A stretch of DNA of 64,000 bases from Protaetiibacter larvae. GTDB taxonomy: Bacteria; Actinomycetota; Actinomycetes; Actinomycetales; Microbacteriaceae. This document shows positions 1 through 64,000 of the stretch, one piece after another. The notes under the pieces were generated by a model. The model was not told where the DNA came from. It ran no database searches and worked only from the letters and a program-made list of their open reading frames with translations. The stretch is from contig NZ_CP043504.1 in the NCBI RefSeq assembly GCF_008365275.1, positions 1,054,001 to 1,118,000 on the forward strand. Reading direction: 5' to 3'. The position numbers and the translations under genes are program-made. Position 1 is the stretch's first letter, and each line of letters begins with the position of its first letter.

Positions 1-1
1 C

Positions 2-358
2 GAGCGGGCGACCGACGAGGCGATCGCCCAGATCGAACAGCGCGTGCAGGAGATGAAGCGGGTCTCGGGCGACGTGTCCAAGTACGTCGACGCCGACGTG
101 GCCTTCCACCTCGAGGTGGCGCACGCGGCCAACAACTCGGTGCTGAGCGACATCCTGCACAGCGTCCGCGAGCTGCTGCACGTCTGGGTCGAGCGCACGA
201 GTCAGGATCGCTCCTCGGCGGCGGCGAGCGCGGAAGAGCATGCCACGGTCTACCGCGCGATCGCGAGCCGGGATCCCGATGCCGCCGAGGCGGCGATGCG
301 CGAGCACATGGTCACCGCGAGCGCTCGATTGAGGGACTCGCTCGGCGAAGACGCCTGA
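2..358 (+). CDS. GntR-family regulator, FCD domain (C-terminal part)
   Basis: Partial gene: the open frame runs in from before the window, so the N-terminal winged helix is missing and only about 118 residues are visible. They are helical and match the FCD ligand domain of FadR-type GntR regulators: an acidic-His stretch (DADVAFHLEVAHAANNSVL) that in this family supplies metal/ligand contacts, and a second His in EEHATVYRAI and in REHMV. It ends 10 bases before the converging DUF4432 gene. Because the two neighbours are a sugar epimerase-like protein and a lactonase, the effector is probably a sugar acid (inference). A possible operator, GGTTGACCAA, lies in the divergent promoter at 1454-1463. 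Confidence 0.85.
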   Translation, partial: ERATDEAIAQIEQRVQEMKRVSGDVSKYVDADVAFHLEVAHAANNSVLSDILHSVRELLHVWVERTSQDRSSAAASAEEHATVYRAIASRDPDAAEAAMREHMVTASARLRDSLGEDA

Positions 359-368
359 CGCGGTCGGC

Positions 369-1424
369 TCAGTCGGCTGCGCCGAGCGAGAGCTCGATCT
401 CGATGCCGAGCGGGACGCGCTCGCCCGGCTCGATGAGCGGGAAGCGGCGTTCCCCCGGGGGGCCGCTGGGAAGCGTCGTCGAGGGTTCGAGGCCGACCGC
501 GTAGTGCCCCGCGGTGTTCGCGGACTCCCAGTGCGTGACGGTGGGCATCACCTCGGCGTTCCACCCCACGCGCACGCCGCCCGCGCCGGCACCGTCGATG
601 CGCGGGTTCCGCACCGACGCGGAGGCGCGGCCCGCGTCGTCCGCGGCCGCGATGTACAACCAGCTTCGCTCCGGGCGACCGCGTTCCGGGGCGGGGACGG
701 TCGAGCCGTCGCCGACGCCGCGGCGCCGCACTCCGTCGATGAGCACCTGGGCGCCCGGTGCGAGGACCGGCCAGCCGACGTTCACGTGATAGAGCACGGC
801 GAGGGGACTGCTCGCGTATCCCTCGTTCGTGACGGTGTCGTCGATCCGGATGGTGGTCGATCCGTAGGCGAGGCTCACGCGCCTGCGCAGGACGAGGTGC
901 TCGCCGAAGAGCGACACCTGGGCGATCTCGCCCTCGACCACGGCCACGGGGCTGCCGTCCGGATCGAGCTGGACGCCGTAGCCGGTGAGGTGCGCGGGGG
1001 TGCCGCTGATGCGCCCGTGCTGGGGGAACTCGTCGATCGTGCGTGCGGCGTATCCGAATCGCTCCGCGGAACGCTCGCGCGGCGCGCCCACGTGATCGAG
1101 TCCGCAGGTCGTGAGCAGCCCGCCGAGGAAGGTGCGCTGCGGACCGAACCCGCGGTTCTCGACGTACCACGGGCCGACGATGCCCATGGGCGGCCGCCAC
1201 GCCACGGGAACCCCGTCGATGCGGGCCGCGGCGATGTCGAGGGCGCGATCGACCACGACCTCGAGCGACACGCGGTCGTTCTGCAGCAACGCGCTCCGCA
1301 CTCCGCGTTCGGGGCCGTCCGCGTGGGTCACGAGCTCGGCGGCCATGCTCTGGCGCGCCGCGCCGACCGCCGCGAACAGCTCGGAGGACGGGTGCAGTCG
1401 GGGGAGGTCGCTTCTCATCGTCAT
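369..1424 (-). CDS. DUF4432 family aldose 1-epimerase-like protein
   Basis: 351 residues, cytoplasmic, no signal peptide. The family belongs to the galactose mutarotase-like beta-sandwich superfamily; members are annotated as aldose epimerases, mostly without experimental proof. Visible signatures are TCGLDHVGAP (about residue 105), the HGRIS loop that follows it, and LYHVNVGWPVL. The frame stays open to 1463, but the ATG at 1424 is preferred: it has GGAAAGG four bases upstream and a TATATT -10-like hexamer at 1442-1447. It is divergent from the lactonase at 1481 and converges on a GntR regulator, so a three-gene sugar-acid catabolic unit is likely (inference). A second ATG six bases further in is also possible. 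Confidence 0.75.
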   Translation of the reverse strand: MTMRSDLPRLHPSSELFAAVGAARQSMAAELVTHADGPERGVRSALLQNDRVSLEVVVDRALDIAAARIDGVPVAWRPPMGIVGPWYVENRGFGPQRTFLGGLLTTCGLDHVGAPRERSAERFGYAARTIDEFPQHGRISGTPAHLTGYGVQLDPDGSPVAVVEGEIAQVSLFGEHLVLRRRVSLAYGSTTIRIDDTVTNEGYASSPLAVLYHVNVGWPVLAPGAQVLIDGVRRRGVGDGSTVPAPERGRPERSWLYIAAADDAGRASASVRNPRIDGAGAGGVRVGWNAEVMPTVTHWESANTAGHYAVGLEPSTTLPSGPPGERRFPLIEPGERVPLGIEIELSLGAAD

Positions 1425-1480
1425 CGAGCCTTTCCGAAGGTAATATAGCAACCGGTTGACCAATCAAGGATGAGGGTGCC
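1425..1480. promoter_or_regulatory. Divergent promoter with candidate GntR operator
   Basis: The 56 bases between the divergent DUF4432 and lactonase genes hold the perfect palindrome CAACCGGTTG (1449-1458) overlapping GGTTGACCAA (1454-1463). On the minus strand the latter reads TTGGTCAACC, similar to FadR-type sites (TNGTNNNACNA). TATATT on the minus strand (1442-1447) fits a -10 for the DUF4432 gene. Assignment to the neighbouring GntR protein is inference. Confidence 0.4.
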
Positions 1481-2536
1481 ATGAGATTCCATGTCGGGTC
1501 CTACTCGCGCCGATCGCCGTGGGCCGCCGCCCCCGACGGGCACGGCGAGGGCATCGCCCTCGCCGAACTCTCCGAGGAATCGGGGGCGCTCGAGCTGGTC
1601 GAGTTCCGCTTCGACGACAACCCCGCCTACATCGACACCGATCCCCGCGCAGCTCGACTGTGGACGGTCACCGAGCTCGAGACGGGAGGCGCGCTGCACG
1701 GCTACGAGGTGGACGCCGATGGGACGCTGGGTCGCCGCACCGGTGTCGACACGGGGGCGGACGCTCCGTGCCACGTCACGGCGGACCTGGTGCACGACCT
1801 CGCCTACGTCGCCCACTACCAGGGCGCCCGCTTCTCGGTGCTCGCGCTGGACGACGGGCTGCCGGCGTCGCTCGTCGAGGTGCACGAGATGCCCGGTGTC
1901 GTCGCGGGCGTGGATCGCCGCGACGCTCGGCCTCGCCCCCACTCGAGCCTCGTCATCGGAGATCACGTGCTCATGGCGGACTGCGGGAGGGACAGCCTCC
2001 TGCTCTTCCGGATCCACGGGCGGGGAGCCGATGCGAGGCTGTCGCTCGCCGCCGAGCTGGCGCTCCCCGAGCGGACCGGCCCACGTCACCTGGCCGCCGG
2101 GCGGGGCGGGATCGTCTACGTCAGCAACCAGAACACCCCGGGGATCAGCGTCATCGAGGTGACGGTCGGAGCGGACCCCGCGTTGCGCGTCGTGCAGCTC
2201 GTGGCATCGCCGGGCCTCGGCCGCGCGGCCGCACTGACCTCCGAGGTGGCGGTCCACCCAACGCTCCCGATCGTCTATCTCGCCAATCGGCGGGACGAGT
2301 CGCTCTCGGTGTTTGACATCGTCGCCGAGGACGGCAGCCTCGCCCTCCGCGAATCCGTGGACGTGCTCGGGGCGTGGCCGCGCCACTTCCGCGTCACCCC
2401 CGACGGCGGCTTCCTCCTGGTGGCCAACCAGAACTCGGACGAGGTCGTGAGCTTCGCGGTCGACGAGCGAGGGGGCCTCTCCTGGACGGGGCATCGACTC
2501 GGCATCCCGACCCCGACGATGATCCGGTACTGGTGA
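1481..2536 (+). CDS. Lactonase, 7-bladed beta-propeller (Pgl/YbhE type)
   Basis: 351 residues, the usual size of the YbhE-type lactonase family, which includes 6-phosphogluconolactonase. Propeller blades are marked by recurring motifs such as GPRHLAAGRGGIVYVSNQNT, AVHPTLPIVYLANRRDESLSV and WPRHFRVTPDGGFLLVANQN; the final RHFRVTPDG...NQNSDEVVSF blade is typical. No signal peptide. The ATG at 1481 follows a GAGGG stretch. Known family role: hydrolysis of a sugar lactone such as 6-phosphogluconolactone. The adjacent epimerase-like gene and FCD regulator suggest a dedicated sugar-acid pathway rather than the housekeeping oxidative pentose phosphate step (inference), because no zwf or gnd is nearby. 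Confidence 0.8.
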   Translation: MRFHVGSYSRRSPWAAAPDGHGEGIALAELSEESGALELVEFRFDDNPAYIDTDPRAARLWTVTELETGGALHGYEVDADGTLGRRTGVDTGADAPCHVTADLVHDLAYVAHYQGARFSVLALDDGLPASLVEVHEMPGVVAGVDRRDARPRPHSSLVIGDHVLMADCGRDSLLLFRIHGRGADARLSLAAELALPERTGPRHLAAGRGGIVYVSNQNTPGISVIEVTVGADPALRVVQLVASPGLGRAAALTSEVAVHPTLPIVYLANRRDESLSVFDIVAEDGSLALRESVDVLGAWPRHFRVTPDGGFLLVANQNSDEVVSFAVDERGGLSWTGHRLGIPTPTMIRYW

Positions 2537-2596
2537 CCCGACTCGCCGAGCTCCCGCGGTCGGCCGACGGTGCCGCCGGCTCCGAGTCGGCGACCC

Positions 2597-3061
2597 TCAG
2601 GCGGTGGCGCCGGCGAGACGATCCGCGAGGATGCGGCCGCGCGCGAGCTGGACGGCGCCCGCCCGGCCGGCGGCGAAGCGGCGCAGGCCCCACGGCGCCG
2701 TGACGGCGATCCGGTCGACGACGCGCGATCCGGTGCCCTCGGGGCTGATCTCGTAGGCGTAGGCGAGCTGCACCTTGCCGGGGCTGTCGACGTCGCCGCT
2801 CACGACGAGTCGCTCGGGGTCGGTGTCGTCGGCGCGCAGCGTGACCGCGATGCGGTTGTCGTAGCGCAGGAACCCGAGGAAGCGGAAGCGCTCGACGGCC
2901 ACATAGTGCAGCAGGCCGCCGTCGGTGCGGATGTCGCGCGCCTCGATCACGAGCGGCGACAGGCCCACGTAGTTGCGCGGGTCGCGCAGGTGGTCGAACA
3001 CCGCGCGCGGGGGAGCGTCGACGTGGACGGTGTGCTCGGATGGCTCGGTGGCGCGGTTCAC
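2597..3061 (-). CDS. SRPBCC (START/polyketide-cyclase-like) protein
   Basis: 154 residues with the helix-grip pattern of the SRPBCC superfamily: an N-terminal strand (EHTVHVDAPPRAVFDHLRDP), a central strand pair and a C-terminal helix (LRRFAAGRAGAVQLARGRIL). Such proteins bind small hydrophobic ligands; no catalytic role can be assigned. The frame could begin at a TTG at 3109, but that would run through the Zur-like operator. The GTG at 3061 is preferred because TAGAGT (3069-3074, minus strand) sits seven bases ahead of it, a leaderless arrangement. Divergent from the metal-binding lipoprotein at 3139 and possibly co-regulated through the shared 77-base gap. Confidence 0.65.
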   Translation of the reverse strand: MNRATEPSEHTVHVDAPPRAVFDHLRDPRNYVGLSPLVIEARDIRTDGGLLHYVAVERFRFLGFLRYDNRIAVTLRADDTDPERLVVSGDVDSPGKVQLAYAYEISPEGTGSRVVDRIAVTAPWGLRRFAAGRAGAVQLARGRILADRLAGATA

Positions 3062-3103
3062 GACTGCGACTCTAGGGGCAGCCGATCGATCCGTTATCCG
3101 TTT

Positions 3104-3118
3104 TGACAATCATTATCA
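3104..3118. promoter_or_regulatory. Zur/Fur-type operator
   Basis: TGACAATCATTATCA, a 7-1-7 inverted repeat with one mismatched pair, resembles the TGATAATNATTATCA sites of actinobacterial Zur and other Fur-family repressors. It lies 20 bases upstream of the metal-binding lipoprotein gene at 3139, just before its TAGCGT -10 (3127-3132), so binding would block transcription in the metal-replete state (inference). Confidence 0.65.
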
Positions 3119-3126
3119 ATAAGCAC

Positions 3127-3132
3127 TAGCGT
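3127..3132 (+). promoter_or_regulatory. -10 element TAGCGT, leaderless start
   Basis: TAGCGT followed by six bases (CGGAGC) and the ATG at 3139. It matches the TANNNT pattern seen before many genes in this window. Confidence 0.5.
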
Positions 3133-3138
3133 CGGAGC

Positions 3139-4047
3139 ATGCTTCGACGACCCGCACCCCTTGCCGCCGCCCTCACCCTCCTCGTGGCCGCCGCCGCCCT
3201 CACCGGCTGCGCGACGACCCCCGACGCCGTCGACGACGGCACCATCCGCATCGTCGCCTCCACGAACGTGTACGGCGACATCGCCCGCACCATCGCGGGC
3301 GACGACGCCGAGATCACCTCGCTCATCCACGACTCCGCCCAGGATCCGCACGAGTTCGAGGCCACGCCGCGCGACGCGCTCGCGGTGTCGCAGGCCGACA
3401 TCGTGATCGTCAACGGCGGAGGCTACGACGACTTCATGGGCTCGCTGCTCGAGCAGGCGTCCTCGCCCGTCGTGCTCGACGCCGTCGAGCTCTCGGGGCT
3501 CGACACCGAGCCCGCCGACGGCGAGTTCAACGAGCACGTCTGGTACCACTTCGACACCGTGGCGGCCGTCGCCGACGCCATCGCGGATGCCGTCGCCGAA
3601 CTCGAGCCGGCCGAGGCGGACGCCGCCGAGGCGCGCGCCGCCCAGTTCCGCACCGGTCTCGACGCGCTCGCCGCGCGGGCAGCCGACATCGCCGCCGACC
3701 ACGGCGGGGCGGGGGTCGCGGTCACCGAACCCGTGCCGCTGTACCTGCTCGAGGCCGCCGGGCTCGAGAACCGCACCCCGAGCGAGTTCAGCGAGGCCGT
3801 CGAAGAGGGCACCGACGCACCCGCCCTCGTGCTCGAGGCGATGATCGCCCTCGTCGGCGACGGCAGCGTCGCCCTCCTCGCCTACAACGAGCAGACCGTC
3901 GGCCCGCAGACCGAGCAGGTGCTCGCCGCCGCCCAGGATGCCGGCACCCCGGTCGTGTCCTTCACGGAGCTGCTGCCCGACGGCGAGGACTACCTCTCCT
4001 GGATGGGCGCGAACCTCGACGCCGTGGAGGCGGCGCTCGCGGGCTGA
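3139..4047 (+). CDS. Zn/Mn ABC transporter substrate-binding lipoprotein
   Basis: 302 residues of the ZnuA/PsaA (cluster A-I) family. Residues 1-25 form a lipoprotein signal ending in LTGC, so the protein is tethered outside the membrane. Metal ligands by family position: His71 (DPHEFEATP), His133 (NEHVW), Glu197 (VTEPVPLYL) and Glu277 (FTELLPDGEDYLSWM). Zinc-specific ZnuA usually has a third His where Glu197 stands; His-His-Glu-acid is the PsaA/MntA pattern. There is no His-rich loop. The permease and ATPase genes are absent from the neighbourhood: the next gene converges from the other strand after 7 bases. The Zur-like site upstream argues for zinc and the ligand set for manganese, so the metal is unresolved. 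Confidence 0.85.
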   Translation: MLRRPAPLAAALTLLVAAAALTGCATTPDAVDDGTIRIVASTNVYGDIARTIAGDDAEITSLIHDSAQDPHEFEATPRDALAVSQADIVIVNGGGYDDFMGSLLEQASSPVVLDAVELSGLDTEPADGEFNEHVWYHFDTVAAVADAIADAVAELEPAEADAAEARAAQFRTGLDALAARAADIAADHGGAGVAVTEPVPLYLLEAAGLENRTPSEFSEAVEEGTDAPALVLEAMIALVGDGSVALLAYNEQTVGPQTEQVLAAAQDAGTPVVSFTELLPDGEDYLSWMGANLDAVEAALAG

Positions 4048-4054
4048 GCCGCCG

Positions 4055-4765
4055 TCAGCCCCACGCCGAGGCGGGCGCTTGCACGACATCCACCGGGGTG
4101 TAGTGCCAGTGCCCGCCGTTCGCGTAGTGACCGGTCGCCCACGGGGAGGCCCAGATCGCCGATTCGATCGCGGCCGTGCTCGAACCGTCGGCGAAGGCGG
4201 CCCGGATGCCGGCGTAACCGCGATGGGTGAGCAGCGCGTCGGCCGCGTTCTCGGCCGCGGCGACGAGGCTCACGTTGCTGCCCGTTCCTCCCGGACCATA
4301 GCTCGCCCCCCAGCCGTTGTTGAGCGGGTTGTTGCGGTTCCACCAGTTCTTCGGGGAGTTCTCCTGCCGCATCCACCGGGTGAGCACCGTGACGTTCGCG
4401 TCGGTGATCGGCCATCCGGCGAAGACGAGCACGAGCTTCGCCCAGTCGTAGTTGGTGCCGCTCGCCGCAAGCGAGGCGATACCGGGGGTGGCCGTGTACG
4501 AGTCGCGTGTGGCGACACCCGTCGCCTCGAGGTGCTCCGCGGCCGCGGTCGGCGAGACCCGCAGGCCCTGGGCGTGCGCATCGACGTAGGCACGCAGCTC
4601 GGCCGCCGCGCTCGGCGGCGCGGGAGGCGCGAGCGCGAGAGACGCGGTGAGTCCGAACGACACCGCGATGGCGCCGGCCACGAGCATCCCGCGGGTTCGC
4701 CGATCGGCGCGAGAGGCGCTGAACCTCTCGCGGAGCGGGGGGAGAACCGGGGGGAAGGAGTTCAT
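4055..4765 (-). CDS. Secreted protein, possible lysozyme-like fold
   Basis: 236 residues from the ATG at 4765; the frame extends 40 codons further upstream, but that part would overlap the GntR operators. After a basic N-terminus, a hydrophobic stretch (VAGAIAVSFGLTASLALA) is a signal peptide or anchor, followed by a short Pro/Ala linker. The exported domain has a conserved-looking core: YDWAKLVLVFAGWPITDANV, then WMRQEN, then WWNRNNPLNNG, and a C-terminal tail rich in aromatics (HYANGGHWHY). The Glu in RQEN followed by NNPLN resembles transglycosylase/lysozyme-like domains of phage and actinobacterial exoproteins, so peptidoglycan binding or cleavage is possible (inference). I do not recognise a named family. 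Confidence 0.55.
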   Translation of the reverse strand: MNSFPPVLPPLRERFSASRADRRTRGMLVAGAIAVSFGLTASLALAPPAPPSAAAELRAYVDAHAQGLRVSPTAAAEHLEATGVATRDSYTATPGIASLAASGTNYDWAKLVLVFAGWPITDANVTVLTRWMRQENSPKNWWNRNNPLNNGWGASYGPGGTGSNVSLVAAAENAADALLTHRGYAGIRAAFADGSSTAAIESAIWASPWATGHYANGGHWHYTPVDVVQAPASAWG

Positions 4766-4854
4766 AGGCGATCCGGCGTCACCCGGAAGGGGGTGGCGCC
4801 CTCCCAGGGTACCAGCGCGGGTGGGAGCCTCCCTGTGACCGCAGACAGCTCCAT

Positions 4855-4886
4855 GATTGTCAGACAATCTGGTATTGTCTGACAAT
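4855..4886. promoter_or_regulatory. Tandem operators of the adjacent GntR regulator
   Basis: Two perfect palindromes: GATTGTCAGACAATC (4855-4869) and ATTGTCTGACAAT (4874-4886), centres 18 bases apart. Each contains TNGTNNNACNA, the binding pattern of LldR/FadR-type GntR proteins. The second ends two bases before the ATG at 4888, so bound protein would cover the promoter and start of its own operon with lldD. Confidence 0.75.
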
Positions 4887-4887
4887 C

Positions 4888-5517
4888 ATGCTCCCTGACG
4901 CCGTGGTCGCCTCCCTGCAGGCCGAGGTCCTGGACGGGCGGCTCGCCCCCGGAGCGCCGGTGACCGAGGCGCTCGTGTCGGAACGCTTCGACGTCGCCCG
5001 CCCCACCGCCCGCATCGCGATCGACCGGCTCGTCGCCGACGGCCTCCTCACGCGCGAACCGCACCACGCGGCCCGCGTCACCCGGCTCGGGCGCGCCGAC
5101 CTCGCCGACCTCTTCGCGGCACGCGCCGCCGTCGAATCCGCCGCCGTCGAACTGCTCGCCGCGACCGCCGCCGTGCCGGAGGCCGCAACCGCCGCCCACG
5201 CCGAGCTGCTCGCCCTCGCCCCCGATGCGTCCTACTCCTGGGTCGACATCGCCTTCCACCGCGCCCTCGTCCAGGGCGCCCCCGCCACGCGCCTCCCGCG
5301 CCTGCACGACCAGCTCATGGGCGAGATCGAGCTCGCCATCGCCCAGGTCGACGCGCAGCGACTGCGGTCCACCCGCGAGGTGGCGGCCGAGCACGGCCGC
5401 ATCCTCGACGCCGTCGCCGCCGGAGACGCCGCCCTCGCGGGGCACCTCACCCGCGCCCACATCCTCTCCTCGCGCGATCGGCTGATCGCGCACTACGACG
5501 CCACGCACAGAAAGTGA
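4888..5517 (+). CDS. GntR/FadR-family regulator of lldD (LldR-like)
   Basis: 209 residues. An N-terminal winged helix (VTEALVSERFDVARPTARIA, ending in DGLLTREPHHAARVTRL) is followed by a helical FCD domain with the His ligands in SWVDIAFHRALV, AAEHGRILDAV and HLTRAHI. It precedes lldD by six bases, so the two form an operon, and tandem palindromes overlap its start. By analogy with corynebacterial LldR and E. coli LldR, it probably represses the operon until L-lactate is bound (inference). No Shine-Dalgarno is visible before the ATG, so the message may be leaderless. Confidence 0.85.
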   Translation: MLPDAVVASLQAEVLDGRLAPGAPVTEALVSERFDVARPTARIAIDRLVADGLLTREPHHAARVTRLGRADLADLFAARAAVESAAVELLAATAAVPEAATAAHAELLALAPDASYSWVDIAFHRALVQGAPATRLPRLHDQLMGEIELAIAQVDAQRLRSTREVAAEHGRILDAVAAGDAALAGHLTRAHILSSRDRLIAHYDATHRK

Positions 5518-5523
5518 CCGACG

Positions 5524-6762
5524 ATGGTCCAACGCCAGTTCCCGCGCCCGCTCGAGATCCTCGATCTCATGAAGTTCAAGAAGCCCGAGCTTCCCGGCAA
5601 GAAGCGCCGACTCGCCCAGGCGCTCACCATCTACGATCTGCGTGACATCGCGAAGCGTCGCACCCCGAAGGCGGCCTTCGACTACACGGACGGCGCTGCC
5701 GAAGGCGAGCTGTCGCTCAGCCGGGCGCGACAGGCCTTCGAGGACGTCGAGTTCAGTCCGCGCATCCTGCGCCCGGCCGCGGACGTCGACACCTCCACGA
5801 CCTTTCTCGGCGGCCCGTCGGCGCTGCCGCTCGCCATCGCCCCCACCGGCTTCACGCGCCTCATGCAGACCGAAGGCGAGACCGCGGGCGCCTCCGCGGC
5901 GGGGGCGGCCGGCATCCCATTCACGCTCTCGACCCTCGGAACCACCTCGATCGAGGGTGTCAAGGCGGCCAACCCCGACGGACGCAACTGGTTCCAGCTG
6001 TACGTCATGCGCGACCGCGAGATCTCCTACGAGCTCACCCGTCGCGCCGCGGCCGCCGGATTCGACACCCTGCACTTCACCGTCGACACCCCCGTCGCGG
6101 GCGCGCGCCTGCGCGACAAGCGCAACGGCTTCTCGATCCCGCCGCAGCTCACGCTCGGCACCGTCATCAACGCCATCCCGCGGCCGTGGTGGTGGTTCGA
6201 CTTCCTCACCACCCCCAAGCTCGAGTTCGCCTCGCTGTCGTCCACGGGCGGCACCGTCGGCGAGCTGCTGGATGCGGCGATGGATCCCACGATCTCCTTC
6301 GCCGACCTCGACGTCATCCGCGAGCTGTGGCCCGGGAAGATCGTCATCAAGGGGGTGCAGAACGTGGAGGATGCCCGGAAGCTCGCCGACCTCGGCGTCG
6401 AGGGCATCGTGCTCTCCAACCACGGCGGTCGTCAGCTCGACCGCGCGCCCATCCCCTTCCACCTGCTGCCCGAGGTGGTGCGCGAGGTGGGCAAGGATCT
6501 CGAGATCGGCGTCGACACGGGCATCATGAACGGGGCCGACATCGTGGCCTCGGTCGCGCTCGGCGCGAAGTTCACGATGATCGGGCGGGCCTACCTGTAC
6601 GGGCTGATGGCCGGGGGGCGGGCGGGCGTCGATCGCACGCTCCAGATCCTCACGACCGAGCTCGTGCGCACCATGAAGCTGCTCGGCGCCTCCACGATCG
6701 CCGAGCTCGAGCCGGCCCACGTGACCCAGCTGCAGCGCCTCATCCCCCGCGCCCGCGGCTGA
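5524..6762 (+). CDS. lldD: L-lactate dehydrogenase (quinone), FMN-dependent
   Basis: 412 residues; the sequence is very like corynebacterial LldD from the N-terminal (L)MKFKKPEL...KRRL onward. It is an FMN alpha-hydroxy-acid dehydrogenase with a TIM barrel that oxidises L-lactate to pyruvate and passes electrons to the quinone pool at the membrane. Visible features: [14 protein letters not shown] near the FMN site, the [20 protein letters not shown] barrel strand, Lys in KIVIKGVQ, and the catalytic SNHGGRQLD with His300 and Arg303. The hydrophobic [11 protein letters not shown] loop at about 220 fits the membrane-contacting region. Cotranscribed with the GntR regulator, so likely lactate-inducible. 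It converges on the HAAS gene across 39 bases holding only a weak GC-rich hairpin. Confidence 0.93.
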
Positions 6763-6801
6763 CCGCTCCGCCCTCGGGTGAGGGGGGGCAGGAGGGGCGG
6801 G

Positions 6802-7749
6802 TCAGGAGCGGCGGATGCCGCGGGTCTGCTCCCAGAGCGAGGTGACGATCGTCAGCACGCCCACCGCGACGAGCGCGATGTTCACCACGGGCACGATCGA
6901 CTCCGGCCAGTCGGCCGCCTCCCGGAACGCGGGGTTGAGGGCGCGCCCGCCGGCGCCGATCGCGATGATCGCCGCCGCGCCGATGAGGTCGACGAGGATC
7001 GCCACGAGGGCGCGCGGCAGGGTCCAGCGCCCCACGAGCTTCACGAGGTCGGCCACGATCTGCAGCACCGGCACGGCGACCAGCACGACCACGAGTCCGC
7101 TCGTGAAGATCCACGGATCCAGCAGCGGGATGGGCGCGCCGTCCGCATCCCGGTAGGGGCTCACGAACGGCACGAGCAGCAGGGCCGTGATGACGAGCAC
7201 GCCGAAGATCGTCTGCCCGATCACCTCGCCGAGCGAGTGCGCCTTCCGCGGCGACTCCGGCAGCATGTCGGGCGACCAGCCCACGAGCGCCTTGTCGCGG
7301 ATGCCGGGCGTGCGCTCGAGCACCGCGAACGCCAGGGTCACCCAGAAGGCGAGGTGCACGCCCACCGTGAGCGCGGTCGAGACCACCGAACCGACGACCT
7401 CGATCGGCGCCCCACCGCGCAGGGCGCCGATCACCGCGAGCACGGCGGCGACGATGGGCACGACGGTGAGCTCCAGCACGGTCAGCAGGCGCTTCCAGTC
7501 GGCGTAGAACACCGGCCCGACCAGGTGGAGCGGTCGGTTGGCGTAGCCGGCGGCGAGACGGATGGGATCCCCGAGCTCGACGATCGCGTCGCGTTCGGCG
7601 GTCGTCGCCTCGGCGCCCGCCTCGACGCGGTCGTCGATCGCGTCGGCGAGCAACGCCCGCAGCTCCTGCTCGATGTCGGCGCGCTGCCGTTCGGGCAGAC
7701 TCCGCACGACGGCGGCGACGTAGCGGTCGGTGAGGCTGGTGGCAGTCAT
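6802..7749 (-). CDS. HAAS-domain membrane protein (PadR partner)
   Basis: 315 residues from the ATG at 7749. The N-terminal 75 residues (LTDRYVAAVVRSLPERQRAD, then EQELRALLADAIDD and VELGDPIRLAAGYANRP) match the HAAS signalling domain (DUF1700/DUF1129 type) common beside PadR regulators in Gram-positives. Six or so membrane segments follow. Its start overlaps the padR stop by four bases (ATGA), so translation is coupled. Such proteins are thought to modulate or be controlled by the PadR partner, often in envelope-stress or ABC-export operons; the precise role is unknown. Confidence 0.75.
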   Translation of the reverse strand: MTATSLTDRYVAAVVRSLPERQRADIEQELRALLADAIDDRVEAGAEATTAERDAIVELGDPIRLAAGYANRPLHLVGPVFYADWKRLLTVLELTVVPIVAAVLAVIGALRGGAPIEVVGSVVSTALTVGVHLAFWVTLAFAVLERTPGIRDKALVGWSPDMLPESPRKAHSLGEVIGQTIFGVLVITALLLVPFVSPYRDADGAPIPLLDPWIFTSGLVVVLVAVPVLQIVADLVKLVGRWTLPRALVAILVDLIGAAAIIAIGAGGRALNPAFREAADWPESIVPVVNIALVAVGVLTIVTSLWEQTRGIRRS

Positions 7750-8081
7750 GGCGTGTCCTTCAGGGTGTCGAATGCGGTGTCGAGCTGGCGCCATTCGGCG
7801 GTCAGCAGCTCGGCGAGGGCGGCGCCGTCGGAGCTCGTGCGATAGAACTTGCGGGGGCGCGCCTCGGCGGTGTCCCACTCGGAGATCAGCAGGCCCTGCT
7901 TCTCGAGCCGTCGCAGCAGCGGGTAGAGGGTGTTGGCGTCGGTGGCGAAGCCGCGCTCCTCGAGCGCTTCGATGAGCGCGTAGCCGTAGTCGGGGCGCTC
8001 GAGCAGCAGCAGGCAGGCGAGCACGATGGTGCCGCGTCGCAGCTCCTGCAGGTGGGTGGCGAGCACCTCGTCGTCGTACAT
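7746..8081 (-). CDS. PadR-family transcriptional regulator
   Basis: 111 residues: a winged helix (CLLLLERPDYGYALIEALEE, ANTLYPLLRRLEKQGLLISEW) plus a short C-terminal dimerisation helix (LTAEWRQLDTAF). This is the compact PadR-s2 type. The start ATG at 8081 overlaps the operator at 8081-8106, and TATGGT (8089-8094, minus strand) lies seven bases ahead of it, so the message is probably leaderless and autoregulated. First gene of the pair with the HAAS membrane protein. Confidence 0.87.
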   Translation of the reverse strand: MYDDEVLATHLQELRRGTIVLACLLLLERPDYGYALIEALEERGFATDANTLYPLLRRLEKQGLLISEWDTAEARPRKFYRTSSDGAALAELLTAEWRQLDTAFDTLKDTP

Positions 8082-8106
8082 GTGTCACACCATACTGTGT
8101 GACACA
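8081..8106. promoter_or_regulatory. PadR operator (10-bp inverted repeat)
   Basis: TGTGTCACAC (8081-8090), spacer CATACT, GTGTGACACA (8097-8106): a perfect 10-base inverted repeat spanning the -10 (TATGGT on the minus strand) and touching the start codon of the PadR gene. Position and symmetry fit autorepression. Confidence 0.7.
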
Positions 8107-8121
8107 CATTAATGCAAAAGA

Positions 8122-8562
8122 CTACAGCGACGCGGCAGCGATCACCCGGTGCAGGGAGCGGCGCAGGGTGTCGAGCTCGTCGAGGCTCATGCCGAGGCGC
8201 TCGACGATGCGGGGCGGGATGAGCTCGGCCTGCGCACGCAGGGCGCGACCGGCATCCGTCGCCGTGATCTCGAGCACGCGCTCGTCGTGGGCGCTGCGTC
8301 GCCGCGACACGTAGCCGAGTGCCTCCAGGCGTTTGAGCAGCGGGGAGAGCGTGGCGGGGTCGAGCTGCAGCTCGTCGCCGAGCTCCCGCACCGAGCGGGG
8401 GCTGCGCTCCCACAGCGCGAGCATCACGAGGTACTGCGGATGCGTGAGGCCGAGCGGTTCCAGCAACGGCCGGTAGACGGCGTTGACACTCCGCGAGGCG
8501 ACCGCGAGCGCGAAGCACACCTGGTTCTCGAGGGCGAGCAGATCGGGGGTCTCGGTTGCCAT
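8122..8562 (-). CDS. MarR-family regulator, OhrR-like
   Basis: 146 residues from the ATG at 8562, which has AGGA eight bases upstream. The N-terminal [14 protein letters not shown] places a Cys at residue 16, matching the reactive peroxide-sensing Cys of OhrR, and [20 protein letters not shown] is the typical OhrR/MarR dimer helix. The wing is [20 protein letters not shown]. One-Cys OhrR proteins respond to organic hydroperoxides by oxidation of this Cys. No ohr gene is adjacent; the divergent neighbour is a small cysteine protein, and the nearest OsmC-fold gene is at 38126. The operator TTAGTACACTAA lies between the divergent genes. Confidence 0.8.
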
Positions 8563-8584
8563 GGATGACATCCTACGCAAATAG

Positions 8585-8596
8585 TTAGTACACTAA
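8585..8596. promoter_or_regulatory. Candidate MarR/OhrR operator
   Basis: TTAGTACACTAA: perfect 5-base arms around AC, located between the MarR gene and the divergent small gene. It contains TACACT (8589-8594), a TANNNT -10 seven bases before the ATG at 8602, so occupancy would shut the small gene off. Confidence 0.5.
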
Positions 8597-8601
8597 TGGT
8601 T

Positions 8602-8844
8602 ATGGCACACGAGGAAGAGGGCTTCGCACCCTCGAACGACTTCGCGAACGGTGGCGGCTTCTTCAACCGCCTCAACCGCAAGCTCTTCCCCTACCTCGGG
8701 CCGCCGCCGCTCGGACCCTACGACCAGCCGGCGCCGACGCCCGCCCGCGAGCGGGCCTGCCCGCTGTGCGGCGCGCCGATGTCGCAGCACGAGAAGGGGC
8801 TCAGCGACGGGCGGACGATCCTCTACTGCCCCGAGGTCGCCTGA
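8602..8844 (+). CDS. Small cysteine-containing protein, unknown function
   Basis: 80 residues, not recognised. The N-terminal half is Gly/Pro-rich (EGFAPSNDFANGGGFFNRLN, KLFPYLGPPPLGPYDQ). The C-terminal half has RACPLCGAPMSQHEKGLSDG and then YCPEVA: CxxC plus a His and a third Cys, resembling a small zinc ribbon or a redox motif. Start chosen at 8602, not the ATG at 8596, because TACACT lies seven bases before it. It is divergent from an OhrR-like regulator whose candidate operator covers this promoter, so it may be part of the peroxide response (inference). Confidence 0.55.
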   Translation: MAHEEEGFAPSNDFANGGGFFNRLNRKLFPYLGPPPLGPYDQPAPTPARERACPLCGAPMSQHEKGLSDGRTILYCPEVA

Positions 8845-9392
8845 GCGGTGCGGTCGCGCGACACCCCGCGCGTGACGCCCGTGCGCTCCACCGCGCGGGC
8901 GATCGCCAGGCCGACGACAGCGCCGACGAGTCCGCTCACGATGAGCAGCGCCACGAAGGTGATCTGCGCCCAGGTGGGCTGCGAGGCGACATCGAGGCTG
9001 CGCCAGGTGACGAAGCCGTAGAGCGCCGCGAGCACGGCCGTCGCCACCAGGAAGATCGCCGGATGCCAGCGCCGGTACAGCAGCACCGCGAACGGCAGCT
9101 CGAGCAGCACGCCGATCATGAGCATCGTGATCACGGCTCCCGCGCCGTTCGGGGAGGACGGGATCGTCACGATCCCGGCGATGAGCGCGGTCAGGACCCC
9201 GGCGCCGGGGCGACGCAGCAGGGCGAGTGCGATCACGACCGGCAGGATCCACACGCCCACGATGGGCGCGTAGAGCAGCGGCACCCCCTTCGCGACGGTT
9301 CCGGCGTACAGGTTGGCGGGGATCAGCAGCAGCCCTCCCGCGACGCCGATCGCGGCACAGCTGAGAAGGTATCGGGTGGTGAAGCGGCCCAC
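8823..9392 (-). CDS. ECF transporter S component (YkoE-like), paralogue 1
   Basis: 189 residues with about six hydrophobic segments; a GTG start at 9392 with AGGAG upstream. The motif MIGVLLELPFAVLLYRRW recurs in the two S-component genes across the divergent promoter (GVLLEVPFAVTGYR and GILIELPFLIGLYR), so the three are paralogues. The fold resembles the YkoE-type substrate-binding subunit that databases assign to hydroxymethylpyrimidine/thiamine uptake, but the iron box at 9429 and the siderophore-interacting protein downstream suggest an iron-related ligand (inference). It would use the A and T subunits encoded on the other strand. It converges with and overlaps the small cysteine gene by 22 bases. 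Confidence 0.7.
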   Translation of the reverse strand: MGRFTTRYLLSCAAIGVAGGLLLIPANLYAGTVAKGVPLLYAPIVGVWILPVVIALALLRRPGAGVLTALIAGIVTIPSSPNGAGAVITMLMIGVLLELPFAVLLYRRWHPAIFLVATAVLAALYGFVTWRSLDVASQPTWAQITFVALLIVSGLVGAVVGLAIARAVERTGVTRGVSRDRTAQATSGQ

Positions 9393-9428
9393 GTGGTGGC
9401 TCCTGTCGTGACGGGCGGGTCGGATGGC

Positions 9429-9447
9429 TTAGGTTAGTCTTGCCTAA
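9429..9447. promoter_or_regulatory. IdeR/DtxR iron box
   Basis: TTAGGTTAGTCTTGCCTAA matches the DtxR/IdeR consensus TTAGGTTAGGCTAACCTAA at 16 of 19 positions. It is centred between the divergent S-component genes (starts at 9392 and 9472), so one site can repress both when iron is plentiful. Confidence 0.85.
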
Positions 9448-9471
9448 GCTAGCCGAAAGTCCTCACCCGCC

Positions 9472-10023
9472 ATGCGCAGCCCCTACTCCACCCGTGTCTT
9501 CCTGAGCGCCGCCGCGATCGGCGCGGCCGGCGGCGTCGTCGCGATCGCCCTCAACTGGATCTTCCTGGCCATCAACACGACCCCGCTCGCGACCCTCATC
9601 ATCGTCGCCGTCTTCGGGGTGTGGGTGCTGCCCGGGATGCTCGCGCAGCGGCTGTTCACCGCGCCCGGCATCGGGGCGTTCACGATGCTCGTCGCCGCCC
9701 TCGTCAACGCCCCCTTCACCCCCTACGGCGTCGCGCAGATCTGGAGCTCCATCATCTTCGGCGTGCTGCTCGAAGTGCCGTTCGCGGTCACCGGGTACCG
9801 CTTCGGCGGGCAGCGGATGTTCTGGATCGCGCACCCGCTCTCGCAGCTCGCCGTGATCCCCTTCTACCTGGTGGGCTTCGACCTGGCCGCCTTCGCCTGG
9901 TGGGTGCTCCCGGTGTTCGTCCTGCTCACCCTCGCGAGCGCCGCCTTCTTCACCTGGCTCGCGCAGTTCCTCGCCGCGCGACTGCGCGCCGCCGGCGTCG
10001 CCCGGCCACGAGTCGCCGCATGA
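9472..10023 (+). CDS. ECF transporter S component (YkoE-like), paralogue 2
   Basis: 183 residues, five to six membrane segments. First gene of a five-gene operon controlled by the iron box 25 bases upstream. Shares with the flanking paralogues an N-terminal helix, the loop VWVLPGMLAQRLFTAPGIGA and the GVLLEVPFAVTGYRF motif. Its stop overlaps the next start by four bases (ATGA at 10020-10023). As an S component it should bind the substrate in the membrane and dock to the T/A module encoded downstream. The ligand is not known. Confidence 0.75.
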   Translation: MRSPYSTRVFLSAAAIGAAGGVVAIALNWIFLAINTTPLATLIIVAVFGVWVLPGMLAQRLFTAPGIGAFTMLVAALVNAPFTPYGVAQIWSSIIFGVLLEVPFAVTGYRFGGQRMFWIAHPLSQLAVIPFYLVGFDLAAFAWWVLPVFVLLTLASAAFFTWLAQFLAARLRAAGVARPRVAA

Positions 10024-10595
10024 CCACCCGCCTGCTGCTCAGCTGCGCGGCCATCGCGGTCGTGCTGGGGCTCGCCAGCATCCCCAACGCGTACCTCTTC
10101 AACCTGCTCGCCGTGACCGCGCCATGGGCGCTCGGCGTCGCCACCATCGGATACATCCTGCCCGGGGTGCTCGCCCAGGCGGCACTGCGCCGCGGGGGCG
10201 TGGGGCTGCTCACCCAGCTGCTCGCAGGCCTCGTCGCCACCCCCTTCGTGCCCACCGGAGTGGCCGCGCTCATCGCCTGGGTGCTGCTCGGCATCCTCAT
10301 CGAGCTGCCGTTCCTCATCGGGCTGTACCGCTACTGGAAGCCGTGGCTGTTCTGGGTGAGCGCGGTCTGGGTGACGGCGTTCTACGCCTTCTACTGGGGG
10401 CTGTACTACGACAGCCCGGCCTCCGGACCGCTCGTGCTCTTCGGTCAGCCCGCCGTGCTGCTGGCCGCGATGCTCCTCACCACGGCCCTCGCCCTGCTGC
10501 TCGCCCGGCTCATCGCCCGCACGGGTGCGCTGCGCGGCATCCAGGCGCCCGTCGACCGCCGCAAGCGCCGCGCCGCCGAGCCCTCCGCGGCATGA
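10020..10595 (+). CDS. ECF transporter S component (YkoE-like), paralogue 3
   Basis: 191 residues, about six membrane segments. N-terminal MTTRLLLSCAAIAVVLGLAS is nearly the same as the first paralogue (TTRYLLSCAAIGVAGGLL), so these two are the closer pair; both end in an RTG...RGI/V-like basic tail. Contains GILIELPFLIGLYRYWKPW. Translationally coupled on both sides by ATGA overlaps (10020 and 10592). Having two S components in one operon and a third divergent suggests different ligands or a heteromeric binding unit. Confidence 0.75.
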   Translation: MTTRLLLSCAAIAVVLGLASIPNAYLFNLLAVTAPWALGVATIGYILPGVLAQAALRRGGVGLLTQLLAGLVATPFVPTGVAALIAWVLLGILIELPFLIGLYRYWKPWLFWVSAVWVTAFYAFYWGLYYDSPASGPLVLFGQPAVLLAAMLLTTALALLLARLIARTGALRGIQAPVDRRKRRAAEPSAA

Positions 10596-12313
10596 CCGCG
10601 CCCGCCCCGCTCGCGGTCGAGGACGTGCGCATCCGGCACGACGGCCGGGAGCGCTGGACCCCGGATGGCGCCAGCTTCGTCCTCCAGCCGGGCGAGGTGC
10701 TGCTGCTGCTCGGGCCGTCGGGCTCCGGCAAGTCGACGCTCGCCCTCGCCCTCAACGGCCTCATCCCGCACGCCGTGCCGGCCGAGCTGCACGGTGTCGT
10801 GCGGGTGTCGGGGGCCGACACGCGCACGCATCAGCCGGGGGTGCTGAGCGCCGAGGTCGGCATGGTCTTCCAGGACCCCGACAGCCAGCTCGTCACCGGC
10901 ACCCTGCTCGACGAGGTGTGCTTCGGCCCCGAGAACCTGCTCGTGCCGGTCGACGAGGTGCTCGCCCGCGCCGAGTCCGCGCTGCGCCGGGTGGGACTGT
11001 GGGAGCGCCGCCGCGAAAGCCCCGACCGGCTCTCGGGTGGCGGACGCCAGCGACTCGCGATCGCCTGCGCGCTCGCCCTCGCGCCGCGTGCGATCGTGCT
11101 CGACGAGCCCACCGCCAACCTCGATCCGGTCGGCATCGAGGAGGTGTACGCGGCGCTCGCCGAGATCGTCGCCGAACGCGAGACCGCGATCGTGCTCGTC
11201 GAGCACAACCTGGACGCCGCCGCCACCCTCGTCGACCGGGTGGTCGTGCTCGACGGCGACGGCCGGCTCGTCGCCGACGGGGGAGTCGACGAGGTGCTGC
11301 GAGGGCGTGCCGGACAGCTGCACGCGCTCGGCGTGTGGCTGCCGGTCGCGACCCTCGCCGGGATGCGGCTGCGTGCGGCGGGCGTGCGGCTCGAGCCCCT
11401 CCCGCTCACCCCCGAAGAGCTGCGGGGGCAGCTCGACGCGCTCCCCGCGCTCCCCGCGCTCCCGGCGCCGCCCGCGGTCGAGCCGGCATCCGCGGACCCC
11501 GTGGTGCGCGTGCGCGAGCTCGCCGTCGAACGCGGCGGCCGTGCCATCCTGCACGGCATCGACCTGGAGGTGCGGCGCGGCGAGTTCCTCGCCATCGTCG
11601 GCGAGAACGGTGCCGGGAAGACCACCCTGCTGCAGGCGATCGCCGGGGTGCTGACGCCCCCGCGCGGACGCATCGAGGTGGCGGGTCTCGACCCGGCGCG
11701 GGCCGACGTGCGCGAGCTGGCCCGCGCGATCGGCTTCGTCTTCCAGAACCCCGAGCACCAGTTCATCCGGCACACCGTCGCCTCCGAGCTCGCTCACGGG
11801 CTCGAACTGCAGCGGCTGCCCGAGCAGGAGATCGCCGCGCAGGTCGACGGCATGCTCGCGCGCTTCGGGCTCGCCGACGCCCGGGAGGTGCACCCCTTCC
11901 TGCTGTCGGGCGGGCAGAAGCGCCGCCTCTCGGTCGGCACCGCGCTCATCGCGGGTGCGCCCGTGCTCGCCCTCGACGAGCCCACCTTCGGCCAGGACCG
12001 CGAACGCGCCGCCGAGTTGCTCGACATGCTCGCCGCGCTCAACGCCGCCGGCACCACCGTGCTCGTCGTCACGCACGACATGCAGCTCGTGGCCGAGTAC
12101 GCGAGCCACGTCGCCGTGCTGCGCGACGGCGCGCTGCTCGTGCACGACACCACGGGCGCGGTGCTCGCCGGTGACGCGCTCGAGCAGGCCGGCCTGCGGC
12201 ATCCGCCCCTCGCGAGCGCGATGCGGGGCCTTGCGGCGCATCCCGGATGGCGCGGCATCACCCGCATCGACGAGCTTCCGCGGGAGCGCGTCGGGGAGGT
12301 GCGGACGGCATGA
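10592..12313 (+). CDS. ECF transporter fused double ATPase (EcfA-A')
   Basis: 573 residues: two ABC ATPase domains in one chain, as in YkoD-type proteins. Domain 1 (about 1-270): Walker A GPSGSGKST, Q-loop VFQDPDSQLV, signature LSGGGRQRL, Walker B IVLDEPTANLDP, switch VEHNLD. Domain 2 (about 300-545): Walker A GENGAGKTT, Q-loop VFQNPEHQFI, signature LSGGQKRRL, Walker B LALDEPTFGQD, switch VTHDMQ. The first signature has Gly where the usual LSGGQ has Gln. An Ala/Pro linker (ALPALPALPAPPAVEPA) joins the halves. ATP hydrolysis here drives toppling of the S component through the T subunit. Coupled by ATGA overlaps to both neighbours. Confidence 0.9.
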   Translation: MTAPAPLAVEDVRIRHDGRERWTPDGASFVLQPGEVLLLLGPSGSGKSTLALALNGLIPHAVPAELHGVVRVSGADTRTHQPGVLSAEVGMVFQDPDSQLVTGTLLDEVCFGPENLLVPVDEVLARAESALRRVGLWERRRESPDRLSGGGRQRLAIACALALAPRAIVLDEPTANLDPVGIEEVYAALAEIVAERETAIVLVEHNLDAAATLVDRVVVLDGDGRLVADGGVDEVLRGRAGQLHALGVWLPVATLAGMRLRAAGVRLEPLPLTPEELRGQLDALPALPALPAPPAVEPASADPVVRVRELAVERGGRAILHGIDLEVRRGEFLAIVGENGAGKTTLLQAIAGVLTPPRGRIEVAGLDPARADVRELARAIGFVFQNPEHQFIRHTVASELAHGLELQRLPEQEIAAQVDGMLARFGLADAREVHPFLLSGGQKRRLSVGTALIAGAPVLALDEPTFGQDRERAAELLDMLAALNAAGTTVLVVTHDMQLVAEYASHVAVLRDGALLVHDTTGAVLAGDALEQAGLRHPPLASAMRGLAAHPGWRGITRIDELPRERVGEVRTA

Positions 12314-13125
12314 CCGCGGTCATCGACCCGTACGCCGAGGCGGCCCCCGCCCCGGCCATCCGCTTCCTGCACGGCCTCAACCCGCTCGCCAAGCTCGCCG
12401 CCCCCCTTCCCGCGATCGTGCTGCTCGTCTTCGCCCGTGACCTGGCCACCCCGCTCGCCTTCATCGGGCTCGGCTGGCTGCTGCTGCTCGTGGGGGCGCG
12501 GCTCAGCGGCCGGGCGCTCGCGGCGGTGCTGCTCGGCCTGCCCGCCGTCGCCCTCCTGCTGTCGCTGAGCTTCGGGCTGTGGGTGGACGGCTCACGGGTC
12601 GACGAGGCGGTCCTGATCTTCGCGCTCGGCGACTACCGTTTCACTCTCGGCATGTGGCAGGTGGGTCTCGCGACGGCGCTGCGGCTCACGAGCATCATCG
12701 TGCTGTCGCTCATCGCCGGCCTCACCACGACCGGTCCCGACGTCGCGCGCGCCATGGTGCAGCAGCTGCGGGTGCCGTACCGAGTCGGCTACACGGCGCT
12801 CGCCGCGTTCCGCTTCGTGCCGCGCTTCGCCCACGAACTCGAGGTGATCCGGCAGGCGCACCGGGTGCGCGGGATGTCGGGCGGGCGCGGGCCGTTCGCC
12901 GGCATCCGCCGCTGGTTCGGCTACGTGGTGCCGCTGCTCGCCGGCGCGATCCGCCATGCGGAGCGCGTCGCCCTCGCGATGGACTCCCGCGCCTTCGGCG
13001 CCCACCGCACCCGCACCGAGCGGCACCTCGTGCCGTTCCGGACCCGCGACGCCGTCTTCCTGCTGCTGTTCTGGGCGGCGACCGCCGCCATCCTCGTCCT
13101 CGTCCCCACCCTGGAGCTGCCATGA
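12310..13125 (+). CDS. ECF transporter T component (EcfT/CbiQ family)
   Basis: 271 residues. Start ATG at 12310 overlaps the ATPase stop. N-terminal FLHGLNPLAKLAAPLPAIVL is the typical CbiQ opening. Four or more membrane segments are followed by the cytoplasmic coupling helices, with their Arg motifs in HRVRGMSGGRG and MDSRAFGAHR that contact the two ATPase domains. A C-terminal membrane segment ends in LVLVPTLELP. It is the membrane scaffold shared by the S components of this locus. Confidence 0.9.
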   Translation: MTAVIDPYAEAAPAPAIRFLHGLNPLAKLAAPLPAIVLLVFARDLATPLAFIGLGWLLLLVGARLSGRALAAVLLGLPAVALLLSLSFGLWVDGSRVDEAVLIFALGDYRFTLGMWQVGLATALRLTSIIVLSLIAGLTTTGPDVARAMVQQLRVPYRVGYTALAAFRFVPRFAHELEVIRQAHRVRGMSGGRGPFAGIRRWFGYVVPLLAGAIRHAERVALAMDSRAFGAHRTRTERHLVPFRTRDAVFLLLFWAATAAILVLVPTLELP

Positions 13126-13913
13126 GTTTCCGCGACGCCCGCAAGTACAACCAGCACGCCCTGCTCGAGGTGGTGCGCACCGAACGCGTCACCCCGCACA
13201 TGGTGCGCGTGACCGTCACGGGCGACGACCTCGCCGAGTTCCCCGACCACGGGTTCGACCACTGGTTCCGGATGTTCCTGCCGCGCGCCGCCCACGAGGA
13301 CGCCCTCGGCGCCCTGCCGAGGCGCGTCGACATGATCGGCTACCTGCAGTTCCTGCGGATGCCCGAGAGCTCGCGCCCGGTCATGCGCAACTACACGGTG
13401 CGCGCCTTCCGGAAGGACCAGCGCGAGCTCGACATCGACTTCGTCGTGCACGGCGACGACGGCGTGGCCGCCCCGTGGGCGCGCGACGCGCAACCCGGCG
13501 AGCGGCTCGCGATCATCGACCAGGGCCCCGGCTACCAGCCCGACGCCTCCCTCGAAGCCCACCTGCTCGCCTCCGACGAGACCGGCCTTCCCGCGCTCCT
13601 CGGCATCCTGCGCGACCTGCCGCGGCACCACCGCGGCATCGCCTACATCGAGATCCCGGACGCCGCCGACGCCCAGCCGCACGAAGCCCCGGACGGGGTC
13701 GAGGTGCGCTGGCTCGTGCGTCCCGAGGGGCTGACCCCGGGCGCGCACGCGCTGAGCGTCGTGCAGGAGGAGGCGCGGATCCCGGCCGAGCCGTTCGGCG
13801 CCTACCTCGTGGGCGAACAGGCGCTCGCGACGGGGCTGCGGCGCTGGCTCGTGACCGAGCACAAGGTGCCGAAGGACCGCATCACCTTCGTGGGGTACTG
13901 GCGCAAGCGCTGA
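13122..13913 (+). CDS. Siderophore-interacting protein (ferric-siderophore reductase)
   Basis: 263 residues, cytoplasmic. FAD-binding domain with the RNYTVRAFR motif (RxYT) at about residue 88, preceded by the family opening of a beta-barrel (RVTPHMVRVTVTGDDL). The NAD(P)H-binding half has LLASDETGLPALLGILRDLP and ends in YLVGEQALATGLRRWL and VGYWRKR, both typical of SIP (ViuB) proteins. These reduce Fe(III)-siderophores to release iron. Last gene of the iron-box operon, ATGA-coupled to ecfT, which is the main reason to link the ECF transporter to iron. A hairpin terminator follows. Confidence 0.9.
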   Translation: MSFRDARKYNQHALLEVVRTERVTPHMVRVTVTGDDLAEFPDHGFDHWFRMFLPRAAHEDALGALPRRVDMIGYLQFLRMPESSRPVMRNYTVRAFRKDQRELDIDFVVHGDDGVAAPWARDAQPGERLAIIDQGPGYQPDASLEAHLLASDETGLPALLGILRDLPRHHRGIAYIEIPDAADAQPHEAPDGVEVRWLVRPEGLTPGAHALSVVQEEARIPAEPFGAYLVGEQALATGLRRWLVTEHKVPKDRITFVGYWRKR

Positions 13914-13942
13914 CCTCCGCCGCAGGCGACGCGTCTCGAGAC

Positions 13943-13967
13943 CCCCGCAGGCGACCGCCTCGCGGGG
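13943..13967. terminator. Hairpin between convergent genes
   Basis: CCCCGCAGGC, loop GACC, GCCTCGCGGGG with one bulged C: an 10-bp stem between the ends of the siderophore-interacting protein gene and the convergent FMN reductase gene. There is no T-tract, which is common in high-GC actinobacteria. Confidence 0.5.
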
Positions 13968-13976
13968 TGAGCCGCG

Positions 13977-14561
13977 CTAAGCGACCGGGACGGCGGCGCG
14001 CTCGGACGCGGCGTTCGCGGCGAGCTGGCTCTGCACGAGCGGCAGCGCACGCGAGATCGAGGTGGCGATGCGCTCCTCCAGGTCGGCCGAGGTCACCTTG
14101 TAGTCGCTGAAGTCGCGCTCGTTCGCGAAGATCCCGAGCGGCAGGGTGAGCGCCTGGAAGAAGCCGAACAGCGGACGCATCTGGTGCTCCACGAGGAGCG
14201 CGTGGCGGTCGCTGCCGCCCGTCGCCGTCAGCACGATGGGGGTGTCGACGAGCGCGTACTGGCCCACGTGGTCGAAGAAGAGCTTGAACAGCCCCGAGTA
14301 GGTGGCGCGGTAGGCGGGCGAGCCGACGACGAGCAGGTCGGCGGTCTCGACCGCGTCGAGGGCGTCGATCGCGGGCTGGCCGAGGCTGTTGCGGAAGCCG
14401 CCGGTCGCGAGCGACGGCAGCACGGTCGCCAGCTCGATCACCTGCGCCTCACCGCCCAGTCGTTCCGCGAACGCCTCCGACACGCGGCGCACGAGAGCCG
14501 TGGTGCGGGACGGGTCGGTCGGGCTCCCGCTGACGCCCACCACGCGGATCGGCTGGCTCAT
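13977..14561 (-). CDS. NAD(P)H-dependent FMN reductase (SsuE/MsuE type)
   Basis: 194 residues from the ATG at 14561, which has GGGAG five bases upstream; the frame extends 39 codons further but without a site. Flavodoxin-like fold: N-terminal VVGVSGSPTDPSRTTALVRR phosphate-binding loop, then LLVVGSPAYRATYSGLFKLF, and DTPIVLTATGGSDRHALLVE. Closest to the CE1759/MsuE group that supplies FMNH2 to two-component monooxygenases. It could serve the flavin monooxygenase at 41090, which has no reductase in its own cluster (inference), or act with the neighbouring iron reductase. Confidence 0.85.
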   Translation of the reverse strand: MSQPIRVVGVSGSPTDPSRTTALVRRVSEAFAERLGGEAQVIELATVLPSLATGGFRNSLGQPAIDALDAVETADLLVVGSPAYRATYSGLFKLFFDHVGQYALVDTPIVLTATGGSDRHALLVEHQMRPLFGFFQALTLPLGIFANERDFSDYKVTSADLEERIATSISRALPLVQSQLAANAASERAAVPVA

Positions 14562-14655
14562 GAGACTCCCTTCGGCCGCGACCCGATGACACGGCACCTC
14601 GCCGATCCTGTCACCGTGCGCCCGGGCACGTCGCTTTATGACCGGAGGTTGCAGA

Positions 14656-15540
14656 TCATGGCCCCGTGTTGCGCGCACCGTCCCCGGTGCGACGTCCGCG
14701 GCGCACCTGCCACAGCACCACGACCGCGGCCGCCGCGAGCAGCACGAGCCACGGCAGCCCGACCCCGATCCCGATGAGCGCCGACGCCCAGAACCCGAGG
14801 AAGGCGTTCCAGCCGACGGCGATCGCCGACCAGACGTCCTTCGGCCCCTCGGGCGGCGGCGCGAGCGCCTCCGAGCGCAGGTTCAGGGTGATCGTCGACA
14901 TCGCCACCTGGTCGGCGAGCTCGCGCTGCTGCGCCTCGAGCGACTCGAGTTCGCTCTGGCGTTGCGCGATCGCCTGTTCGAGCTCGATGAGGTCGCTCGT
15001 GGTGACCGCGGTCGCGAGCCACCCGGTGTAGCGCCCGATCGAGGTCCGCAGGGTGGTGATGCGGGTCTCCAGATCCCGCTGCAGAGCCGTCACGTTCTCG
15101 GAGCCGAGGAGGGTCTCGTCGACGCGCCCCAGCTCGGTGAGCTCGCCGCGCACCTTCTCGAGGGCGTCGGCCGGGATGCGCAGGGTGAGCGTCGCACTTC
15201 CGGCGTCGCCGCCGCGGGGTGCGTACTGCTGGCGGCTGTCGATGCGTCCGCCCGCCGCGGTCGTGATGGTGGTGGCCTTCTCGGCGGCGGCGATCGGGTC
15301 GTCCGCGGTGATGGTGATGCTTCCGGTGACGACGAGCGCCTCGTCGGTGCGAGCGGTGCTCGCGAGCTCGCCCGTCGCGGCGTCCGCGAATCGGGTGTCC
15401 CCGTCCATGACCGGGGGAGCGGCGGCATGCTGCGGGGTTTCGCCGATGTCGGATGCGCCGCTCGCCGTGCAACCGGCGAACAGCGTGCTCGCCGCGAGGG
15501 CCGCGGCGAGGGCGACGGGAATGCGGATGCTGTGCCTCAT
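14656..15540 (-). CDS. DUF4349 lipoprotein
   Basis: 294 residues. Signal peptide with lipobox LFAGC near residue 23, then an exported DUF4349 domain: VTGSITITADDPIAAAEKAT, GGRIDSRQQYAPRGG and LRIPADALEKVRGEL, followed by a coiled coil (LIELEQAIAQRQSELESLEA) and a C-terminal membrane helix with a basic tail (VVVLWQVRRGRR). The combination of lipid anchor and C-terminal helix is usual for this family, whose function is unknown. TACCGT (15547-15552, minus strand) six bases before the ATG marks a leaderless start. Confidence 0.85.
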   Translation of the reverse strand: MRHSIRIPVALAAALAASTLFAGCTASGASDIGETPQHAAAPPVMDGDTRFADAATGELASTARTDEALVVTGSITITADDPIAAAEKATTITTAAGGRIDSRQQYAPRGGDAGSATLTLRIPADALEKVRGELTELGRVDETLLGSENVTALQRDLETRITTLRTSIGRYTGWLATAVTTSDLIELEQAIAQRQSELESLEAQQRELADQVAMSTITLNLRSEALAPPPEGPKDVWSAIAVGWNAFLGFWASALIGIGVGLPWLVLLAAAAVVVLWQVRRGRRTGDGARNTGP

Positions 15541-15546
15541 GGCGAC

Positions 15547-15552
15547 ACGGTA
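15547..15552 (-). promoter_or_regulatory. -10 element TACCGT, leaderless start
   Basis: On the minus strand TACCGT, then six bases (GTCGCC), then the ATG at 15540. Confidence 0.5.
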
Positions 15553-15609
15553 GGAGCGTGTCCGCGCGGGTCACCACCCAACCTTCCCGAGGATTCGATC
15601 GTCTCGCGC

Positions 15610-15615
15610 TAGCCT
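15610..15615 (+). promoter_or_regulatory. -10 element TAGCCT, leaderless start
   Basis: TAGCCT followed by CGGGGC and the ATG at 15622. It is almost the same string as at 16405 and 34749. Confidence 0.5.
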
Positions 15616-15621
15616 CGGGGC

Positions 15622-16407
15622 ATGGGGTGGAACCCGTTCCGCAGGCCGCCGCTGCTGCATGTGGCGGGGGATGTCGGCACGGGTCCGGCGGTCGTGCTCA
15701 TCCACGGCATCGCCTCCTCGTCGGTCACCTGGACGAACCTGGTGCCGCTGCTGCGCTCCGAGTACCGCTGCATCTCGATCGACCTCCTCGGCTTCGGCGG
15801 GTCGCCCGCGCCCGCGGATGCGGAGTACACGCTCAAGGAGCACGTCGAGGCGCTCGCGCACACCATCAAGCGTCTCAAGCTCCGCGAACCGTTCGTGCTC
15901 ATCGGCCACTCGATGGGCGGTCTCATCGCCCCGCGTTACGCCGCCCGCAACCCGCGCCGGGTGCGGCGGCTGGTGCTCGTGAGCCCCCCGATCTACGTGT
16001 CCCCCACCGCGCTCTCCGACGACCGCGACCGCACGGTGCAGGACCTCTACCTGCGTGCGTACCGCTTCCTGCGCGAGAACGAGGACTTCACCCTGCGCAA
16101 CGCGGCGATCGTGGAGAAGCTGCTGCCGATCCCGAAGGCGATGGACATCAACGCGGCCACCTGGAACGCTTTCGTGAAGTCGCTCGAGCACACCATCGAG
16201 TCGCAGACCACGATCTCGGATCTCGCGGCGCTGCGGGTGCCGGTGGAGATCGTCTACGGCACCCTCGACGAGTTCGCCTCGCCGGGAGGCATCCGGATCG
16301 CCGAGCGGCTGCGCGGCGTGACGGTGACCCGCGTGCGCGCGAGCGACCATCTGATCGGCAAGCGCCTGGCGCGTGCGGTGGCCGCGGCCGTCCCCGACGA
16401 CGCGTAG
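15622..16407 (+). CDS. Alpha/beta-fold hydrolase
   Basis: 261 residues, cytoplasmic. Oxyanion loop VVLIHGIASSSVTW, nucleophile elbow IGHSMGG (Ser near 97), acid in YGTLDEF and catalytic His in ASDHLIG complete the triad. A cap insertion lies between VSPPIY and MDINAATW. Substrate cannot be inferred. Followed nine bases later by an aldo/keto reductase whose own -10 overlaps this gene's stop codon, so the two have separate promoters. Confidence 0.85.
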   Translation: MGWNPFRRPPLLHVAGDVGTGPAVVLIHGIASSSVTWTNLVPLLRSEYRCISIDLLGFGGSPAPADAEYTLKEHVEALAHTIKRLKLREPFVLIGHSMGGLIAPRYAARNPRRVRRLVLVSPPIYVSPTALSDDRDRTVQDLYLRAYRFLRENEDFTLRNAAIVEKLLPIPKAMDINAATWNAFVKSLEHTIESQTTISDLAALRVPVEIVYGTLDEFASPGGIRIAERLRGVTVTRVRASDHLIGKRLARAVAAAVPDDA

Positions 16408-16410
16408 CCT
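16405..16410 (+). promoter_or_regulatory. -10 element TAGCCT overlapping upstream stop codon
   Basis: TAGCCT then CGAAGC then the ATG at 16417; the TAG is also the stop codon of the hydrolase gene. Confidence 0.5.
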
Positions 16411-16416
16411 CGAAGC

Positions 16417-17403
16417 ATGCAGCAGCGCACCCTCGGCCGCACGGGCCGCGACGTCTCGGTCATCGGCCTCGGCACCTGGCAGTTGGGAGCGGACTGGGGC
16501 GAGGTGAGCGAGGCGGACGCGCGCGCCGTGCTCGACGCGAGCCTCGCATCCGGTGTCACCTTCTTCGACACGGCGGACGTCTACGGTGACGGCCGGAGCG
16601 AGTCGATCATCGGGGCATGGCGTCGCGAGCATCCGGACGCCGGCATCACGGTGGCCACCAAGATGGGCCGCCGCGTCGAGCAGCTGCCCGAGCACTACAC
16701 GCTCGCGAACTTCCGTGCCTGGACGGATCGCAGCCGGCGCAACCTCGGCGTCGACACCCTCGATCTCGTGCAGCTGCACTGCCCGCCGACCGCCGTGTAT
16801 GCCGACGACGCGGTGTTCGACGCGCTCGATCTGCTCGTCGCGGAGGGGGCGATCGCGAACTACGGCGTGAGCGTGGAGACGACGGCCGAGGCGCTCGCGG
16901 CGATCGCGCGCCCGCGGGTGGCGAGCGTGCAGATCATCCTCAACGCCTTCCGGCTGAAGCCGCTCGACGCCGTGCTGCCGGCGGCGCAGGATGCCGGGGT
17001 CGGCATCATCGCGCGCGTGCCGCTCGCGAGCGGGCTGCTCTCGGGTCGCTACACGCGCGAGACGAGTTTCGCGGCGAACGACCACCGCAGCTACAACCGG
17101 CACGGCGAGGCCTTCGACCAGGGCGAGACCTTCTCGGGCGTGGATTTCGAGGCGGGCGTCGAGGCGGCGCGGGAGTTCGCGGCGCTCGCGGCGGATGCGG
17201 GGCTCGCCCCCGCGACGGCGGCGCTCGCCTGGGTGGCGCAGTTGCCGGGGGTGTCCACCGTGATCCCGGGCGCCCGCAACGTGGCGCAGGCCACCTCGAA
17301 CGCGGCCGCGGGATCGGTGCCTCCTCTCGGCGACGCCTTCACCGCATCCGTCCGCGCCCTCTACGACCGCCGCTTCCGCGCCGCGATCCACCCCCGCTGG
17401 TAG
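16417..17403 (+). CDS. Aldo/keto reductase
   Basis: 328 residues, TIM-barrel NADPH oxidoreductase of the YajO/Tas-like group. Catalytic tetrad: Asp and Tyr in FFDTADVYGDGRSE, Lys in VATKMGRR and His in LVQLHCPP. The NADPH-binding end is IPGARNVAQATSNAAA. Substrate unknown; probably carbonyl detoxification. It is followed by a long hairpin and the converging tetR gene. Confidence 0.87.
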   Translation: MQQRTLGRTGRDVSVIGLGTWQLGADWGEVSEADARAVLDASLASGVTFFDTADVYGDGRSESIIGAWRREHPDAGITVATKMGRRVEQLPEHYTLANFRAWTDRSRRNLGVDTLDLVQLHCPPTAVYADDAVFDALDLLVAEGAIANYGVSVETTAEALAAIARPRVASVQIILNAFRLKPLDAVLPAAQDAGVGIIARVPLASGLLSGRYTRETSFAANDHRSYNRHGEAFDQGETFSGVDFEAGVEAAREFAALAADAGLAPATAALAWVAQLPGVSTVIPGARNVAQATSNAAAGSVPPLGDAFTASVRALYDRRFRAAIHPRW

Positions 17404-17412
17404 CGCGGGCGA

Positions 17413-17492
17413 TCATGGCGCGGCTGGAGCCGTGACCCGGCAGCGGGGGAAACGCCTCCCGCCACGCGGTCGTAGCTCCAGCCGCGCCATGA
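17413..17492. repeat. Long intergenic hairpin (18-bp perfect stem)
   Basis: Arms 17413-17430 (TCATGGCGCGGCTGGAGC) and 17475-17492 are exact complements; the 44-base loop has an inner stem around GCGGG...CCCGC. It fills the space between the convergent aldo/keto reductase and tetR genes and may act as a bidirectional terminator. It shares the ATGGCGCGG string with the hairpin at 34255. Confidence 0.65.
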
Positions 17493-17496
17493 ACTC

Positions 17497-18087
17497 TCAG
17501 GGGAACAGGGCGCGGACGCCGGCGAGGTAGCGCTCGGGGTCGAAGTCGGGCAGCAGGGCGGATTGCACGATGTAGCCCTGCGACAGGCCGAGCAGCATGG
17601 GCGTCATCGTCTCGGCCCACGCCCGCGCCTCGTCCGGGTCGAGCCCGCGACGCGCGGCGCCCCACCGGGCGAGGTAGCTCAGGTACTGCTCCCGGAGTCC
17701 CGCGATGATCTCGATGACGACCTCGCCCATCGCGGGCTCGCCCATGCCTTCCGCCCACATCTGCAGCAGCAGGCGGGAGTCGCGGAGTTCGCGGCGCAGA
17801 CCCGACATGACGACGCCGATGAGCTCATCGGGCTCGGGCAGCGGCTCGCGGGTGAGGCGTTCGACGATCTCGTCGCGACGGTGTCCCACGACGAGCCGGG
17901 CGGCGGCGACGGCGATCTGCTGCTTGCTGTCGAAGTGCAGGTAGATGGCCCCCGCGGAGAGCCCGGATGCCTCGATGATGTCGGCCATCGAGGTGCGTTG
18001 GAAGCCGCGTTGGGCGAAGCAGCGCATGGCGGCTTCGACGATCTGGGCGCGCCGGGCCTCGCGGTGGGCGTCGCTGACTTTCGGCAT
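17497..18087 (-). CDS. TetR-family transcriptional regulator
   Basis: 196 residues. N-terminal HTH: RRAQIVEAAMRCFAQRGF, TSMADIIEASGLSAGAIYLH, FDSKQQIAVAAARL. The C-terminal ligand domain contains LLLQMWAEGMGEP and MTPMLLGLSQGYIVQSALL. Divergent from the membrane protein gene at 18155, with an operator-like palindrome between them, so it very likely represses that gene. Confidence 0.88.
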   Translation of the reverse strand: MPKVSDAHREARRAQIVEAAMRCFAQRGFQRTSMADIIEASGLSAGAIYLHFDSKQQIAVAAARLVVGHRRDEIVERLTREPLPEPDELIGVVMSGLRRELRDSRLLLQMWAEGMGEPAMGEVVIEIIAGLREQYLSYLARWGAARRGLDPDEARAWAETMTPMLLGLSQGYIVQSALLPDFDPERYLAGVRALFP

Positions 18088-18112
18088 GGTGGTGCGATCC
18101 TAACCGATCTGC

Positions 18113-18138
18113 TATAAAAGAACGAGCGTTCGTTTTCA
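18113..18138. promoter_or_regulatory. TetR operator and -10 of the membrane protein gene
   Basis: TATAAA (18113-18118) fits a -10 for the gene at 18155. Immediately downstream is AACGAGCGTTCGTT (18121-18134), with arms AACGA/TCGTT, typical of TetR sites. Binding would cover the transcription start. Confidence 0.6.
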
Positions 18139-18154
18139 ATAATCGGAGGATCCC

Positions 18155-19222
18155 GTGAACCCCACCCTGCACAGCCCGTGGCGCCGCGTCGTCGGCATCG
18201 GCATCGTGCTCTCCCTCGTCGTCGGCGTGATCGTGCTGGCATTCTCGTGGCCGGGGGTGACCTCGGAGTCGAAGAACCTCCCCATCGCCTTCGTGGGCGA
18301 GGCCGCCCAGCTCGAGCAGATCGAGGGAGCCCTCGAGCAGAGCGCCCCCGGCGTGATCGCCCCCGTGACGGCCGACGACCGCGCCGACGCCGTCGACCGC
18401 ATCGAGCACCGCGAGGTCTACGGCGCGATCGTGCTCGGCGCGCAGCCCGAAGTGCTGCAGGCCTCCGCGGCGAGCCCCGTGGTCTCGGGGCTGCTGGCGA
18501 CCGTCGCGGCCCAGCTGCAGGTGCAGCTCACGGCGGCGGCGGCCGCGCAGGCGCAGGCCGCAGGCGTCCCCGCGCCGACCATCGCGGTGACCGTGACGGA
18601 TGTCGTGCCGCTCGCCGCGACCGACCCGCGCGGGGTCGGCCTCGCATCCGCCGCCTTCCCGCTCGTGCTGGGCGGCATGATCGGCGGCATCGCCATCACG
18701 ATGGCGCTCGTCGGCGCCTGGCGACGCATCGTCGCCCTGCTCGTCTATGCGGTCGTCGCGGGGGCGGTCGTCGCGGGCGTGCTGCAGGGCTGGCTGGGTG
18801 TGCTGCAGGGCGACTACCTCGCCAACGCCGGCGCCTACGCACTCGCCTTCGCGGCGATCGGGGCACCCATCGTGGGATTCGCCGCGCTCGTCGGGCGGGC
18901 CGGGGTCGCCCTCGGGCCCGTGCTGTTCCTGCTGATCGCCAACCCGATCTCCTCGGCGACCCAGCCGGTCGAGTTCCTGCCCGAGCCGTGGGGGGCCGTC
19001 GGGCAGTGGTTCCCGCCGGGCGCCGCTGCGACGCTGGTTCGCGAGCTCTCCTACTTCCCGAAAGCCGACACCACCTTCCCGTGGCTCGTGCTGGCCGTGT
19101 GGGCGCTCGCCGGCGTGCTGCTCGCGCTGCTCGGGCACTTCCGCGAGCGCGGCGCCGCCACGCAGGAGGCGCTCGAGGAGGCCGTCGAGGAGGGTGCGCT
19201 CAGCGAACCCCGCTCGTCGTGA
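18155..19222 (+). CDS. ABC-2/YhgE-like membrane protein, TetR-controlled
   Basis: 355 residues with a GTG start and GGAGG upstream. One N-terminal membrane helix, an extracytoplasmic region of about 130 residues (ESKNLPIAFVGEAAQLEQIE, AAAAAQAQAAGVPAPTIAV), then about five membrane helices ending in a cytoplasmic acidic tail. This is the plan of ABC-2-like/DUF3533 exporter permeases. No ATPase gene is near, so it may recruit one from elsewhere or act alone. Likely induced by the ligand of the divergent TetR protein. Its last 23 bases overlap the convergent lipoprotein gene. Confidence 0.7.
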   Translation: MNPTLHSPWRRVVGIGIVLSLVVGVIVLAFSWPGVTSESKNLPIAFVGEAAQLEQIEGALEQSAPGVIAPVTADDRADAVDRIEHREVYGAIVLGAQPEVLQASAASPVVSGLLATVAAQLQVQLTAAAAAQAQAAGVPAPTIAVTVTDVVPLAATDPRGVGLASAAFPLVLGGMIGGIAITMALVGAWRRIVALLVYAVVAGAVVAGVLQGWLGVLQGDYLANAGAYALAFAAIGAPIVGFAALVGRAGVALGPVLFLLIANPISSATQPVEFLPEPWGAVGQWFPPGAAATLVRELSYFPKADTTFPWLVLAVWALAGVLLALLGHFRERGAATQEALEEAVEEGALSEPRSS

Positions 19223-20129
19223 CGAGGCGGGTCCAGGGGCCGGCCGGCACCTCGGAGGCCTCCACGAAACGCCAGTCGACCTTCGCGCTCTGACCGTCGA
19301 GCTCGGGATAGCCGAGGCAGCCGGTCAGGGCGGGCGAGACGTCGAGCCCGGCACCGCCGTAGCGGGTGTTGGCCGGCCGCGCGTCGTCGGCCCCGAACAC
19401 GTAGGCGGCGTCGTGGTACTGCCCGGGCCCGGCATCCTGGATCTGGCCGTAACAGCTGCGTCCGTTCCGCACGAGCTGCACCCAGCGGTTCTTGAGGTAG
19501 CTGAAGTTCCGATCGCCCTGGTGCGAACGGTAGGGCTCGACCCCCGCCCACGGGATCACCTGGTCGCGCTGCGCGAACCCGGTGGAGTCGTTGATGTCGT
19601 CGTAGGGCAGGTCGAGGTAGAAGGGGTTCTCCTTCGGCGTCATGCTCGTGGGGAAGTAGTCGTTCGACGCGGTGCGCGCCTCGGTTCGGCATCCGCCGCC
19701 CGCCGTCACGCCGTCGCATCCTCCGTAGCTCTGCAGCCAGCGGGAGTCGTAGGTCGACAGCTCCTGGCTGCCGTCGGAGGCGCCCGGGTCGAAGATCTCG
19801 CCCACCCAGAAGGTGGTGGAGACGATGCCGCGGTGCCAGGGATACCCGCTCGCGGGGGCGGGCGCCGGTGCGGGTGCGCCGCCACCCCCGCCGGCCTCGC
19901 CACCCGGGGCCCCGCCGTCGGATGACCCCGGGTCGGCCGAGGGATCGGGGGCCGCCTGCTCGTCCGAGGGGGTGGTCGCCGTGGCCGACGGCGTCGGGGA
20001 CGTCGCGGCGGTGGGGCTGTCCGTGGGGCTCGGCGGGGGCACGTGCTCGGAGTCCTCCGGCGCGCAGGCGGCGAGGATCAGGGCCGCGACGCACAGGGCG
20101 CCGACGGCACTGATCCTCGCCGCGTTCAC
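19200..20129 (-). CDS. Secreted lipoprotein, possible double-psi beta-barrel domain
   Basis: 309 residues from a GTG at 20129, two bases after the deacetylase stop, so probably cotranscribed with it. Lipobox LILAAC near residue 21, then a Pro/Ser/Thr/Gly-rich linker (to about residue 95), then a compact domain with four cysteines: STTFWVGEIFDPGASDGSQE, YGGCDGV, FYLDLPYDDINDSTGFAQRD, CYGQIQDAGPGQYHDAAYVF and YGGAGLDVSPALTGCLGYPE. The last two resemble the Asp-containing core of RlpA-like/endoglucanase DPBB folds, so wall glycan or polysaccharide binding is possible (inference). Placement in a polysaccharide cluster supports this. Confidence 0.6.
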   Translation of the reverse strand: MNAARISAVGALCVAALILAACAPEDSEHVPPPSPTDSPTAATSPTPSATATTPSDEQAAPDPSADPGSSDGGAPGGEAGGGGGAPAPAPAPASGYPWHRGIVSTTFWVGEIFDPGASDGSQELSTYDSRWLQSYGGCDGVTAGGGCRTEARTASNDYFPTSMTPKENPFYLDLPYDDINDSTGFAQRDQVIPWAGVEPYRSHQGDRNFSYLKNRWVQLVRNGRSCYGQIQDAGPGQYHDAAYVFGADDARPANTRYGGAGLDVSPALTGCLGYPELDGQSAKVDWRFVEASEVPAGPWTRLVTTSGVR

Positions 20130-20131
20130 GG

Positions 20132-22033
20132 TCAGGAGGCTGCTGGCGGGTCGGCCTCAGCGGGCGGCAGCGCCTCCTCGGGTGGTGTCTCCTCCGTCAC
20201 GGCCTCCTCGGCGGGCGGATCGGCGACCTCCTCCGCGGCCGGCGGGTCGGCCACGGTCGTGTCGTCGGCCGGCGGGTCGGCCGGTCCGGTCTCGATGAGC
20301 GGCTCGGCGAGCGGGGCGACCGGCGGGACCGTCGCGCTCTCGGCCACGGGCGGCGCCGCGTCCACGAGCGAGTAGTCGTCGGTGACGAGGGTGCCGGGGC
20401 TGAAGATGTTCAGTCCGAAGCTGATCCCGTTGTAGCCCTCGGGGATCGCCCCCGTCGTCCATCCGGCGAGCGCCCAGTCGGTGCTGGCCGCGAACCACGG
20501 GCTCGAGGTCCAGTAGGTCCAGGCGCCGCTGGTCGAGCGCAGGTACACCGCGAACTGCGTCACCGAGGTGGACTGGTACCAGCCCGACAGGGTGTAGCTG
20601 TGTCCGGGTGCGACGCTCGGGGCGCACGAGCCCAGGTCGAGGGTGGGGATGATCTTCCCTTCGCCCGAGGAGTAGCTCGTGATGGTCACCTGGCTGGCGA
20701 CGTTGCCCGAGTGCCCGGGGTTCACGAGGGAGAACACCGCGTCGTTGTCGCCCCACGGCGCCCGGTACCAGCAGGCGGGGAAGCCGTTCTGCATGGTCTC
20801 GAGGTCGGGGTTGATGACGCCGTTGCCCTCGGTGGGCGGCGGGACGGCGGGGCCGGCCACGATCGGGAGCACGCTGCCCCCGACGACGTCGCCGACGGTC
20901 CGCACGACCGTGTTGCGGGTCTCACCGCGGGTCTGGAGCCAGCTCGCGAAGCTCTCGAGCAGATCCGAGCTGATCGCGAGCGATTCGCAGCTGCTCGTGC
21001 ACACGTCGTGGAAGGTGAACTGCAGCCAGCCGCCGCCGTGCGCCTCGGCCGCCGTCACGATCCCCGTGAGGTCGGCGAGCGTCCAGTCGAGGTCGTACTG
21101 GTCGAGAGCCTGGGTGATCGTGGGACGTGCGGGCGGCACGGTCTCGGCCCAGTCGCAGTCGAAGCAGCCGAAGCGGGAGCGGATGTCGCCGAGCAGTCGG
21201 CCGCTGCGGTAGCCGCAGTCCTGCACGACCTGGGCGACCTGGTCGTTCACCTCGGCGAACGGGTACGCGAAGCTGCGCGTCGCGAAGCCCCAGTTGGCGA
21301 GCTGGACGCGGTCGTCGCACACCTGGCGGCGCACCTCGTCGATCGGCACGGAGGTGAGGTCGACGTGGGTCACGGTGTGTCCGCCGATCTCGTTTCCGGC
21401 CGCCGCGAGGGCGTTCAGCTGGTCGAGGCTGAGCTTGCCCGGGGTGCCGATGACGCCCGAGTTGACGTAGAACGTCGCGGGGAGCCCGTGAGCGCCGAGG
21501 ATCGAGGCGCCGAGCGCCTGTCCGGCGTTGCCGTCGTCGAAGGTCAGGCTGACCTGGGTGAGGGGTCCGGTCTTCGGAGGTGCGGGCGGCTCGGGGTCGA
21601 CGGGCGGATCCGCGGGCGGGTCCGCGGGGGGATCCGCGGGCGGGTCGGCCGGGGGATCGACGGGCGGGTCCGCGGGCGGGTCGGCCGGGGGGTCGGCGGG
21701 AGGATCGGCGGGGTCCGTGGGTCCGGCGGGGTCGACCGGCGGTGCCGGGGGCGTCGGCACGACGGGCGCCGGGTCGACGGGCGCCGGGTCGGCCGGGGGA
21801 TCGGCCGGCGGGTCGGCGGGTGGGTCCGCCGGGGGATCGGCGGGGGGATCCGCGGGCGGATCCTCGACGGGAAGGGTGGGCGGGTCCTCAGGGGCCGCCT
21901 CCGGCGCGCTCGACGGCGGCGCCGAGGACGGCGGCGACGTCGGGGGCCAGAAATGCTGGCCCGCGGCGAAGGAGATGAGGAGCGCGAGGATGGCGGCGAA
22001 GCCGCCGAGCCCGAACGCGCGTCGTCTATTCAT
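20132..22033 (-). CDS. Secreted polysaccharide deacetylase with PPAD repeats
   Basis: 633 residues. Signal/anchor helix at about 7-25, then a long Pro/Asp spacer (residues 30-155) made largely of PPAD units. NodB deacetylase domain from about 158: SLTFDDGNAGQ (Asp-Asp at 166-167), HTVTHVDL (His219, His223) for metal binding, FAYPFAEVND and FTFHDV. Next comes a carbohydrate-binding-like beta-sandwich (NPDLETMQNGFPACWYRAPW to TDDYSLVD), and an acidic Pro-rich tail (ADPPAAEEVADPPAEEAV). It should remove acetyl groups from a surface or extracellular polymer. First-to-last order with the sugar dehydrogenase and epimerase makes the polymer of this cluster the likely substrate. Confidence 0.85.
   Translation of the reverse strand: MNRRRAFGLGGFAAILALLISFAAGQHFWPPTSPPSSAPPSSAPEAAPEDPPTLPVEDPPADPPADPPADPPADPPADPPADPAPVDPAPVVPTPPAPPVDPAGPTDPADPPADPPADPPADPPVDPPADPPADPPADPPADPPVDPEPPAPPKTGPLTQVSLTFDDGNAGQALGASILGAHGLPATFYVNSGVIGTPGKLSLDQLNALAAAGNEIGGHTVTHVDLTSVPIDEVRRQVCDDRVQLANWGFATRSFAYPFAEVNDQVAQVVQDCGYRSGRLLGDIRSRFGCFDCDWAETVPPARPTITQALDQYDLDWTLADLTGIVTAAEAHGGGWLQFTFHDVCTSSCESLAISSDLLESFASWLQTRGETRNTVVRTVGDVVGGSVLPIVAGPAVPPPTEGNGVINPDLETMQNGFPACWYRAPWGDNDAVFSLVNPGHSGNVASQVTITSYSSGEGKIIPTLDLGSCAPSVAPGHSYTLSGWYQSTSVTQFAVYLRSTSGAWTYWTSSPWFAASTDWALAGWTTGAIPEGYNGISFGLNIFSPGTLVTDDYSLVDAAPPVAESATVPPVAPLAEPLIETGPADPPADDTTVADPPAAEEVADPPAEEAVTEETPPEEALPPAEADPPAAS
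21590..21860 (-). repeat. 12-bp coding repeats (PPAD units)
   Basis: Two blocks of imperfect 12-base repeats encode PPAD/PPVD tetrapeptides, about residues 59-83 and 111-147 of the deacetylase, separated by PAPVDPAPVVPTPP-like sequence. The repeats probably form a stiff wall-spanning spacer and may vary in number between strains by slippage. Confidence 0.85.
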
Positions 22034-22039
22034 GGGGTA

Positions 22040-23101
22040 TCACCTCGATGCGATGTGGGGGGTGGGGGGTTGTGGTGCATCGGTGGGGGCAGGTGGGGCG
22101 TACACGCGGAGGGCGCCCCACTCCGCCGACCGCGCGACGCCCGGGTCGCCGAGAGTGGAGGCGACGCTCCAGATGATCTCGTCGATGCCGGTTCGGGGAA
22201 CGAAGCCGATGAGCTCCCGGGCGAGCGAGTTGTCGGGCACGCGTCGCCGCATGTCTTCGAACCCCTCGCCGTAGGCGGCCTCGTAGGGGATGAACGTGAT
22301 CTCGCTGCGCGAACCGGTGATGCGGATGATCCGCTCGGCCAGTTCGAGGATCGAGATCTCGGTGCCTCCGCCGAGGTTCACCGCGCGCGTGAGCGCTCGG
22401 GGCTCCTCGGAGAGGCGGACGAACGCCGGCACGACATCGCGCACCGACGAGAAGCAGCGGCTCTGCAGGCCGTCGCCGTAGACCGTGAGGGGTTCCTCGC
22501 GGAGCGCCTGACCGACGAGGTTCGGCACGACCATCCCGTAGCGTCCCGTCTGACGGGGGCCGACGGTGTTGAACGGGCGGGCGATGGCGACCTCGAGGCC
22601 GAACTCCTGGGCGTAGGCGTGGGCGAACGCCTCGTCGAGGCCTTTCGCGGCCGCGTAGGTCCAGCGGGCCACGAGGGGCGAGCCCAGGATGCGGTCGGCG
22701 TCCTCGCGGAGCGCGTCGGAGGTGTTCTTGCCGTAGATCTCGCTCGTCGAGACGAGCAGGAGGCGGGCGGCGTGGGCGACGCAGGCGTCGAGCACGTTCT
22801 CGGTGCCATGCAGGTTCACCCGCAGGCCGTCGAGGGGATGCTCGACGATGCGCCGCACGCCGACCGCCGCCGCCAGGTGGAAGACCCGGTCGGCTCCGGC
22901 GATCGTGCGCGACACGAGGGGCGCGTCGAGCACTGAGCCGAGCCGGTAGCTGAGGCGGGGGTGCTCCGCGACGCCTCGCAGGTTCTCCGGCCGCCCGGTG
23001 CTCTCGTCGTCGAGCACGACGACCTCGTCGCCCAGGTCGAGCAGCAGCTCGACGAGGTGGCTTCCCAGGAATCCGGCACCGCCGGTGACCACACTGCGCA
23101 T
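22040..23101 (-). CDS. NAD-dependent epimerase/dehydratase (nucleotide sugar)
   Basis: 353 residues, extended SDR family. NAD loop VTGGAGFLGSHLVELLL, catalytic STSEIYGKN (Ser/Glu) and YAAAKGLDE (YxxxK), NTVGPRQ for substrate binding, and GDGLQSRCFSSVRDVV typical of UDP-glucose/GlcA 4-epimerases and dTDP-glucose dehydratases. Exact reaction not resolvable. Lies 12 bases after the nucleotide-sugar dehydrogenase and 6 before the deacetylase in one operon, so it probably shapes a UDP-uronic acid for the surface polymer. The last 25 residues are Pro-rich and dispensable-looking. Confidence 0.85.
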   Translation of the reverse strand: MRSVVTGGAGFLGSHLVELLLDLGDEVVVLDDESTGRPENLRGVAEHPRLSYRLGSVLDAPLVSRTIAGADRVFHLAAAVGVRRIVEHPLDGLRVNLHGTENVLDACVAHAARLLLVSTSEIYGKNTSDALREDADRILGSPLVARWTYAAAKGLDEAFAHAYAQEFGLEVAIARPFNTVGPRQTGRYGMVVPNLVGQALREEPLTVYGDGLQSRCFSSVRDVVPAFVRLSEEPRALTRAVNLGGGTEISILELAERIIRITGSRSEITFIPYEAAYGEGFEDMRRRVPDNSLARELIGFVPRTGIDEIIWSVASTLGDPGVARSAEWGALRVYAPPAPTDAPQPPTPHIASR

Positions 23102-23113
23102 CGTGATCGCCTC

Positions 23114-24463
23114 CTACAGGGTGAACCGGCGAGGGACCGCGAGCTCGCGGTAGCTCGCGTCGAGCACGAGGTGGCGTTCGTCGATCCACGTCAGGTCGAG
23201 CTCGTGGTGACGGGTGTGCACGATGACGAGGGCGGGGTCGAAGCCGGAGGGATCGCGCACCGTCTCGACGATGCGGCCGTCCGAGAGCCGCGCCTGCGGG
23301 CAGAGCGGGTCGAGGTAGCCGACGACGGCGCCGCGGCGTTCGAGGCCTTCGATGATCTCGAGCGCGGGCGACTCCCGGAGGTCGGCCACGTCGGCCTTGT
23401 ACGAGACGCCCACGATGAGCACCCGGGTGCCCGCGACGCCCATGCCGGCGTCCGAGAGCACATGCGCGGCGCGTTCCACCACCCGGGCGGGACGTGCCGC
23501 GATCTCGTTCATCGCCTGGGTGATCATCGGGGCGGCGACGCGGCGCTCCTTGAGCTGCCAGAGCAGGTAGTGCGGGTCGCACGGGATGCAGTGCCCGCCG
23601 ACGCCGGGGCCGGGCAGGAACGGCATGAAGCCGTACGGCTTCGTCGCGGCCGCGTCGATCACGGTGGTGACCGGCACGCCGAGCTCGCGGCAGATGTCGG
23701 CGACCTCGTTGGCGAGCGCGATGTTGACGGCCCGGAAGGTGTTCTCGAGCAGCTTCGTCATCTCGGCGGCGGCGAGCGAGTCCACCCGGTGGACGCTCGC
23801 GGTGTAGCGGGAGAGCACCGCGGCGGCACGCAGCTCGCAGCTCGGGGTGGCGCCGCCGACGACGCGCGGCACGAACTCGTGCTCGATCGATCCGTTGCCG
23901 GGGTCGATGCGTTCGGGGCTGAAGGCGACGGAGATGTTCTCGCCGGCGATGAGACCGCGTTCCGCGAGCGGCGTGAGCAGCAGGTCCTCGGTGCAGCCGA
24001 CGTAGCTCGTCGAGGTGAGCATGATGATCTGCCCGGGCACGGCGTTCGCCACGACGTCGGCGCAGGCGCTCTGCAGGATCGTCAGATCCGGCACGAGGTG
24101 GTGGTCGACCGGGGTGGGCACGCACACGATGACGGCGTTCGCGCGCCGCAGGAGGGCGGCGTCGCTCGTGACCGTGAACATCGGGTCGCCCTCGGTCTCC
24201 TCGAGCCGGACGAGGTCCGAGGGCAGCAGGTCGACGTGCCCCGCCCGGATCGCCTCGATCCTGGCGGGCGAGATCTCCACCCCCAGCACCCGCGCGCCGG
24301 CGTGGTGGTAGGCGAGGGCGGTGGGCAGGCCCACATAGCCGAGCCCGACGATCGCGATGTCGAAGTCGTCGGGACGGTACGGGGCGGCGGAGGGGAGGGC
24401 GGCGGGGTGACGCGAGGGTCGGGGGTGGGATGCGATCAGGGGTCGGGTGTCGAGGGACGTCAT
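23114..24463 (-). CDS. Nucleotide sugar dehydrogenase (UDP-GlcNAc/ManNAc 6-dehydrogenase type)
   Basis: 449 residues from the ATG at 24463, with GGAGG seven bases upstream. N-terminal Rossmann motif IAIVGLGYVGLPTALAYHHA at about 40, middle helix EMTKLLENTFRAVNIALANE, catalytic Cys in GPGVGGHCIPCDPHYLLW, and a C-terminal domain with VLIVGVSYKADVADLRESPA. The sequence is of the WbpA/TviB/WecC kind rather than UDP-glucose dehydrogenase proper. It makes UDP-uronic acids by two-step NAD oxidation. First gene of the leftward operon, divergent from the glycosyltransferase across 263 bases. Confidence 0.9.
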   Translation of the reverse strand: MTSLDTRPLIASHPRPSRHPAALPSAAPYRPDDFDIAIVGLGYVGLPTALAYHHAGARVLGVEISPARIEAIRAGHVDLLPSDLVRLEETEGDPMFTVTSDAALLRRANAVIVCVPTPVDHHLVPDLTILQSACADVVANAVPGQIIMLTSTSYVGCTEDLLLTPLAERGLIAGENISVAFSPERIDPGNGSIEHEFVPRVVGGATPSCELRAAAVLSRYTASVHRVDSLAAAEMTKLLENTFRAVNIALANEVADICRELGVPVTTVIDAAATKPYGFMPFLPGPGVGGHCIPCDPHYLLWQLKERRVAAPMITQAMNEIAARPARVVERAAHVLSDAGMGVAGTRVLIVGVSYKADVADLRESPALEIIEGLERRGAVVGYLDPLCPQARLSDGRIVETVRDPSGFDPALVIVHTRHHELDLTWIDERHLVLDASYRELAVPRRFTL

Positions 24464-24726
24464 GGCAATGCCTCCACGGCGGCGTCGTGGGGTAACGACG
24501 CGGAGAAGGGGGATGGGGGAGGGGCGACGCCCGTGGTGCGTGGGCGTCGCTGTCACTGTCGACCCGCCCGATCCGACGCGTCAACGCTTCGCGGGCAGGA
24601 CTGCGGGCAGACGTTCGGGAGCGTTGCGGCAACCCGCACGGGCATGCGGAGACCCCCATGCGGACTGCGGATCGGCCGCGCGTCCCGGTCGGTAGCGTCG
24701 AAGCAGGATCGGCCCGAGGAGGACGG

Positions 24727-25992
24727 ATGGCTGCCTTCGTGGTGACCTTCGTGGTCGTCATCGGGATCAACACCATGCTCTGGGTCTCGGCCGGCATCGT
24801 GCGGGTGGTGGCCGCCCGCCTTCGCGGCTCCCCCGTGCGCGCGAGCGGTCGCGTGCCGACGCCGGAGGACGTCGCGGTCGTGATCGCCGCCCACAACGAG
24901 GAGCTCGTGATCGAGGCGACCATCCGCTCGGCGGCGCGGCAGGTGCCGATCGACAACGTCTTCGTCGTCTCGGACGGATCCCGTGACGCGACCGCCGCGG
25001 TCGCGAGCGCGCACGGCGCGACCGTGCTCGACCTGAGCCCCAACCGCGGGAAGGCGGGCGCCATCCGGGCGATCGTCGAGGAGTTCGACATCGCGGGACG
25101 GTTCGAGGTGCTTCTGCTGCTCGACGCCGACAGCCAGCTGAGCGACGACTACCTCGTGACGGGGTTGCGCGACTTCGCCGATCCGGAGGTCGTGGCGGTG
25201 GCCGGTCGCGCCACGACGCTCCTGCACCCGGTGCCGCCGACCGTGCTCGGCCGGCTGCTCGTCGCCTACCGCGAGCGCCTCTACCTGAGCGTGCAGTATC
25301 TGCAGAAGTTTGGGCAGGCGGCCCGGCATCTCAACGCCGTGTCGATCGTCCCGGGGTTCGCGAGCATGTACCGCACCCGGGTGCTCGCACACATCGACAT
25401 CGATGCGCCCGGCCTCACGATCGAGGACTACAACATGACCTTCGAGGTGCACGCCAAGCGCCTCGGCCGCATCGCCTTCCGACCGGATGCCGCGGTCGCG
25501 CTCACCCAGGATCCGGACAACCTGCGCGACTACAGCAAGCAGATGCGTCGGTGGAGTCTGGGGTTCTGGCAGACGGTGCGTCGCCACGGCGTGCATGCCG
25601 GACGGTTCTGGACCCTGCTGGCGATCTCGATCACCGAGCTCGTCACGAGCAGCGTCGTCACGCTCCTCGCCGCACCGATCGCCCTGCTGAGCGTCGGCGC
25701 GGCGATCGTCGCCGCGAGCGGAGCCGACCCCTCCGGCACGGCCGCCGCGATCGCCGGGGCTCTCCCTCCCCTCGCGATCGTGGCGGGCGTGCTGCTGCCC
25801 GACTACCTGCTCTCGGTGCTCGCCGCGGTGCTCGCGAAACGGCCGAGCTACCTCGTGCGCGGCCTCGTGTTCCCTGTGCTGCGGATGCTCGACGCGCTGC
25901 TGTGCCTGCAGGCGATGCGCGACGCCTTCGTGCGGCGCACCGACGGCCGGTGGGCTTCGCCGGAGCGGCGGGCCGTCGCGCAGGCCGGTTAG
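24727..25992 (+). CDS. Processive family 2 glycosyltransferase (polysaccharide synthase)
   Basis: 421 residues from the ATG at 24727, preceded by GAGGAGG. One N-terminal membrane helix, a cytoplasmic GT-A domain, then about three C-terminal helices. Motifs: IAAHNEELVIEATIRSA, VVSDGSRDAT, LLLLDADSQLSDDY (DxD), VPGFASMYRT, IEDYNMTFEV and QMRRWSLGFWQ (QxxRW). This is the layout of hyaluronan/poly-GlcNAc-type synthases that polymerise a UDP-sugar and extrude the chain. The divergent UDP-sugar dehydrogenase and epimerase are the probable precursor source. Its stop overlaps the convergent luxR-type gene by four bases. TAGCGT at 24693-24698 may be the -10. Confidence 0.88.
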   Translation: MAAFVVTFVVVIGINTMLWVSAGIVRVVAARLRGSPVRASGRVPTPEDVAVVIAAHNEELVIEATIRSAARQVPIDNVFVVSDGSRDATAAVASAHGATVLDLSPNRGKAGAIRAIVEEFDIAGRFEVLLLLDADSQLSDDYLVTGLRDFADPEVVAVAGRATTLLHPVPPTVLGRLLVAYRERLYLSVQYLQKFGQAARHLNAVSIVPGFASMYRTRVLAHIDIDAPGLTIEDYNMTFEVHAKRLGRIAFRPDAAVALTQDPDNLRDYSKQMRRWSLGFWQTVRRHGVHAGRFWTLLAISITELVTSSVVTLLAAPIALLSVGAAIVAASGADPSGTAAAIAGALPPLAIVAGVLLPDYLLSVLAAVLAKRPSYLVRGLVFPVLRMLDALLCLQAMRDAFVRRTDGRWASPERRAVAQAG

Positions 25993-28604
25993 GACATCAG
26001 CGCCACGAGGTGCGAGCGGGACCGCGCGCCCACCTTGCGGTAGATGTGCGTGAGGCGCAGCTCGACGGTGCGCACCGAGACGAACAGCTGCGCGGCGATC
26101 TCCTTGTTCTGCATCCCGCGCACCACGAGGTCCGCGACGGCGCGCTCGTCGGTGCTCAGCTCGTGCAGCGGCAGGTGCGCCGAGAGGCTCGGTGCCGTGT
26201 CGGTCGCCGCGGCCTGGGCGGCGGACGCGGGGGTCGCGCGCCGCATCCACGGCCGGGCCCCGCTTCCGGCGAAGGCGATGCGGGCATCCGTCCAGGCGCG
26301 TTCGGCGTCGGCGTGCAGGCCGGCGGCGTCGAGGCGACGGGCGTGGGCGGCATGCAGCTTGCCGAGCTCGAACAGGGAGTCGTCGGCCGCGTGGAGCGTG
26401 CGGGCCGCGAGGAAGGCGGCGGGCAGCCGCTCGGCGGGTGCGCACGCCACGGCGGCGCGCGCACTCGCGAGGGTCGACCATCTGCTCGGATGCCGGCCCG
26501 CGGCTTCGGCGAGACGGCCCGCGGTGCGCTCCGCTGCGCGCACCCGGCCGGTCGCGACGAGCGCCTCGGTGAGCTCGGCGAGGTGCCGGGTCAACGCGGG
26601 GTCGTCGATCGAGGAGGAGATCGCGTCGGCGAGCAGCAGCAGCTCGCACGCGCGCTCGACGTCGTCGCGGAGCGAGGCCAGTTCGGCGAGCAGCACGAGC
26701 CCGGAGGCGGCCGGGAGCGGTCCGACCCGTGCGGCGGCGTTCTCCGACCAGGCCGCGAGCTGCTCCTGGGCGGAGGCGAGGTCGCCGTCGGCGATCGCCG
26801 CCCAGACGCGCAGCGGCACGAATCCGGCGGGGCCGTCGGCGCCCGGATGGTGCAGCGCCCAGCCGCGCGCGTACTCGAGCGCCTCCCCGTACCGCCCCGC
26901 GCGCACCTCGCAGTCGATCCCGAGGCTCGTGAGCCAGCCCGCCCACATCCCGCTCGGGCGCACGAGCGACCCGCCCAGTCGCTGGATGAGGCCGCGGGCG
27001 CGCGGGTAGTCCTGCGCGAGGATGTCGGCCCGGGCATGCAGCGCCAGCAGGAGCGGGTCGAACTCGTCGCTCGGCGGCGCGGGTAGCGACAGCGGGTCGC
27101 CGCCTTCCGACTCGGTGAGCGCGAGGGCGGCCGCCACGATCGACTTCGTCGCATCGGATGCGGTCGGCAGTTCGGCCGTGAGCTCGGCGAGCGGAAGCCG
27201 GGCCGAGGCGAACTCGCCGCGCGCGGCGGTGATCGCGGCCAGGGTGGCGGTCCAGCGCATCCGGACCTCGGGGTCGGCGCGGCGCGCGAGCTCGGGGTCG
27301 AGCTCGGGCAGCATCGAGTTGCGGCCCGTCACGTGGTCGATGCGCAGGCGCGACACCGCGAGCGCCACGTGGGCGTCGGGTTCGACGGGCTGGGCGGCCG
27401 CCGCGATCCGCACGCAGCGCTCGGCGAGCTCCGGCTCGCCCGCGAGCAGCAGCCGGTCGGCGACCGTGGCGAGCGGACCGGCGGTGCCTGCCCGCCCCAG
27501 ACGGGCGGCGCGGTCCGCGAACTCCACGGCAGCGGAGGGGAAGCCGAGCGAGGCGAGCTCGGCCGCCGCCGACAGCAGCGGCCCGCGGAAGTCGGCCGCC
27601 GGATCGGCGCCGCTCGCGTGCCAGGGTCGCAGCAGCACGCCCGACGACACCCACAGCTCCACGTGCAGCGTCCGCCGGGCGCGCGCGGGCAGGGCTGCCG
27701 AGATGGCCGAGCGCAGCAGCGGGTCGGAGAGCATCACGAAGGCGCCGAGCTCGCGCGCGATGCCCGCGTCGAGCAGCTCCTCGAGCGCGTCCTCGGCGTC
27801 GGAGGACCATGCGGCGACCGAGCTGCGATGGTGCAGCGGTGCCGCGGCGAGCCGGTCGAGCACGAGCGCCTGGTGCGACCCGAGGTTGCGGCCGATCCGC
27901 TCGAAGACCGCCCAGGCGGCGGGGCCGGGCGGGGCGGGGAGGCGCAGCGCCTCGCGGCCGTCGAGCTGCGCCGCGGTCGCGCCCGCCACGAGCGAGACGA
28001 GGGTGCCGAGGTTGCCCCCGGCCGAGGCGGTGAGCAGCCGCAGCGTCCCCGGGTCGACGCCTGCCGGCACGAGCTGCTCGGCGCAGCGGTCGTCGAGCGG
28101 CGGCACGCCGAGCATCCGGATGCCGGCGAGCGGTTCGTCGGGGGGGATCTCGACGGCGCTCGCGGCGATGCGCAGGCCGGAGCCCGCGAGGTGGCTCGCC
28201 ATGTATCCGATCAGGTGGCGACTGAAGGGGTCCATCCGGTCGATGTCGTCGACGAGCAGCAGGGTGCGGGGGAGATTGAGCCCGCGCAGCACCGCGAGCA
28301 GCTCGCCCGCCGCCTCGGCGAGGTGGGCCGGATCCTCGGAGCGCAGGACGAACCGGCCCGCGAACTCGGCCACCCGCGCATCCCCGATGGCCGACAGCAG
28401 CGCCGACACCCCCGAGAGCGGCCAGCCCAGTTCGGTCGAGTTGATGCGCACGAGCGAGCTCGTGTCGGGGAGGCGTTCATGCGCCACCGCGAGGATCGAG
28501 CTCTTCCCGCTTCCGACCTCGCCGAGGAGCAGGAGGGCCCCGTCGTGGGCTGACCTGCTGAGCTCCTCGATGTGCTCGAGAACGGTTTCGTGGCAGCGGA
28601 GCAT
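25989..28604 (-). CDS. Large ATP-binding LuxR-family (LAL/MalT-like) regulator
   Basis: 871 residues. N-terminal AAA/STAND domain with Walker A GEVGSGKS (28-35) and Walker B TLLLVDDIDRMD (about 115); a long Ala-rich helical region (about 300-790) of TPR-like repeats; a C-terminal LuxR HTH: STDERAVADLVVRGMQNKEI, QLFVSVRTVELRLTHIYRKV. Such proteins bind ATP and an inducer and activate a few promoters. Adjacent to the polysaccharide genes, it may control them (inference). The closest alternative target is the MFS gene downstream. Confidence 0.88.
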   Translation of the reverse strand: MLRCHETVLEHIEELSRSAHDGALLLLGEVGSGKSSILAVAHERLPDTSSLVRINSTELGWPLSGVSALLSAIGDARVAEFAGRFVLRSEDPAHLAEAAGELLAVLRGLNLPRTLLLVDDIDRMDPFSRHLIGYMASHLAGSGLRIAASAVEIPPDEPLAGIRMLGVPPLDDRCAEQLVPAGVDPGTLRLLTASAGGNLGTLVSLVAGATAAQLDGREALRLPAPPGPAAWAVFERIGRNLGSHQALVLDRLAAAPLHHRSSVAAWSSDAEDALEELLDAGIARELGAFVMLSDPLLRSAISAALPARARRTLHVELWVSSGVLLRPWHASGADPAADFRGPLLSAAAELASLGFPSAAVEFADRAARLGRAGTAGPLATVADRLLLAGEPELAERCVRIAAAAQPVEPDAHVALAVSRLRIDHVTGRNSMLPELDPELARRADPEVRMRWTATLAAITAARGEFASARLPLAELTAELPTASDATKSIVAAALALTESEGGDPLSLPAPPSDEFDPLLLALHARADILAQDYPRARGLIQRLGGSLVRPSGMWAGWLTSLGIDCEVRAGRYGEALEYARGWALHHPGADGPAGFVPLRVWAAIADGDLASAQEQLAAWSENAAARVGPLPAASGLVLLAELASLRDDVERACELLLLADAISSSIDDPALTRHLAELTEALVATGRVRAAERTAGRLAEAAGRHPSRWSTLASARAAVACAPAERLPAAFLAARTLHAADDSLFELGKLHAAHARRLDAAGLHADAERAWTDARIAFAGSGARPWMRRATPASAAQAAATDTAPSLSAHLPLHELSTDERAVADLVVRGMQNKEIAAQLFVSVRTVELRLTHIYRKVGARSRSHLVALMS

Positions 28605-28742
28605 CGCCGGGCGCGATCAGAACCGCATGCGGAGTGTGGGAGGGAGGAACATATCGGGTCGTCTCCGCGGGTGGAGCCGGTGGGGGAACCGACAGTTGTG
28701 TCTACCGCTGTTTGCGGGTTCCCGCAAGGGTTCGACCGGTGT

Positions 28743-28766
28743 CGCACCGGTGTCAGATCCGGTGCG
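28743..28766. terminator. Hairpin terminator of the MFS gene
   Basis: CGCACCGG, loop TGTCAGAT, CCGGTGCG: perfect 8-bp stem ending ten bases after the stop codon of the leftward MFS gene. Confidence 0.5.
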
Positions 28767-28775
28767 GCCAGGTGT

Positions 28776-29996
28776 TCAGCTGGGGGTGATGGGCACCGGC
28801 TCGGTGTCGGGGAGGGGGCTCGCGTCGCGTCCCCTCAGGTCCGGATGCGCCCGGCGGAACACGACGGGCACGAGGAAGCCGAGCAGGGCGAACACGGCCG
28901 CCGCCACGAACCCGCCGGACGCGCCGACGCCGTCGATGAGGAACCCCGCGATGGCGGAGCCGAGCGCCGCGCCGATGAGCTGGCCGGTGCCGACCCAGCC
29001 GTAGGCCTCCGCGGTGTCCGAGAACTTGACGCTCGCCGACACGATCGAGAACATGACGGCGAGTGCGGGCGCGATGCCGAGACCCGAGATGACGAGCGTC
29101 GCCGAGATCGACCAGAACTCGAAGGCGAAGACCGCGAGCGTCGCCCCGACGAACACGATGAACATCCGGCGGGCGAGCGCCCACTGCCCGATCGGGATCT
29201 GGCCGAAGCCGAGTCCGCCGACGAGCGAGGCCACCGCCCAGATCGCGAGCACGATGCCGGCATCCGGGCTGCCGTCGCCGAAGGTCGCCACGACGCCCGC
29301 TTCGATCGCGGCGCAGGAGCCGACGAGCAGGAACCCCACGACGGTCGACAGCAGCACGGGCGGACGGGCGAGCACCACCCCGAACTTGCGCTTGCTGCGG
29401 GGGATGCGCACGCGGCCGAGCTCGGGGGAGGAGATGAACCAGGCGCCCCCCACCACGAGGAAGAACACCGAGAGGAAGATGCCGACCGTGCTCGAGATCT
29501 GGGTGGCGACGAAGGTGACGACGACGGGACCCGCGATCCAGATGATCTCCTGCGAGGAGGCGTCGAGCGAGAACAGCGGGGTCAGCTGCCGGGAGTTGAC
29601 CATCTTCGGGTAGATGGTGCGCACGGCCGGCTGCACGGGGGGATAGCTGAGCCCCGCGACGAGCCCCGCGAGCATGAAGGCCCACAGCGGCAGCTCACCG
29701 ATGAGGGGGGCGATCGCGATCGCCGAGAGGGCGATCGCGCACACCGTCGTCGTGAGGATCAGCACGGGCCGCATCCCCCAGCGGCCCATCCAGCGACTCG
29801 TGACGGGACCCGACACCGCCTGGCCGACGGAGGTCGCCCCGAGCACGAGTCCGGCCGCCCCGTAGGAGTCGAAGATGTGCTCGATGTGGATGAGGAAGCC
29901 GAGCGAGATCATCCCGCTCGGGAACCGCGCCGTCAGCTGCGCGGCGATGATCCGGGCCACTCCCCGGGTGCGCAGGAGGTTCAGATACGCGTTCAC
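28776..29996 (-). CDS. MFS transporter
   Basis: 406 residues, twelve membrane segments, GTG start at 29996 with GGAGAGG upstream. MFS signature in SRWMGRWGMRPVLILT (loop 2-3) and a long central loop with RVRIPRSKRKFGV. The C-terminal tail is hydrophilic. Resembles sugar-efflux/drug-efflux MFS proteins; the substrate cannot be told. Transcribed away from nrdA. Confidence 0.85.
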   Translation of the reverse strand: MNAYLNLLRTRGVARIIAAQLTARFPSGMISLGFLIHIEHIFDSYGAAGLVLGATSVGQAVSGPVTSRWMGRWGMRPVLILTTTVCAIALSAIAIAPLIGELPLWAFMLAGLVAGLSYPPVQPAVRTIYPKMVNSRQLTPLFSLDASSQEIIWIAGPVVVTFVATQISSTVGIFLSVFFLVVGGAWFISSPELGRVRIPRSKRKFGVVLARPPVLLSTVVGFLLVGSCAAIEAGVVATFGDGSPDAGIVLAIWAVASLVGGLGFGQIPIGQWALARRMFIVFVGATLAVFAFEFWSISATLVISGLGIAPALAVMFSIVSASVKFSDTAEAYGWVGTGQLIGAALGSAIAGFLIDGVGASGGFVAAAVFALLGFLVPVVFRRAHPDLRGRDASPLPDTEPVPITPS

Positions 29997-30036
29997 GGCC
30001 TCTCCACTGTAGCGGCGTCGGAGGCGTTGCCTAGGG

Positions 30037-30139
30037 TGTGGAAAGTGGGGATAACACGGCTGAAGTTATGCACATCTGTGGACGACACGCCCACAACATC
30101 TGGGGTTGTCGCCGTGTCGGGGGCCCGATATATAGTGAT
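30037..30139. promoter_or_regulatory. nrd promoter region with DnaA-box cluster and NrdR-like box
   Basis: Upstream of nrdA: TGTGGAAAG (30037-30045), TTATGCACA (30066-30074, exact match to TTATNCACA) and TGTGGACGA (30077-30085, one base from the reverse of TTGTCCACA) form a DnaA-box-like cluster. An NrdR-like box overlaps GATATATAGTGA (30123-30138, 12 of 16 consensus positions) and includes TATAGT (30131-30136), a likely -10. A weaker inverted repeat ACAAC...GTTGT (30093-30109) lies about three helical turns upstream, where a second NrdR box is normally found. The remaining leader to the GTG at 30248 is about 105 bases. Confidence 0.55.
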
Positions 30140-30247
30140 GGAACCTCCCGGCCGGGGGACAGCAACGAGGCATCGAAACGGTCGGTCGAGCGGCAGTTTT
30201 CATCGGGATCAGAGCACGCGCCGAGGGCGCGGGAGGGAAGGCGACAC

Positions 30248-32722
30248 GTGACCATCACCGTCGTGAAGCGCAGCGGCGAGCGCGAGCCGTACGACGCCAA
30301 CAAGATCAATCTCGCGATCGAGCACGCGAGCGCCGGTCTCGACGAGAACATCACCTGGGTCACCCAGATCGCCTCCGAGCTCGAGCTCACCCTGTTCGAC
30401 GGCATCACCACCCAGCAGCTCGACGAGGCCGTCATCCAGGTGGCCCTGCAGAACGTCAAGGACGACCCGCAGTTCGACACCGTCGCCGCGCGCCTCCTGC
30501 TCAAGACCATCTACAAGCGCGTGCTCGGCGACTACACGACCGACGAGGAGCTGAAGGCCCTGCACGCGGAGCACTTCCGCGGCGCGATCGAGCGCGGCGT
30601 CGCCGAGCAGCTCCTCGACCAGCGCTTCCCGGCGCTCTTCGACCTCGACCGCCTGGCGGCCGCCCTCGAGCCGAGCCGCGACGGGCTGCTCAAGTACATC
30701 GGAGTCGTCACCCTCAACAACCGCTACGGCATCAAGGCCCGCAATGGCGAACCGCTCGAGGTGCCCCAGTTCTTCTGGATGCGCATCGCGATGGGGCTCT
30801 CGCTCAACGAGGCCGACCCCACGAGCCACGCCATCGCGTTCTACGACAAGATGTCGAAGCTCGAGTACCTCGCCGCGGGCTCCACCCTCGTCAACGCCGG
30901 CACCGCCTACCCGCAGCTGTCCAACTGCTTCGTCATGGAGATGCAGGACGACATCGAGAACATCGCGAAGAGCGTGCGCGACGTCATGTGGCTCACCAAG
31001 GGCACGGGCGGCATCGGCCTCTCCGTCACCAAGCTCCGCGCCCAGGGCTCGCCCATCCGCTCCAACAACACCACCTCGACGGGCCCCATCCCGTTCATGC
31101 ACACCATCGACTCGGTGCTGCGCGCGGTCAGCCGCGGCGGCAAGAAGTTCGGCGCGCTGTGCTTCTACATGGAGAACTGGCACCTCGACTTCCCCGAGTT
31201 CCTCGAGCTGCGCAACAACTCGGGCGACCCGTACCGCCGAACCCGCACCGCCAACACGGCCGTGTGGATCTCGGACGAGTTCATGAAGCGCGTGCAGAAC
31301 GACGGCGACTGGTACCTCTTCGACCCGCTCGAGGTCGCTGACCTCAACGAGCTCTACGGTCAGGCGTTCTCGGACCGCTACGCCGAGTACGTGGCGCAGG
31401 CCGAGGCCGGCGAGCTGCGGATGTTCAAGAAGATCTCCGCGCGCGCCCAGTTCAAGGACATCCTCATGTCGCTCCAGACCACGAGCCACCCGTGGCTCAC
31501 CTGGAAGGACACCATCAACAACCGCGCCCTCAACAACAACACGGGCACGATCCACCTCTCGAACCTCTGCACCGAGATCTGCCTCCCGCAGGACGAGAAC
31601 AACATCTCGGTCTGCAACCTGGCGTCCATCAACCTCTCGACCCACCTCAAGGTCGACGAGAACGGCGGCCTCGGCTTCGACTGGAACCTCATCGAGGAGA
31701 GCGCCCGCAGCGCCGTCCGCCAGCTCGACAACCTCATCGACATCACCGAGTCCTCGGTGAAGGAGGCCGACCACGCCAACGAGACCAACCGTGCCATCGG
31801 CCTCGGCGTCATGGGCTTCACGGATGTCGTGGAGCGCCTCGGCTACTCCTACGAGTCCGAGGAGGCCTACGACCTCATGGACGAGATCATGGAGCACGTC
31901 TCCTACGCGGCCATCGACGAGTCGGCCGACCTCGCCCGCGAGCGCGGCTCGTACCAGAACTTCCCCGGATCCCGGTGGTCGCAGGGCCTCGTGCCCTTCG
32001 ACTCGATCGCGATCACCGAGAAGGACCGCGGGGTGCCGATCACCGTCAACCGCACGACGCGCCTCGACTGGGACGCCCTGCGCGTGAAGGTCAAGGGCGG
32101 CATGCGCAACGCGACCCTCATGGCGATCGCGCCCACGGCATCCATCGGCCTCGTCGCCGGCACCACCCCCGGTCTCGACCCGCAGTTCGCGCAGATCTTC
32201 AGCCGTGCGACGAGCAACGGCAAGTTCCTCGAGGTCAACCGCAACCTCGTGAACGACCTGCAGAAGCTCGGCATCTGGGACTCCGTGCGCGAGCAGGTGC
32301 TGCGCAGCCAGGGCGACGTGCAGAACATCGACGCGATCCCCGACGAGCTGAAGAACGTCTACAAGACGAGCTTCCAGCTGTCGCCGTACTCGTTCATCGA
32401 GGTCGCGGCGCGTGCGCAGAAGTGGATCGACCAGTCGATCAGCCGCAACATGTACCTGGAGACGCGCGACCTCGGCGACATGATGGACATCTACTACGCC
32501 GCGTGGGAGAAGGGCGTCAAGACGACCTACTACCTGCACATGAAGCCGCGTCACACCGCCGAGCAGTCGACGGTCAAGGTCAACAAGACCGAGGAGATCA
32601 ACGCCGGCGCCGGTGCGCAGCGCGGCTTCGGAGCCGCCGCCGCAGCGGCGCCTGCCGAGACGGCCGCCGCTCCCGCTCCCGCCGCCGCCCCGCGCCGCGG
32701 ATTCGGAGGGCTGACCGCGTGA
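30248..32722 (+). CDS. nrdA: Ribonucleoside-diphosphate reductase alpha subunit (class I NrdA)
   Basis: 824 residues from the GTG at 30248 (GGAGGGAAGG upstream); the frame is open to 30038 but the upstream part is promoter. N-terminal ATP-cone (TVVKRSGEREPYDANKINLA) for allosteric activity control. Active-site residues by family: Cys227 (LSNCF), Asn439-Cys441-Glu443 (SNLCTEICL) and Cys456 (SVCNLASIN). The C-terminus is an Ala/Pro-rich flexible tail with no cysteine at all, ending RRGFGGLTA. The thioredoxin-interacting CxxC that every thioredoxin-reduced class I NrdA needs is instead encoded in the overlapping next frame at 32719. Reduces NDPs to dNDPs with NrdB. Confidence 0.95.
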   Translation: MTITVVKRSGEREPYDANKINLAIEHASAGLDENITWVTQIASELELTLFDGITTQQLDEAVIQVALQNVKDDPQFDTVAARLLLKTIYKRVLGDYTTDEELKALHAEHFRGAIERGVAEQLLDQRFPALFDLDRLAAALEPSRDGLLKYIGVVTLNNRYGIKARNGEPLEVPQFFWMRIAMGLSLNEADPTSHAIAFYDKMSKLEYLAAGSTLVNAGTAYPQLSNCFVMEMQDDIENIAKSVRDVMWLTKGTGGIGLSVTKLRAQGSPIRSNNTTSTGPIPFMHTIDSVLRAVSRGGKKFGALCFYMENWHLDFPEFLELRNNSGDPYRRTRTANTAVWISDEFMKRVQNDGDWYLFDPLEVADLNELYGQAFSDRYAEYVAQAEAGELRMFKKISARAQFKDILMSLQTTSHPWLTWKDTINNRALNNNTGTIHLSNLCTEICLPQDENNISVCNLASINLSTHLKVDENGGLGFDWNLIEESARSAVRQLDNLIDITESSVKEADHANETNRAIGLGVMGFTDVVERLGYSYESEEAYDLMDEIMEHVSYAAIDESADLARERGSYQNFPGSRWSQGLVPFDSIAITEKDRGVPITVNRTTRLDWDALRVKVKGGMRNATLMAIAPTASIGLVAGTTPGLDPQFAQIFSRATSNGKFLEVNRNLVNDLQKLGIWDSVREQVLRSQGDVQNIDAIPDELKNVYKTSFQLSPYSFIEVAARAQKWIDQSISRNMYLETRDLGDMMDIYYAAWEKGVKTTYYLHMKPRHTAEQSTVKVNKTEEINAGAGAQRGFGAAAAAAPAETAAAPAPAAAPRRGFGGLTA

Positions 32723-32802
32723 ACGGCTTCGGAGACACCATCGGCGGTTATGAAGTGCCGCTCGATCCCATGGACGAACTTCAGTGTGAGAGCTGTCAGT
32801 AG
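32719..32802 (+). CDS. 27-residue CxxC peptide, detached NrdA C-terminal tail
   Basis: GTG at 32719 overlaps the nrdA stop (GTGA) in the -1 frame. GGAGGG (32705-32710) lies eight bases upstream, a strong ribosome binding site inside the end of nrdA. The peptide NGFGDTIGGYEVPLDPMDEL followed by QCESCQ carries the CxxC that normally ends NrdA and shuttles electrons from thioredoxin to the active site. NrdB starts two bases after its stop. It could be made as a separate peptide by coupled reinitiation, be joined to NrdA by a -1 frameshift, or reflect a one-base sequence error. Confidence 0.7.
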   Translation: MNGFGDTIGGYEVPLDPMDELQCESCQ

Positions 32803-32804
32803 CT

Positions 32805-33803
32805 ATGCCCATCCTCGGCACCGGAATCAAGGAGGGCCTCCTCCTCAAGCCCGTCACCTACCAGTGGGCGATGGATCTCTACGACCAGGCGGTCGCCAAC
32901 ACCTGGTTCCCGAACGAGATCCAGCTCGGTGAGGACATCGCCGACTTCAAGAAGATGACGGACGAAGAACGTCACGCCATCACCTTCCTGATGTCGTACT
33001 TCAACCCCAACGAGCTGCTCGTCAACAAGGCGCTCGCCTTCGGGGTGTACCCCTACATCAACGCCCCCGAGGCGCACCTCTACCTCGCGAAGCAGATGTG
33101 GGAGGAGGCCAACCACTGCATGTCGTTCGAGTACGTGCTCGAGACCTTCCCGATCGACCGCAACGAGGCCTACAACTCCCACATCGACGTGCCGTCGATG
33201 GCGCGCAAGGAGGAGTTCGAGGTCAGCTTCATCCGCCGGATGACCGAGGAGACGCTCGACATCACGACGACCGCGGGCAAGCAGGACTTCATCCGCAACC
33301 TCATCGCCTACAACATCATCCTCGAGGGCATCTGGTTCTATTCGGGGTTCATGGTGGCGTTGAGCTTCCGCCAGCGGAACCTGCTGCGCAACTTCGGCTC
33401 GCTCATGGACTGGATCGTGCGCGACGAGTCGTTGCACCTCAAGTTCGGCATCAACCTGATCCTCACGGTGCTCGACGAGAACCCCGATCTTCAGACGCCG
33501 GAGTTCGCGGCCGAGATCAAGCAGATGATCCTGGACGCGGTCGAGATGGAGGAGCAGTACAACAACGACCTGCTGCCGAACGGCATCCTCGGTCTCAACG
33601 CCGGGTACATCAACCAGTACGTCAAGTACCTGGCCGACCGCCGGCTCGAGGAGCTCGGCTTCGGCGCCCACTACAACGTCGTGAACCCGGCGAAGTGGAT
33701 GGCGACCGCGAACGACACCCTGCAGCTCGTGAACTTCTTCGAGTCGACGAACACCTCGTACGAGTCGAACGCGTCGGCGAACTCGTCGAAGAAGGAAGGC
33801 TGA
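32805..33803 (+). CDS. nrdB: Ribonucleotide reductase beta subunit, class Ic-like (no radical Tyr)
   Basis: 332 residues, ferritin-like helical subunit that houses the dimetal cofactor. Ligands by alignment with E. coli NrdB: Glu70 (NPNELLVNK, where class Ia has Asp), Glu101 and His104 (WEEANHC), Glu in LEGIW, and Glu/His in RDESLHLKF. The position of the radical Tyr122 (four after the first His) is Phe108 (HCMSF). Glu at the first ligand plus Phe at the radical site is the signature of class Ic enzymes such as that of Chlamydia trachomatis, which use Mn/Fe instead of a tyrosyl radical. C-terminal tail NASANSSKKEG is flexible, for NrdA docking. Cotranscribed with nrdA. Confidence 0.92.
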   Translation: MPILGTGIKEGLLLKPVTYQWAMDLYDQAVANTWFPNEIQLGEDIADFKKMTDEERHAITFLMSYFNPNELLVNKALAFGVYPYINAPEAHLYLAKQMWEEANHCMSFEYVLETFPIDRNEAYNSHIDVPSMARKEEFEVSFIRRMTEETLDITTTAGKQDFIRNLIAYNIILEGIWFYSGFMVALSFRQRNLLRNFGSLMDWIVRDESLHLKFGINLILTVLDENPDLQTPEFAAEIKQMILDAVEMEEQYNNDLLPNGILGLNAGYINQYVKYLADRRLEELGFGAHYNVVNPAKWMATANDTLQLVNFFESTNTSYESNASANSSKKEG

Positions 33804-33812
33804 CTTCACAGT

Positions 33813-33818
33813 TAGACT
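33813..33818 (+). promoter_or_regulatory. -10 element TAGACT, leaderless start
   Basis: TAGACT, six bases CCCCGC, then the GTG at 33825. Confidence 0.5.
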
Positions 33819-33824
33819 CCCCGC

Positions 33825-34253
33825 GTGGACGAGCAGCAGTTCGAGGAGTTCACCGACGAGTTGCGGGTGGCGGTCGCGCGTCTCTCGCGGCGACTGCGGG
33901 AGGCCGCCTACCCGCGCGACCTGAGCTGGGCGCAGGTGTCGGCGCTGCGGCACATCGAGCGCGAGGGGCCGCAGACCGTGAGCAGCCTGGCGCGGCTCGA
34001 GGGCGTGCGACCCCAGTCGATGGGGGCGACGGTCGCGGCTCTCGAGGCCGCCGGGTTCCTCGAGGGCACGCCGGATCCGGATGACGGCCGCCAGACCATC
34101 TGGTCGGTCACCGCGGATGCCCGGGTGCAGCTCGACGCGGAGCGGGCCGCCCGCCAGGACTGGCTGCTCCGCCGTGTGCGCGCCGAGCTGAGCGCCGACG
34201 AGGCGGACCGACTCGCGGCGGTCGTCCCGCTGCTGCGGCGCCTCGCCGAGTGA
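33825..34253 (+). CDS. MarR-family transcriptional regulator
   Basis: 142 residues. Winged helix: LSWAQVSALRHIEREGPQTV, SSLARLEGVRPQSMGATVAA, AAGFLEGTPDPDDGRQTIW. Flanking helices form the dimer interface. No reactive Cys is present. It follows nrdB by 21 bases but has its own leaderless promoter (TAGACT), so link to the nrd operon is not assured. It ends at a long hairpin shared with the converging gene. Confidence 0.87.
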   Translation: MDEQQFEEFTDELRVAVARLSRRLREAAYPRDLSWAQVSALRHIEREGPQTVSSLARLEGVRPQSMGATVAALEAAGFLEGTPDPDDGRQTIWSVTADARVQLDAERAARQDWLLRRVRAELSADEADRLAAVVPLLRRLAE

Positions 34254-34254
34254 G

Positions 34255-34312
34255 GGCGCGGTTTCGGCTCGATGGCGCGGTTGCGCCGGTGCCATCCGGC
34301 CGAAACCGCGCC
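34255..34312. repeat. Intergenic hairpin, GCGGTTTCGGC family
   Basis: Arms 34255-34276 and 34291-34312 pair over 22 bases with one mismatch and one wobble; each includes GGCGCGGTTTCGGC. It fills the whole space between the convergent marR and FMN-barrel genes, and is related in sequence to the hairpin at 59741. Likely bidirectional terminator. Confidence 0.7.
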
Positions 34313-34313
34313 A

Positions 34314-34727
34314 TCACCCGCCGGTGTCGTCCGTTCCGCGGGTGATGCGGCGGCCGCTCACCCGATCCGGGGTGATGCGCACGTAGTTGAACTTCTCGCT
34401 GGGGCTCCACGACACGAGGCTCAGCACCCCCGAGTGCTCGATCTCGTCGTCGAAGGCGAGTCGTTCGGCCTCGCCGTGCACCACGACGCTCCACGCGACG
34501 ACGTCGTCGCGGCCGTCCGCCTGGAACGCCACGCGCGGGTGGCTCAGCACGAGGGCGAGCTTCGATCCGGGTGCGCTGCGGAACAGGATGCTGCGCCCGC
34601 CGACCGCGAAGTTCACCGGGAAGATCTCGACGTCGTCGCCGTCCGCGAACGCCACGCGGCCCACCTCGGCGTCGGCGAGCAACGCCCAGCACGCATCCTC
34701 ATCCAGGATCTCGGGGTTGGTCTCCAT
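34314..34727 (-). CDS. Pyridoxamine 5'-phosphate oxidase-family (FMN split barrel) protein
   Basis: 137 residues. Split-barrel fold pattern: ALLADAEVGRVAFADGDDVE, FPVNFAVGGRSILFRSAPGS, KLALVLSHPRVAFQADG, WSVVVHGEAERL. Proteins of this kind bind FMN, F420 or heme; the SxxGRVAF start is common in the actinobacterial nitroimidazole-reductase-like group. Function unknown. TAGGGT (34734-34739, minus strand) six bases before the ATG marks a leaderless start back to back with the pdxH-like gene. Confidence 0.8.
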   Translation of the reverse strand: METNPEILDEDACWALLADAEVGRVAFADGDDVEIFPVNFAVGGRSILFRSAPGSKLALVLSHPRVAFQADGRDDVVAWSVVVHGEAERLAFDDEIEHSGVLSLVSWSPSEKFNYVRITPDRVSGRRITRGTDDTGG

Positions 34728-34733
34728 GACGGC

Positions 34734-34739
34734 ACCCTA
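34734..34739 (-). promoter_or_regulatory. -10 element TAGGGT, leaderless start
   Basis: Minus strand TAGGGT, six bases GCCGTC, ATG at 34727. Divergent from the TAGCCT at 34749. Confidence 0.5.
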
Positions 34740-34748
34740 CTCGCGCGA

Positions 34749-34754
34749 TAGCCT
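34749..34754 (+). promoter_or_regulatory. -10 element TAGCCT, leaderless start
   Basis: TAGCCT, six bases CGCGCC, ATG at 34761. Confidence 0.5.
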
Positions 34755-34760
34755 CGCGCC

Positions 34761-35417
34761 ATGACCGAGGAGTTGCGCGCCCGGCTGCGGGCGCTGCCGT
34801 CGTTCCCCGGGGTGCTCCCCGTGTTCGACCCGAGCGGGGCGCCCCCCGAGCCCGAGCCGTTGTTCCTCGCGTGGCTCGACGAGGCGGTGCGCGACGGGGT
34901 GTTCGCACCGCATGCGGCCACCCTCGCCACGACTGACGCGACGGGCGCGCCGAGCGCGCGGGTGCTCATCCTGAAAGACCTGGACGACGACGGCTGGTCG
35001 ATCGCGACCCCCGCCGACAGTCGCCCGGGGGAGGCGATGCTCGCCTCCGGGCGTGCCGCTCTCACCTTCTTCTGGCCGTCGCTCGGCCGGCAGGTGCGTG
35101 TCGAGGGCGCGGTGCGGCGGGCGCCGGAGGCCGAGTCGGCCGCCGACTTCCTCGCGCGTCCCGCATCCGCCCGCGCCACGGCGCTCGTCGGACGGCCGAG
35201 CGCCGCGCTCGCCGACGAGGCCGCGTACCGAGCGGCCCGGGACGCGGCGGCAGCCCGCCTGGAGGCCGAGCCGGGGCTGGTTCCCCCCGAGTGGGCGCTG
35301 TGGCGGATCGTCGCCGAGCTCGTCGAGTTCTGGCAGGCCTCCGACGACCGCGCCCACGTGCGCCTGCGCTACCGCCGCACCGGTGCATCCTGGGCGCGCG
35401 AGCGGCTGTGGCCCTGA
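34761..35417 (+). CDS. PdxH-like pyridoxamine 5'-phosphate oxidase family protein
   Basis: 218 residues. Matches PdxH in order: ATLATTDATGAPSARVLILK, DDDGWSIATPADSRPGEAML, ALTFFWPSLGRQVRVEGAV, then PEWALWRI, VEFWQASDD and a C-terminal WARERLWP (WxRxRLxP). The SRP and SxQS substrate motifs of canonical PdxH are altered (ARPASARATALVGRPSAAL), and the RLHDR loop reads RAHVRLRY. It may act on pyridoxine phosphate, or on another amine or phenazine-like substrate as PhzG does. Confidence 0.75.
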   Translation: MTEELRARLRALPSFPGVLPVFDPSGAPPEPEPLFLAWLDEAVRDGVFAPHAATLATTDATGAPSARVLILKDLDDDGWSIATPADSRPGEAMLASGRAALTFFWPSLGRQVRVEGAVRRAPEAESAADFLARPASARATALVGRPSAALADEAAYRAARDAAAARLEAEPGLVPPEWALWRIVAELVEFWQASDDRAHVRLRYRRTGASWARERLWP

Positions 35418-35426
35418 CGGCGACCC

Positions 35427-35432
35427 GATAAT
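35427..35432 (+). promoter_or_regulatory. -10 element GATAAT, leaderless start
   Basis: GATAAT, six bases GGTGGG, then the GTG at 35439. Confidence 0.45.
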
Positions 35433-35438
35433 GGTGGG

Positions 35439-37211
35439 GTGACCCGCTCCTCCACCGCGCCCCTCGCCGCCGTGGATGCCGCGCATCCGGCGCGCAGCCT
35501 CGCCCGATTGCTGAGACCGTACCGGGGTCGGCTCGCGGCGTCGGTGATCGCGTTCGCCGTGAAGGACAGCCCGCTGTGGCTGCTGCCCGTGATCACCGCG
35601 GCGATCGTCGACATCGTGGTGGATGGCGGGCCGGGGATGCGGCTCATCTGGATCGGCGCGGGTGCGCTCGCCCTGCTCGCCCTCAACTACCCCATGCACG
35701 TGCTCTTCGTGCGGCTGTTCTTCGGCACGAGCCGTGAGCTGGGCGCGCAGCTGCGCAACGGGCTCACCTCGCGGTTGCAGAGCCTGTCGATCGGGTTCCA
35801 TTCGCGCTCGAGCGCCGCCGTCATCCAGTCGAAGGTGGTGCGCGACGTCGAGAACGTCGAGCTGCTGTTCCAGCAGGCGGGGCCGTCGACCCTGTCGGCG
35901 GTGTTCGTGCTGGCCGGCGCGATCGTCATGACGGCGATCAACGTGCCCGAGTTCCTCGTGGTGTACCTGCTGACGGTGCCGGTGGCGGCGGCCCTCACCC
36001 TCGCGATGCGTCGCCGCGCCGCCCGCCGCAACGAGGACTTCCGCCGCGAGGTGGAGCGGTTCTCGAGCCGCGTCGGCGAGATGGCGAGCCTCATCCCGAT
36101 CACCCGCGCCCACGGCCTCGAGGAGGTCGCGAGCGAGCGGGTGGCCCGCAGCGCCGAGGGGGTGCGCAGCGCCGGACTCACCCTCGACCTGCTGAACGGC
36201 CGCTTCGGCTCGGCCACCTGGATCTCGTTCCAGGTGCTCGGCGTGGGCTGCCTGCTGCTCGCGGCGCTCGCCGCGCTCGAGGGCTGGCTGCCGATCACGC
36301 CCGGACAGGTGGTGCTGCTCGGCAGCTACTTCTCGATTCTCACGGGCGCGGTCACCTCGATCGTGTCGATGCTGCCGCTGTTCGCGCGCGGCATGGAGAG
36401 CCTCAAGTCGATCGCCGAGGTCATCCAGGAGCCCGACGTCGAGCGCAACGAGGGCAAGGATGCGGTCGCCGCGGTCGCGGGCGGCATCCGGCTGGATGCC
36501 GTGGGCTTCCGATACCCCGGCACGGATGCCGCGACAGGCGCCCTGCACGACATCGAGCTCGACATCGCCGAGGGCGAGACCATCGCCTTCGTGGGGCCGT
36601 CGGGCTCGGGCAAGTCGACCATGCTCAACCTGGTGCTCGGATTCCTGCGGCCCACCGAGGGGCGCATCCTGCTCGACGGTCGCGACATGGAGCAGCTCGA
36701 CCTGCGCACGGTGCGCCGATTCGTGTCGGTCGTGCCGCAGGAGTCGGTGCTGTTCGAGGGTTCGATCCGCGAGAACGTCGCCTACGGTCTCGGCGAGGTA
36801 CCGGATGAGCGGGTGCGGCTCGCCTTGCGCGACGCGAACGCGCTCGAGATCGTCGAGGCGATGCCCGATGGGTGGGACACCGTGGTCGGGGAGCGCGGCG
36901 CACGCCTTTCCGGCGGTCAGCGGCAGCGCATCGCGATCGCCCGCGCCCTCGTGCGCGACCCCCGCATCCTGCTGCTCGACGAGGCCACGAGCGCCCTCGA
37001 CTCGGAGAGCGAGCAGAAGGTGAAGGATGCGCTGACCACCCTGATGCGGGGTCGCACGACCCTCGTCGTGGCGCACCGGCTCTCGACGATCCGCTCCGCC
37101 GACCGCATCGTGGTGCTCGACCACGGCCGCATCGCCGAGATCGGCTCGCACGACGAACTGCTGGCCGCGGGCGGCCGCTACGCGCAGCTGCACCGCATCC
37201 AGTCGGCGTAG
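35439..37211 (+). CDS. ABC exporter, fused permease-ATPase
   Basis: 590 residues. Six-helix exporter domain (about 25-320) then ATPase: Walker A VGPSGSGKST, Q-loop VVPQESVLFEGSIRENVAYG, signature LSGGQRQRI, Walker B ILLLDEATSALDSES, switch VVAHRLST. Canonical on all counts, so it likely works as a homodimer. Probable lipid, peptide or drug exporter; nothing nearby identifies the cargo. Converges on the first rhodanese with one base between the stop codons. Confidence 0.9.
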   Translation: MTRSSTAPLAAVDAAHPARSLARLLRPYRGRLAASVIAFAVKDSPLWLLPVITAAIVDIVVDGGPGMRLIWIGAGALALLALNYPMHVLFVRLFFGTSRELGAQLRNGLTSRLQSLSIGFHSRSSAAVIQSKVVRDVENVELLFQQAGPSTLSAVFVLAGAIVMTAINVPEFLVVYLLTVPVAAALTLAMRRRAARRNEDFRREVERFSSRVGEMASLIPITRAHGLEEVASERVARSAEGVRSAGLTLDLLNGRFGSATWISFQVLGVGCLLLAALAALEGWLPITPGQVVLLGSYFSILTGAVTSIVSMLPLFARGMESLKSIAEVIQEPDVERNEGKDAVAAVAGGIRLDAVGFRYPGTDAATGALHDIELDIAEGETIAFVGPSGSGKSTMLNLVLGFLRPTEGRILLDGRDMEQLDLRTVRRFVSVVPQESVLFEGSIRENVAYGLGEVPDERVRLALRDANALEIVEAMPDGWDTVVGERGARLSGGQRQRIAIARALVRDPRILLLDEATSALDSESEQKVKDALTTLMRGRTTLVVAHRLSTIRSADRIVVLDHGRIAEIGSHDELLAAGGRYAQLHRIQSA

Positions 37212-37212
37212 C

Positions 37213-38121
37213 TCAGCGCGCGGGGTCAGTGCTGCAGTCGAGGTCGTTGTCGGCGAGGCGGGCGCGTGGTTCGCCCTGCTCGACCGGACGGCCGGACGAC
37301 TTCCGCCAGTGCGACCAGGAGTCTACGTAGAGGCCGATCTGCTGTCCGACCAATGCGCCGGCGAAGACCAGACTCGAGCTCGCGACGCCGCCCCCGCAGT
37401 AGGCCGCCACTTGGTGATTGCCGATCGCACGGTGAGCCAGCAACCACCGCCTCAGAGCCGTCGGGGGCAGGAGGAGGCCGTCGGAACCGATGAGGGCAGC
37501 CGCCGGAGCGTGCACAGCTCCGGGGATGTGACCGGTGCGTGACTCTCCGAAGGTGCCGTGGAAGGCAACCGCGGATCGCGCATCGAGCAGCGTGCCGTAC
37601 CGCGCCACGTCCTCCACCTCGGACGCGCGGAGCGCCCGCAGCGCGCTGGCGCCTTCGGAACGCGGGTGCGAGTCGGTATCGATCGCTGTGGCCTCGGGGA
37701 TCGGGCACGCTCTCGCGGAGCCGAGTGGTCCCCCCGCGCGGATCCAGGCGGGCAGACCCCCGTCGAGCACTCTGACCCGATCCACCCCTGCCAGTGTCAG
37801 AGTGAACCACGCGCGCGTTGCGGAACTGAACTCATCGGAACGCCGGGTGTACACGACGAGCCGCCGCTCGGGATCATCGCGGCGCAGTTCACGGGCGAGC
37901 GCGCGCAGTCGGGCGTCGTGAGGCAGAGGCAGATGCCCGGTGCCGGCGCGCGGAGTGCCGGCAAAGTGGAGGCGCACATTCGTCGTCCAGGCGTGCGGGA
38001 TGCTCCCCCCATCCGGATCCGGACGCTCGCGATCCCGCCAGGGTGCCACCTCCACGAACACGAGCCGCTCGCGGTGGTCGACGGCGACCTCCGCAGGGAG
38101 CATGAGTTCGCTGCCGCTCAT
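37213..38121 (-). CDS. Two-domain rhodanese-like sulfurtransferase (copy 1)
   Basis: 302 residues. N-terminal inactive rhodanese domain (HAWTTNVRLHFAGTP to GVDRVRVLDGGLPAWIRAGG) and C-terminal domain with DARSAVAFHGTFGESRTGHI and the active Cys in AYCGGGVASS. The CGGGVAS loop is shared with copy 2 (39023) but differs from the usual CGSGVTAS of copy 3 (52338). Transfers sulfane sulfur from a donor such as thiosulfate or a persulfide. Last gene of the leftward operon, four bases after the osmC-like gene. Confidence 0.85.
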   Translation of the reverse strand: MSGSELMLPAEVAVDHRERLVFVEVAPWRDRERPDPDGGSIPHAWTTNVRLHFAGTPRAGTGHLPLPHDARLRALARELRRDDPERRLVVYTRRSDEFSSATRAWFTLTLAGVDRVRVLDGGLPAWIRAGGPLGSARACPIPEATAIDTDSHPRSEGASALRALRASEVEDVARYGTLLDARSAVAFHGTFGESRTGHIPGAVHAPAAALIGSDGLLLPPTALRRWLLAHRAIGNHQVAAYCGGGVASSSLVFAGALVGQQIGLYVDSWSHWRKSSGRPVEQGEPRARLADNDLDCSTDPAR

Positions 38122-38125
38122 CCGC

Positions 38126-38566
38126 TCAGCCCCCGTAGCGTGCGCCGGTGTCGTGCAGCACGAACACCACGGGGAGGCTGTCCTTGAGTGCCTGGTAGAT
38201 GCGGCAGCGCTTCTTGTACTCCTCGACGAGCTCGTCCGCGGTGCGATGGTCCACTCCGTCGATGAAGCACTCCATGATGAGCGTTCCCAGGTAGTCGCCG
38301 TCCTGGCGGCGCTCGACGCGCGCGAAGATCTCCACTTCTCGATCCGGCTCTCCGGCCGAGACGAAGTCTTGACGGAATGCGTTGAGCGCGCACGACACGA
38401 GCGATGCCACCAGGAGGTCGAGTGCGCTGGCCTCTTCGCCGAGACCCCCGCTTCGCACGGAGCCGTCGGAGGTGATCTCGAAGCTGCCGTCGCCGATCTG
38501 GTACCGACCTCGCACGTCGGTCATCCGGCCGTGCATGTTGCTGGCCACCACGATGCGCGCGTTCAT
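38126..38566 (-). CDS. OsmC-family protein
   Basis: 146 residues. OsmC fold with two cysteines: the N-terminal one in LLVASLVSCALNAFRQDFVS and the second in EEYKKRCRIYQALKDS, as in thiol peroxidases/YhfA-type members. Start MNARIVVASNMHGRMTDVRG leads into the GDGSFEITSDGSVRSGG swap strand. Possible roles are organic hydroperoxide reduction or binding of a persulfide/thiol intermediate. Its place between two rhodaneses favours sulfur chemistry (inference). Confidence 0.85.
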   Translation of the reverse strand: MNARIVVASNMHGRMTDVRGRYQIGDGSFEITSDGSVRSGGLGEEASALDLLVASLVSCALNAFRQDFVSAGEPDREVEIFARVERRQDGDYLGTLIMECFIDGVDHRTADELVEEYKKRCRIYQALKDSLPVVFVLHDTGARYGG

Positions 38567-38617
38567 GGGGAGGACGCTACCGAGCGTTCGTGCACGCCGG
38601 GCGGCTGTTGAGAACTC

Positions 38618-38971
38618 TTACGCGAGCGGGCGCAGCTGTTCGGAGAGCAGGGCAACCACCCGGGTGAGGCTGCGGTTGTCTTCCTCGAGCACCAGGATGC
38701 GACGCTCCAGAAACGCGATCCGCTCGGTGAGCGCCTGCCGACTCGACCCGATGCGGCGCGTGACCTCCCGGTCGCCGTCGTCATCGTCGTAGTCGTAGCT
38801 GCCGTCGTCGTATCGTGCGAGCCACTGCCGGAGCGATTGCGGTCCGACGTCGAACTCCTCGGCGACCTCGCGGATGATCGCCCGATTTCCGGGCTCATCA
38901 CGGCGTCGTCGGATGACGGTCTCCACCGACCGCGTGCGAACTTCGTCGGTGTACTTGCGCTCGAAAGCCAT
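38618..38971 (-). CDS. IS3-OrfA-like HTH protein with coiled coil
   Basis: 117 residues. The first 50 (KYTDEVRTRSVETVIRRRRD, AIIREVAEEFDVGPQSLRQW) look like the HTH of IS3/IS911 OrfA transposase subunits. Then an acidic YDDGSYDYDDDDGD linker and a leucine-zipper-like helix (LTERIAFLERRILVLEEDNR, LTRVVALLSEQL). There is no OrfB, no inverted repeats and an intact reading frame with AAAGGATG upstream, inside a sulfur operon. A domesticated DNA-binding regulator of the island is therefore plausible; an IS remnant is the alternative. Confidence 0.65.
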   Translation of the reverse strand: MAFERKYTDEVRTRSVETVIRRRRDEPGNRAIIREVAEEFDVGPQSLRQWLARYDDGSYDYDDDDGDREVTRRIGSSRQALTERIAFLERRILVLEEDNRSLTRVVALLSEQLRPLA

Positions 38972-39022
38972 GACATCCTTTCGTCGCTCGACGGTAGCGC
39001 GGTGATATCGCGCACGTTGACT

Positions 39023-39823
39023 CTATAGATGAAGCTTCTCCCATTCGGACCACGACCCCACGTAGACGGGTGCGTCGATCCCGAGCGACGCGAGGGCCAG
39101 CGACTGGACGCTGGCAGCGACCCCGCCGCCGCACGACAACAGGATCGGCTGTGCGGTCGGCTCGACACCGTGTTCGCGGTAGGCGCTGGCAAGTGCGACA
39201 GGATCGGGAACCCGTTCGCTGAGCGAGAGCGCGGCATTGGGAAGGTTGATCGCGCCCGGGATGTGCTGTGTCTCGTCGCCGAAGTCGTCTGCACGACGCG
39301 CATCGATCAGCACGACGTCGGGCGCACGCCCGGCGACCGCCTCTGCGTCGACCACGGTGCTCTCGTCGATCCGGAACTCGGCTGCCAGCGACGTCGCATC
39401 GGGCGTGGTCGCCGCCGCCGGACGGGGGAGCGCTGCCACGTCATCCGCGTAGGCGCCGTTGAGGAAGGTGACGCTGTGGACGCCGGCCCACCGCAACACG
39501 AGCCAGGCACGCGCGGCGCTCGAGAGGTCGCGCGGTGTCGCTGCGTAGACGACGACGGGCGTGTCGGCCGTCACGCCCGCGCTGGTGAGCGTCGAGGTGA
39601 TGCGCGCATGGTTGGGGAGAGGGCGGTGACCGGTGAGTGGCCCCTCCTCGCCCACGAGATCGTCGAGTCCGAGGCGGAGAGTCGCCACGCTCGGGACGGT
39701 GGCGTCGACCTCGCGCGCCACTTCGATGAGAGCACGCGTCTCAAGGATCCCCGGTTCGCGTAGCGCCTCCAGGGTGGTCAGCGCGGCGAGTGCGGTCTCC
39801 GTCGTGCGGGTGGCGGTGGTCAT
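39023..39823 (-). CDS. Two-domain rhodanese-like sulfurtransferase (copy 2)
   Basis: 266 residues from the ATG at 39823 (GAGGAAC upstream), which overlaps the aldo/keto reductase stop by four bases. Catalytic domain: VVLIDARRADDFGDETQHIP, GAINLPNAAL and the active LLSCGGGVAASVQSLALA. N-terminal domain is shorter than in copy 1. Two related sulfurtransferases in one operon suggest either different acceptors or sequential persulfide relay. Confidence 0.85.
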   Translation of the reverse strand: MTTATRTTETALAALTTLEALREPGILETRALIEVAREVDATVPSVATLRLGLDDLVGEEGPLTGHRPLPNHARITSTLTSAGVTADTPVVVYAATPRDLSSAARAWLVLRWAGVHSVTFLNGAYADDVAALPRPAAATTPDATSLAAEFRIDESTVVDAEAVAGRAPDVVLIDARRADDFGDETQHIPGAINLPNAALSLSERVPDPVALASAYREHGVEPTAQPILLSCGGGVAASVQSLALASLGIDAPVYVGSWSEWEKLHL

Positions 39824-40845
39824 GGTCGTTCCTCTCGAGTGACGACGACTCCCGGCTTGCCGGAGAGACCGTCGGGGAGCAGAGCGCGGAGTTCGCGCTC
39901 GTCGTCCGGGCTCGGCACCCACTGGGTCGCGAGCAGATTCTCGTCGAGTTGCTCGGGCACGGTGATGCCGGTGATCACGCTCGTGACGGTGGGTTGGGCG
40001 AGCAGCCAGCCGAGTGCCGCCGCGGTCGGCGTGATGCCGCGCTCTCGTGCGAACGCCTTGAATCGTTCGAGGGCGTCCCAGGGCGCGCCGTCGAGAAGAT
40101 GGTGCTTGAGGTTCGTGATCTTGGCACCTTCCGGCGCGAATCCTGCGCGGTATTTGCCGGTCAGCAGGCCGTTCTGAAGGGGGAAGTAGAGAATGAATCC
40201 CAGCCCGTATCGCTGCAGCGCCGGAATCAGTTCCGCCTCGGCGCGACGCCAGAGGAGGTTGTATTCGCTCGTGGTCGAGACGAAGCCGTTGAGGCCGAGC
40301 GACCGCGCCGTGTGGGCGGCCTCGGCGATCCGCCATGCGGGGAAGTTGGATGCACCGACGTAGCGGACCTTTCCCGAGCGCACGAGGTCGTCGAGGGCGC
40401 GAAGGGTCTCCTCGATGGGCGTGTGCGGGTCGGGGAAATGGATCTGGTACAGGTCGATGTAGTCGGTGCCGAGCCGGGTGAGCGACTCCTCGACCGAGGC
40501 GATGATGTACTTGCGGGCGCCGGTGAGCGCGTAGGAGTGCCCGCGCGAGGAGTGCAGCGCTCGCCCGAACTTGGTGCCGATGACGACCTGCTCGCGTCGG
40601 CCGTGAAGTGCGCCGGCGAACAGCTCCTCGGAGAGGCCGGGGCGATCGCCGTAGCCCTCAGCGAGGTCGAAATAGCTGACGCCGAGCCCGATGGCCCGAT
40701 CGACGATCGCCTGAACAGAGTCCGCATCGACGGCGCGCATTCCGGAACGGCCGAAGGTGCTCGCGCCGATCCCCAACTGGGACAGCACGAGCCCTGACGA
40801 GCCGAGCGCCCGATACCCGGCGGGAAGTGTCGGCGGATGGGGCAT
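39820..40845 (-). CDS. Aldo/keto reductase (sulfur island, leftward operon)
   Basis: 341 residues from the ATG at 40845, with AGGAGG five bases before it; the 35 further upstream codons lie in the promoter region. Tetrad: YFDLAEGYGDRPGLSEELFA (Asp, Tyr), VIGTKFGRALHS (Lys), DLYQIHFPDPHTP (His). VITGITVPEQLDENL binds NADPH. First gene of the operon AKR-rhodanese-HTH-OsmC-rhodanese. It may reduce the aldehyde left after oxidative C-S cleavage by the divergent monooxygenase (inference). Confidence 0.87.
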   Translation of the reverse strand: MPHPPTLPAGYRALGSSGLVLSQLGIGASTFGRSGMRAVDADSVQAIVDRAIGLGVSYFDLAEGYGDRPGLSEELFAGALHGRREQVVIGTKFGRALHSSRGHSYALTGARKYIIASVEESLTRLGTDYIDLYQIHFPDPHTPIEETLRALDDLVRSGKVRYVGASNFPAWRIAEAAHTARSLGLNGFVSTTSEYNLLWRRAEAELIPALQRYGLGFILYFPLQNGLLTGKYRAGFAPEGAKITNLKHHLLDGAPWDALERFKAFARERGITPTAAALGWLLAQPTVTSVITGITVPEQLDENLLATQWVPSPDDERELRALLPDGLSGKPGVVVTREERP

Positions 40846-40874
40846 GGAACCTCCTGCGATGCCTGATGCGTTGT

Positions 40875-41038
40875 CTACATATAACGCACGTAGTTTTCGG
40901 CGCGTTCTACATTGCGCCTCCTTACGCCGCTTGACGCCGTGAGGCGTCATCTCGCCTTTTATGACGGGGGATGACGGCCCATGTCGTTACAACGCGACGC
41001 ACGAAGACACATAGCGAAAAGCCGTTTTGGCTACATAT
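40875..41038. promoter_or_regulatory. Divergent promoter of the sulfur island with CTACAT repeats
   Basis: The 244 bases between the divergent operons (40846-41089) are visibly more AT-rich than the genes. CTACATAT occurs at 40875-40882 and 41031-41038, and CTACATTG at 40907-40914. The first is part of the imperfect palindrome CTACATATAACGCACGTAG (40875-40893), and the third continues as CTACATATCGTGCGTCCGTA. Spacing and repetition suggest sites for one regulator serving both operons. The regulator is not identified. Confidence 0.45.
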
Positions 41039-41089
41039 CGTGCGTCCGTAACGTGTGTCTCCCGCACTCGGATCGAAGGAGCACACCAC

Positions 41090-42472
41090 ATGACGAAGAA
41101 GCAGCTCAGGCTCGGCCTGGCGGCGTACGGCACCGGCTGGGACAACGAGGCCTGGAGGCTGCCCGAGTCGGTCGACGTCGGGTTGAGCGACCCCAGCGTC
41201 ATCCTCGATATCGCGCGCATCGCGGAGCGCGGCAAGTTCGACTACATCTTCGCCGGCAGCGCGATCGCCAGTGAGCCGAACCGCTGGGGCCGGATCTACC
41301 GCTGGGACAGCGCGGTCTTCGGCGGCTACGCGGCCGCGCAGACCAAGAACGTCGGCTTCCTGCTCACCTACAACACCTCCTTCGAGCACCCCTATTTCGT
41401 CGCGCGGCAGCTCGCGACCCTCGACAACTTCAGCGGCGGTCGGGTCGCGTTCAATGCCGTCACGGGAATCGACCGGGCTGCCGACACCGGTGGGCCGACT
41501 GCCAACTTCGAGAACTGGCCGCTGCCGGACGACGACAGCAAGTACACCCGTGTCGTCGAGTTCACCGAGGTGCTCAACCAGCTTCTCTACAGCTGGGACG
41601 CCGACTACCTGCTCGACGACAAGGCGGGCGGGCAGCTCGTACGCCCCGGCTCGTACCACCCGATCGACTACCGCGGCGAGCACTTCGTCGTGCAGGGACC
41701 TCTCAACGTCGCTCGCCCGATTCAGAACACGATTCCCAACGTGCATGTCGGCACCTCGGAGCGATCGGTGTCGTACGGTGCCGAGTTCGCCCACGCCCGC
41801 TTCGCCCCGTACCTCGGGCACGACCGCGCCCGTCAGGAGTACAAGGACCACAAGGCGCGGATCGCCGCCTCGGGTCGTGATCCCGAGAAGTTCAAGATCC
41901 TTCCCGGCATCACCTTCTACATCGGGGGAACCGCGCGCGAGGCGCGCGAGAAGTTCCGTCAGGTGCAGGCCTTCACGCAGGCCGTCGACGCACCCGCACG
42001 GATCGGCGCGGCGTTCGGAGTGGACCTGAGCGAGGTCAAGCCCACCGAGAAGTTCTTCAACGTGATCGACATCGAGAAGGTCGGCTTCGACACGCTGAAG
42101 GCGATCCTCCCCGAGGGCGCCGGCCGCCGCCGCGAGGGCACCCCGCGACCGGGCGACGACGACCGCCAGTGGCTGCAGGACGTCGTCGTCGGCAACCTCG
42201 GCGAGGATGTCACTCTCGAAGACGTTTATCAGTTCGTCGTGCGCCATCGCTCGGGGCAGGGGAAGCTCGTCGGCGACGCGAAGCACTTCGCCGACTTCCT
42301 CGAGCAGGGGCTCGAGGAAGAGGCCTTCGACGGCGTCCAGTTCTTCCCGCCCTATCACCGCGGTCCGGCCGACCTGCTCGTCGACCTGGTGGTTCCCGAG
42401 TTGCAGCGCCGCGGCATCTTCCGCAAGGAGTACGAGGGTTCGACCCTCGAGCAGAACCTGGGCATCGCCTAA
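41090..42472 (+). CDS. NtaA/DmoA/SnaA-family FMN-dependent monooxygenase
   Basis: 460 residues from the ATG at 41090, preceded by GAAGGAG. Bacterial-luciferase-like TIM barrel: LGLAAYGTGWDNEAWRLPES, FDYIFAGSAIAS, RQLATLDNFSGGRVAFNAVT, VQGPLNVARPIQNTIPNVHV, KILPGITFYIGGTAREAREK. This family includes nitrilotriacetate, dimethylsulfide and dibenzothiophene-sulfone monooxygenases and YxeK, which acts on S-(2-succino)cysteine-derived compounds; all use FMNH2 from a partner reductase. With rhodaneses around it, a C-S bond cleaving role is the best guess. No reductase is encoded in the island; the FMN reductase at 13977 is a candidate. Confidence 0.85.
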   Translation: MTKKQLRLGLAAYGTGWDNEAWRLPESVDVGLSDPSVILDIARIAERGKFDYIFAGSAIASEPNRWGRIYRWDSAVFGGYAAAQTKNVGFLLTYNTSFEHPYFVARQLATLDNFSGGRVAFNAVTGIDRAADTGGPTANFENWPLPDDDSKYTRVVEFTEVLNQLLYSWDADYLLDDKAGGQLVRPGSYHPIDYRGEHFVVQGPLNVARPIQNTIPNVHVGTSERSVSYGAEFAHARFAPYLGHDRARQEYKDHKARIAASGRDPEKFKILPGITFYIGGTAREAREKFRQVQAFTQAVDAPARIGAAFGVDLSEVKPTEKFFNVIDIEKVGFDTLKAILPEGAGRRREGTPRPGDDDRQWLQDVVVGNLGEDVTLEDVYQFVVRHRSGQGKLVGDAKHFADFLEQGLEEEAFDGVQFFPPYHRGPADLLVDLVVPELQRRGIFRKEYEGSTLEQNLGIA

Positions 42473-42509
42473 CCCAGCCACCACCGAGCACAGAACAGGA
42501 AGCACGACG

Positions 42510-44120
42510 ATGAAACTCTCCCGACGACTCGCACTCGTCGCGACACTCGCCGCCACCGCCACGATCGTGGCCGGCTGCGCCGGTCCGGCAGCGGATCCGA
42601 AGACCGGCGATTCTGCGAACCAGCCCCGCCCCGGAGGCACGGTGGTGATCGCCTGGACGTCCGATCAGAACGGTGTCGATGCCGCGAGCCTCAACAATGT
42701 CCGTGAGAACATCACGCGGCAGCTCACCGACTCACTCGTATTCCGCAACCCGGACAGCGGTGAGTTCGAGCCGTGGCTTGCCGAGTCGTGGAAGGTGTCC
42801 GACGACGTGAAGGAGTACACCTTCACGCTCCGGCAGGACGTCACCTTCAACGACGGCACCAAGCTGGACGCCGAAGTCGTGAAGGCCAACATCGAGGCGC
42901 TGCAGCAGCCAGGAGTGCACTCCACGCCTGCCGGACTCGTGGCAGGGGTCAAGGTCGAGGTCGTCGATGAATACACCGTCAAGTTCACCTTGCCGCGCGG
43001 CAACGCGGGATTCCTCGCGAACCTCTCGCGTGCGGACGTCGGGATCGTCTCCGCGGCGACGGCTGCCAAGCCGCTCGCCGAACGCCAGACGAGTATCGAC
43101 GGGTCCGGACCGTACTCCCTCGTCTCCTGGACCGTGAATGAAGGCGCGGTGATCAAGCGGCGCGACGACTACAACTGGGCACCCGCGAGCATCTCGCACG
43201 ACGGTCCCGCGTACATCGAGGAGATCCGCTACCAGGTGATCCCGGAGGCTCAGGTCATCTACGAGAGCCTGAAGAGCGGGGAGGTCGACTTCTACGAGAG
43301 CGTGGGCGGCCTGTTCGTGGACGACCTCAAGGCGAATGGCGTCAACGTCAGCGGCCTCCTCTCCCCGCCGGGAACCGCGGGCGAGGCGCCCGTCAACGTG
43401 TCGAACCCCATCCTCCGCGACAAGCGCGTGCGCCAGGCCCTTACGCATGGCATCGATCGCGATGCCATCAACCAGGCGATCTGGTTGGGCAAGGACCAGC
43501 CGGCGAGCAGCATCTTCAACCGTTCGAACCCGTACTGGGAGGATCTCAGCGAGTACCTGAGCTACGACCCCGAGCAGTCGATCGAGCTTCTGGAGGAGGC
43601 CGGCTGGACCGAGATCGGTTCCGACGGGATCCGCGTGAAGGACGGTGTTCGTCTGTCGCTGCGCCTCGCGCAGGACAGCCCCACGACCCAGATCTTCAAG
43701 GAGCAGTGGAAGAAGATCGGCGTCGAGGCGGTGCTCGATCCGCCGCTTCCCGCGGAGGCGAACCAGCGCATCCTCACCGGGGAGTACGACGTCACCTACT
43801 GGGAGCACACCTACCCCGACAGCGACATCCTCCGCGCGAACTACGGGAAGACCACGGGCTCGAACCGCTCGATCCTCGACCTCGACAACCCGGAGGACAA
43901 GCATCTCGACGATCTGCTCCAGCAGCAGCTGTCGATCTCGGATCCGGAGGAGCGCAAGAAGGTGGTGAGCGAGGCGGCAACCATCCTGGTGCGCGACGCC
44001 TACACGATCCCCGTGCTCGAGCGCACCAAGGTCTGGGGATTCACGAGCCGCCTGCACGATGTGAAGGCGAACGGCGTCGACCAGATCTTCTACAACGCCT
44101 GGGTGGACGACGCCGAGTGA
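42510..44120 (+). CDS. Peptide-type ABC transporter substrate-binding lipoprotein
   Basis: 536 residues from the ATG at 42510 (ACAGGAAG upstream). Lipobox IVAGC near residue 23. SBP family 5 (DppA/OppA/NikA type): RPGGTVVIAWTSDQNGVDAA, DSLVFRNPDSGEFEPWLAES, YTFTLRQDVTFNDGTKLDAE, GSGPYSLVSWTVNEGAVIKR, RVRQALTHGIDRDAINQAIW. Binds the imported solute outside the membrane. Family 5 proteins take peptides, glutathione, nickel chelates and opines; with a flavin monooxygenase in the same operon, an organosulfur or chelating compound is likely. A strong hairpin follows the gene. Confidence 0.9.
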   Translation: MKLSRRLALVATLAATATIVAGCAGPAADPKTGDSANQPRPGGTVVIAWTSDQNGVDAASLNNVRENITRQLTDSLVFRNPDSGEFEPWLAESWKVSDDVKEYTFTLRQDVTFNDGTKLDAEVVKANIEALQQPGVHSTPAGLVAGVKVEVVDEYTVKFTLPRGNAGFLANLSRADVGIVSAATAAKPLAERQTSIDGSGPYSLVSWTVNEGAVIKRRDDYNWAPASISHDGPAYIEEIRYQVIPEAQVIYESLKSGEVDFYESVGGLFVDDLKANGVNVSGLLSPPGTAGEAPVNVSNPILRDKRVRQALTHGIDRDAINQAIWLGKDQPASSIFNRSNPYWEDLSEYLSYDPEQSIELLEEAGWTEIGSDGIRVKDGVRLSLRLAQDSPTTQIFKEQWKKIGVEAVLDPPLPAEANQRILTGEYDVTYWEHTYPDSDILRANYGKTTGSNRSILDLDNPEDKHLDDLLQQQLSISDPEERKKVVSEAATILVRDAYTIPVLERTKVWGFTSRLHDVKANGVDQIFYNAWVDDAE

Positions 44121-44126
44121 CACGAC

Positions 44127-44163
44127 GCGGGTTCGGGCGGCCGTCTTGACCGCCCGAACCCGC
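44127..44163 (+). terminator. Intercistronic hairpin after the substrate-binding protein gene
   Basis: GCGGGTTCGGGCGG (44127-44140) and its exact complement (44150-44163) with a 9-base loop. Placed between the binding-protein gene and the permease genes, it probably protects the upstream message or attenuates read-through, giving excess binding protein over permease. Confidence 0.65.
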
Positions 44164-44216
44164 GGCACACCGAACGGGGCGCGAGGGGCGCCCGACGACA
44201 GAGGAGGGAGTGAGGA

Positions 44217-45152
44217 ATGGATTACCTGAGGTATCTCGCACGACGAGCGCTCTACGGCGTCCTCGTGCTCTTCCTCGCCTTCACGGGATCGTTCTTCCTC
44301 CTCTTCGTCATCCCCGGGGACGCCGCGGGCGCGCTGAGCTTCGGCGGTGACGGCGGCACCGACCAGAGCGTCCTCGACGCTCAGCGGAAGCTGCTCGGCA
44401 TCGATCGACCCGTGCTCGTGCAATACCTCGATGCCCTGCTCAACGCGCTCCGCGGTGACTTCGGCACGAGTTTTGCCCACAAGCAATCGGCCACCGAGGT
44501 GTATTTCAGCGCTTTCGGGATGACCCTCCAGCTCGCCAGTCTCGGGCTCGCCCTCGCTCTCGTCTTCGGGTTCGTGTTGGGGCTGCTGACCGTTCTCGCC
44601 CCGTTCGCCTGGCTGCGCGAGGCGCTCACTTCGATTCCCCCGCTGGCCGCATCTTTGCCGGCGTTTCTCACGGCACTGCTGCTCCTGCAGTTCTTCGCCT
44701 TCGGGACCGGCCTGATCGAGCCGTTCAACGACGACTCGTTCCTGGGGCTCTTCGTCGCCTCGCTCTGCATCGCGATTCCCGGAGGATCCGGGATCGCCCA
44801 ACTGCTCGCGGTGAACCTGGAGCAGGCGATGCGCTCGCCCTACGTGGAAACGCTCGCCAACTGGGGTCTCAGCCGACGCGCGGTCATCCTGCGACACGGC
44901 GTCAAGAACGCGCTCCTGCCCGTCATGACAGCATTCGGCACGACCGTTGGCGGCATCTTCGCCGGCACGGTCCTGACCGAGACTGTGTTCTCGCGGAACG
45001 GCGTCGGGCGCCTGATCGTGGATGCCGTCAAGGGCAAGGACACCCCGATGGTGCTCATCTCGGTGACCGTCAGCGCCGCGATCTTCGTGATCGTCAGCCT
45101 CATCGTCGACGCGCTCTATCCCCTCGTCGACAAGCGGATCAAGCGCGCCTAA
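44217..45152 (+). CDS. ABC transporter permease (DppB type)
   Basis: 311 residues with six membrane helices and GAGGAGGGAG upstream of the ATG. N-terminal YLRYLARRALYGVLVLFLAF is the typical DppB opening; EAA-type loop near LETLANWGLSRRAVILRHGV (ETLANWGLSRRAV...ILRHGVKNALLPV) contacts the ATPase. Pairs with the DppC-type permease 12 bases downstream. Confidence 0.92.
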   Translation: MDYLRYLARRALYGVLVLFLAFTGSFFLLFVIPGDAAGALSFGGDGGTDQSVLDAQRKLLGIDRPVLVQYLDALLNALRGDFGTSFAHKQSATEVYFSAFGMTLQLASLGLALALVFGFVLGLLTVLAPFAWLREALTSIPPLAASLPAFLTALLLLQFFAFGTGLIEPFNDDSFLGLFVASLCIAIPGGSGIAQLLAVNLEQAMRSPYVETLANWGLSRRAVILRHGVKNALLPVMTAFGTTVGGIFAGTVLTETVFSRNGVGRLIVDAVKGKDTPMVLISVTVSAAIFVIVSLIVDALYPLVDKRIKRA

Positions 45153-45164
45153 GGGAGGGTTTCC

Positions 45165-46070
45165 ATGACCGTCAGCAAAGCCATCGCGCCACCGAGTCGA
45201 CTCACCCTCGCGTCGCTCGATCAGGAGTTCACCCTCCCCAAGAGGCGCTCCCGATTCGCCTTTGCGCTCCGCAACCCGCTCTTCGTGGTGTCGTCGGTGT
45301 GGATCGTCGTGGTGCTGATCGCCGCGGTCGCTCCTCAGCTGCTCACCCGCTTCGACCCGTACGCGATGGATCCGTTCAGCGCGCTCGGCCCGGTATCGGC
45401 GCAGCACTGGTTCGGCACCGACGAGTTCGGTCGCGACCTGTTCACACGGGTGGTGTTCGGAACCTCCGAGTCGATCAAGGCCGCGGTGCTCGCGGTGCTC
45501 ATCGGACTGGTCGCAGGGATCATCGTCGGGGTCACCTCCGGGTACCTCGGCGGCGTGGTCGACCTCGTCATCATGCGCCTCGTCGACACGATGCTCTCCG
45601 TGCCGTCGCTGATCCTGTCGCTCGCGATACTGACGACCCTCGGGCGCGGCACCATCCCGATCGCCATCGCGATCGGCGTGAATTCGATCGCCGGAACCGC
45701 GCGTCTCATGCGCTCGGAGGTGCTCGGCGTGAAGGAGCGGCCGTTCGTGGAGGCGAGTCGGTTCTCGGGGCACGGCACCATCTACCGCCTTCGTCGGCAC
45801 GTCGTCCCGAACTCGTCGCGCTCCGTCGTGAACTCGGCGATCCTCGACACCGGCTCGGCGATCCTCGGCGTCGCCTCGCTCAGCTTCCTCGGGCTGGGTG
45901 CACCACCGCCCACGCCGGAGTGGGGAGCGCTCGTCGCGGAGGGGCGCTCGTTCTTCCCCGGTGCGTGGTGGCTGAGCCTGCTGCCGGGATTCGTGATCGC
46001 GGCAACGGTGCTCTCCGTCTACAAGATCGCGCGAGTGCTCGGTAACTCGCGCTCGTCGAACATCGCGTGA
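45165..46070 (+). CDS. ABC transporter permease (DppC type)
   Basis: 301 residues. Cytoplasmic N-terminus, first helix at about 40, then the characteristic DppC segment HWFGTDEFGRDLFTRVVFGT, and the EAA-like loop VEASRFSGHGTIYRLRRHVV. C-terminal SFLGLGAPPPTPEWGALVAE is conserved in DppC proteins. Its stop overlaps the GTG start of the ATPase gene by four bases. Confidence 0.92.
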   Translation: MTVSKAIAPPSRLTLASLDQEFTLPKRRSRFAFALRNPLFVVSSVWIVVVLIAAVAPQLLTRFDPYAMDPFSALGPVSAQHWFGTDEFGRDLFTRVVFGTSESIKAAVLAVLIGLVAGIIVGVTSGYLGGVVDLVIMRLVDTMLSVPSLILSLAILTTLGRGTIPIAIAIGVNSIAGTARLMRSEVLGVKERPFVEASRFSGHGTIYRLRRHVVPNSSRSVVNSAILDTGSAILGVASLSFLGLGAPPPTPEWGALVAEGRSFFPGAWWLSLLPGFVIAATVLSVYKIARVLGNSRSSNIA

Positions 46071-47713
46071 AAGGCGATCTCGTGCCTGTTCTGGAGATCC
46101 AAGGTCTCGGCGTCAGCTTCTCGACTCCGTACGGTGCCGTCGACGTGCTCCGCGACGTCTCGCTGTCCGTGGAACGCGGCGAGATCGCCGCGATCGTCGG
46201 GGAATCCGGATCGGGGAAGAGCACCTTGATCCGCAGCGTCACCGGCACGGTCGCCGACAACGGACGGGTGCGCGCGGACAAGCTCGTGCTCGGCGGCCGT
46301 GATCTGCTGTCTCTGTCCCGATCCGGGTACTCCCGGATCCGCGGTCGCGACATCGGGTTCATTCCCCAGGACGCTCAGCTCGGCCTCAACCCGCTCGTCC
46401 CCGTCGGTCGACTTGCGGAGGAACCGCTACGCCGGACCGGTGTCTCGCGTGTCGAACGTCGTCGACGCGTGCTCGAGCTGTTCGATGCTGTGGGGCTACC
46501 CGACCCCGAGCGCGTGTACCGCAGCCATGCGCACGAGCTCTCGGGGGGCATGTGCCAGCGGGTACTGATCGCGGCGGCCATCTCGACCAAGCCCCAGCTG
46601 ATCATCGCCGACGAGCCCACCAGCGCGCTCGATGTCACCATCCAGAAGCGCATCCTCGACCTTCTCGTCGAGCTCCGGGATCAGATCGGCAGCAGCATCG
46701 TGCTCGTCACCCACGATCTCGGGATCGCCGAAGAGCGCGCCGATCGCCTCCACGTGCTGAACCGCGGCGAGCTTGTCGAGAGCGGCACCGCGGAGGAGAT
46801 CCTCCGCGCCCCGAAGGATCGCTATACGCAACTCCTGCTCTCGACGTCGTCGGTCGGCCGCCTCGTGCTGCGCGACCTGCCTCGAAGCGACGCGGACCCG
46901 GCGGAGACGCCCGCAGCAGCTCCCCGCCCCCACCTGAGGGTGGAGGCTCTGTCCAAGGCCTTCGGCGCCCGCCGTCGCCATCAGGCGACGCTGGCGGTCT
47001 CCAACGTCACCTTCGACGTGCGCCGCTCCACGACTCTGGGCATCGTCGGCGAGTCCGGCTCCGGGAAGACCACGCTCCTGCGAATCCTCGCGGGGCTCGT
47101 GAGCCCGTACGAGGGGACCGCAGAGGTCGACACCGGCGCCTCGCTCGCCGGGATCGGCTCGCGGGAGGGTCGGGAATACCTCGCGCGACGAGCGCAGGTG
47201 GTGTACCAGGGCTCCTACGCGTCCCTCGATCCGCGCTTCACGGTGGCTCAGCTCATCGACGAACCGCTCACCGGCTTTCGTCTCGGGGATCGTCGTGCAC
47301 GACGCGCGCGGATCGCCGAGCTGCTCGAGCGGGTGCACCTGCCGCAGTCGGCGAGCGGAAAGTACTCGAGCGAGCTGTCGGGCGGCCAGCGCCAACGTGT
47401 CGCGATCGCCCGTGCCCTTGCCGGTGAGCCCGAGCTGCTGCTCGCGGACGAGCCCGTATCGGCGCTCGACGTGACGGTGCAAGGGCAGATCATCGCGCTG
47501 CTTCGCGAACTCCAGTCGGAGCTCGACCTCACGATGGTGTTCGTCTCCCACGACCTCAGCGTGGTCTCCGACATCGCCGACGACATCCTGGTGTTGCTGC
47601 ATGGCCAGCAAGTCGACTACGGGCCATCGGGACGCGTGCTTCGCGACACGAGCATCCCGTACGTGCGTGAACTCGTCGACGCGATCCCCGGAGGCCGGTT
47701 GTCGCGGGCATGA
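46067..47713 (+). CDS. ABC transporter double ATPase (fused DppD-DppF type)
   Basis: 548 residues. Two ATPase domains: first with GESGSGKST, FIPQDAQLGLNPLVPVGRLA, LSGGMCQRV, LIIADEPTSALDVTIQ; second with GESGSGKTT, VVYQGSYASLDPRFTVAQLI, LSGGQRQRV, LLLADEPVSALDVTVQ. Domains are joined by a Pro-rich stretch at about 280. The fused form replaces separate DppD and DppF genes. GTG start, coupled to the permease. Completes the importer of the island. Confidence 0.92.
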   Translation: MKGDLVPVLEIQGLGVSFSTPYGAVDVLRDVSLSVERGEIAAIVGESGSGKSTLIRSVTGTVADNGRVRADKLVLGGRDLLSLSRSGYSRIRGRDIGFIPQDAQLGLNPLVPVGRLAEEPLRRTGVSRVERRRRVLELFDAVGLPDPERVYRSHAHELSGGMCQRVLIAAAISTKPQLIIADEPTSALDVTIQKRILDLLVELRDQIGSSIVLVTHDLGIAEERADRLHVLNRGELVESGTAEEILRAPKDRYTQLLLSTSSVGRLVLRDLPRSDADPAETPAAAPRPHLRVEALSKAFGARRRHQATLAVSNVTFDVRRSTTLGIVGESGSGKTTLLRILAGLVSPYEGTAEVDTGASLAGIGSREGREYLARRAQVVYQGSYASLDPRFTVAQLIDEPLTGFRLGDRRARRARIAELLERVHLPQSASGKYSSELSGGQRQRVAIARALAGEPELLLADEPVSALDVTVQGQIIALLRELQSELDLTMVFVSHDLSVVSDIADDILVLLHGQQVDYGPSGRVLRDTSIPYVRELVDAIPGGRLSRA

Positions 47714-47744
47714 GCACGTCGGAATGTTGGAAGGAGGGCCGTTC

Positions 47745-49508
47745 ATGACGGACAACCCGGGGGGTGGCCTCCTCGGATCGGTGCGCCGCCTGTTCCCGTA
47801 CGCGCGCCCGATCCTGCCGTTCTGGATCCTCGGCTTGACGATGGCCGGTCTCGCCTCCCTCGTGGGCCTCGCGATCCCGCAAGTGCTTCAGCGGATCGTG
47901 AACGGTTCACTCGGATCCCCCGACGGCAGCGCGCTCTGGTGGGGCGTCGGAGTCGTCGCGGGGTTGGGTGTGCTCGAGGCGGCGCTCATCACCGCCAGGC
48001 GGCGGTTCGTGCTCACGCCCAGCACCCGTCTCGAGAGTACCCTGCGCGTGCGACTGTACGAGCACCTGCTCGATCTCCCTCCCGCGTTCCACGACCACTG
48101 GCCGGGCGGCCAGCTGCTGGCCCGTTCGATCGGCGACATCCGGGTCTTTCGGCGCTGGTTGAGTTTCGGCGCCATCATGCTCATGGTCAACACTCTCACC
48201 ATCGCGGTCGGCATCGCGCTCATGGTGTCGGTCAGCTGGCCGCTCGCCGTCATCTTTGCGGTGTTCACCATTCCGGCCTTCGTTGTGAGCGTGCGCTCCC
48301 GTGCTCGTCTGCGCGGCCTGTCGCGTCGCAGCCAGGATCAGAGCGGCGACCTGAGCGCGCTCATTGAGGAGTCGGTCCACGGCATCCGCGTCCTCAAGGC
48401 CTTCGGACGCGAGCTCGAGGCACTCGCCGATTTCAGCGAACAGGCGGAGGACCTGCGGGACACCGAGCTCGGGAAGGCGCGTGAACGCGCGCTCGTGACG
48501 CTCGTGATGACATCGTTGCCCGAGGTGGCGCTCGCCGCGAGCCTCGTCGTCGGCGCCTTCCAGTTCGCGGCCGGGAACCTGACCACGGGTGGCCTTCTGG
48601 CGTTCTTCGCGACGGCCGCCATCGTGAGCGGGCCGCTTGAGCGTCTCAGCGAGCAGTTCATGATGTCGGTGCAAGCCAAGACCGCCATCGACCGCTACCT
48701 CGAGGTGCTCGACATCGAGAATGAGCTCACGGACCCTGACGACCCGATCGCCGTCCCGGAGGGATCCGGGCGCGTGGAGCTGCGCAATGTCGTGTTCGCC
48801 TATCACCCCACCGGGTCGCCGGTGCTCGACGGCGTCGAATTGGTACTCGAACCCGGTGAGACGCTCGCCCTGGTGGGCCTCACCGGAAGCGGAAAGTCGA
48901 CGATCGCCCAACTGATCCCGCGTTTGTACGACGTCTCCGCGGGTGCCGTCGAGATCGACGGGGTCGACGTGCGGCGGCTGACGCGCCAACAGTTGCGAGG
49001 CCTTGTGGGCGTCGCCTTCGAGGAACCCGTGCTGTTCTCGGCGAGCGTGCGCGAGAACGTCGCGCTCGGCCGACCTGACGCCCACGAGGCGGCGATCCGC
49101 GAGGCGCTCGAGGTGGCGCACGCCGACTTCGTCGACGGTCTGCCCGACGGCCTCGACACCGTGATCGGCGAGGAAGGTCTGAGTCTGTCGGGCGGGCAGC
49201 GGCAGCGTCTCTCGCTCGCTCGCGCCATCCTCGGCCGTCCGCGCGTGCTCGTGCTCGACGACCCGCTCTCCGCCCTGGATGTGCGCACCGAGGCGCGGGT
49301 CACCGAAAGGCTGCGGGAGTACCTCGCGGGAACGACGACTCTGGTCGTCGCGCATCGGCCGTCGACGGTCGCCCTCGGCGACCGGGTCGCGGTCGTGCAC
49401 GACGGGAGAATCGCCGCGGTCGGCGAGCACCGCGCCCTGCTCGCCACCAACCCCCTCTACCGCAGCATCATCACGACCCACGATCCCGAGCTGGAGACCG
49501 CCCGATGA
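47745..49508 (+). CDS. ABC exporter half, degenerate ATPase site
   Basis: 587 residues from the ATG at 47745 (AAGGAGGG upstream). Six-helix exporter domain then ATPase: Walker A VGLTGSGKST, EEPVLFSASVRENVALG, signature LSGGQRQRL, Walker B VLVLDDPLSALDVRTE, switch VVAHRPST. The catalytic Glu after Walker B is Asp (LDDPLS rather than LDEPTS/LDEATS), the mark of the degenerate half of heterodimeric exporters. Translationally coupled to the next gene. Confidence 0.9.
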   Translation: MTDNPGGGLLGSVRRLFPYARPILPFWILGLTMAGLASLVGLAIPQVLQRIVNGSLGSPDGSALWWGVGVVAGLGVLEAALITARRRFVLTPSTRLESTLRVRLYEHLLDLPPAFHDHWPGGQLLARSIGDIRVFRRWLSFGAIMLMVNTLTIAVGIALMVSVSWPLAVIFAVFTIPAFVVSVRSRARLRGLSRRSQDQSGDLSALIEESVHGIRVLKAFGRELEALADFSEQAEDLRDTELGKARERALVTLVMTSLPEVALAASLVVGAFQFAAGNLTTGGLLAFFATAAIVSGPLERLSEQFMMSVQAKTAIDRYLEVLDIENELTDPDDPIAVPEGSGRVELRNVVFAYHPTGSPVLDGVELVLEPGETLALVGLTGSGKSTIAQLIPRLYDVSAGAVEIDGVDVRRLTRQQLRGLVGVAFEEPVLFSASVRENVALGRPDAHEAAIREALEVAHADFVDGLPDGLDTVIGEEGLSLSGGQRQRLSLARAILGRPRVLVLDDPLSALDVRTEARVTERLREYLAGTTTLVVAHRPSTVALGDRVAVVHDGRIAAVGEHRALLATNPLYRSIITTHDPELETAR

Positions 49509-51331
49509 GCTTCGGCGTCGCCGACGAGCACCTGATCGACCTCGACCGCGTGGGAAACCGGGTGGTGCGCCGCCGCTCGCTGCGGCTGCTGGGCGATCTG
49601 CTCCGCCCCGTGCGCTGGCGCGTCGCGCTGCTGGCGGTGCTGGTGGTGCTCGCCCAGGGTGCTCGTGCCCTCGGCCCGGTCATCGTCGCCTCCGCGATCA
49701 ACGACGCGCTTCCGGCTCTCCAGTCGGGGGATCCGGTCGCAGTGCTGCTGCATGGCGCCGCCTACCTCACCGTGGGAGTGGCGGGCGGACTGCTCGGATG
49801 GTATTCCGTGCGTCTCACCGCGTGGGTCAGCCAGTATGCGCTGCTGGATCTGCGGCGCCGGGTCTTCCTGCACGTCCAGCGCTTGAGCCTCGAGTTCCAC
49901 GAGCGCTACACCTCCGGAAGGGCGATCGCACGCCAGACGAGCGACCTAGACGCGATCCGCGAACTGCTCGACGGGGGAGTGACCCAGGTGCTCTCGAGCT
50001 TCGTGTACATGGCGTTCATCGCGATCCTGCTCACCGCGCTCGACCCCTGGAGCGGCGCGATCCTGCTGGTCGCGGCCGTTCCCGCAATCCTGCTCACGCG
50101 GTGGTTCCACCGCGCTTCGCGGCGTCAGTATCGGGCGACCCGGGTGGCATCCGCCAACCTGATCGTGCAGTTCGTCGAGACCATGACCGGCATCCGCGCC
50201 GTGCAGGCCTTCCGGCGCGAGCGCGACTTCACCCGGCAGCACACCGACCTCTCGGAGGAGTATCGACGTGCCGACGCTCGCTCGCTCGGCCTCAACGGCA
50301 TCTACGACCCGGGGCTCGTGCTGATCGGCAACCTCACGACGGCCGTCGTGCTCGGCATCGACGGGTTCCGGGTGATCTCCGGAGGATTGGCCGTGGGCAC
50401 CCTCATCGCGGCCATCCTCTACACGAAACGCTTCTTCACCCCGCTCGAACAGATGGCCCGCTTCTACAACTCGTTGCAGGCTGCGATCGCGTCGCTCGAG
50501 AAGATCTCGGGTCTGTTGGAGGAGCGCCCTGGCATCGCGAACCACGCCCATCCGGTGCGACTCACGAGGGCGCGCGGCGCCGTGTCGCTGCGGCGAGTGA
50601 CGTTCGGATACGGCGGGGGCGCACCCCAGCTGTCGGCCTTCGATCTCGACATCCCGCCGGGCCAGACGGTCGCGCTCATCGGGGCGACCGGGGCGGGCAA
50701 GTCGACGATCGCGAAGCTGGTCGCCCGCTTCTACGACGTGGACTCCGGTGCTGTGGTCATCGATGGGACAGACGTGCGCGAGATCGATCTCGGCGACCTT
50801 CGGCGCAGCGTCGTGGTGGTGACCCAAGAGGCATACCTGTTCAGCGGCACCGTCGCCGACAACATCGCCCTCGGACGCCCGGACGCCTCACGCGAGGAGA
50901 TCGTCGCGACCGCTCGAGCCATCGGGGCGCACGAGTTCATCGAGGCGCTCCCCGAGGGCTACGACACCGAGGTGAACAAGAGAGGAGGACGCCTCTCCGC
51001 AGGCCAGCGCCAGCTGATCTCCTTCGCGCGCGCCCACATCGCCGACCCGCGGGTGCTCATCCTCGACGAGGCCACGAGCTCTCTCGACATCCCGAGCGAG
51101 GCGATCGTGCACGAGGCGCTGAAGTCGCTGCTCACGGGGCGGACGGCGATCATTATCGCGCACCGCCTCTCGACGATCGAGATCGCGGATCGCGTGGTAG
51201 TGCTGCGTGGCGGGCGGATCGTCGACGACGACACCCCCGAGGCGCTCGAGAGCGAAGCGGGCGAGTACTCGCAGCTGCGTGCCGAGTGGCTTGCTGCGAC
51301 GGACTACGCGCGTCCGACGCAGCGGAACTGA
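49505..51331 (+). CDS. ABC exporter half, catalytic
   Basis: 608 residues, ATGA overlap with its partner at 49505. N-terminal cytoplasmic helices, six membrane helices, then ATPase with Walker A IGATGAGKST, VVTQEAYLFSGTVADNIALG, signature LSAGQRQLI (Ala for the second Gly), Walker B ILILDEATSSLDIPSE and switch IIAHRLST. The intact Glu here and the altered signature fit the asymmetric pair. An export pump within an import/oxidation operon may expel a toxic by-product or a sulfur species. Confidence 0.9.
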   Translation: MSFGVADEHLIDLDRVGNRVVRRRSLRLLGDLLRPVRWRVALLAVLVVLAQGARALGPVIVASAINDALPALQSGDPVAVLLHGAAYLTVGVAGGLLGWYSVRLTAWVSQYALLDLRRRVFLHVQRLSLEFHERYTSGRAIARQTSDLDAIRELLDGGVTQVLSSFVYMAFIAILLTALDPWSGAILLVAAVPAILLTRWFHRASRRQYRATRVASANLIVQFVETMTGIRAVQAFRRERDFTRQHTDLSEEYRRADARSLGLNGIYDPGLVLIGNLTTAVVLGIDGFRVISGGLAVGTLIAAILYTKRFFTPLEQMARFYNSLQAAIASLEKISGLLEERPGIANHAHPVRLTRARGAVSLRRVTFGYGGGAPQLSAFDLDIPPGQTVALIGATGAGKSTIAKLVARFYDVDSGAVVIDGTDVREIDLGDLRRSVVVVTQEAYLFSGTVADNIALGRPDASREEIVATARAIGAHEFIEALPEGYDTEVNKRGGRLSAGQRQLISFARAHIADPRVLILDEATSSLDIPSEAIVHEALKSLLTGRTAIIIAHRLSTIEIADRVVVLRGGRIVDDDTPEALESEAGEYSQLRAEWLAATDYARPTQRN

Positions 51332-51375
51332 TGACCGACGACATTCATGAACGACGACACAGAAGTGAGGAACAG

Positions 51376-52293
51376 ATGAGCGGGATTCCGACGCGGCGGC
51401 TGGGTACGGGCGGACCGGAGGTCACGGTCCTCGGCTACGGCGCGATGGAGCTGCGCGGGCTTCCGCATCGCAAGCCACGGCCGATCACCGATCGAGAGGC
51501 TGAGGCGGCGCTCTCGAGTGTGCTCGACTCGGGCATCACCTTCATCGACACCGCCGTCGACTACGGTACGAGCGAGGAGCTCATCGGGCGCTACCTCGCG
51601 CATCGCCGTGACGAGTACGTGCTCGCGTCGAAGGTCGGGTGCCCCCTCGAACACCAGCCGGAGGCCGACCCCGGCCGCAGCCTGGCCCATGACTACTCGC
51701 CCGCGAACCTGCGGGCCGGCCTCGCGCAGAGCCTGCGGCGGCTGCGCACCGACCACCTGGATCTCGTGCAATTGCACATCAGCCCCTCGCTGGAGACCAT
51801 CCGCCAGGAGGACGCCATCGGCACGCTCCTGGAGCTCCGCGACCGCGGAGACGTCCGGTTCATCGGCATCTCGTCGAGCCCGCCGAACCTCGACGACCAC
51901 CTAGGTGTCGCGGAGTTCCAGACCATCCAGCTGCCGTACTCGGCCGCGGAACGTCGGCTGGAGGCGCGGATCACGCGGGCTGCCGAGTCGGGCAAGGGAG
52001 TGATCGTGCGTGGGGGAGTCGCTCAGGGCGCACCTGCGCGGCGCGTCGAGGACTGGGACGACATCCGTGTTGAGGAACTGCGGGGCGACGACACCACGGC
52101 CGGGTTCCTGCTGAGATTCGCGATCACGCATCCCGGGGTGACCACCGTGATCGTGGGCAGTGCCGACAGCTCCCATATCGCGGCCAACGCCCACGCCGCC
52201 GCGCGCGGTCCGCTGCCTGCCGACGTCTACGCGGAGACCGTGCGTCGATTGGACGAGGCCGGCATCCGTCCGCTCGCGCTCGCCGAGGTCTGA
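51376..52293 (+). CDS. Aldo/keto reductase (sulfur island, rightward operon)
   Basis: 305 residues. ATG at 51376 has GAGGAAC upstream and is preferred over an in-frame ATG at 51331 that overlaps the exporter stop. Tetrad: TFIDTAVDYGTSEELIG (Asp, Tyr), VLASKVGCPLE (Lys), LDLVQLHISPS (His). TTVIVGSADSSHIAANAHAA is the cofactor end. Similar to small YajO/ferredoxin-like AKRs. Second aldo/keto reductase of the island, probably reducing a carbonyl product. Confidence 0.86.
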   Translation: MSGIPTRRLGTGGPEVTVLGYGAMELRGLPHRKPRPITDREAEAALSSVLDSGITFIDTAVDYGTSEELIGRYLAHRRDEYVLASKVGCPLEHQPEADPGRSLAHDYSPANLRAGLAQSLRRLRTDHLDLVQLHISPSLETIRQEDAIGTLLELRDRGDVRFIGISSSPPNLDDHLGVAEFQTIQLPYSAAERRLEARITRAAESGKGVIVRGGVAQGAPARRVEDWDDIRVEELRGDDTTAGFLLRFAITHPGVTTVIVGSADSSHIAANAHAAARGPLPADVYAETVRRLDEAGIRPLALAEV

Positions 52294-52337
52294 TGCGCCG
52301 GCGGTAGCGTCGTCTCACCGACCTACCCGGGAGCACC

Positions 52338-53177
52338 ATGACCTCTCTCGTGACCGCCCACGAACTCCGCGCCGAGCTGGCGAGTCCCGCCCCGCCGCGG
52401 ATCCTCGATGTGCGCTGGCGCCTCGACCGGCCGGACGGGCGCGCCGAGTACCGCGCGGGGCACATCCCGAGCGCCGTCTACGTCGACCTCGACACGCAGC
52501 TCGCACGGCACGGTGCCCCCGAGGACGGGCGTCATCCGCTGCCGTCGGCGGAGCAGTTCGAGCAGTCGGCACGCTCCTGGGGGATTCGAAGCGGGGATCG
52601 CGTCGTCGTTTACGACGACCTCAACGGCCTCTCCGCGGCGCGCGCCTGGTGGTTGCTGCGATACGCCGGCGTCGGGGAGGTGCGACTGCTGGACGGCTCG
52701 CTGCGTGCGTGGCTATCGGCGGGGTTTGCACTGGAGGTGGGTGATGTCATGCCCGATCCGGGCGATCTCGAGGTCGTCTACGGGGGGCTCCCCGTGCTCA
52801 CGATCGACGAGGCGGCTGCGTTCCCGCAGGCGGGGGTGCTGCTCGATGCCCGCGCGGGGGAGCGCTACCGGGGAGACGCCGAGCCCGTCGACCCGCGGGC
52901 GGGCCACATCCCGGGCGCGCTCAGCGCACCGGCGGCCGAGAACGTGGACGCCGAGGGACGCTTCCTCCCACCCGAGGGGCTGCGCGAGAGATTCGCAACG
53001 CTCGGCATCACCGAAGCCACCGCGGTCGCGAGCTACTGCGGTTCCGGGGTGACTGCCTCGCACAACATCCTCGCCCTTGCGCTCGCCGGGTTCGACGCGG
53101 CCTTGTACCCCGGCTCGTGGAGCCAGTGGGCGAATCACCCGGCTCGTCCGGTGGTGACAGGCGAGCAGCCGCTCTAA
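52338..53177 (+). CDS. Thiosulfate/mercaptopyruvate sulfurtransferase (copy 3)
   Basis: 279 residues. Two rhodanese domains: RILDVRWRLDRPDGRAEYRA, GHIPSAVYVDLDTQLARHGA, HPLPSAEQFEQSARSWGIRS, YDDLNGLSAARAWWLLRYAG, and active Cys in ASYCGSGVTASHNILALAL. The CGSGVT loop is the mercaptopyruvate sulfurtransferase form; all hallmark motifs of SseA are present, unlike copies 1 and 2. Own small gap of 44 bases upstream with TAGCGT, so it may also be transcribed separately. Its stop overlaps the converging hrpA stop. Confidence 0.9.
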   Translation: MTSLVTAHELRAELASPAPPRILDVRWRLDRPDGRAEYRAGHIPSAVYVDLDTQLARHGAPEDGRHPLPSAEQFEQSARSWGIRSGDRVVVYDDLNGLSAARAWWLLRYAGVGEVRLLDGSLRAWLSAGFALEVGDVMPDPGDLEVVYGGLPVLTIDEAAAFPQAGVLLDARAGERYRGDAEPVDPRAGHIPGALSAPAAENVDAEGRFLPPEGLRERFATLGITEATAVASYCGSGVTASHNILALALAGFDAALYPGSWSQWANHPARPVVTGEQPL

Positions 53178-56100
53178 GCCTCGAGCGCCTTGCGGATCCG
53201 CTGCACCGACACCGGGCCCGCGGCCCCCAGCTGCTGGGCGAAGAGCGACAGCCGCAGCTCCTCGAGCATCCAGCGCACCGGCACGAGCCGGGCGGGCGTC
53301 GAGGCGGTGAGCGGCAGCTCGCCCCCGGCCGCCCGGTACAGCGCCACGGCCTCCTCCACCTGGTTCTGCCAGGCGCGGTCGCGGCCGGGGTTGTCGGCGA
53401 GCTTCTCGACGCGATGCCGGATGCCGGCGGCGTAGAGCGGAACGCGGGCGAGCGCGGCGAGACCGGTGATGCGCACGAAACCGGGATGCACGAGGCCGGC
53501 GAGCTGGGCGCGCGCGTCGGCGAGCGGCGCCATGAAGGCGAGGCTCGAGGATGCGGAGACGGCGCGGTCGACCTCCTTGGCGGCGGTGAGCACTCGCACG
53601 GTGAGGCCGGCCGCACGGAAGAGGCCGTCCATGAGGCCGGCCGACACCTTCTCGCGCAGGGCGTCGAAGCCGGCCGGGTCGCGCGGGGCGGCGTCGCCCG
53701 CGAGCTCGTCGACCACGGCGAGCAGCACGTCGTCGAGCAGCGCCTTCGTCGAGGGGTAGGGGGCGGTCGCGAGCACGAGCTTCTCGGCGGTGGTGAGCTG
53801 CTCCTGCACGTAGCCGAGCGGGCTCGGCAGGGTGAGCGCCACGAGTCGCCGCACGCCGCGCGGGTGGGCGCGGTCGGCCTCGGCGCGCGTCGCGTAGACG
53901 CGGAGGGCGACTCCCGCACCCTCGTCGACGAGGGCCGGGTAGCCGACGACCGTCGAGCCCCCCTGACGGGCTTCGATCCGCTCGGGCAGGGAATCGAGGT
54001 CCCAGCCCGTGATGCCGGCGCGTTCGAGCTCGCGCCCCGGGGTCGCGGCCGCCGTGACGACCGCCACATCGGTGCGGGCGCGCTCGGCGAGCCGTGACTG
54101 CAGGGTGGCGAGGTCGCGGCCGGCGGCGAGCTGCCTGCCCTGGGTGTCGACGACCGCGAACCGCATCCGCAGGTGCGCGGGCACGCGCTCCCACTCGATG
54201 TCGGATGCCGACACCGGAATATGGGCGGCGGCGCGGATCGCGTCGGCGAGCGCCTCACCGACCGGCGCATCCGAGCGCACCGGCAGTTCGGCGAGCAGTC
54301 GCCTCGCCCAGTCGCCCGCGGGCACCACGTGCCGCCGGATCGCCTTCGGCAGCGCCTTGATGAGCGCCGTCACGAGGTCCTCACGCAATCCCGGCACGAG
54401 CCAGTCGAAGCCGCGCTCGGACACCCGCGGCAGCACCGCGACAGGGATCACCACGGTCACGCCGTCGTCGTCGGCCCCCGGCTCGAAGCGGTAGCGCAGC
54501 GCGAAACGGGTGTCGCCGTGCAGCCATTCGTCGGGGAAGCCGTCGGCGTCGCCCGCGCCGTCCTCGAGCAGATCCTCGCGGTGCATGGTGAGCAGCTCGG
54601 GCTCGACGGCCTTCGTCTTCTTCCACCAGCTCGCGAAGCGCCGGGTGTCGGTGACCTCGGCCGGGATCCGCCGGTCGTAGAACTCGAACACGGCCTCATC
54701 GCCGGTGAGGATGTCGCGACGGCGGGTGCGCTCCTCCACCTCGGCGAGCTGGCGGCGCAGCTTCTCGTTGGCGCGGTCGAAGCCCAGCAGCGCGGAGCGC
54801 TCGAGATCCTTCGGCCACTCGCCCTCCACGAGGGCGTGCCGGATGAACAGCTCGCGGGCCTGCTCGGGGTCGATGCGGGCCAGCTGTGCGCGGCGCCGGG
54901 GCACGATCGGCACGCCGTACAGGGTCACCTTCTCCCAGACGAGCGCGGCGCCCTGCGCGCTCGACCAGTGGGGTTCGGTGTGGCTGCGCTTGGCGAGTGC
55001 GCCCGCGATCTCCTCCGCCCAGGCGGGGTCGATGGCCGCCACGGTGCGGGCGAACAGTCGGCTGGTCTCGACGAGCTCGGCGGCCATCACCGCGTTCGGC
55101 TGCTTCTTGGCGAGCCCGGATCCCGGGAAGATCACGAAACGCTGCCCCCGTGACCCGAGGTAGTCCTTCTTCTCGGCGTCCCGCAGGCCGAGTCGGCTCA
55201 ACAGGCCTGCGAGGACGGACTGGTGGATGGCATCCGCGTCCGTGCTCTTCGCGCCCGGGGTGATCCCGATCGACTTCCCGGCCCGCACGAGCTGCCGGTA
55301 CAGGTCCTGCCATTCCCGCACCCGCAGGTAGTTCAAGTATTCCGTCTTGCACATACGTCGGAAGGCATTGCCCGAGAGCTCCTTCTGGCGCTCCTCGAGG
55401 TGGTTCCAAAGGTTCAGCAAGCTCACGAAGTCGCTGCCCGGGTCGCGGAACCGCGCGTGGGCGGCATCCGCCTGCGGGCGTCTCTCCAGCGGGCGCTCGC
55501 GCGGGTCCTGGATCGACAGCCCCGCCACGATGGCGGCCACCTCGCGCACCACGCCGCGCTTCTTCGCCTCCACGAGCATCCGTCCGAAGCGCGGGTCGAC
55601 GGGCAGTCGCGCGAGGTCGCGCCCCACCCGGGTGATCGCCTCCCCCTCCGCGAAAGTACGTGCTTTTCCCGGATTTTCGCCTGATTCCGCGCGAAAGTGC
55701 GTACTTTCGCGGGGGTTCGGCGAGCCGACGGCGCCGAGTTCGCGCAGCAGTTCGAGGCCGTCGGCGATCCCGCGCGAGTCGGGCGGGGTGAGGAAGGGGA
55801 AGGCGCGGATGTCGCCGAGCCGCAACTCGAGCATCTGCAGGATCACCGCGGCGAGGCCCGTGCGCAGGATCTCGGGGTCGGTGAACTCGGGGCGGCGCGC
55901 GAAGTCGTCCTCCGAGTACAGGCGGATCGCGATGCCGTCGCTCGTGCGTCCGGCGCGGCCCGAGCGCTGGTTCGCGGATGCTTGGCTGATCGCCTCGATC
56001 GGCAGCCGCTGCACTTTGGCGCGCGGCGAGTAGCGGCTGATGCGCGCCGTGCCGGCGTCGACCACGTAGCGGATGCCGGGCACCGTGAGGCTCGTCTCGG

Positions 56101-57076
56101 CGACATTGGTGGCGAGCACGACGCGGCGCCGGATGCCCAGGGAGCGCTTCGTGTCGAACACCCGGTGCTGCTCGGCCGCCGAGAGCCGCCCGTACAGGGG
56201 GACGACCTCGGTGTCGGTGCCGAAGCGTCCGCGCACGACGTCCGCGGCATCCCGGATCTCGGACTCGCCCGAGAGGAACACCAGCACGTCGCCCGGCTCC
56301 TCGCGCCCGAGTTCGACGAGGGCGTCGACGATGCCCTCAGTGACGTCGCGCCCCTCCGCCTCGCGCGCGACCTCCCGCGTCGCCTTCCGTGTCTCAGGAG
56401 ATCGGGCCGCATCCGGCGCATCCACGTCCTCGTCGCCGTCGTTCTCCTGAGTTGCGGAGACCAGCGGTCGGTACCGGATCTCGACGGGGTAGGTGCGCCC
56501 GGAGACCTCGACGATCGGCGCGGGGGTGCCATCCGCCGCCGCGAAGTGCCGGGCGAAGCTCTCCGGGTCGATCGTCGCGGAGGTGACGATCACCTTGAGC
56601 TCGGGGCGCCGCGGCAGCAGTTGCCGCAGGTAGCCGAGCAGGAAGTCGATCGTGAGGGAGCGCTCGTGCGCCTCGTCGATGATGATCGTGTCGTAGGCGC
56701 GCAGCTCGCGGTCGCGGGAGAGCTCGGCCAGCAGCACGCCGTCGGTCATGAGCTTGATGGCGGTGTCGACGCGCGTGCGGTCGTCGAAGCGCACCTGGTA
56801 GCCGACCACCCCGCCCAATTCGACGCCCAGCTCGGATGCGATGCGCTCGGCGATCGAGCGGGCCGCGATCCGGCGGGGCTGAGTGTGCCCGATGCGCTCC
56901 CGCCCGAGTTCGAGGCAGATCTTGGGCAGCTGGGTGGTCTTGCCGGAGCCGGTGGCACCTGCCACGATCACCACCTGGTGCTCGCGGATGGCGCGCGCGA
57001 GCTCGTCGTGCGCCTGGCTGACGGGCAGCTCGGGCGGGTAGACGATGCGGTAGGCGGGGGCGGCGACCTCGGACAT
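53174..57076 (-). CDS. hrpA: ATP-dependent RNA helicase HrpA
   Basis: 1300 residues from the ATG at 57076; the frame runs 59 codons further upstream without a start site. DEAH/RHA helicase: GATGSGKT (40-47), TQPRRIAARS, IIIDEAHERS, VIVTSATIDPE, LATNVAETSL, QRSGRAGR, then HA2/OB and the long DUF3418 C-terminal half. Length matches E. coli HrpA, which rescues collided ribosomes and processes mRNA. Odd feature: residues about 455-477 (between LRELGAVG and GEAITRVGRD) are encoded by a palindromic repeat that is absent from the conserved core and has a second copy at 60688. The reading frame is kept. Confidence 0.95.
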   Translation of the reverse strand: MSEVAAPAYRIVYPPELPVSQAHDELARAIREHQVVIVAGATGSGKTTQLPKICLELGRERIGHTQPRRIAARSIAERIASELGVELGGVVGYQVRFDDRTRVDTAIKLMTDGVLLAELSRDRELRAYDTIIIDEAHERSLTIDFLLGYLRQLLPRRPELKVIVTSATIDPESFARHFAAADGTPAPIVEVSGRTYPVEIRYRPLVSATQENDGDEDVDAPDAARSPETRKATREVAREAEGRDVTEGIVDALVELGREEPGDVLVFLSGESEIRDAADVVRGRFGTDTEVVPLYGRLSAAEQHRVFDTKRSLGIRRRVVLATNVAETSLTVPGIRYVVDAGTARISRYSPRAKVQRLPIEAISQASANQRSGRAGRTSDGIAIRLYSEDDFARRPEFTDPEILRTGLAAVILQMLELRLGDIRAFPFLTPPDSRGIADGLELLRELGAVGSPNPRESTHFRAESGENPGKARTFAEGEAITRVGRDLARLPVDPRFGRMLVEAKKRGVVREVAAIVAGLSIQDPRERPLERRPQADAAHARFRDPGSDFVSLLNLWNHLEERQKELSGNAFRRMCKTEYLNYLRVREWQDLYRQLVRAGKSIGITPGAKSTDADAIHQSVLAGLLSRLGLRDAEKKDYLGSRGQRFVIFPGSGLAKKQPNAVMAAELVETSRLFARTVAAIDPAWAEEIAGALAKRSHTEPHWSSAQGAALVWEKVTLYGVPIVPRRRAQLARIDPEQARELFIRHALVEGEWPKDLERSALLGFDRANEKLRRQLAEVEERTRRRDILTGDEAVFEFYDRRIPAEVTDTRRFASWWKKTKAVEPELLTMHREDLLEDGAGDADGFPDEWLHGDTRFALRYRFEPGADDDGVTVVIPVAVLPRVSERGFDWLVPGLREDLVTALIKALPKAIRRHVVPAGDWARRLLAELPVRSDAPVGEALADAIRAAAHIPVSASDIEWERVPAHLRMRFAVVDTQGRQLAAGRDLATLQSRLAERARTDVAVVTAAATPGRELERAGITGWDLDSLPERIEARQGGSTVVGYPALVDEGAGVALRVYATRAEADRAHPRGVRRLVALTLPSPLGYVQEQLTTAEKLVLATAPYPSTKALLDDVLLAVVDELAGDAAPRDPAGFDALREKVSAGLMDGLFRAAGLTVRVLTAAKEVDRAVSASSSLAFMAPLADARAQLAGLVHPGFVRITGLAALARVPLYAAGIRHRVEKLADNPGRDRAWQNQVEEAVALYRAAGGELPLTASTPARLVPVRWMLEELRLSLFAQQLGAAGPVSVQRIRKALEA
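55648..55712. repeat. Palindromic repeat element, copy 1 (inside hrpA)
   Basis: 65 bases. Arms GCGAAAGTACGTGCTTTT (55650-55667) and GAAAGTGCGTACTTTCGC (55693-55710) pair over 18 positions as RNA with three G-U pairs. Ends, spacing and core (GAAAGTACGT/CGTACTTTC) match copy 2 at 60688. It lies in frame in hrpA and adds about 22 residues. Confidence 0.7.
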
Positions 57077-57139
57077 GAGCCTTTCAGGGTACAGCGGCCG
57101 GGGCGCATGCGAGGCGCGCGCGATTGATGCGCAAACTAC

Positions 57140-57152
57140 TTTGTGATACAAA
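57140..57152. promoter_or_regulatory. Candidate operator of the winged-helix regulator
   Basis: TTTGTGATACAAA: perfect 5-base arms around GAT, seven bases before the ATG at 57159, between direct repeats of CAAACTAC (57132-57139 and 57149-57156). Probably the autoregulatory site for the regulator at 57797. Confidence 0.5.
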
Positions 57153-57158
57153 CTACCC

Positions 57159-57800
57159 ATGACGACCACCCCGCATCCCGCCGACGACACCCTCGATCCC
57201 GAGGCGGCGCTCGCCCTCATCGACGACGAGACCCGCGGCATGCAGCGCGCCACGGTGTCCCAGGTGCCCTTCTACTACTTCGTGTGGGGCGTCGCCTGGC
57301 TCGTCGGCTACCTGCTGCTGTGGGCGAGCTGGGACGACTCCGGCTCGCCGGTCGTGGTCCCGAGCGCCATCGCGGTGCCCGTCTTCACCGCCCTCATCGT
57401 GCTCGCCGCCGTCGGCTCCGCGGTCGTCGGCATCCGCGCCAATCGCGGCATCCGCGGCGGTCGCAGCTTCGTCGGCACCGTGTACGGGATCTCGTGGTCG
57501 ATCCTCGGATTCACGGCCGCGTCCATCGGCGTCGCCCTCGCGCGCTCGGCGGAAGGCTCGGACGTCGCGATCCTCTACTTCCCCTCGGCCTACGCCCTCG
57601 TGGTCGCCGCCCTCTACCTCGCGGGCGCCATGCTGTGGCACTCGATCGACCAGCTCGTGATCGCGATCGTCATGGCGCTCGCGGCCGCCGCCACCCCGTG
57701 GTTCGGCGCGCCCGGCAACCTGCTCGCCATGGCGCTCATCGCCGGGGGCGCCCTCACCGTGGGCGGGGTGCTCGCCGTGATCCGGGTGAGGCGACTGTGA
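57159..57800 (+). CDS. Integral membrane protein, unknown function
   Basis: 213 residues with a cytoplasmic N-terminus (DPEAALALIDDETRGMQRAT) and six membrane segments starting QVPFYYFVWGVAWLVGYLLL. I do not recognise a family beyond membrane proteins that accompany small winged-helix regulators. GTGA overlap with the next gene shows tight coupling. First gene of a four-gene operon ending in an ABC-2 transporter. Confidence 0.7.
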   Translation: MTTTPHPADDTLDPEAALALIDDETRGMQRATVSQVPFYYFVWGVAWLVGYLLLWASWDDSGSPVVVPSAIAVPVFTALIVLAAVGSAVVGIRANRGIRGGRSFVGTVYGISWSILGFTAASIGVALARSAEGSDVAILYFPSAYALVVAALYLAGAMLWHSIDQLVIAIVMALAAAATPWFGAPGNLLAMALIAGGALTVGGVLAVIRVRRL

Positions 57801-58096
57801 GCGAGAGTCTCGACCCCGTCATCCACGCGGCCGCCCGGCTGCGGATCACGGCGAAGCTCGCGACGCTCGACGCGGACGAGCAGATCGCCTTCCCCCGGCT
57901 GCAGCAACTGCTCGAGATGACCGCCGGCAACCTGTCCACCCACCTGCAGCGCCTCGAGGAGGCCGAGTACGTGACCATCGAGAAGACCCACCAGGGACGC
58001 ACCCCCGTCACCTACCTCGCCCTCACCCCGCGCGGACGCCGAGCGTTCGAGGACTACACCGCGACCCTCCGCGGCCTGATCGCGGGTGCCTCATGA
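57797..58096 (+). CDS. Small winged-helix regulator (HTH_34/ArsR-like)
   Basis: 99 residues, GTG start overlapping the previous stop. DPVIHAAARLRITAKLATLD opens it; HTH and wing are FPRLQQLLEMTAGNLSTHLQ, RLEEAEYVTIEKTHQGRTPV, TYLALTPRGRRAFEDYTATL. This type binds short palindromes near its own promoter; TTTGTGATACAAA at 57140 is the likely site. Overlaps the ABC ATPase start by four bases. Confidence 0.85.
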   Translation: MSESLDPVIHAAARLRITAKLATLDADEQIAFPRLQQLLEMTAGNLSTHLQRLEEAEYVTIEKTHQGRTPVTYLALTPRGRRAFEDYTATLRGLIAGAS

Positions 58097-58977
58097 CCGC
58101 GCTCGCCGAACTGGATGCCGTGACGCGGCGCTACGGGAACCTGGTCGCACTCGACGAGGTGAGCCTCGCGGTCGACGAGGGCCGCATCCTGGGGCTGCTC
58201 GGGCCGAACGGCGCCGGCAAGACCACGCTGCTGTCGCTCGTGGCCGGCCTCATCCGCCCCACCTCGGGCACGGTGCGCCTCTTCGGGCGCGACCCGCGCG
58301 ACGCCGCCGCCCGCGTCGGACTCGGCACGACCCCGCAGGAGACGGCGCTGCCGGCTCCCCTCAAGGTGGGCGAGGTGATCGACTTCGTGGGCGGGCACTT
58401 CCCGGACCGGGTGCCGACCGCTGAGCTCGCCGCCGAGTTCGGGCTCGAGGAGCTGCTGCGCCGCCAGACCGGTTCGCTCTCGGGCGGGCAGCGCCGGCGG
58501 CTGAGCGTCGCCCTCGCCTTCGTGGGCCGCCCGAAGCTCGTGCTGCTCGACGAACCGACCACGGGCCTCGACGTCGACGGACGCCACGTGCTGTGGGGGG
58601 CCATCCGCCGCCAGCGCGAAGCCGGCGCGGCGATCGTCGTCACGAGCCACTACCTGGAGGAGATCGAGGCGCTCGCCGAGCGGGTGGCGGTCGTCACGGG
58701 CGGTCGGATCGCCGCCGACGGCGAACTCGCGACGATCATCGCGAACGCCGGCACCCGATGGGCGAGCCTCACGAGCGCCGCCCCGGATCGGGTGGCCGCG
58801 CTGCCGGAGGTGGCCGGTTCGCGCATCGACGGCGACCACGTCGAGCTCTCCCTGCACGACGCCGACGCCTTCGTGCGCGCGCTCGTGGCATCCGCTCTGC
58901 CGTTCACGGGGCTGCAACTGCGCAGCGCCACCCTCGAGGAGGCCTTCCTCTCGATCGTGAAGGAGAGCGCCGCATGA
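58093..58977 (+). CDS. ABC-2 transporter ATPase
   Basis: 294 residues. Walker A GPNGAGKTT, GTTPQETALPAPLKVGEVID, signature LSGGQRRRL, Walker B LVLLDEPTTGLDVDGR, switch VTSHYLEE; then a C-terminal accessory domain (about 215-294). Typical of drug or antibiotic resistance exporters of the CcmA/DrrA group. Coupled by ATGA to the permease. Confidence 0.92.
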   Translation: MTALAELDAVTRRYGNLVALDEVSLAVDEGRILGLLGPNGAGKTTLLSLVAGLIRPTSGTVRLFGRDPRDAAARVGLGTTPQETALPAPLKVGEVIDFVGGHFPDRVPTAELAAEFGLEELLRRQTGSLSGGQRRRLSVALAFVGRPKLVLLDEPTTGLDVDGRHVLWGAIRRQREAGAAIVVTSHYLEEIEALAERVAVVTGGRIAADGELATIIANAGTRWASLTSAAPDRVAALPEVAGSRIDGDHVELSLHDADAFVRALVASALPFTGLQLRSATLEEAFLSIVKESAA

Positions 58978-59729
58978 TCGGCACCATCCGCCTGGGCGCC
59001 CTGCACACCCGCTACCTGCTCGTCGAGACCTTCCGGGTGCCGATGGCCGTCATCGGCGCGTTCGCGTTCCCCGCGCTGTCGTTCCTGTTCTTCGTGGTGC
59101 CGCAGCGCGCGGTCGCCGAGGTGCCGCTGCTCGCGACCCAGGCCGTCATCCAGCTGTGCGTGTTCGCCGTGATGGCGAACGCGCTCTTCGGCTACGGTCT
59201 CTCGATCGCGCAGGCCCGGGAGACGCCGTGGGAGCCGTACCTGCGCACCCTGCCGGCGCCCGCGGCATCCCGCATCATCGGCCAGGTGTTCTCGACGGGC
59301 ACCATCGGCCTGCTCGCGATCGTCCCGGTCGTGCTGCTCGGGGCGTTCCTCACCGAGGCGGAGGCGGATGCCGGGAGCATCGTGCGCGGACTCGTCGCGC
59401 TCGCGCTCACCTCGCTGCCGTTCGTGTTCGCGGGCATCTCGATCGGCTACGCCCTGCCGGCGAAGGCGGCGATCGCGGTCGTGCAGGTCGTGATGTTCAC
59501 GCTCGCCTTCGCGGGTGGCCTGTTCCTGCCGCCGCAGCTGTTCCCCGACTGGCTCGACACCCTGTCGCGTGCGCTGCCCTCGCGGCAGGCCCGGGAGCTC
59601 GTGGTGTGGGCGGTGCAGGGCGGCGAGCTGCCCGGCTGGGAGCTGCTGGGGGCGGTCGCCTGGGCGCTCGTGCTCCTCGTGCTCGCCCTCGTGCTGTTCC
59701 GTCGCGACGAGGGGCGCCGCTTCCGCTGA
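58974..59729 (+). CDS. ABC-2 transporter permease
   Basis: 251 residues from the ATG at 58974. Six membrane segments; ETPWEPYLRTLPAPAASRII is the characteristic cytoplasmic loop of ABC-2 permeases and GGLFLPPQLFPDWLDTLSRA the extracellular one near the C-terminus. Last gene of the operon, followed by a perfect 23-bp hairpin. Substrate unknown; export of a toxic compound or lipid is usual for this type. Confidence 0.9.
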   Translation: MIGTIRLGALHTRYLLVETFRVPMAVIGAFAFPALSFLFFVVPQRAVAEVPLLATQAVIQLCVFAVMANALFGYGLSIAQARETPWEPYLRTLPAPAASRIIGQVFSTGTIGLLAIVPVVLLGAFLTEAEADAGSIVRGLVALALTSLPFVFAGISIGYALPAKAAIAVVQVVMFTLAFAGGLFLPPQLFPDWLDTLSRALPSRQARELVVWAVQGGELPGWELLGAVAWALVLLVLALVLFRRDEGRRFR

Positions 59730-59740
59730 GCGCCCGCAGG

Positions 59741-59800
59741 TGGTGCGGTTTCGGCTGGATGGCACCGGCGAAGCCGCGCCATCCAGCCGAAACCGCACCA
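59741..59800. repeat. Intergenic hairpin, GCGGTTTCGGC family (23-bp stem)
   Basis: Arms 59741-59763 and 59778-59800 are exact complements and include TGGTGCGGTTTCGGCTGG; loop of 14 bases. Shares GCGGTTTCGGCTnGATGGC with the hairpin at 34255. It follows the ABC permease stop by 11 bases and likely terminates that operon. Confidence 0.75.
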
Positions 59801-59843
59801 TGCTGGGGTGTCGGGCGCCCGGCGCGGGCCGCGGGGGCGATGA

Positions 59844-60686
<843 letters not shown>

Positions 60687-60687
60687 G

Positions 60688-60757
60688 CTCCCCGAAAGTA
60701 CGTACTTCTGGGCTCTGTGCCCCCGATTTCGGCCCATAAGTACGTACTTTCGGGGAG
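60688..60757. repeat. Palindromic repeat element, copy 2 (intergenic)
   Basis: Arms 60688-60713 and 60732-60757, 26 bases each with one mismatch, core CCCCGAAAGTACGTACTT; loop 60714-60731. Starts one base after the aldo/keto reductase stop and ends three bases before the IS481 target site. Same core and size as the element inside hrpA. Confidence 0.75.
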
Positions 60758-60760
60758 AGG

Positions 60761-60766
60761 GCTAGA
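60761..60766. repeat. IS481 target-site duplication, left copy
   Basis: GCTAGA, repeated exactly at 61857-61862. It has the CTAG centre preferred by IS481 elements. Confidence 0.9.
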
Positions 60767-61856
60767 TGTTCTTCCCCGACACGTTGTGAACGGCTGAGGT
60801 GAGCGAAGACCTCCGGGAACGATGTGGGTAACCACACTCAGATCGTTTCCACGGAGGTCTTCGTGACTCACGCTAACGCGCCGTTTACTCCGGAGGGCAG
60901 GGCGCGCCTTGCTCGTCTCATCGTCGATCAGGGCTGGCCGGTGCGGCGGGCTGCTGAGCGGTTCCAGTGCTCCCCGGCGACGGCTTCCCGTTGGGCGTGC
61001 CGCTACCGCGCCGGGCTGCCGCTGACCGATCGCAGCTCCCGACCGCACCGCAGCCCGTCGCGCTCGTCCCAGCGACTCGAGCGACGCATCGTCGCGTTGC
61101 GCTTCACCCGCCGTTGGGGTCCGCACCGCATCGGCTATCACCTCGGTGTTCCCCGCTCGACGGTCGGACGCGTTCTCGCCCGCTATCGGATGCCGCGACT
61201 TGTCCACGTCGATCAGGCCACCGGGCTGCCTGTTCGCGCGCCGAAGCCGGTCCGCTACGAGGTCGCCGCGCCGGGAGAGCTCGTCCATGTCGATATCAAG
61301 AAACTCGGTCGCATCCCGGATGGCGGCGGCTGGCGCATCCATGGTCGCGGTTCGACCCAGGATCGACGAGCCGGCTCGGCCCGGGATCGAGCCGCACGTC
61401 GCGGCGCGTCCCCTTCGCGCGGCTACACCTTCCTGCACCACGCGGTCGATGACCACTCCCGGCTCGCCTACTCCGAGCAACTCCCCGACGAACGCAAAGA
61501 GACCGCGGCCGGCTTCTGGCTCCGAGCCGCAGCGTTCTTCGCCGAGCACGGCATCACCGTCACCGCCGTGATGACCGACAACGGCTCCTGCTACCGATCA
61601 CGCGCCTTCGCCGCCGCACTCGGCAACATCCAGCACCGCTGGACACGCCCCTACCGGCCGCAGACCAACGGCAAGGTCGAACGCTTCAACCGCACCCTCG
61701 CCACCGAGTGGGCCTACGCCGAGGCATACTCATCCGAGGCCACCCGCTCAGCCACCTACGCCGACTGGCTCCATCACTACAATCACCACCGACCCCACAC
61801 CGGAATCGGCGGTCTCGTCCCCGCAGCCCGCGTTCACAACCTCACGGGGAAGAACA
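60767..61856 (+). mobile_element. IS481-family insertion sequence, complete
   Basis: 1090 bases bounded by 26-base terminal inverted repeats: left TGTTCTTCCCCGACACGTTG (60767 on), right end 61831-61856 reading inward TGTTCTTCCCCGTGAGGTTG; 23 of 26 match. Flanked by GCTAGA duplications. One transposase gene with an intact frame. The conserved ends and exact duplication indicate a fairly recent insertion. Confidence 0.93.
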
Positions 61857-61861
61857 GCTAG
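60863..61861 (+). CDS. IS481-family transposase
   Basis: 332 residues from the GTG at 60863 (GGAGGTCTTC upstream); an ATG-type start at 60824 is possible but has no site. N-terminal HTH (ARLIVDQGWPVRRAAERFQC, WACRYRAGLPLTDRSSRPHR) and a DDE integrase core: ELVHVDIKKLG (Asp), VMTDNGSCY (Asp), NGKVERFNRTLATEW (Glu). The last codon and the TAG stop are formed by the GCTAGA target duplication, i.e. the element itself does not carry its stop codon. Confidence 0.92.
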   Translation: MTHANAPFTPEGRARLARLIVDQGWPVRRAAERFQCSPATASRWACRYRAGLPLTDRSSRPHRSPSRSSQRLERRIVALRFTRRWGPHRIGYHLGVPRSTVGRVLARYRMPRLVHVDQATGLPVRAPKPVRYEVAAPGELVHVDIKKLGRIPDGGGWRIHGRGSTQDRRAGSARDRAARRGASPSRGYTFLHHAVDDHSRLAYSEQLPDERKETAAGFWLRAAAFFAEHGITVTAVMTDNGSCYRSRAFAAALGNIQHRWTRPYRPQTNGKVERFNRTLATEWAYAEAYSSEATRSATYADWLHHYNHHRPHTGIGGLVPAARVHNLTGKNS

Positions 61862-61862
61862 A
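61857..61862. repeat. IS481 target-site duplication, right copy
   Basis: GCTAGA. Its CTAG centre supplies the TAG stop of the transposase on the plus strand and the TAG stop of the hydrolase on the minus strand. Confidence 0.9.
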
Positions 61863-62619
61863 GGGGGATGACGGTGCGCTCGCCGCGCGGGGTCGCCACG
61901 AGCAGCTCGGCGAGGCCGGCCTCGGCGAACGCCTTCTCGAGGTCGGCGCGGCTCTCCGAGAAGTGCGCCCAGTCCTCCACGTGCACGCCCACGACGGCCC
62001 GCGCCCCCAGCAGCTCGGCGGCGCGCGCCGCCTTCGCCGAGGTGAGGGTGAGCGCGAGCGGCACCGGGGCCACGCGGGCCGCCCCCGCGAACAGGAACGC
62101 CACATCCACGGTCCCGAACCGCTTCACGGCACGGCGGATGAGCGGCAGGGATGAGTTGTCGCCCGAGACGTAGACGGTGGGCTCACCGGGGGCGGTGAGC
62201 AGGAAGCTCGTCACCGGTCCGACGGCGGCGCGCAGCAGGCGCGGTCCGTGGCGTCCGGGGAGCGCCGTCACCGTGACCTCCCCCAGCTGGTGGGTCTGCC
62301 ACGGGCGCAGTCCGATGACGGGCGTGCCGAGCGCGGCCTCCGCCTGCGGGGTGGACAGCATGACGGGCGCGCGCAGCGCCACCTCCTTGCCGGTGTCGTC
62401 GAAGTTGTCGGCGTGGCCGTGGTGCGAGACGAGCACGAGGTCGACGGGCCCGACGGCGGCCGCCGGCAACCCCGGTCCCGCGGTCTTCTCGAGCCCCGCC
62501 TGCACATACCGCTTCGGCTCGTCGAAGGTCGGGTCGATGAGGATGCGCAGCCCGGCATACTCCAGCAGGGTGGACGGGCCGCCGATGTAGGTCACGGCCG
62601 GGGGAGTGGTGGTCGGCAT
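61858..62619 (-). CDS. Metallo-beta-lactamase-fold hydrolase (UlaG-like)
   Basis: 253 residues from the ATG at 62619. Metal motif HHGHADNFD (HxHxDH-like: His-x-His-x-Asp), [20 protein letters not shown] with a His, VYVSGDNSS and a late [11 protein letters not shown]. Matches UlaG/YtnP-like L-ascorbate-6-P-lactonase-type hydrolases, many with unknown substrates. The insertion at its stop codon left the protein intact because the target duplication restores the TAG. Divergent from the DUF255 gene with only 12 bases between the start codons. Confidence 0.85.
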
Positions 62620-62634
62620 AGGCTGAAGCCTATG
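62617..62634. promoter_or_regulatory. Symmetrical divergent leaderless promoters
   Basis: CATAGGCTGAAGCCTATG is a perfect palindrome around GA with the start codons of the two divergent genes at its ends. Each strand has TAGGCT seven bases before its ATG, and each -10 overlaps the first base of the opposite start codon. Confidence 0.6.
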
Positions 62635-64000
62635 GCGAACCGCCTGGCGTCCGCGATCAGCCCCTACCTGGTCGGTCACGCGGAGAATCCGGTGGATTGG
62701 TGGCCGTGGGGCGAGGCGGCTTTCGCCGAGGCCGCCCGCCGCGACGTGCCCGTGCTCGTCTCGATCGGCTACGCCACCTGCCACTGGTGCCACGTGATGG
62801 CGCGCGAGTCGTTCTCCGACCCGGAGCTCGCCGCGTACCTCAACGCGCAGGTCGTGTCGATCAAGGTGGACCGCGAGGAGCATCCCGAGGTGGATGCCGC
62901 CTTCCTCGCGGCGGCGAGCGCCTTCACGCCGCAGCTCGGCTGGCCGCTCACGGTGTTCGCGACCCCCGAGGGGCGGGTGTTCTACGCGGGCACCTACTTC
63001 CCGCCGCAGCCGGTGCGCGGGGTGCCGTCGTTCCGGCAGGTGCTGGAGGCGATCGTCGAGGCGTGGGCGGATCGCCGCGCCGAGGTGGAGGCGACGGGCG
63101 CCGCGGTGGCGGAGGCGCTCGCGGCTCGGCCCGATCCGGGTGCGGGTGCGTTGCCTGCGGAGCACGCGCTCGCCGCCGCGGTCGCCGAGCTCGCGACCTT
63201 CGAGGATCCGCAGTTCGGCGGTTTCGGGGCGGACGCCAAGTTCCCGAACGCCCCCGTCATCGCGTTCCTCGCCGAGCGCGCCCTCGGGGGCGACGAGTCC
63301 GCGGCTGCGCTCGGTCGTCGCCTCTACGATGCGACCCAGGCGCTGCGCGACCCGGTGGAGGGCGGTTTCTTCCGCTACGCGGTGCGCCGCGACTGGTCCG
63401 AGCCGCACTACGAGCGGATGCTGTCCGACAACGCGCAGCTGCTGGACCTCGCCACGGCTTTCGGCGACGAGCCGACGGCGGATGCGGTGGCCGGCTTCCT
63501 GCTCGAGGTGCTGCGCCTGCCCGGCGGGGCGTTCGCCTCGGCGCAGGATTCCGAGAGCCTCATCGACGGGGTCGGCAGTGAGGGCGGCTACTACGCGTTG
63601 GACGCCGCCGGCCGTGCCGTCCAACCGCCTCCGCGCGTCGACGACAAGGTGCTGGCGGGGCTCAACGGGCTCGCGATCGGCGCGCTGGCCGGGGCAGGGC
63701 TGCGTTTCGCCCGGCCGGACTGGGTCACGGCCGCCCGGGCTGCTGCGGATGCCGTGCGCGCCACCCATGTGGTCGGCACCCCCGACGGCCCGCGGCTGCG
63801 CCGGGCGAGCCGCGACGACCGGGTGTCGGATGCCGCGGCAACCCTCGAGGACTACGGCGGCCTCGCGTGCGGCCTGCTGCGGCTGGCGCTCGCGACCGGG
63901 GATCCCGAGCCGGCGGTGCTCGCCCAGGCGCTCGTCGAGGCGTGCGGGGATGATGCGCGGATCGCGGTGCCGGGCGGTGGGGATGCGGTGCTCGCACGCC
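62632..64000 (+). CDS. Thioredoxin-like DUF255 protein (YyaL/SPATA20 family), truncated by window end
   Basis: The frame is open from the ATG at 62632 to the window edge (456 codons); the family is usually 600-700 residues, so the rest lies beyond. N-terminal thioredoxin-like domain: [40 protein letters not shown] with a CxxC (CHWC), [13 protein letters not shown], then [20 protein letters not shown]. After about residue 200 an (alpha/alpha)6 barrel: [28 protein letters not shown] and [20 protein letters not shown]. Members are called thioredoxin-domain or AGE/glucosidase-like proteins; biochemical role is unknown. Confidence 0.92.

Follow-up and report, generated by a model that had tools for sequence, protein, structure and literature searches.

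A Probable Redox Tail of the Class I Ribonucleotide Reductase Large Subunit Encoded as a Separate Short Gene in Microbacteriaceae

Introduction

In Protaetiibacter larvae, a member of the Microbacteriaceae (bacteria that live in soil and water), the gene for the large subunit of class I ribonucleotide reductase (RNR), nrdA, ends without a cysteine pair, and a 27-codon open reading frame (ORF) whose product ends in QCESCQ is wedged between it and nrdB. Is this ORF a gene, and could its product stand in for the end that NrdA lacks? Tails of this kind re-reduce the active site of class I RNRs. The first-pass annotation of the window (the whole stretch of 64,000 nucleotides analysed here) had offered three readings: a free peptide with independent translation initiation, a programmed -1 frameshift, and a one-base error. 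The gene arrangement was observed directly in the genomes surveyed below, and from it we infer, with considerable confidence, that the ORF is a real gene and that it provides the redox tail of NrdA as a free, trans-acting electron-shuttle microprotein.

The Window Locus

The features of the locus are as follows.

30091..30105, no strand assigned: NrdR-box-like palindrome 1, upstream of nrdA, CACAACATCTGGGG
30125..30138, no strand assigned: NrdR-box-like palindrome 2, upstream of nrdA, TATATAGTG, 33 bp from box 1
30248..32722, plus strand: nrdA, class I RNR large subunit (NF005101, 1618 bits against a cut-off of 988 bits; PF02867, PF00317, and PF03477 above cut-off)
32705..32710, plus strand: Shine-Dalgarno-like GGAGGG within the GFGG codons of nrdA, 8 nt 5' of the tail start
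32719..32802, plus strand: free tail gene, 27 codons, between nrdA and nrdB, product ending in QCESCQ
32805..33803, plus strand: nrdB, encoding the 332-residue small subunit of class I RNR (PF00268; best solved relative R2 1syy)

The 824-residue NrdA, read from GTG at 30248 to TGA at 32720-32722, retains the ATP cone, alpha, and barrel domains, and its alignment to the solved NrdA 5im3 identifies SNCF, SNLCTEI, SVCNL, and TTYYL as the sites of the active-site cysteines, the finger-loop cysteine, and the C-terminal Tyr-Tyr, the individual residues presumably playing the corresponding roles. The C-terminal region is an alanine- and proline-rich linker with two GFG motifs and without a Cys pair, and the Cys-free tail ends ...APRRGFGGLTA. 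The tail gene begins in the -1 frame at a GTG (32719-32721) that shares bases with the nrdA stop (GTGA), encodes VNGFGDTIGGYEVPLDPMDELQCESCQ, which matched no Pfam and no NCBIfam family, and stops at TAG 32800-32802, two bases ahead of the nrdB ATG at 32805. The coordinates thus bear out the first-pass description of the junction, from the Cys-free nrdA end, the GTGA overlap, and the upstream GGAGGG through to the QCESCQ product and the nearby nrdB. At the position of the radical tyrosine, the window NrdB carries the Phe substitution that marks class Ic, as judged by its alignment with a Phe in both 1syy and 4d8f; 1syy is the Chlamydia class Ic R2, with the aligned Phe at the position of Chlamydia F127.

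One RNR large subunit, one NrdB, and NrdR (TIGR00244, 146.3 bits; cut-off 124.65) were found in the window's own genome, together with a second, free-standing copy of the tail. Neither NrdD nor a further RNR was found there, although this inventory could miss a divergent enzyme, since the PF02867 control search gave no match in Corynebacterium glutamicum.

Conservation Across the Family

Of the 171 family genomes with NrdB, about 130 had their junctions read, the start codon being set as the first start at the nrdA stop. A tail ORF lies 3' of nrdA in 123 of 130 loci and encodes a peptide of 20-57 residues, and a putative Shine-Dalgarno match of at least 4 nt precedes 105 of the 123 junction genes. 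Wherever the nrdA end could be read in the family (132 loci), the last 60 residues of NrdA are devoid of cysteine, without exception. The junction count leaves out L009 (nrdA apparently frame-broken, genome 86% complete), the outgroups L014 and L016, and L015 and L149, which belong to a single genome (G023) without a junction copy and are included in the cysteine count; L043 and L150 represent one genome counted twice, and the nrdA C-terminus is absent from the L085 stretch. Among 107 distinct 17-codon tail cores, third positions vary by 0.98 bits, compared with 0.32 for first and 0.27 for second positions. A Y-x-V-P motif and a stop directly after CQ are likewise conserved, beyond the letters that the search pattern requires.

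The tail motif pattern matched 176 of the 398 family genomes, while its reversed control matched none, although copies that have lost CxxCQ are invisible to this search because the pattern requires that ending. Given this distribution, the 123 of 130 junctions, and the roughly threefold greater third-position variation, the window ORF is more than a chance reading frame. The tail also tracks NrdAB across the Microbacteriaceae: NrdB occurs in 171, the tail in 176, and both in 170 of the 398 genomes, and the seven discordant genomes (six with the tail and without an NrdB match, one with NrdB and without the tail) are all 77-94% complete. Family NrdA lacks C-terminal cysteines, and the tail is a gene in its own right, with a start codon and usually a Shine-Dalgarno sequence, located at the junction, at an independent locus, or at both. 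In this respect, the free peptide foreseen by the first-pass annotation is upheld as a gene arrangement.

Dispersed Copies and Their Promoters

The tail is dispersed and mostly multi-copy, with usually two or more copies per genome. For free-standing copies, a set of 64 was drawn from L152-L161, L163-L192, and L314-L393 (the last being 80 of a 120-locus set); copies were excluded if they had fewer than 300 nt of upstream sequence or a long open frame, or if nrdA/nrdB lay on the same stretch. Some members of the set are near-duplicates that come from related genomes, and one, L372, is doubtful. Promoters were searched for paired NrdR boxes, as defined in PMC9110341; as a strict promoter pattern matched just 6 of 466 loci, a looser box-pair count was used instead. 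A pair of palindromes separated by roughly three helix turns, nearly always at a spacing of 33 or 34 and as expected of an NrdR regulon, precedes nrdA in 85 of 93 loci and the free-standing tail genes in 43 of 64, compared with 0 of 157 shuffled sequences, and NrdR may co-regulate these tail genes with nrdAB. Some free-standing copies may do something else, since 21 of the 64 lack the box pair and 20 of the 64 lack, within the available stretch, the usual neighbour gene, which was identified with Pfam.

Phage and Plasmid Copies

At least 120 viral stretches, as well as plasmids, match the tail motif. Among the few viral loci examined for context, the tail lies among phage hallmark genes: between terminase and portal in L212, beside holin and endolysin in L259, after terminase and portal in L261, and 3' of the holin gene in phages phiPsal1 and CMP1. 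The neighbours searched in L256 included no phage hallmark, and the two searched in L200 matched only families of unknown function. Neither nrdA nor nrdB is present on the available stretch in 117 of the 120 viral loci; of the others, L267 carries the tail gene upstream of nrdA along with nrdB, and L262 brings together thyX, tail, and nrdB.

Phage and plasmid copies are predicted to feed the host enzyme. The opposite, that phage copies are decoys or inhibitors of host RNR rather than electron suppliers, is unlikely: phage copies can indeed stand alone amid structural or lysis genes, but this placement is uninformative as to the direction of the effect, while the stop directly after CxxCQ in 119 of 120 viral loci (the pattern requires CxxCQ, not the stop) and the gene sets of L267 and L262 fit supply.

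From Gene to Function

If the free peptide acts as an electron shuttle, its Cys pair would enter the NrdA active site after each turnover and reduce the active-site disulfide by thiol exchange, and the oxidized peptide would be re-reduced by thioredoxin or a similar protein. The junction copy may be translated by initiation coupled to the nrdA stop, or by reinitiation there. An AlphaFold2 model of the read-through NrdA-tail chain of L325 (23 rows) reached a mean pLDDT of 52.6, with the tail below 50, and was too poor for use.

The peptide might instead be a regulator, such as an assembly factor, an inhibitor, or a metal or redox sensor, with thioredoxin or NrdH reducing NrdA directly. Multiple, separately promoted copies and the phage copies would suit a dose-dependent regulator too; nevertheless, the peptide is homologous to the tail that relatives carry fused to NrdA (CPVDPMExLQCESCQ), NrdA itself is stripped of these cysteines in every family locus counted, and the Y-x-V-P motif and terminal CQ-stop are conserved, which together render the regulatory reading improbable.

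A programmed -1 frameshift or stop read-through on the nrdA mRNA, yielding full-length NrdA with its tail, would account for the -1 phase seen in the window and in 108 of the 123 junction copies. That phase, however, arises automatically wherever stop and start codons overlap as ATGA/GTGA or as TGATG (54 and 43 of the 123, respectively), and phase 0 accounts for a further 10 copies and phase +1 for 5. Moreover, all eight genomes without a junction copy carry the exact motif at another locus, each time in an ORF of fewer than 70 codons, and the upstream position of the tail in L267 and the many viral loci without nrdA or nrdB speak against a shared reading frame as well. Because the tail occurs in all three phases and is found elsewhere in the junction-less genomes, recoding was rejected as very improbable, and the first-pass suggestion of a frameshift falls with it. 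A sequencing error or decaying gene can be dismissed as next to impossible: an individual genome might acquire such a junction through single-base changes, and L009 in the family and the fused relative L456 do look frame-broken, but the same arrangement recurs throughout the junction survey with third-position-biased variation and an NrdA uniformly free of terminal cysteines, so that the one-base error once considered for the window is contradicted.

Origin and Relation to Known Systems

A continuous NrdA frame through the tail, which the first-pass annotation had named as a result that would refute its reading if all relatives showed it, was seen only outside the Microbacteriaceae: the tail is fused to NrdA in 35 of 36 NrdB-positive genomes from other families of the order. 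Relatives such as Demequina, Actinotalea, and Nocardioides have the same NrdA, NrdB, and VDPMxxLQCxSCQ end, yet they carry the tail as the in-frame end of NrdA, whereas in Microbacteriaceae it is a separate gene. The split rows form one clade (100/99) in a tree of 31 of 139 usable rows, from 173 loci, in which L456 is labelled fused despite its broken linker frame. The tail is also split from NrdA in two Chloroflexota genomes. The idea that the GFG motifs form a docking site peculiar to the split form was rejected, because fused linkers carry GFG as well.

The nearest known case is the split class II enzyme NrdJa/NrdJb of Pseudomonas aeruginosa, in which the C-terminal redox cysteines reside on a separate polypeptide, which carries out the disulfide exchange and is required by the enzyme in vivo (PMC4520616); the likeness here is at the gene level only. 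NrdJa/NrdJb is AdoCbl-dependent, whereas the present system is a class I NrdAB, with nrdB (PF00268) adjacent and NrdA matching class I models best, and, in contrast to the class II pair as described there, it features short junction peptides, usually at least two dispersed copies, promoter-like boxes, and phage and plasmid copies. NrdH, glutaredoxin, and thioredoxin are also small dithiol electron carriers for RNR, but they are folded redoxins that reduce the tail, whereas here the tail itself is free. In Facklamia ignava, a Grx domain is reported to be fused to NrdB (PMC6187632). Split phage RNR genes resemble the present case in that RNR genes occur in pieces in phages; in the portions available, however, their breaks fall within coding regions, inteins or endonuclease genes are linked to several of the breaks, and no free redox tail is described (PMC3653736). 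The literature search, whose coverage largely excluded subscription literature, returned no prior description of a free NrdA tail, which does not prove absence.

A wider picture may be put forward tentatively, as a possibility somewhat short of a preferred conclusion: a diffusible catalytic micropeptide powers class I RNR, became detached from NrdA within the Microbacteriaceae lineage and stands apart in Chloroflexota too, tunes dNTP supply by dose through its separately promoted copies, and has been spread by plasmids and phages, perhaps as one of the smallest auxiliary metabolic genes. With the redox motif on a protein of its own, only a few dozen residues long, the old question of how well and how fast a tail works in trans becomes testable with or without a synthetic peptide. 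Should the phage copies indeed serve the host RNR, a gene no longer than about 100 bases would let a virus influence the dNTP supply of its host. The tail gene also shows how a function can go unnoticed when its gene is smaller than gene callers accept: no gene is annotated for the copies in phages phiPsal1, CMP1, and CN1A, and RefSeq labels one plasmid copy RNR subunit beta.

The nrdA–nrdB junction

The tail that class I NrdA elsewhere carries at its C-terminus, a short Cys-pair peptide, is encoded in this genome by two separate reading frames:

30248–32722, nrdA, class I ribonucleotide reductase (RNR) large subunit (NF005101, PF03477, PF00317 and PF02867 matches)
GTG 32719 to TAG 32802, tail gene, its GTG overlapping the nrdA stop (GTGA), product VNGFGDTIGGYEVPLDPMDELQCESCQ
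from 32805, nrdB
C1:295091–295126, minus strand, second tail copy, about 0.76 Mb before the window

The window sequence bears out what the first-pass annotation had read here: NrdA ends ...PRRGFGGLTA without cysteine, GGAGGG lies 8 nt before the overlapping GTG, and the tail product and nrdB start are as described. The Cys and Tyr-Tyr motifs of this NrdA align to those of a solved NrdA. (R/K)GFG motifs recur in the Ala/Pro-rich linker of split and fused NrdA alike, in the window near 32625 and 32700. Class Ia enzymes carry a radical Tyr in NrdB; the window NrdB (32805–33803) has Phe at that position and 1syy, the Chlamydia R2, as its best solved relative, and for these reasons looks like a class Ic type.

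NrdB orthologues (E at most 1e-100) occur in 171 of 398 Microbacteriaceae genomes and 41 of 85 genera, and junctions were inspected in about 130 of these 171 genomes, from search loci and fetched stretches. A local accident at the window junction is ruled out by this comparison, in which the last 60 NrdA residues lack Cys in 132/132 split loci and a separate tail ORF follows nrdA in 123 of 130. All 132 split loci retain a GF[GA] motif within the last 30 NrdA residues. The 123 junction tail genes start with ATG (85) or GTG (38), encode 20–57 aa (median 27), and are preceded by a Shine–Dalgarno (SD) match of at least 4 nt in 105 cases (raw count); their starts overlap the nrdA stop as ATGA/GTGA in 54 and by one base (TGATG-like) in 43. 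Among 107 distinct 17-codon cores, variation is 0.98 bits at codon position three versus 0.32 and 0.27 at positions one and two.

A gene of its own

The window tail does lie in the -1 phase, which the first-pass annotation had considered a possible sign of frameshifting; a stop-start overlap alone, however, produces that phase. A -1 frameshift is contradicted by ten junction copies in phase 0 after the stop and five in phase +1, as well as by eight family genomes in which no tail lies between nrdA and nrdB and the exact motif stands at another place in 8/8, each time in an ORF of <70 codons and mostly, by eye, behind a start codon with SD. On a viral contig (L267), moreover, the tail gene lies upstream of an nrdA whose product ends RKGFGFKSAN, without cysteine. 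Given the varying phases, the copies elsewhere, the second copy in the window's genome and this gene order, the tail is a gene of its own, so that the proposed free tail is upheld at the gene level; its predicted peptide must act in trans.

Proposed role and known split reductases

Class I RNRs, almost without exception, restore the reduced active site through two cysteines at the C-terminus (PMC9669993); in the Pseudomonas aeruginosa class II RNR, this disulfide exchange comes from a separate NrdJb (PMC4520616). A search of the window's genome for RNR large subunits, of imperfect sensitivity in that its control gave no match in C. glutamicum, yielded NrdA alone; the NrdB search gave one match, and no class III RNR was found in that genome. 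Because of the class I tail function, the NrdJb precedent, this sole RNR found and its NrdA without tail Cys, the conserved free peptide is likely an electron shuttle, which would carry electrons from thioredoxin to the NrdA active site, with binding, stoichiometry and reductant presumed. Structure prediction gave no usable model.

No description of a free class I RNR redox tail was found in searches of openly accessible full texts. As trans supply of redox cysteines is already known, Microbacteriaceae NrdA plus tail is classed as a split RNR. NrdJa/NrdJb is the nearest known system, likewise placing redox cysteines on a separate chain, but the tail system differs in enzyme class, in size, in having multiple separately promoted copies, and in occurring on plasmids and in phages.

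Genomic copies and their putative promoters

A degenerate tail pattern matches 176 of 398 family genomes (reversed control pattern, 0 of 398). Tail and NrdB occur together in 170; NrdB stands without tail in one (G393, 77% complete), and tail without NrdB in six (G135, G193, G203, G310, G312 and G357; 77–94% complete). Two or more copies are present in 152 of the 176 and a single copy in 24; three genomes (G064, G075, G376) have five or six motif copies each.

Among 64 partly redundant free-standing copies, at loci independent of nrdA, the stop codon follows CxxCQ directly in 64/64. The presence of a FAS1-dehydratase-region family gene (Pfam identification) near 44 of them, e.g., at locus L156, points to an inherited locus. 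Upstream of 43/64 lies a palindrome pair (CACTACATGTAGTG-like plus TATATAGTG), nearly always spaced 33 or 34 bp, which also precedes nrdA at 85/93 loci and occurs in 0/157 shuffled controls. The pair resembles NrdR boxes, paired palindromes separated by roughly three helix turns (PMC9110341), and NrdR is present in the window's genome. Of the 20 free-standing copies with no FAS1-dehydratase-region neighbour on the stretch examined, 17 also lack the TATATAG box.

Plasmid and phage copies

The 19 matching plasmid records come exclusively from Microbacteriaceae, 15 from Clavibacter, three from Leifsonia and one from Gryllotalpicola, at E-values of 4e-4 to 4e-2, weak given the short query; two of the 19 loci were inspected. 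The Gryllotalpicola copy is the same locus as G145:C2. A 33-aa plasmid tail (L467 4962–5063; WP_223361114.1) bears the RefSeq name "ribonucleotide-diphosphate reductase subunit beta", likely a misnomer.

Matching phage records (E 0.01–0.3) have tail ORFs that end CxxCQ-stop; the ORF is unannotated in Clavibacter phages CMP1 and CN1A and in Pontimonas phage phiPsal1, and annotated as hypothetical in Pseudanabaena phage Pan2. In IMG/VR, the pattern occurs in at least 120 viral stretches; among the 120 matches listed, a stop directly follows the motif in 119, no open frame exceeds 208 codons, and nrdA or nrdB is visible in three, within the stretch examined. Among the few loci with checked neighbours, L212 and L261 have terminase and portal genes, L259 has holin and endolysin, and L262 has thyX and nrdB; the neighbours at L200 and L256 are uninformative. 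Between tail gene and nrdB, the L262 contig has a 316-codon ORF at 1890–2840, intein- or endonuclease-like by eye. On L267 (9828–13979), the gene order is tail, nrdA, nrdB; this nrdA spans 1120 codons and matches intein splicing weakly (33.1 bits versus a cut-off of 35.8). Low-GC contigs L256 and L261 (0.38–0.39), whose tail-like ORFs end CEGCQ, are probably from other hosts.

Fused relatives and origin

Of 396 genomes searched from other families of the Actinomycetales (E at most 1e-140), 36 have NrdB; the tail is fused in frame, ending CPVDPMERLQCESCQ or similar, in 35. Named carriers of the fused form are Demequina, Actinotalea, Nocardioides and an Aeromicrobium MAG. The continuous NrdA frame that the first-pass annotation would have taken as a refutation is seen only outside Microbacteriaceae. 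In the exception (L456), the linker frame is broken and the motif lies in another frame, error and split both being possible.

In a tree built from part of NrdA plus NrdB, midpoint-rooted for drawing only, all 22 split rows from Microbacteriaceae group in a single clade (support 100/99), so a single fusion/split change in Microbacteriaceae is the simplest reading. The direction, which the tree does not give, would be from fused to split because the fused form is more widely spread. Among 47 genomes searched of a Chloroflexota class, two have this NrdB (a Ktedonobacteraceae MAG and G794), and both are split: after an NrdA without tail Cys (..KK[AT]GFGF..) comes a separately encoded tail protein, longer than in the family at 65–69 aa (L387, L471). 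The one Chloroflexota genome sampled in the tree falls outside the Microbacteriaceae clade.
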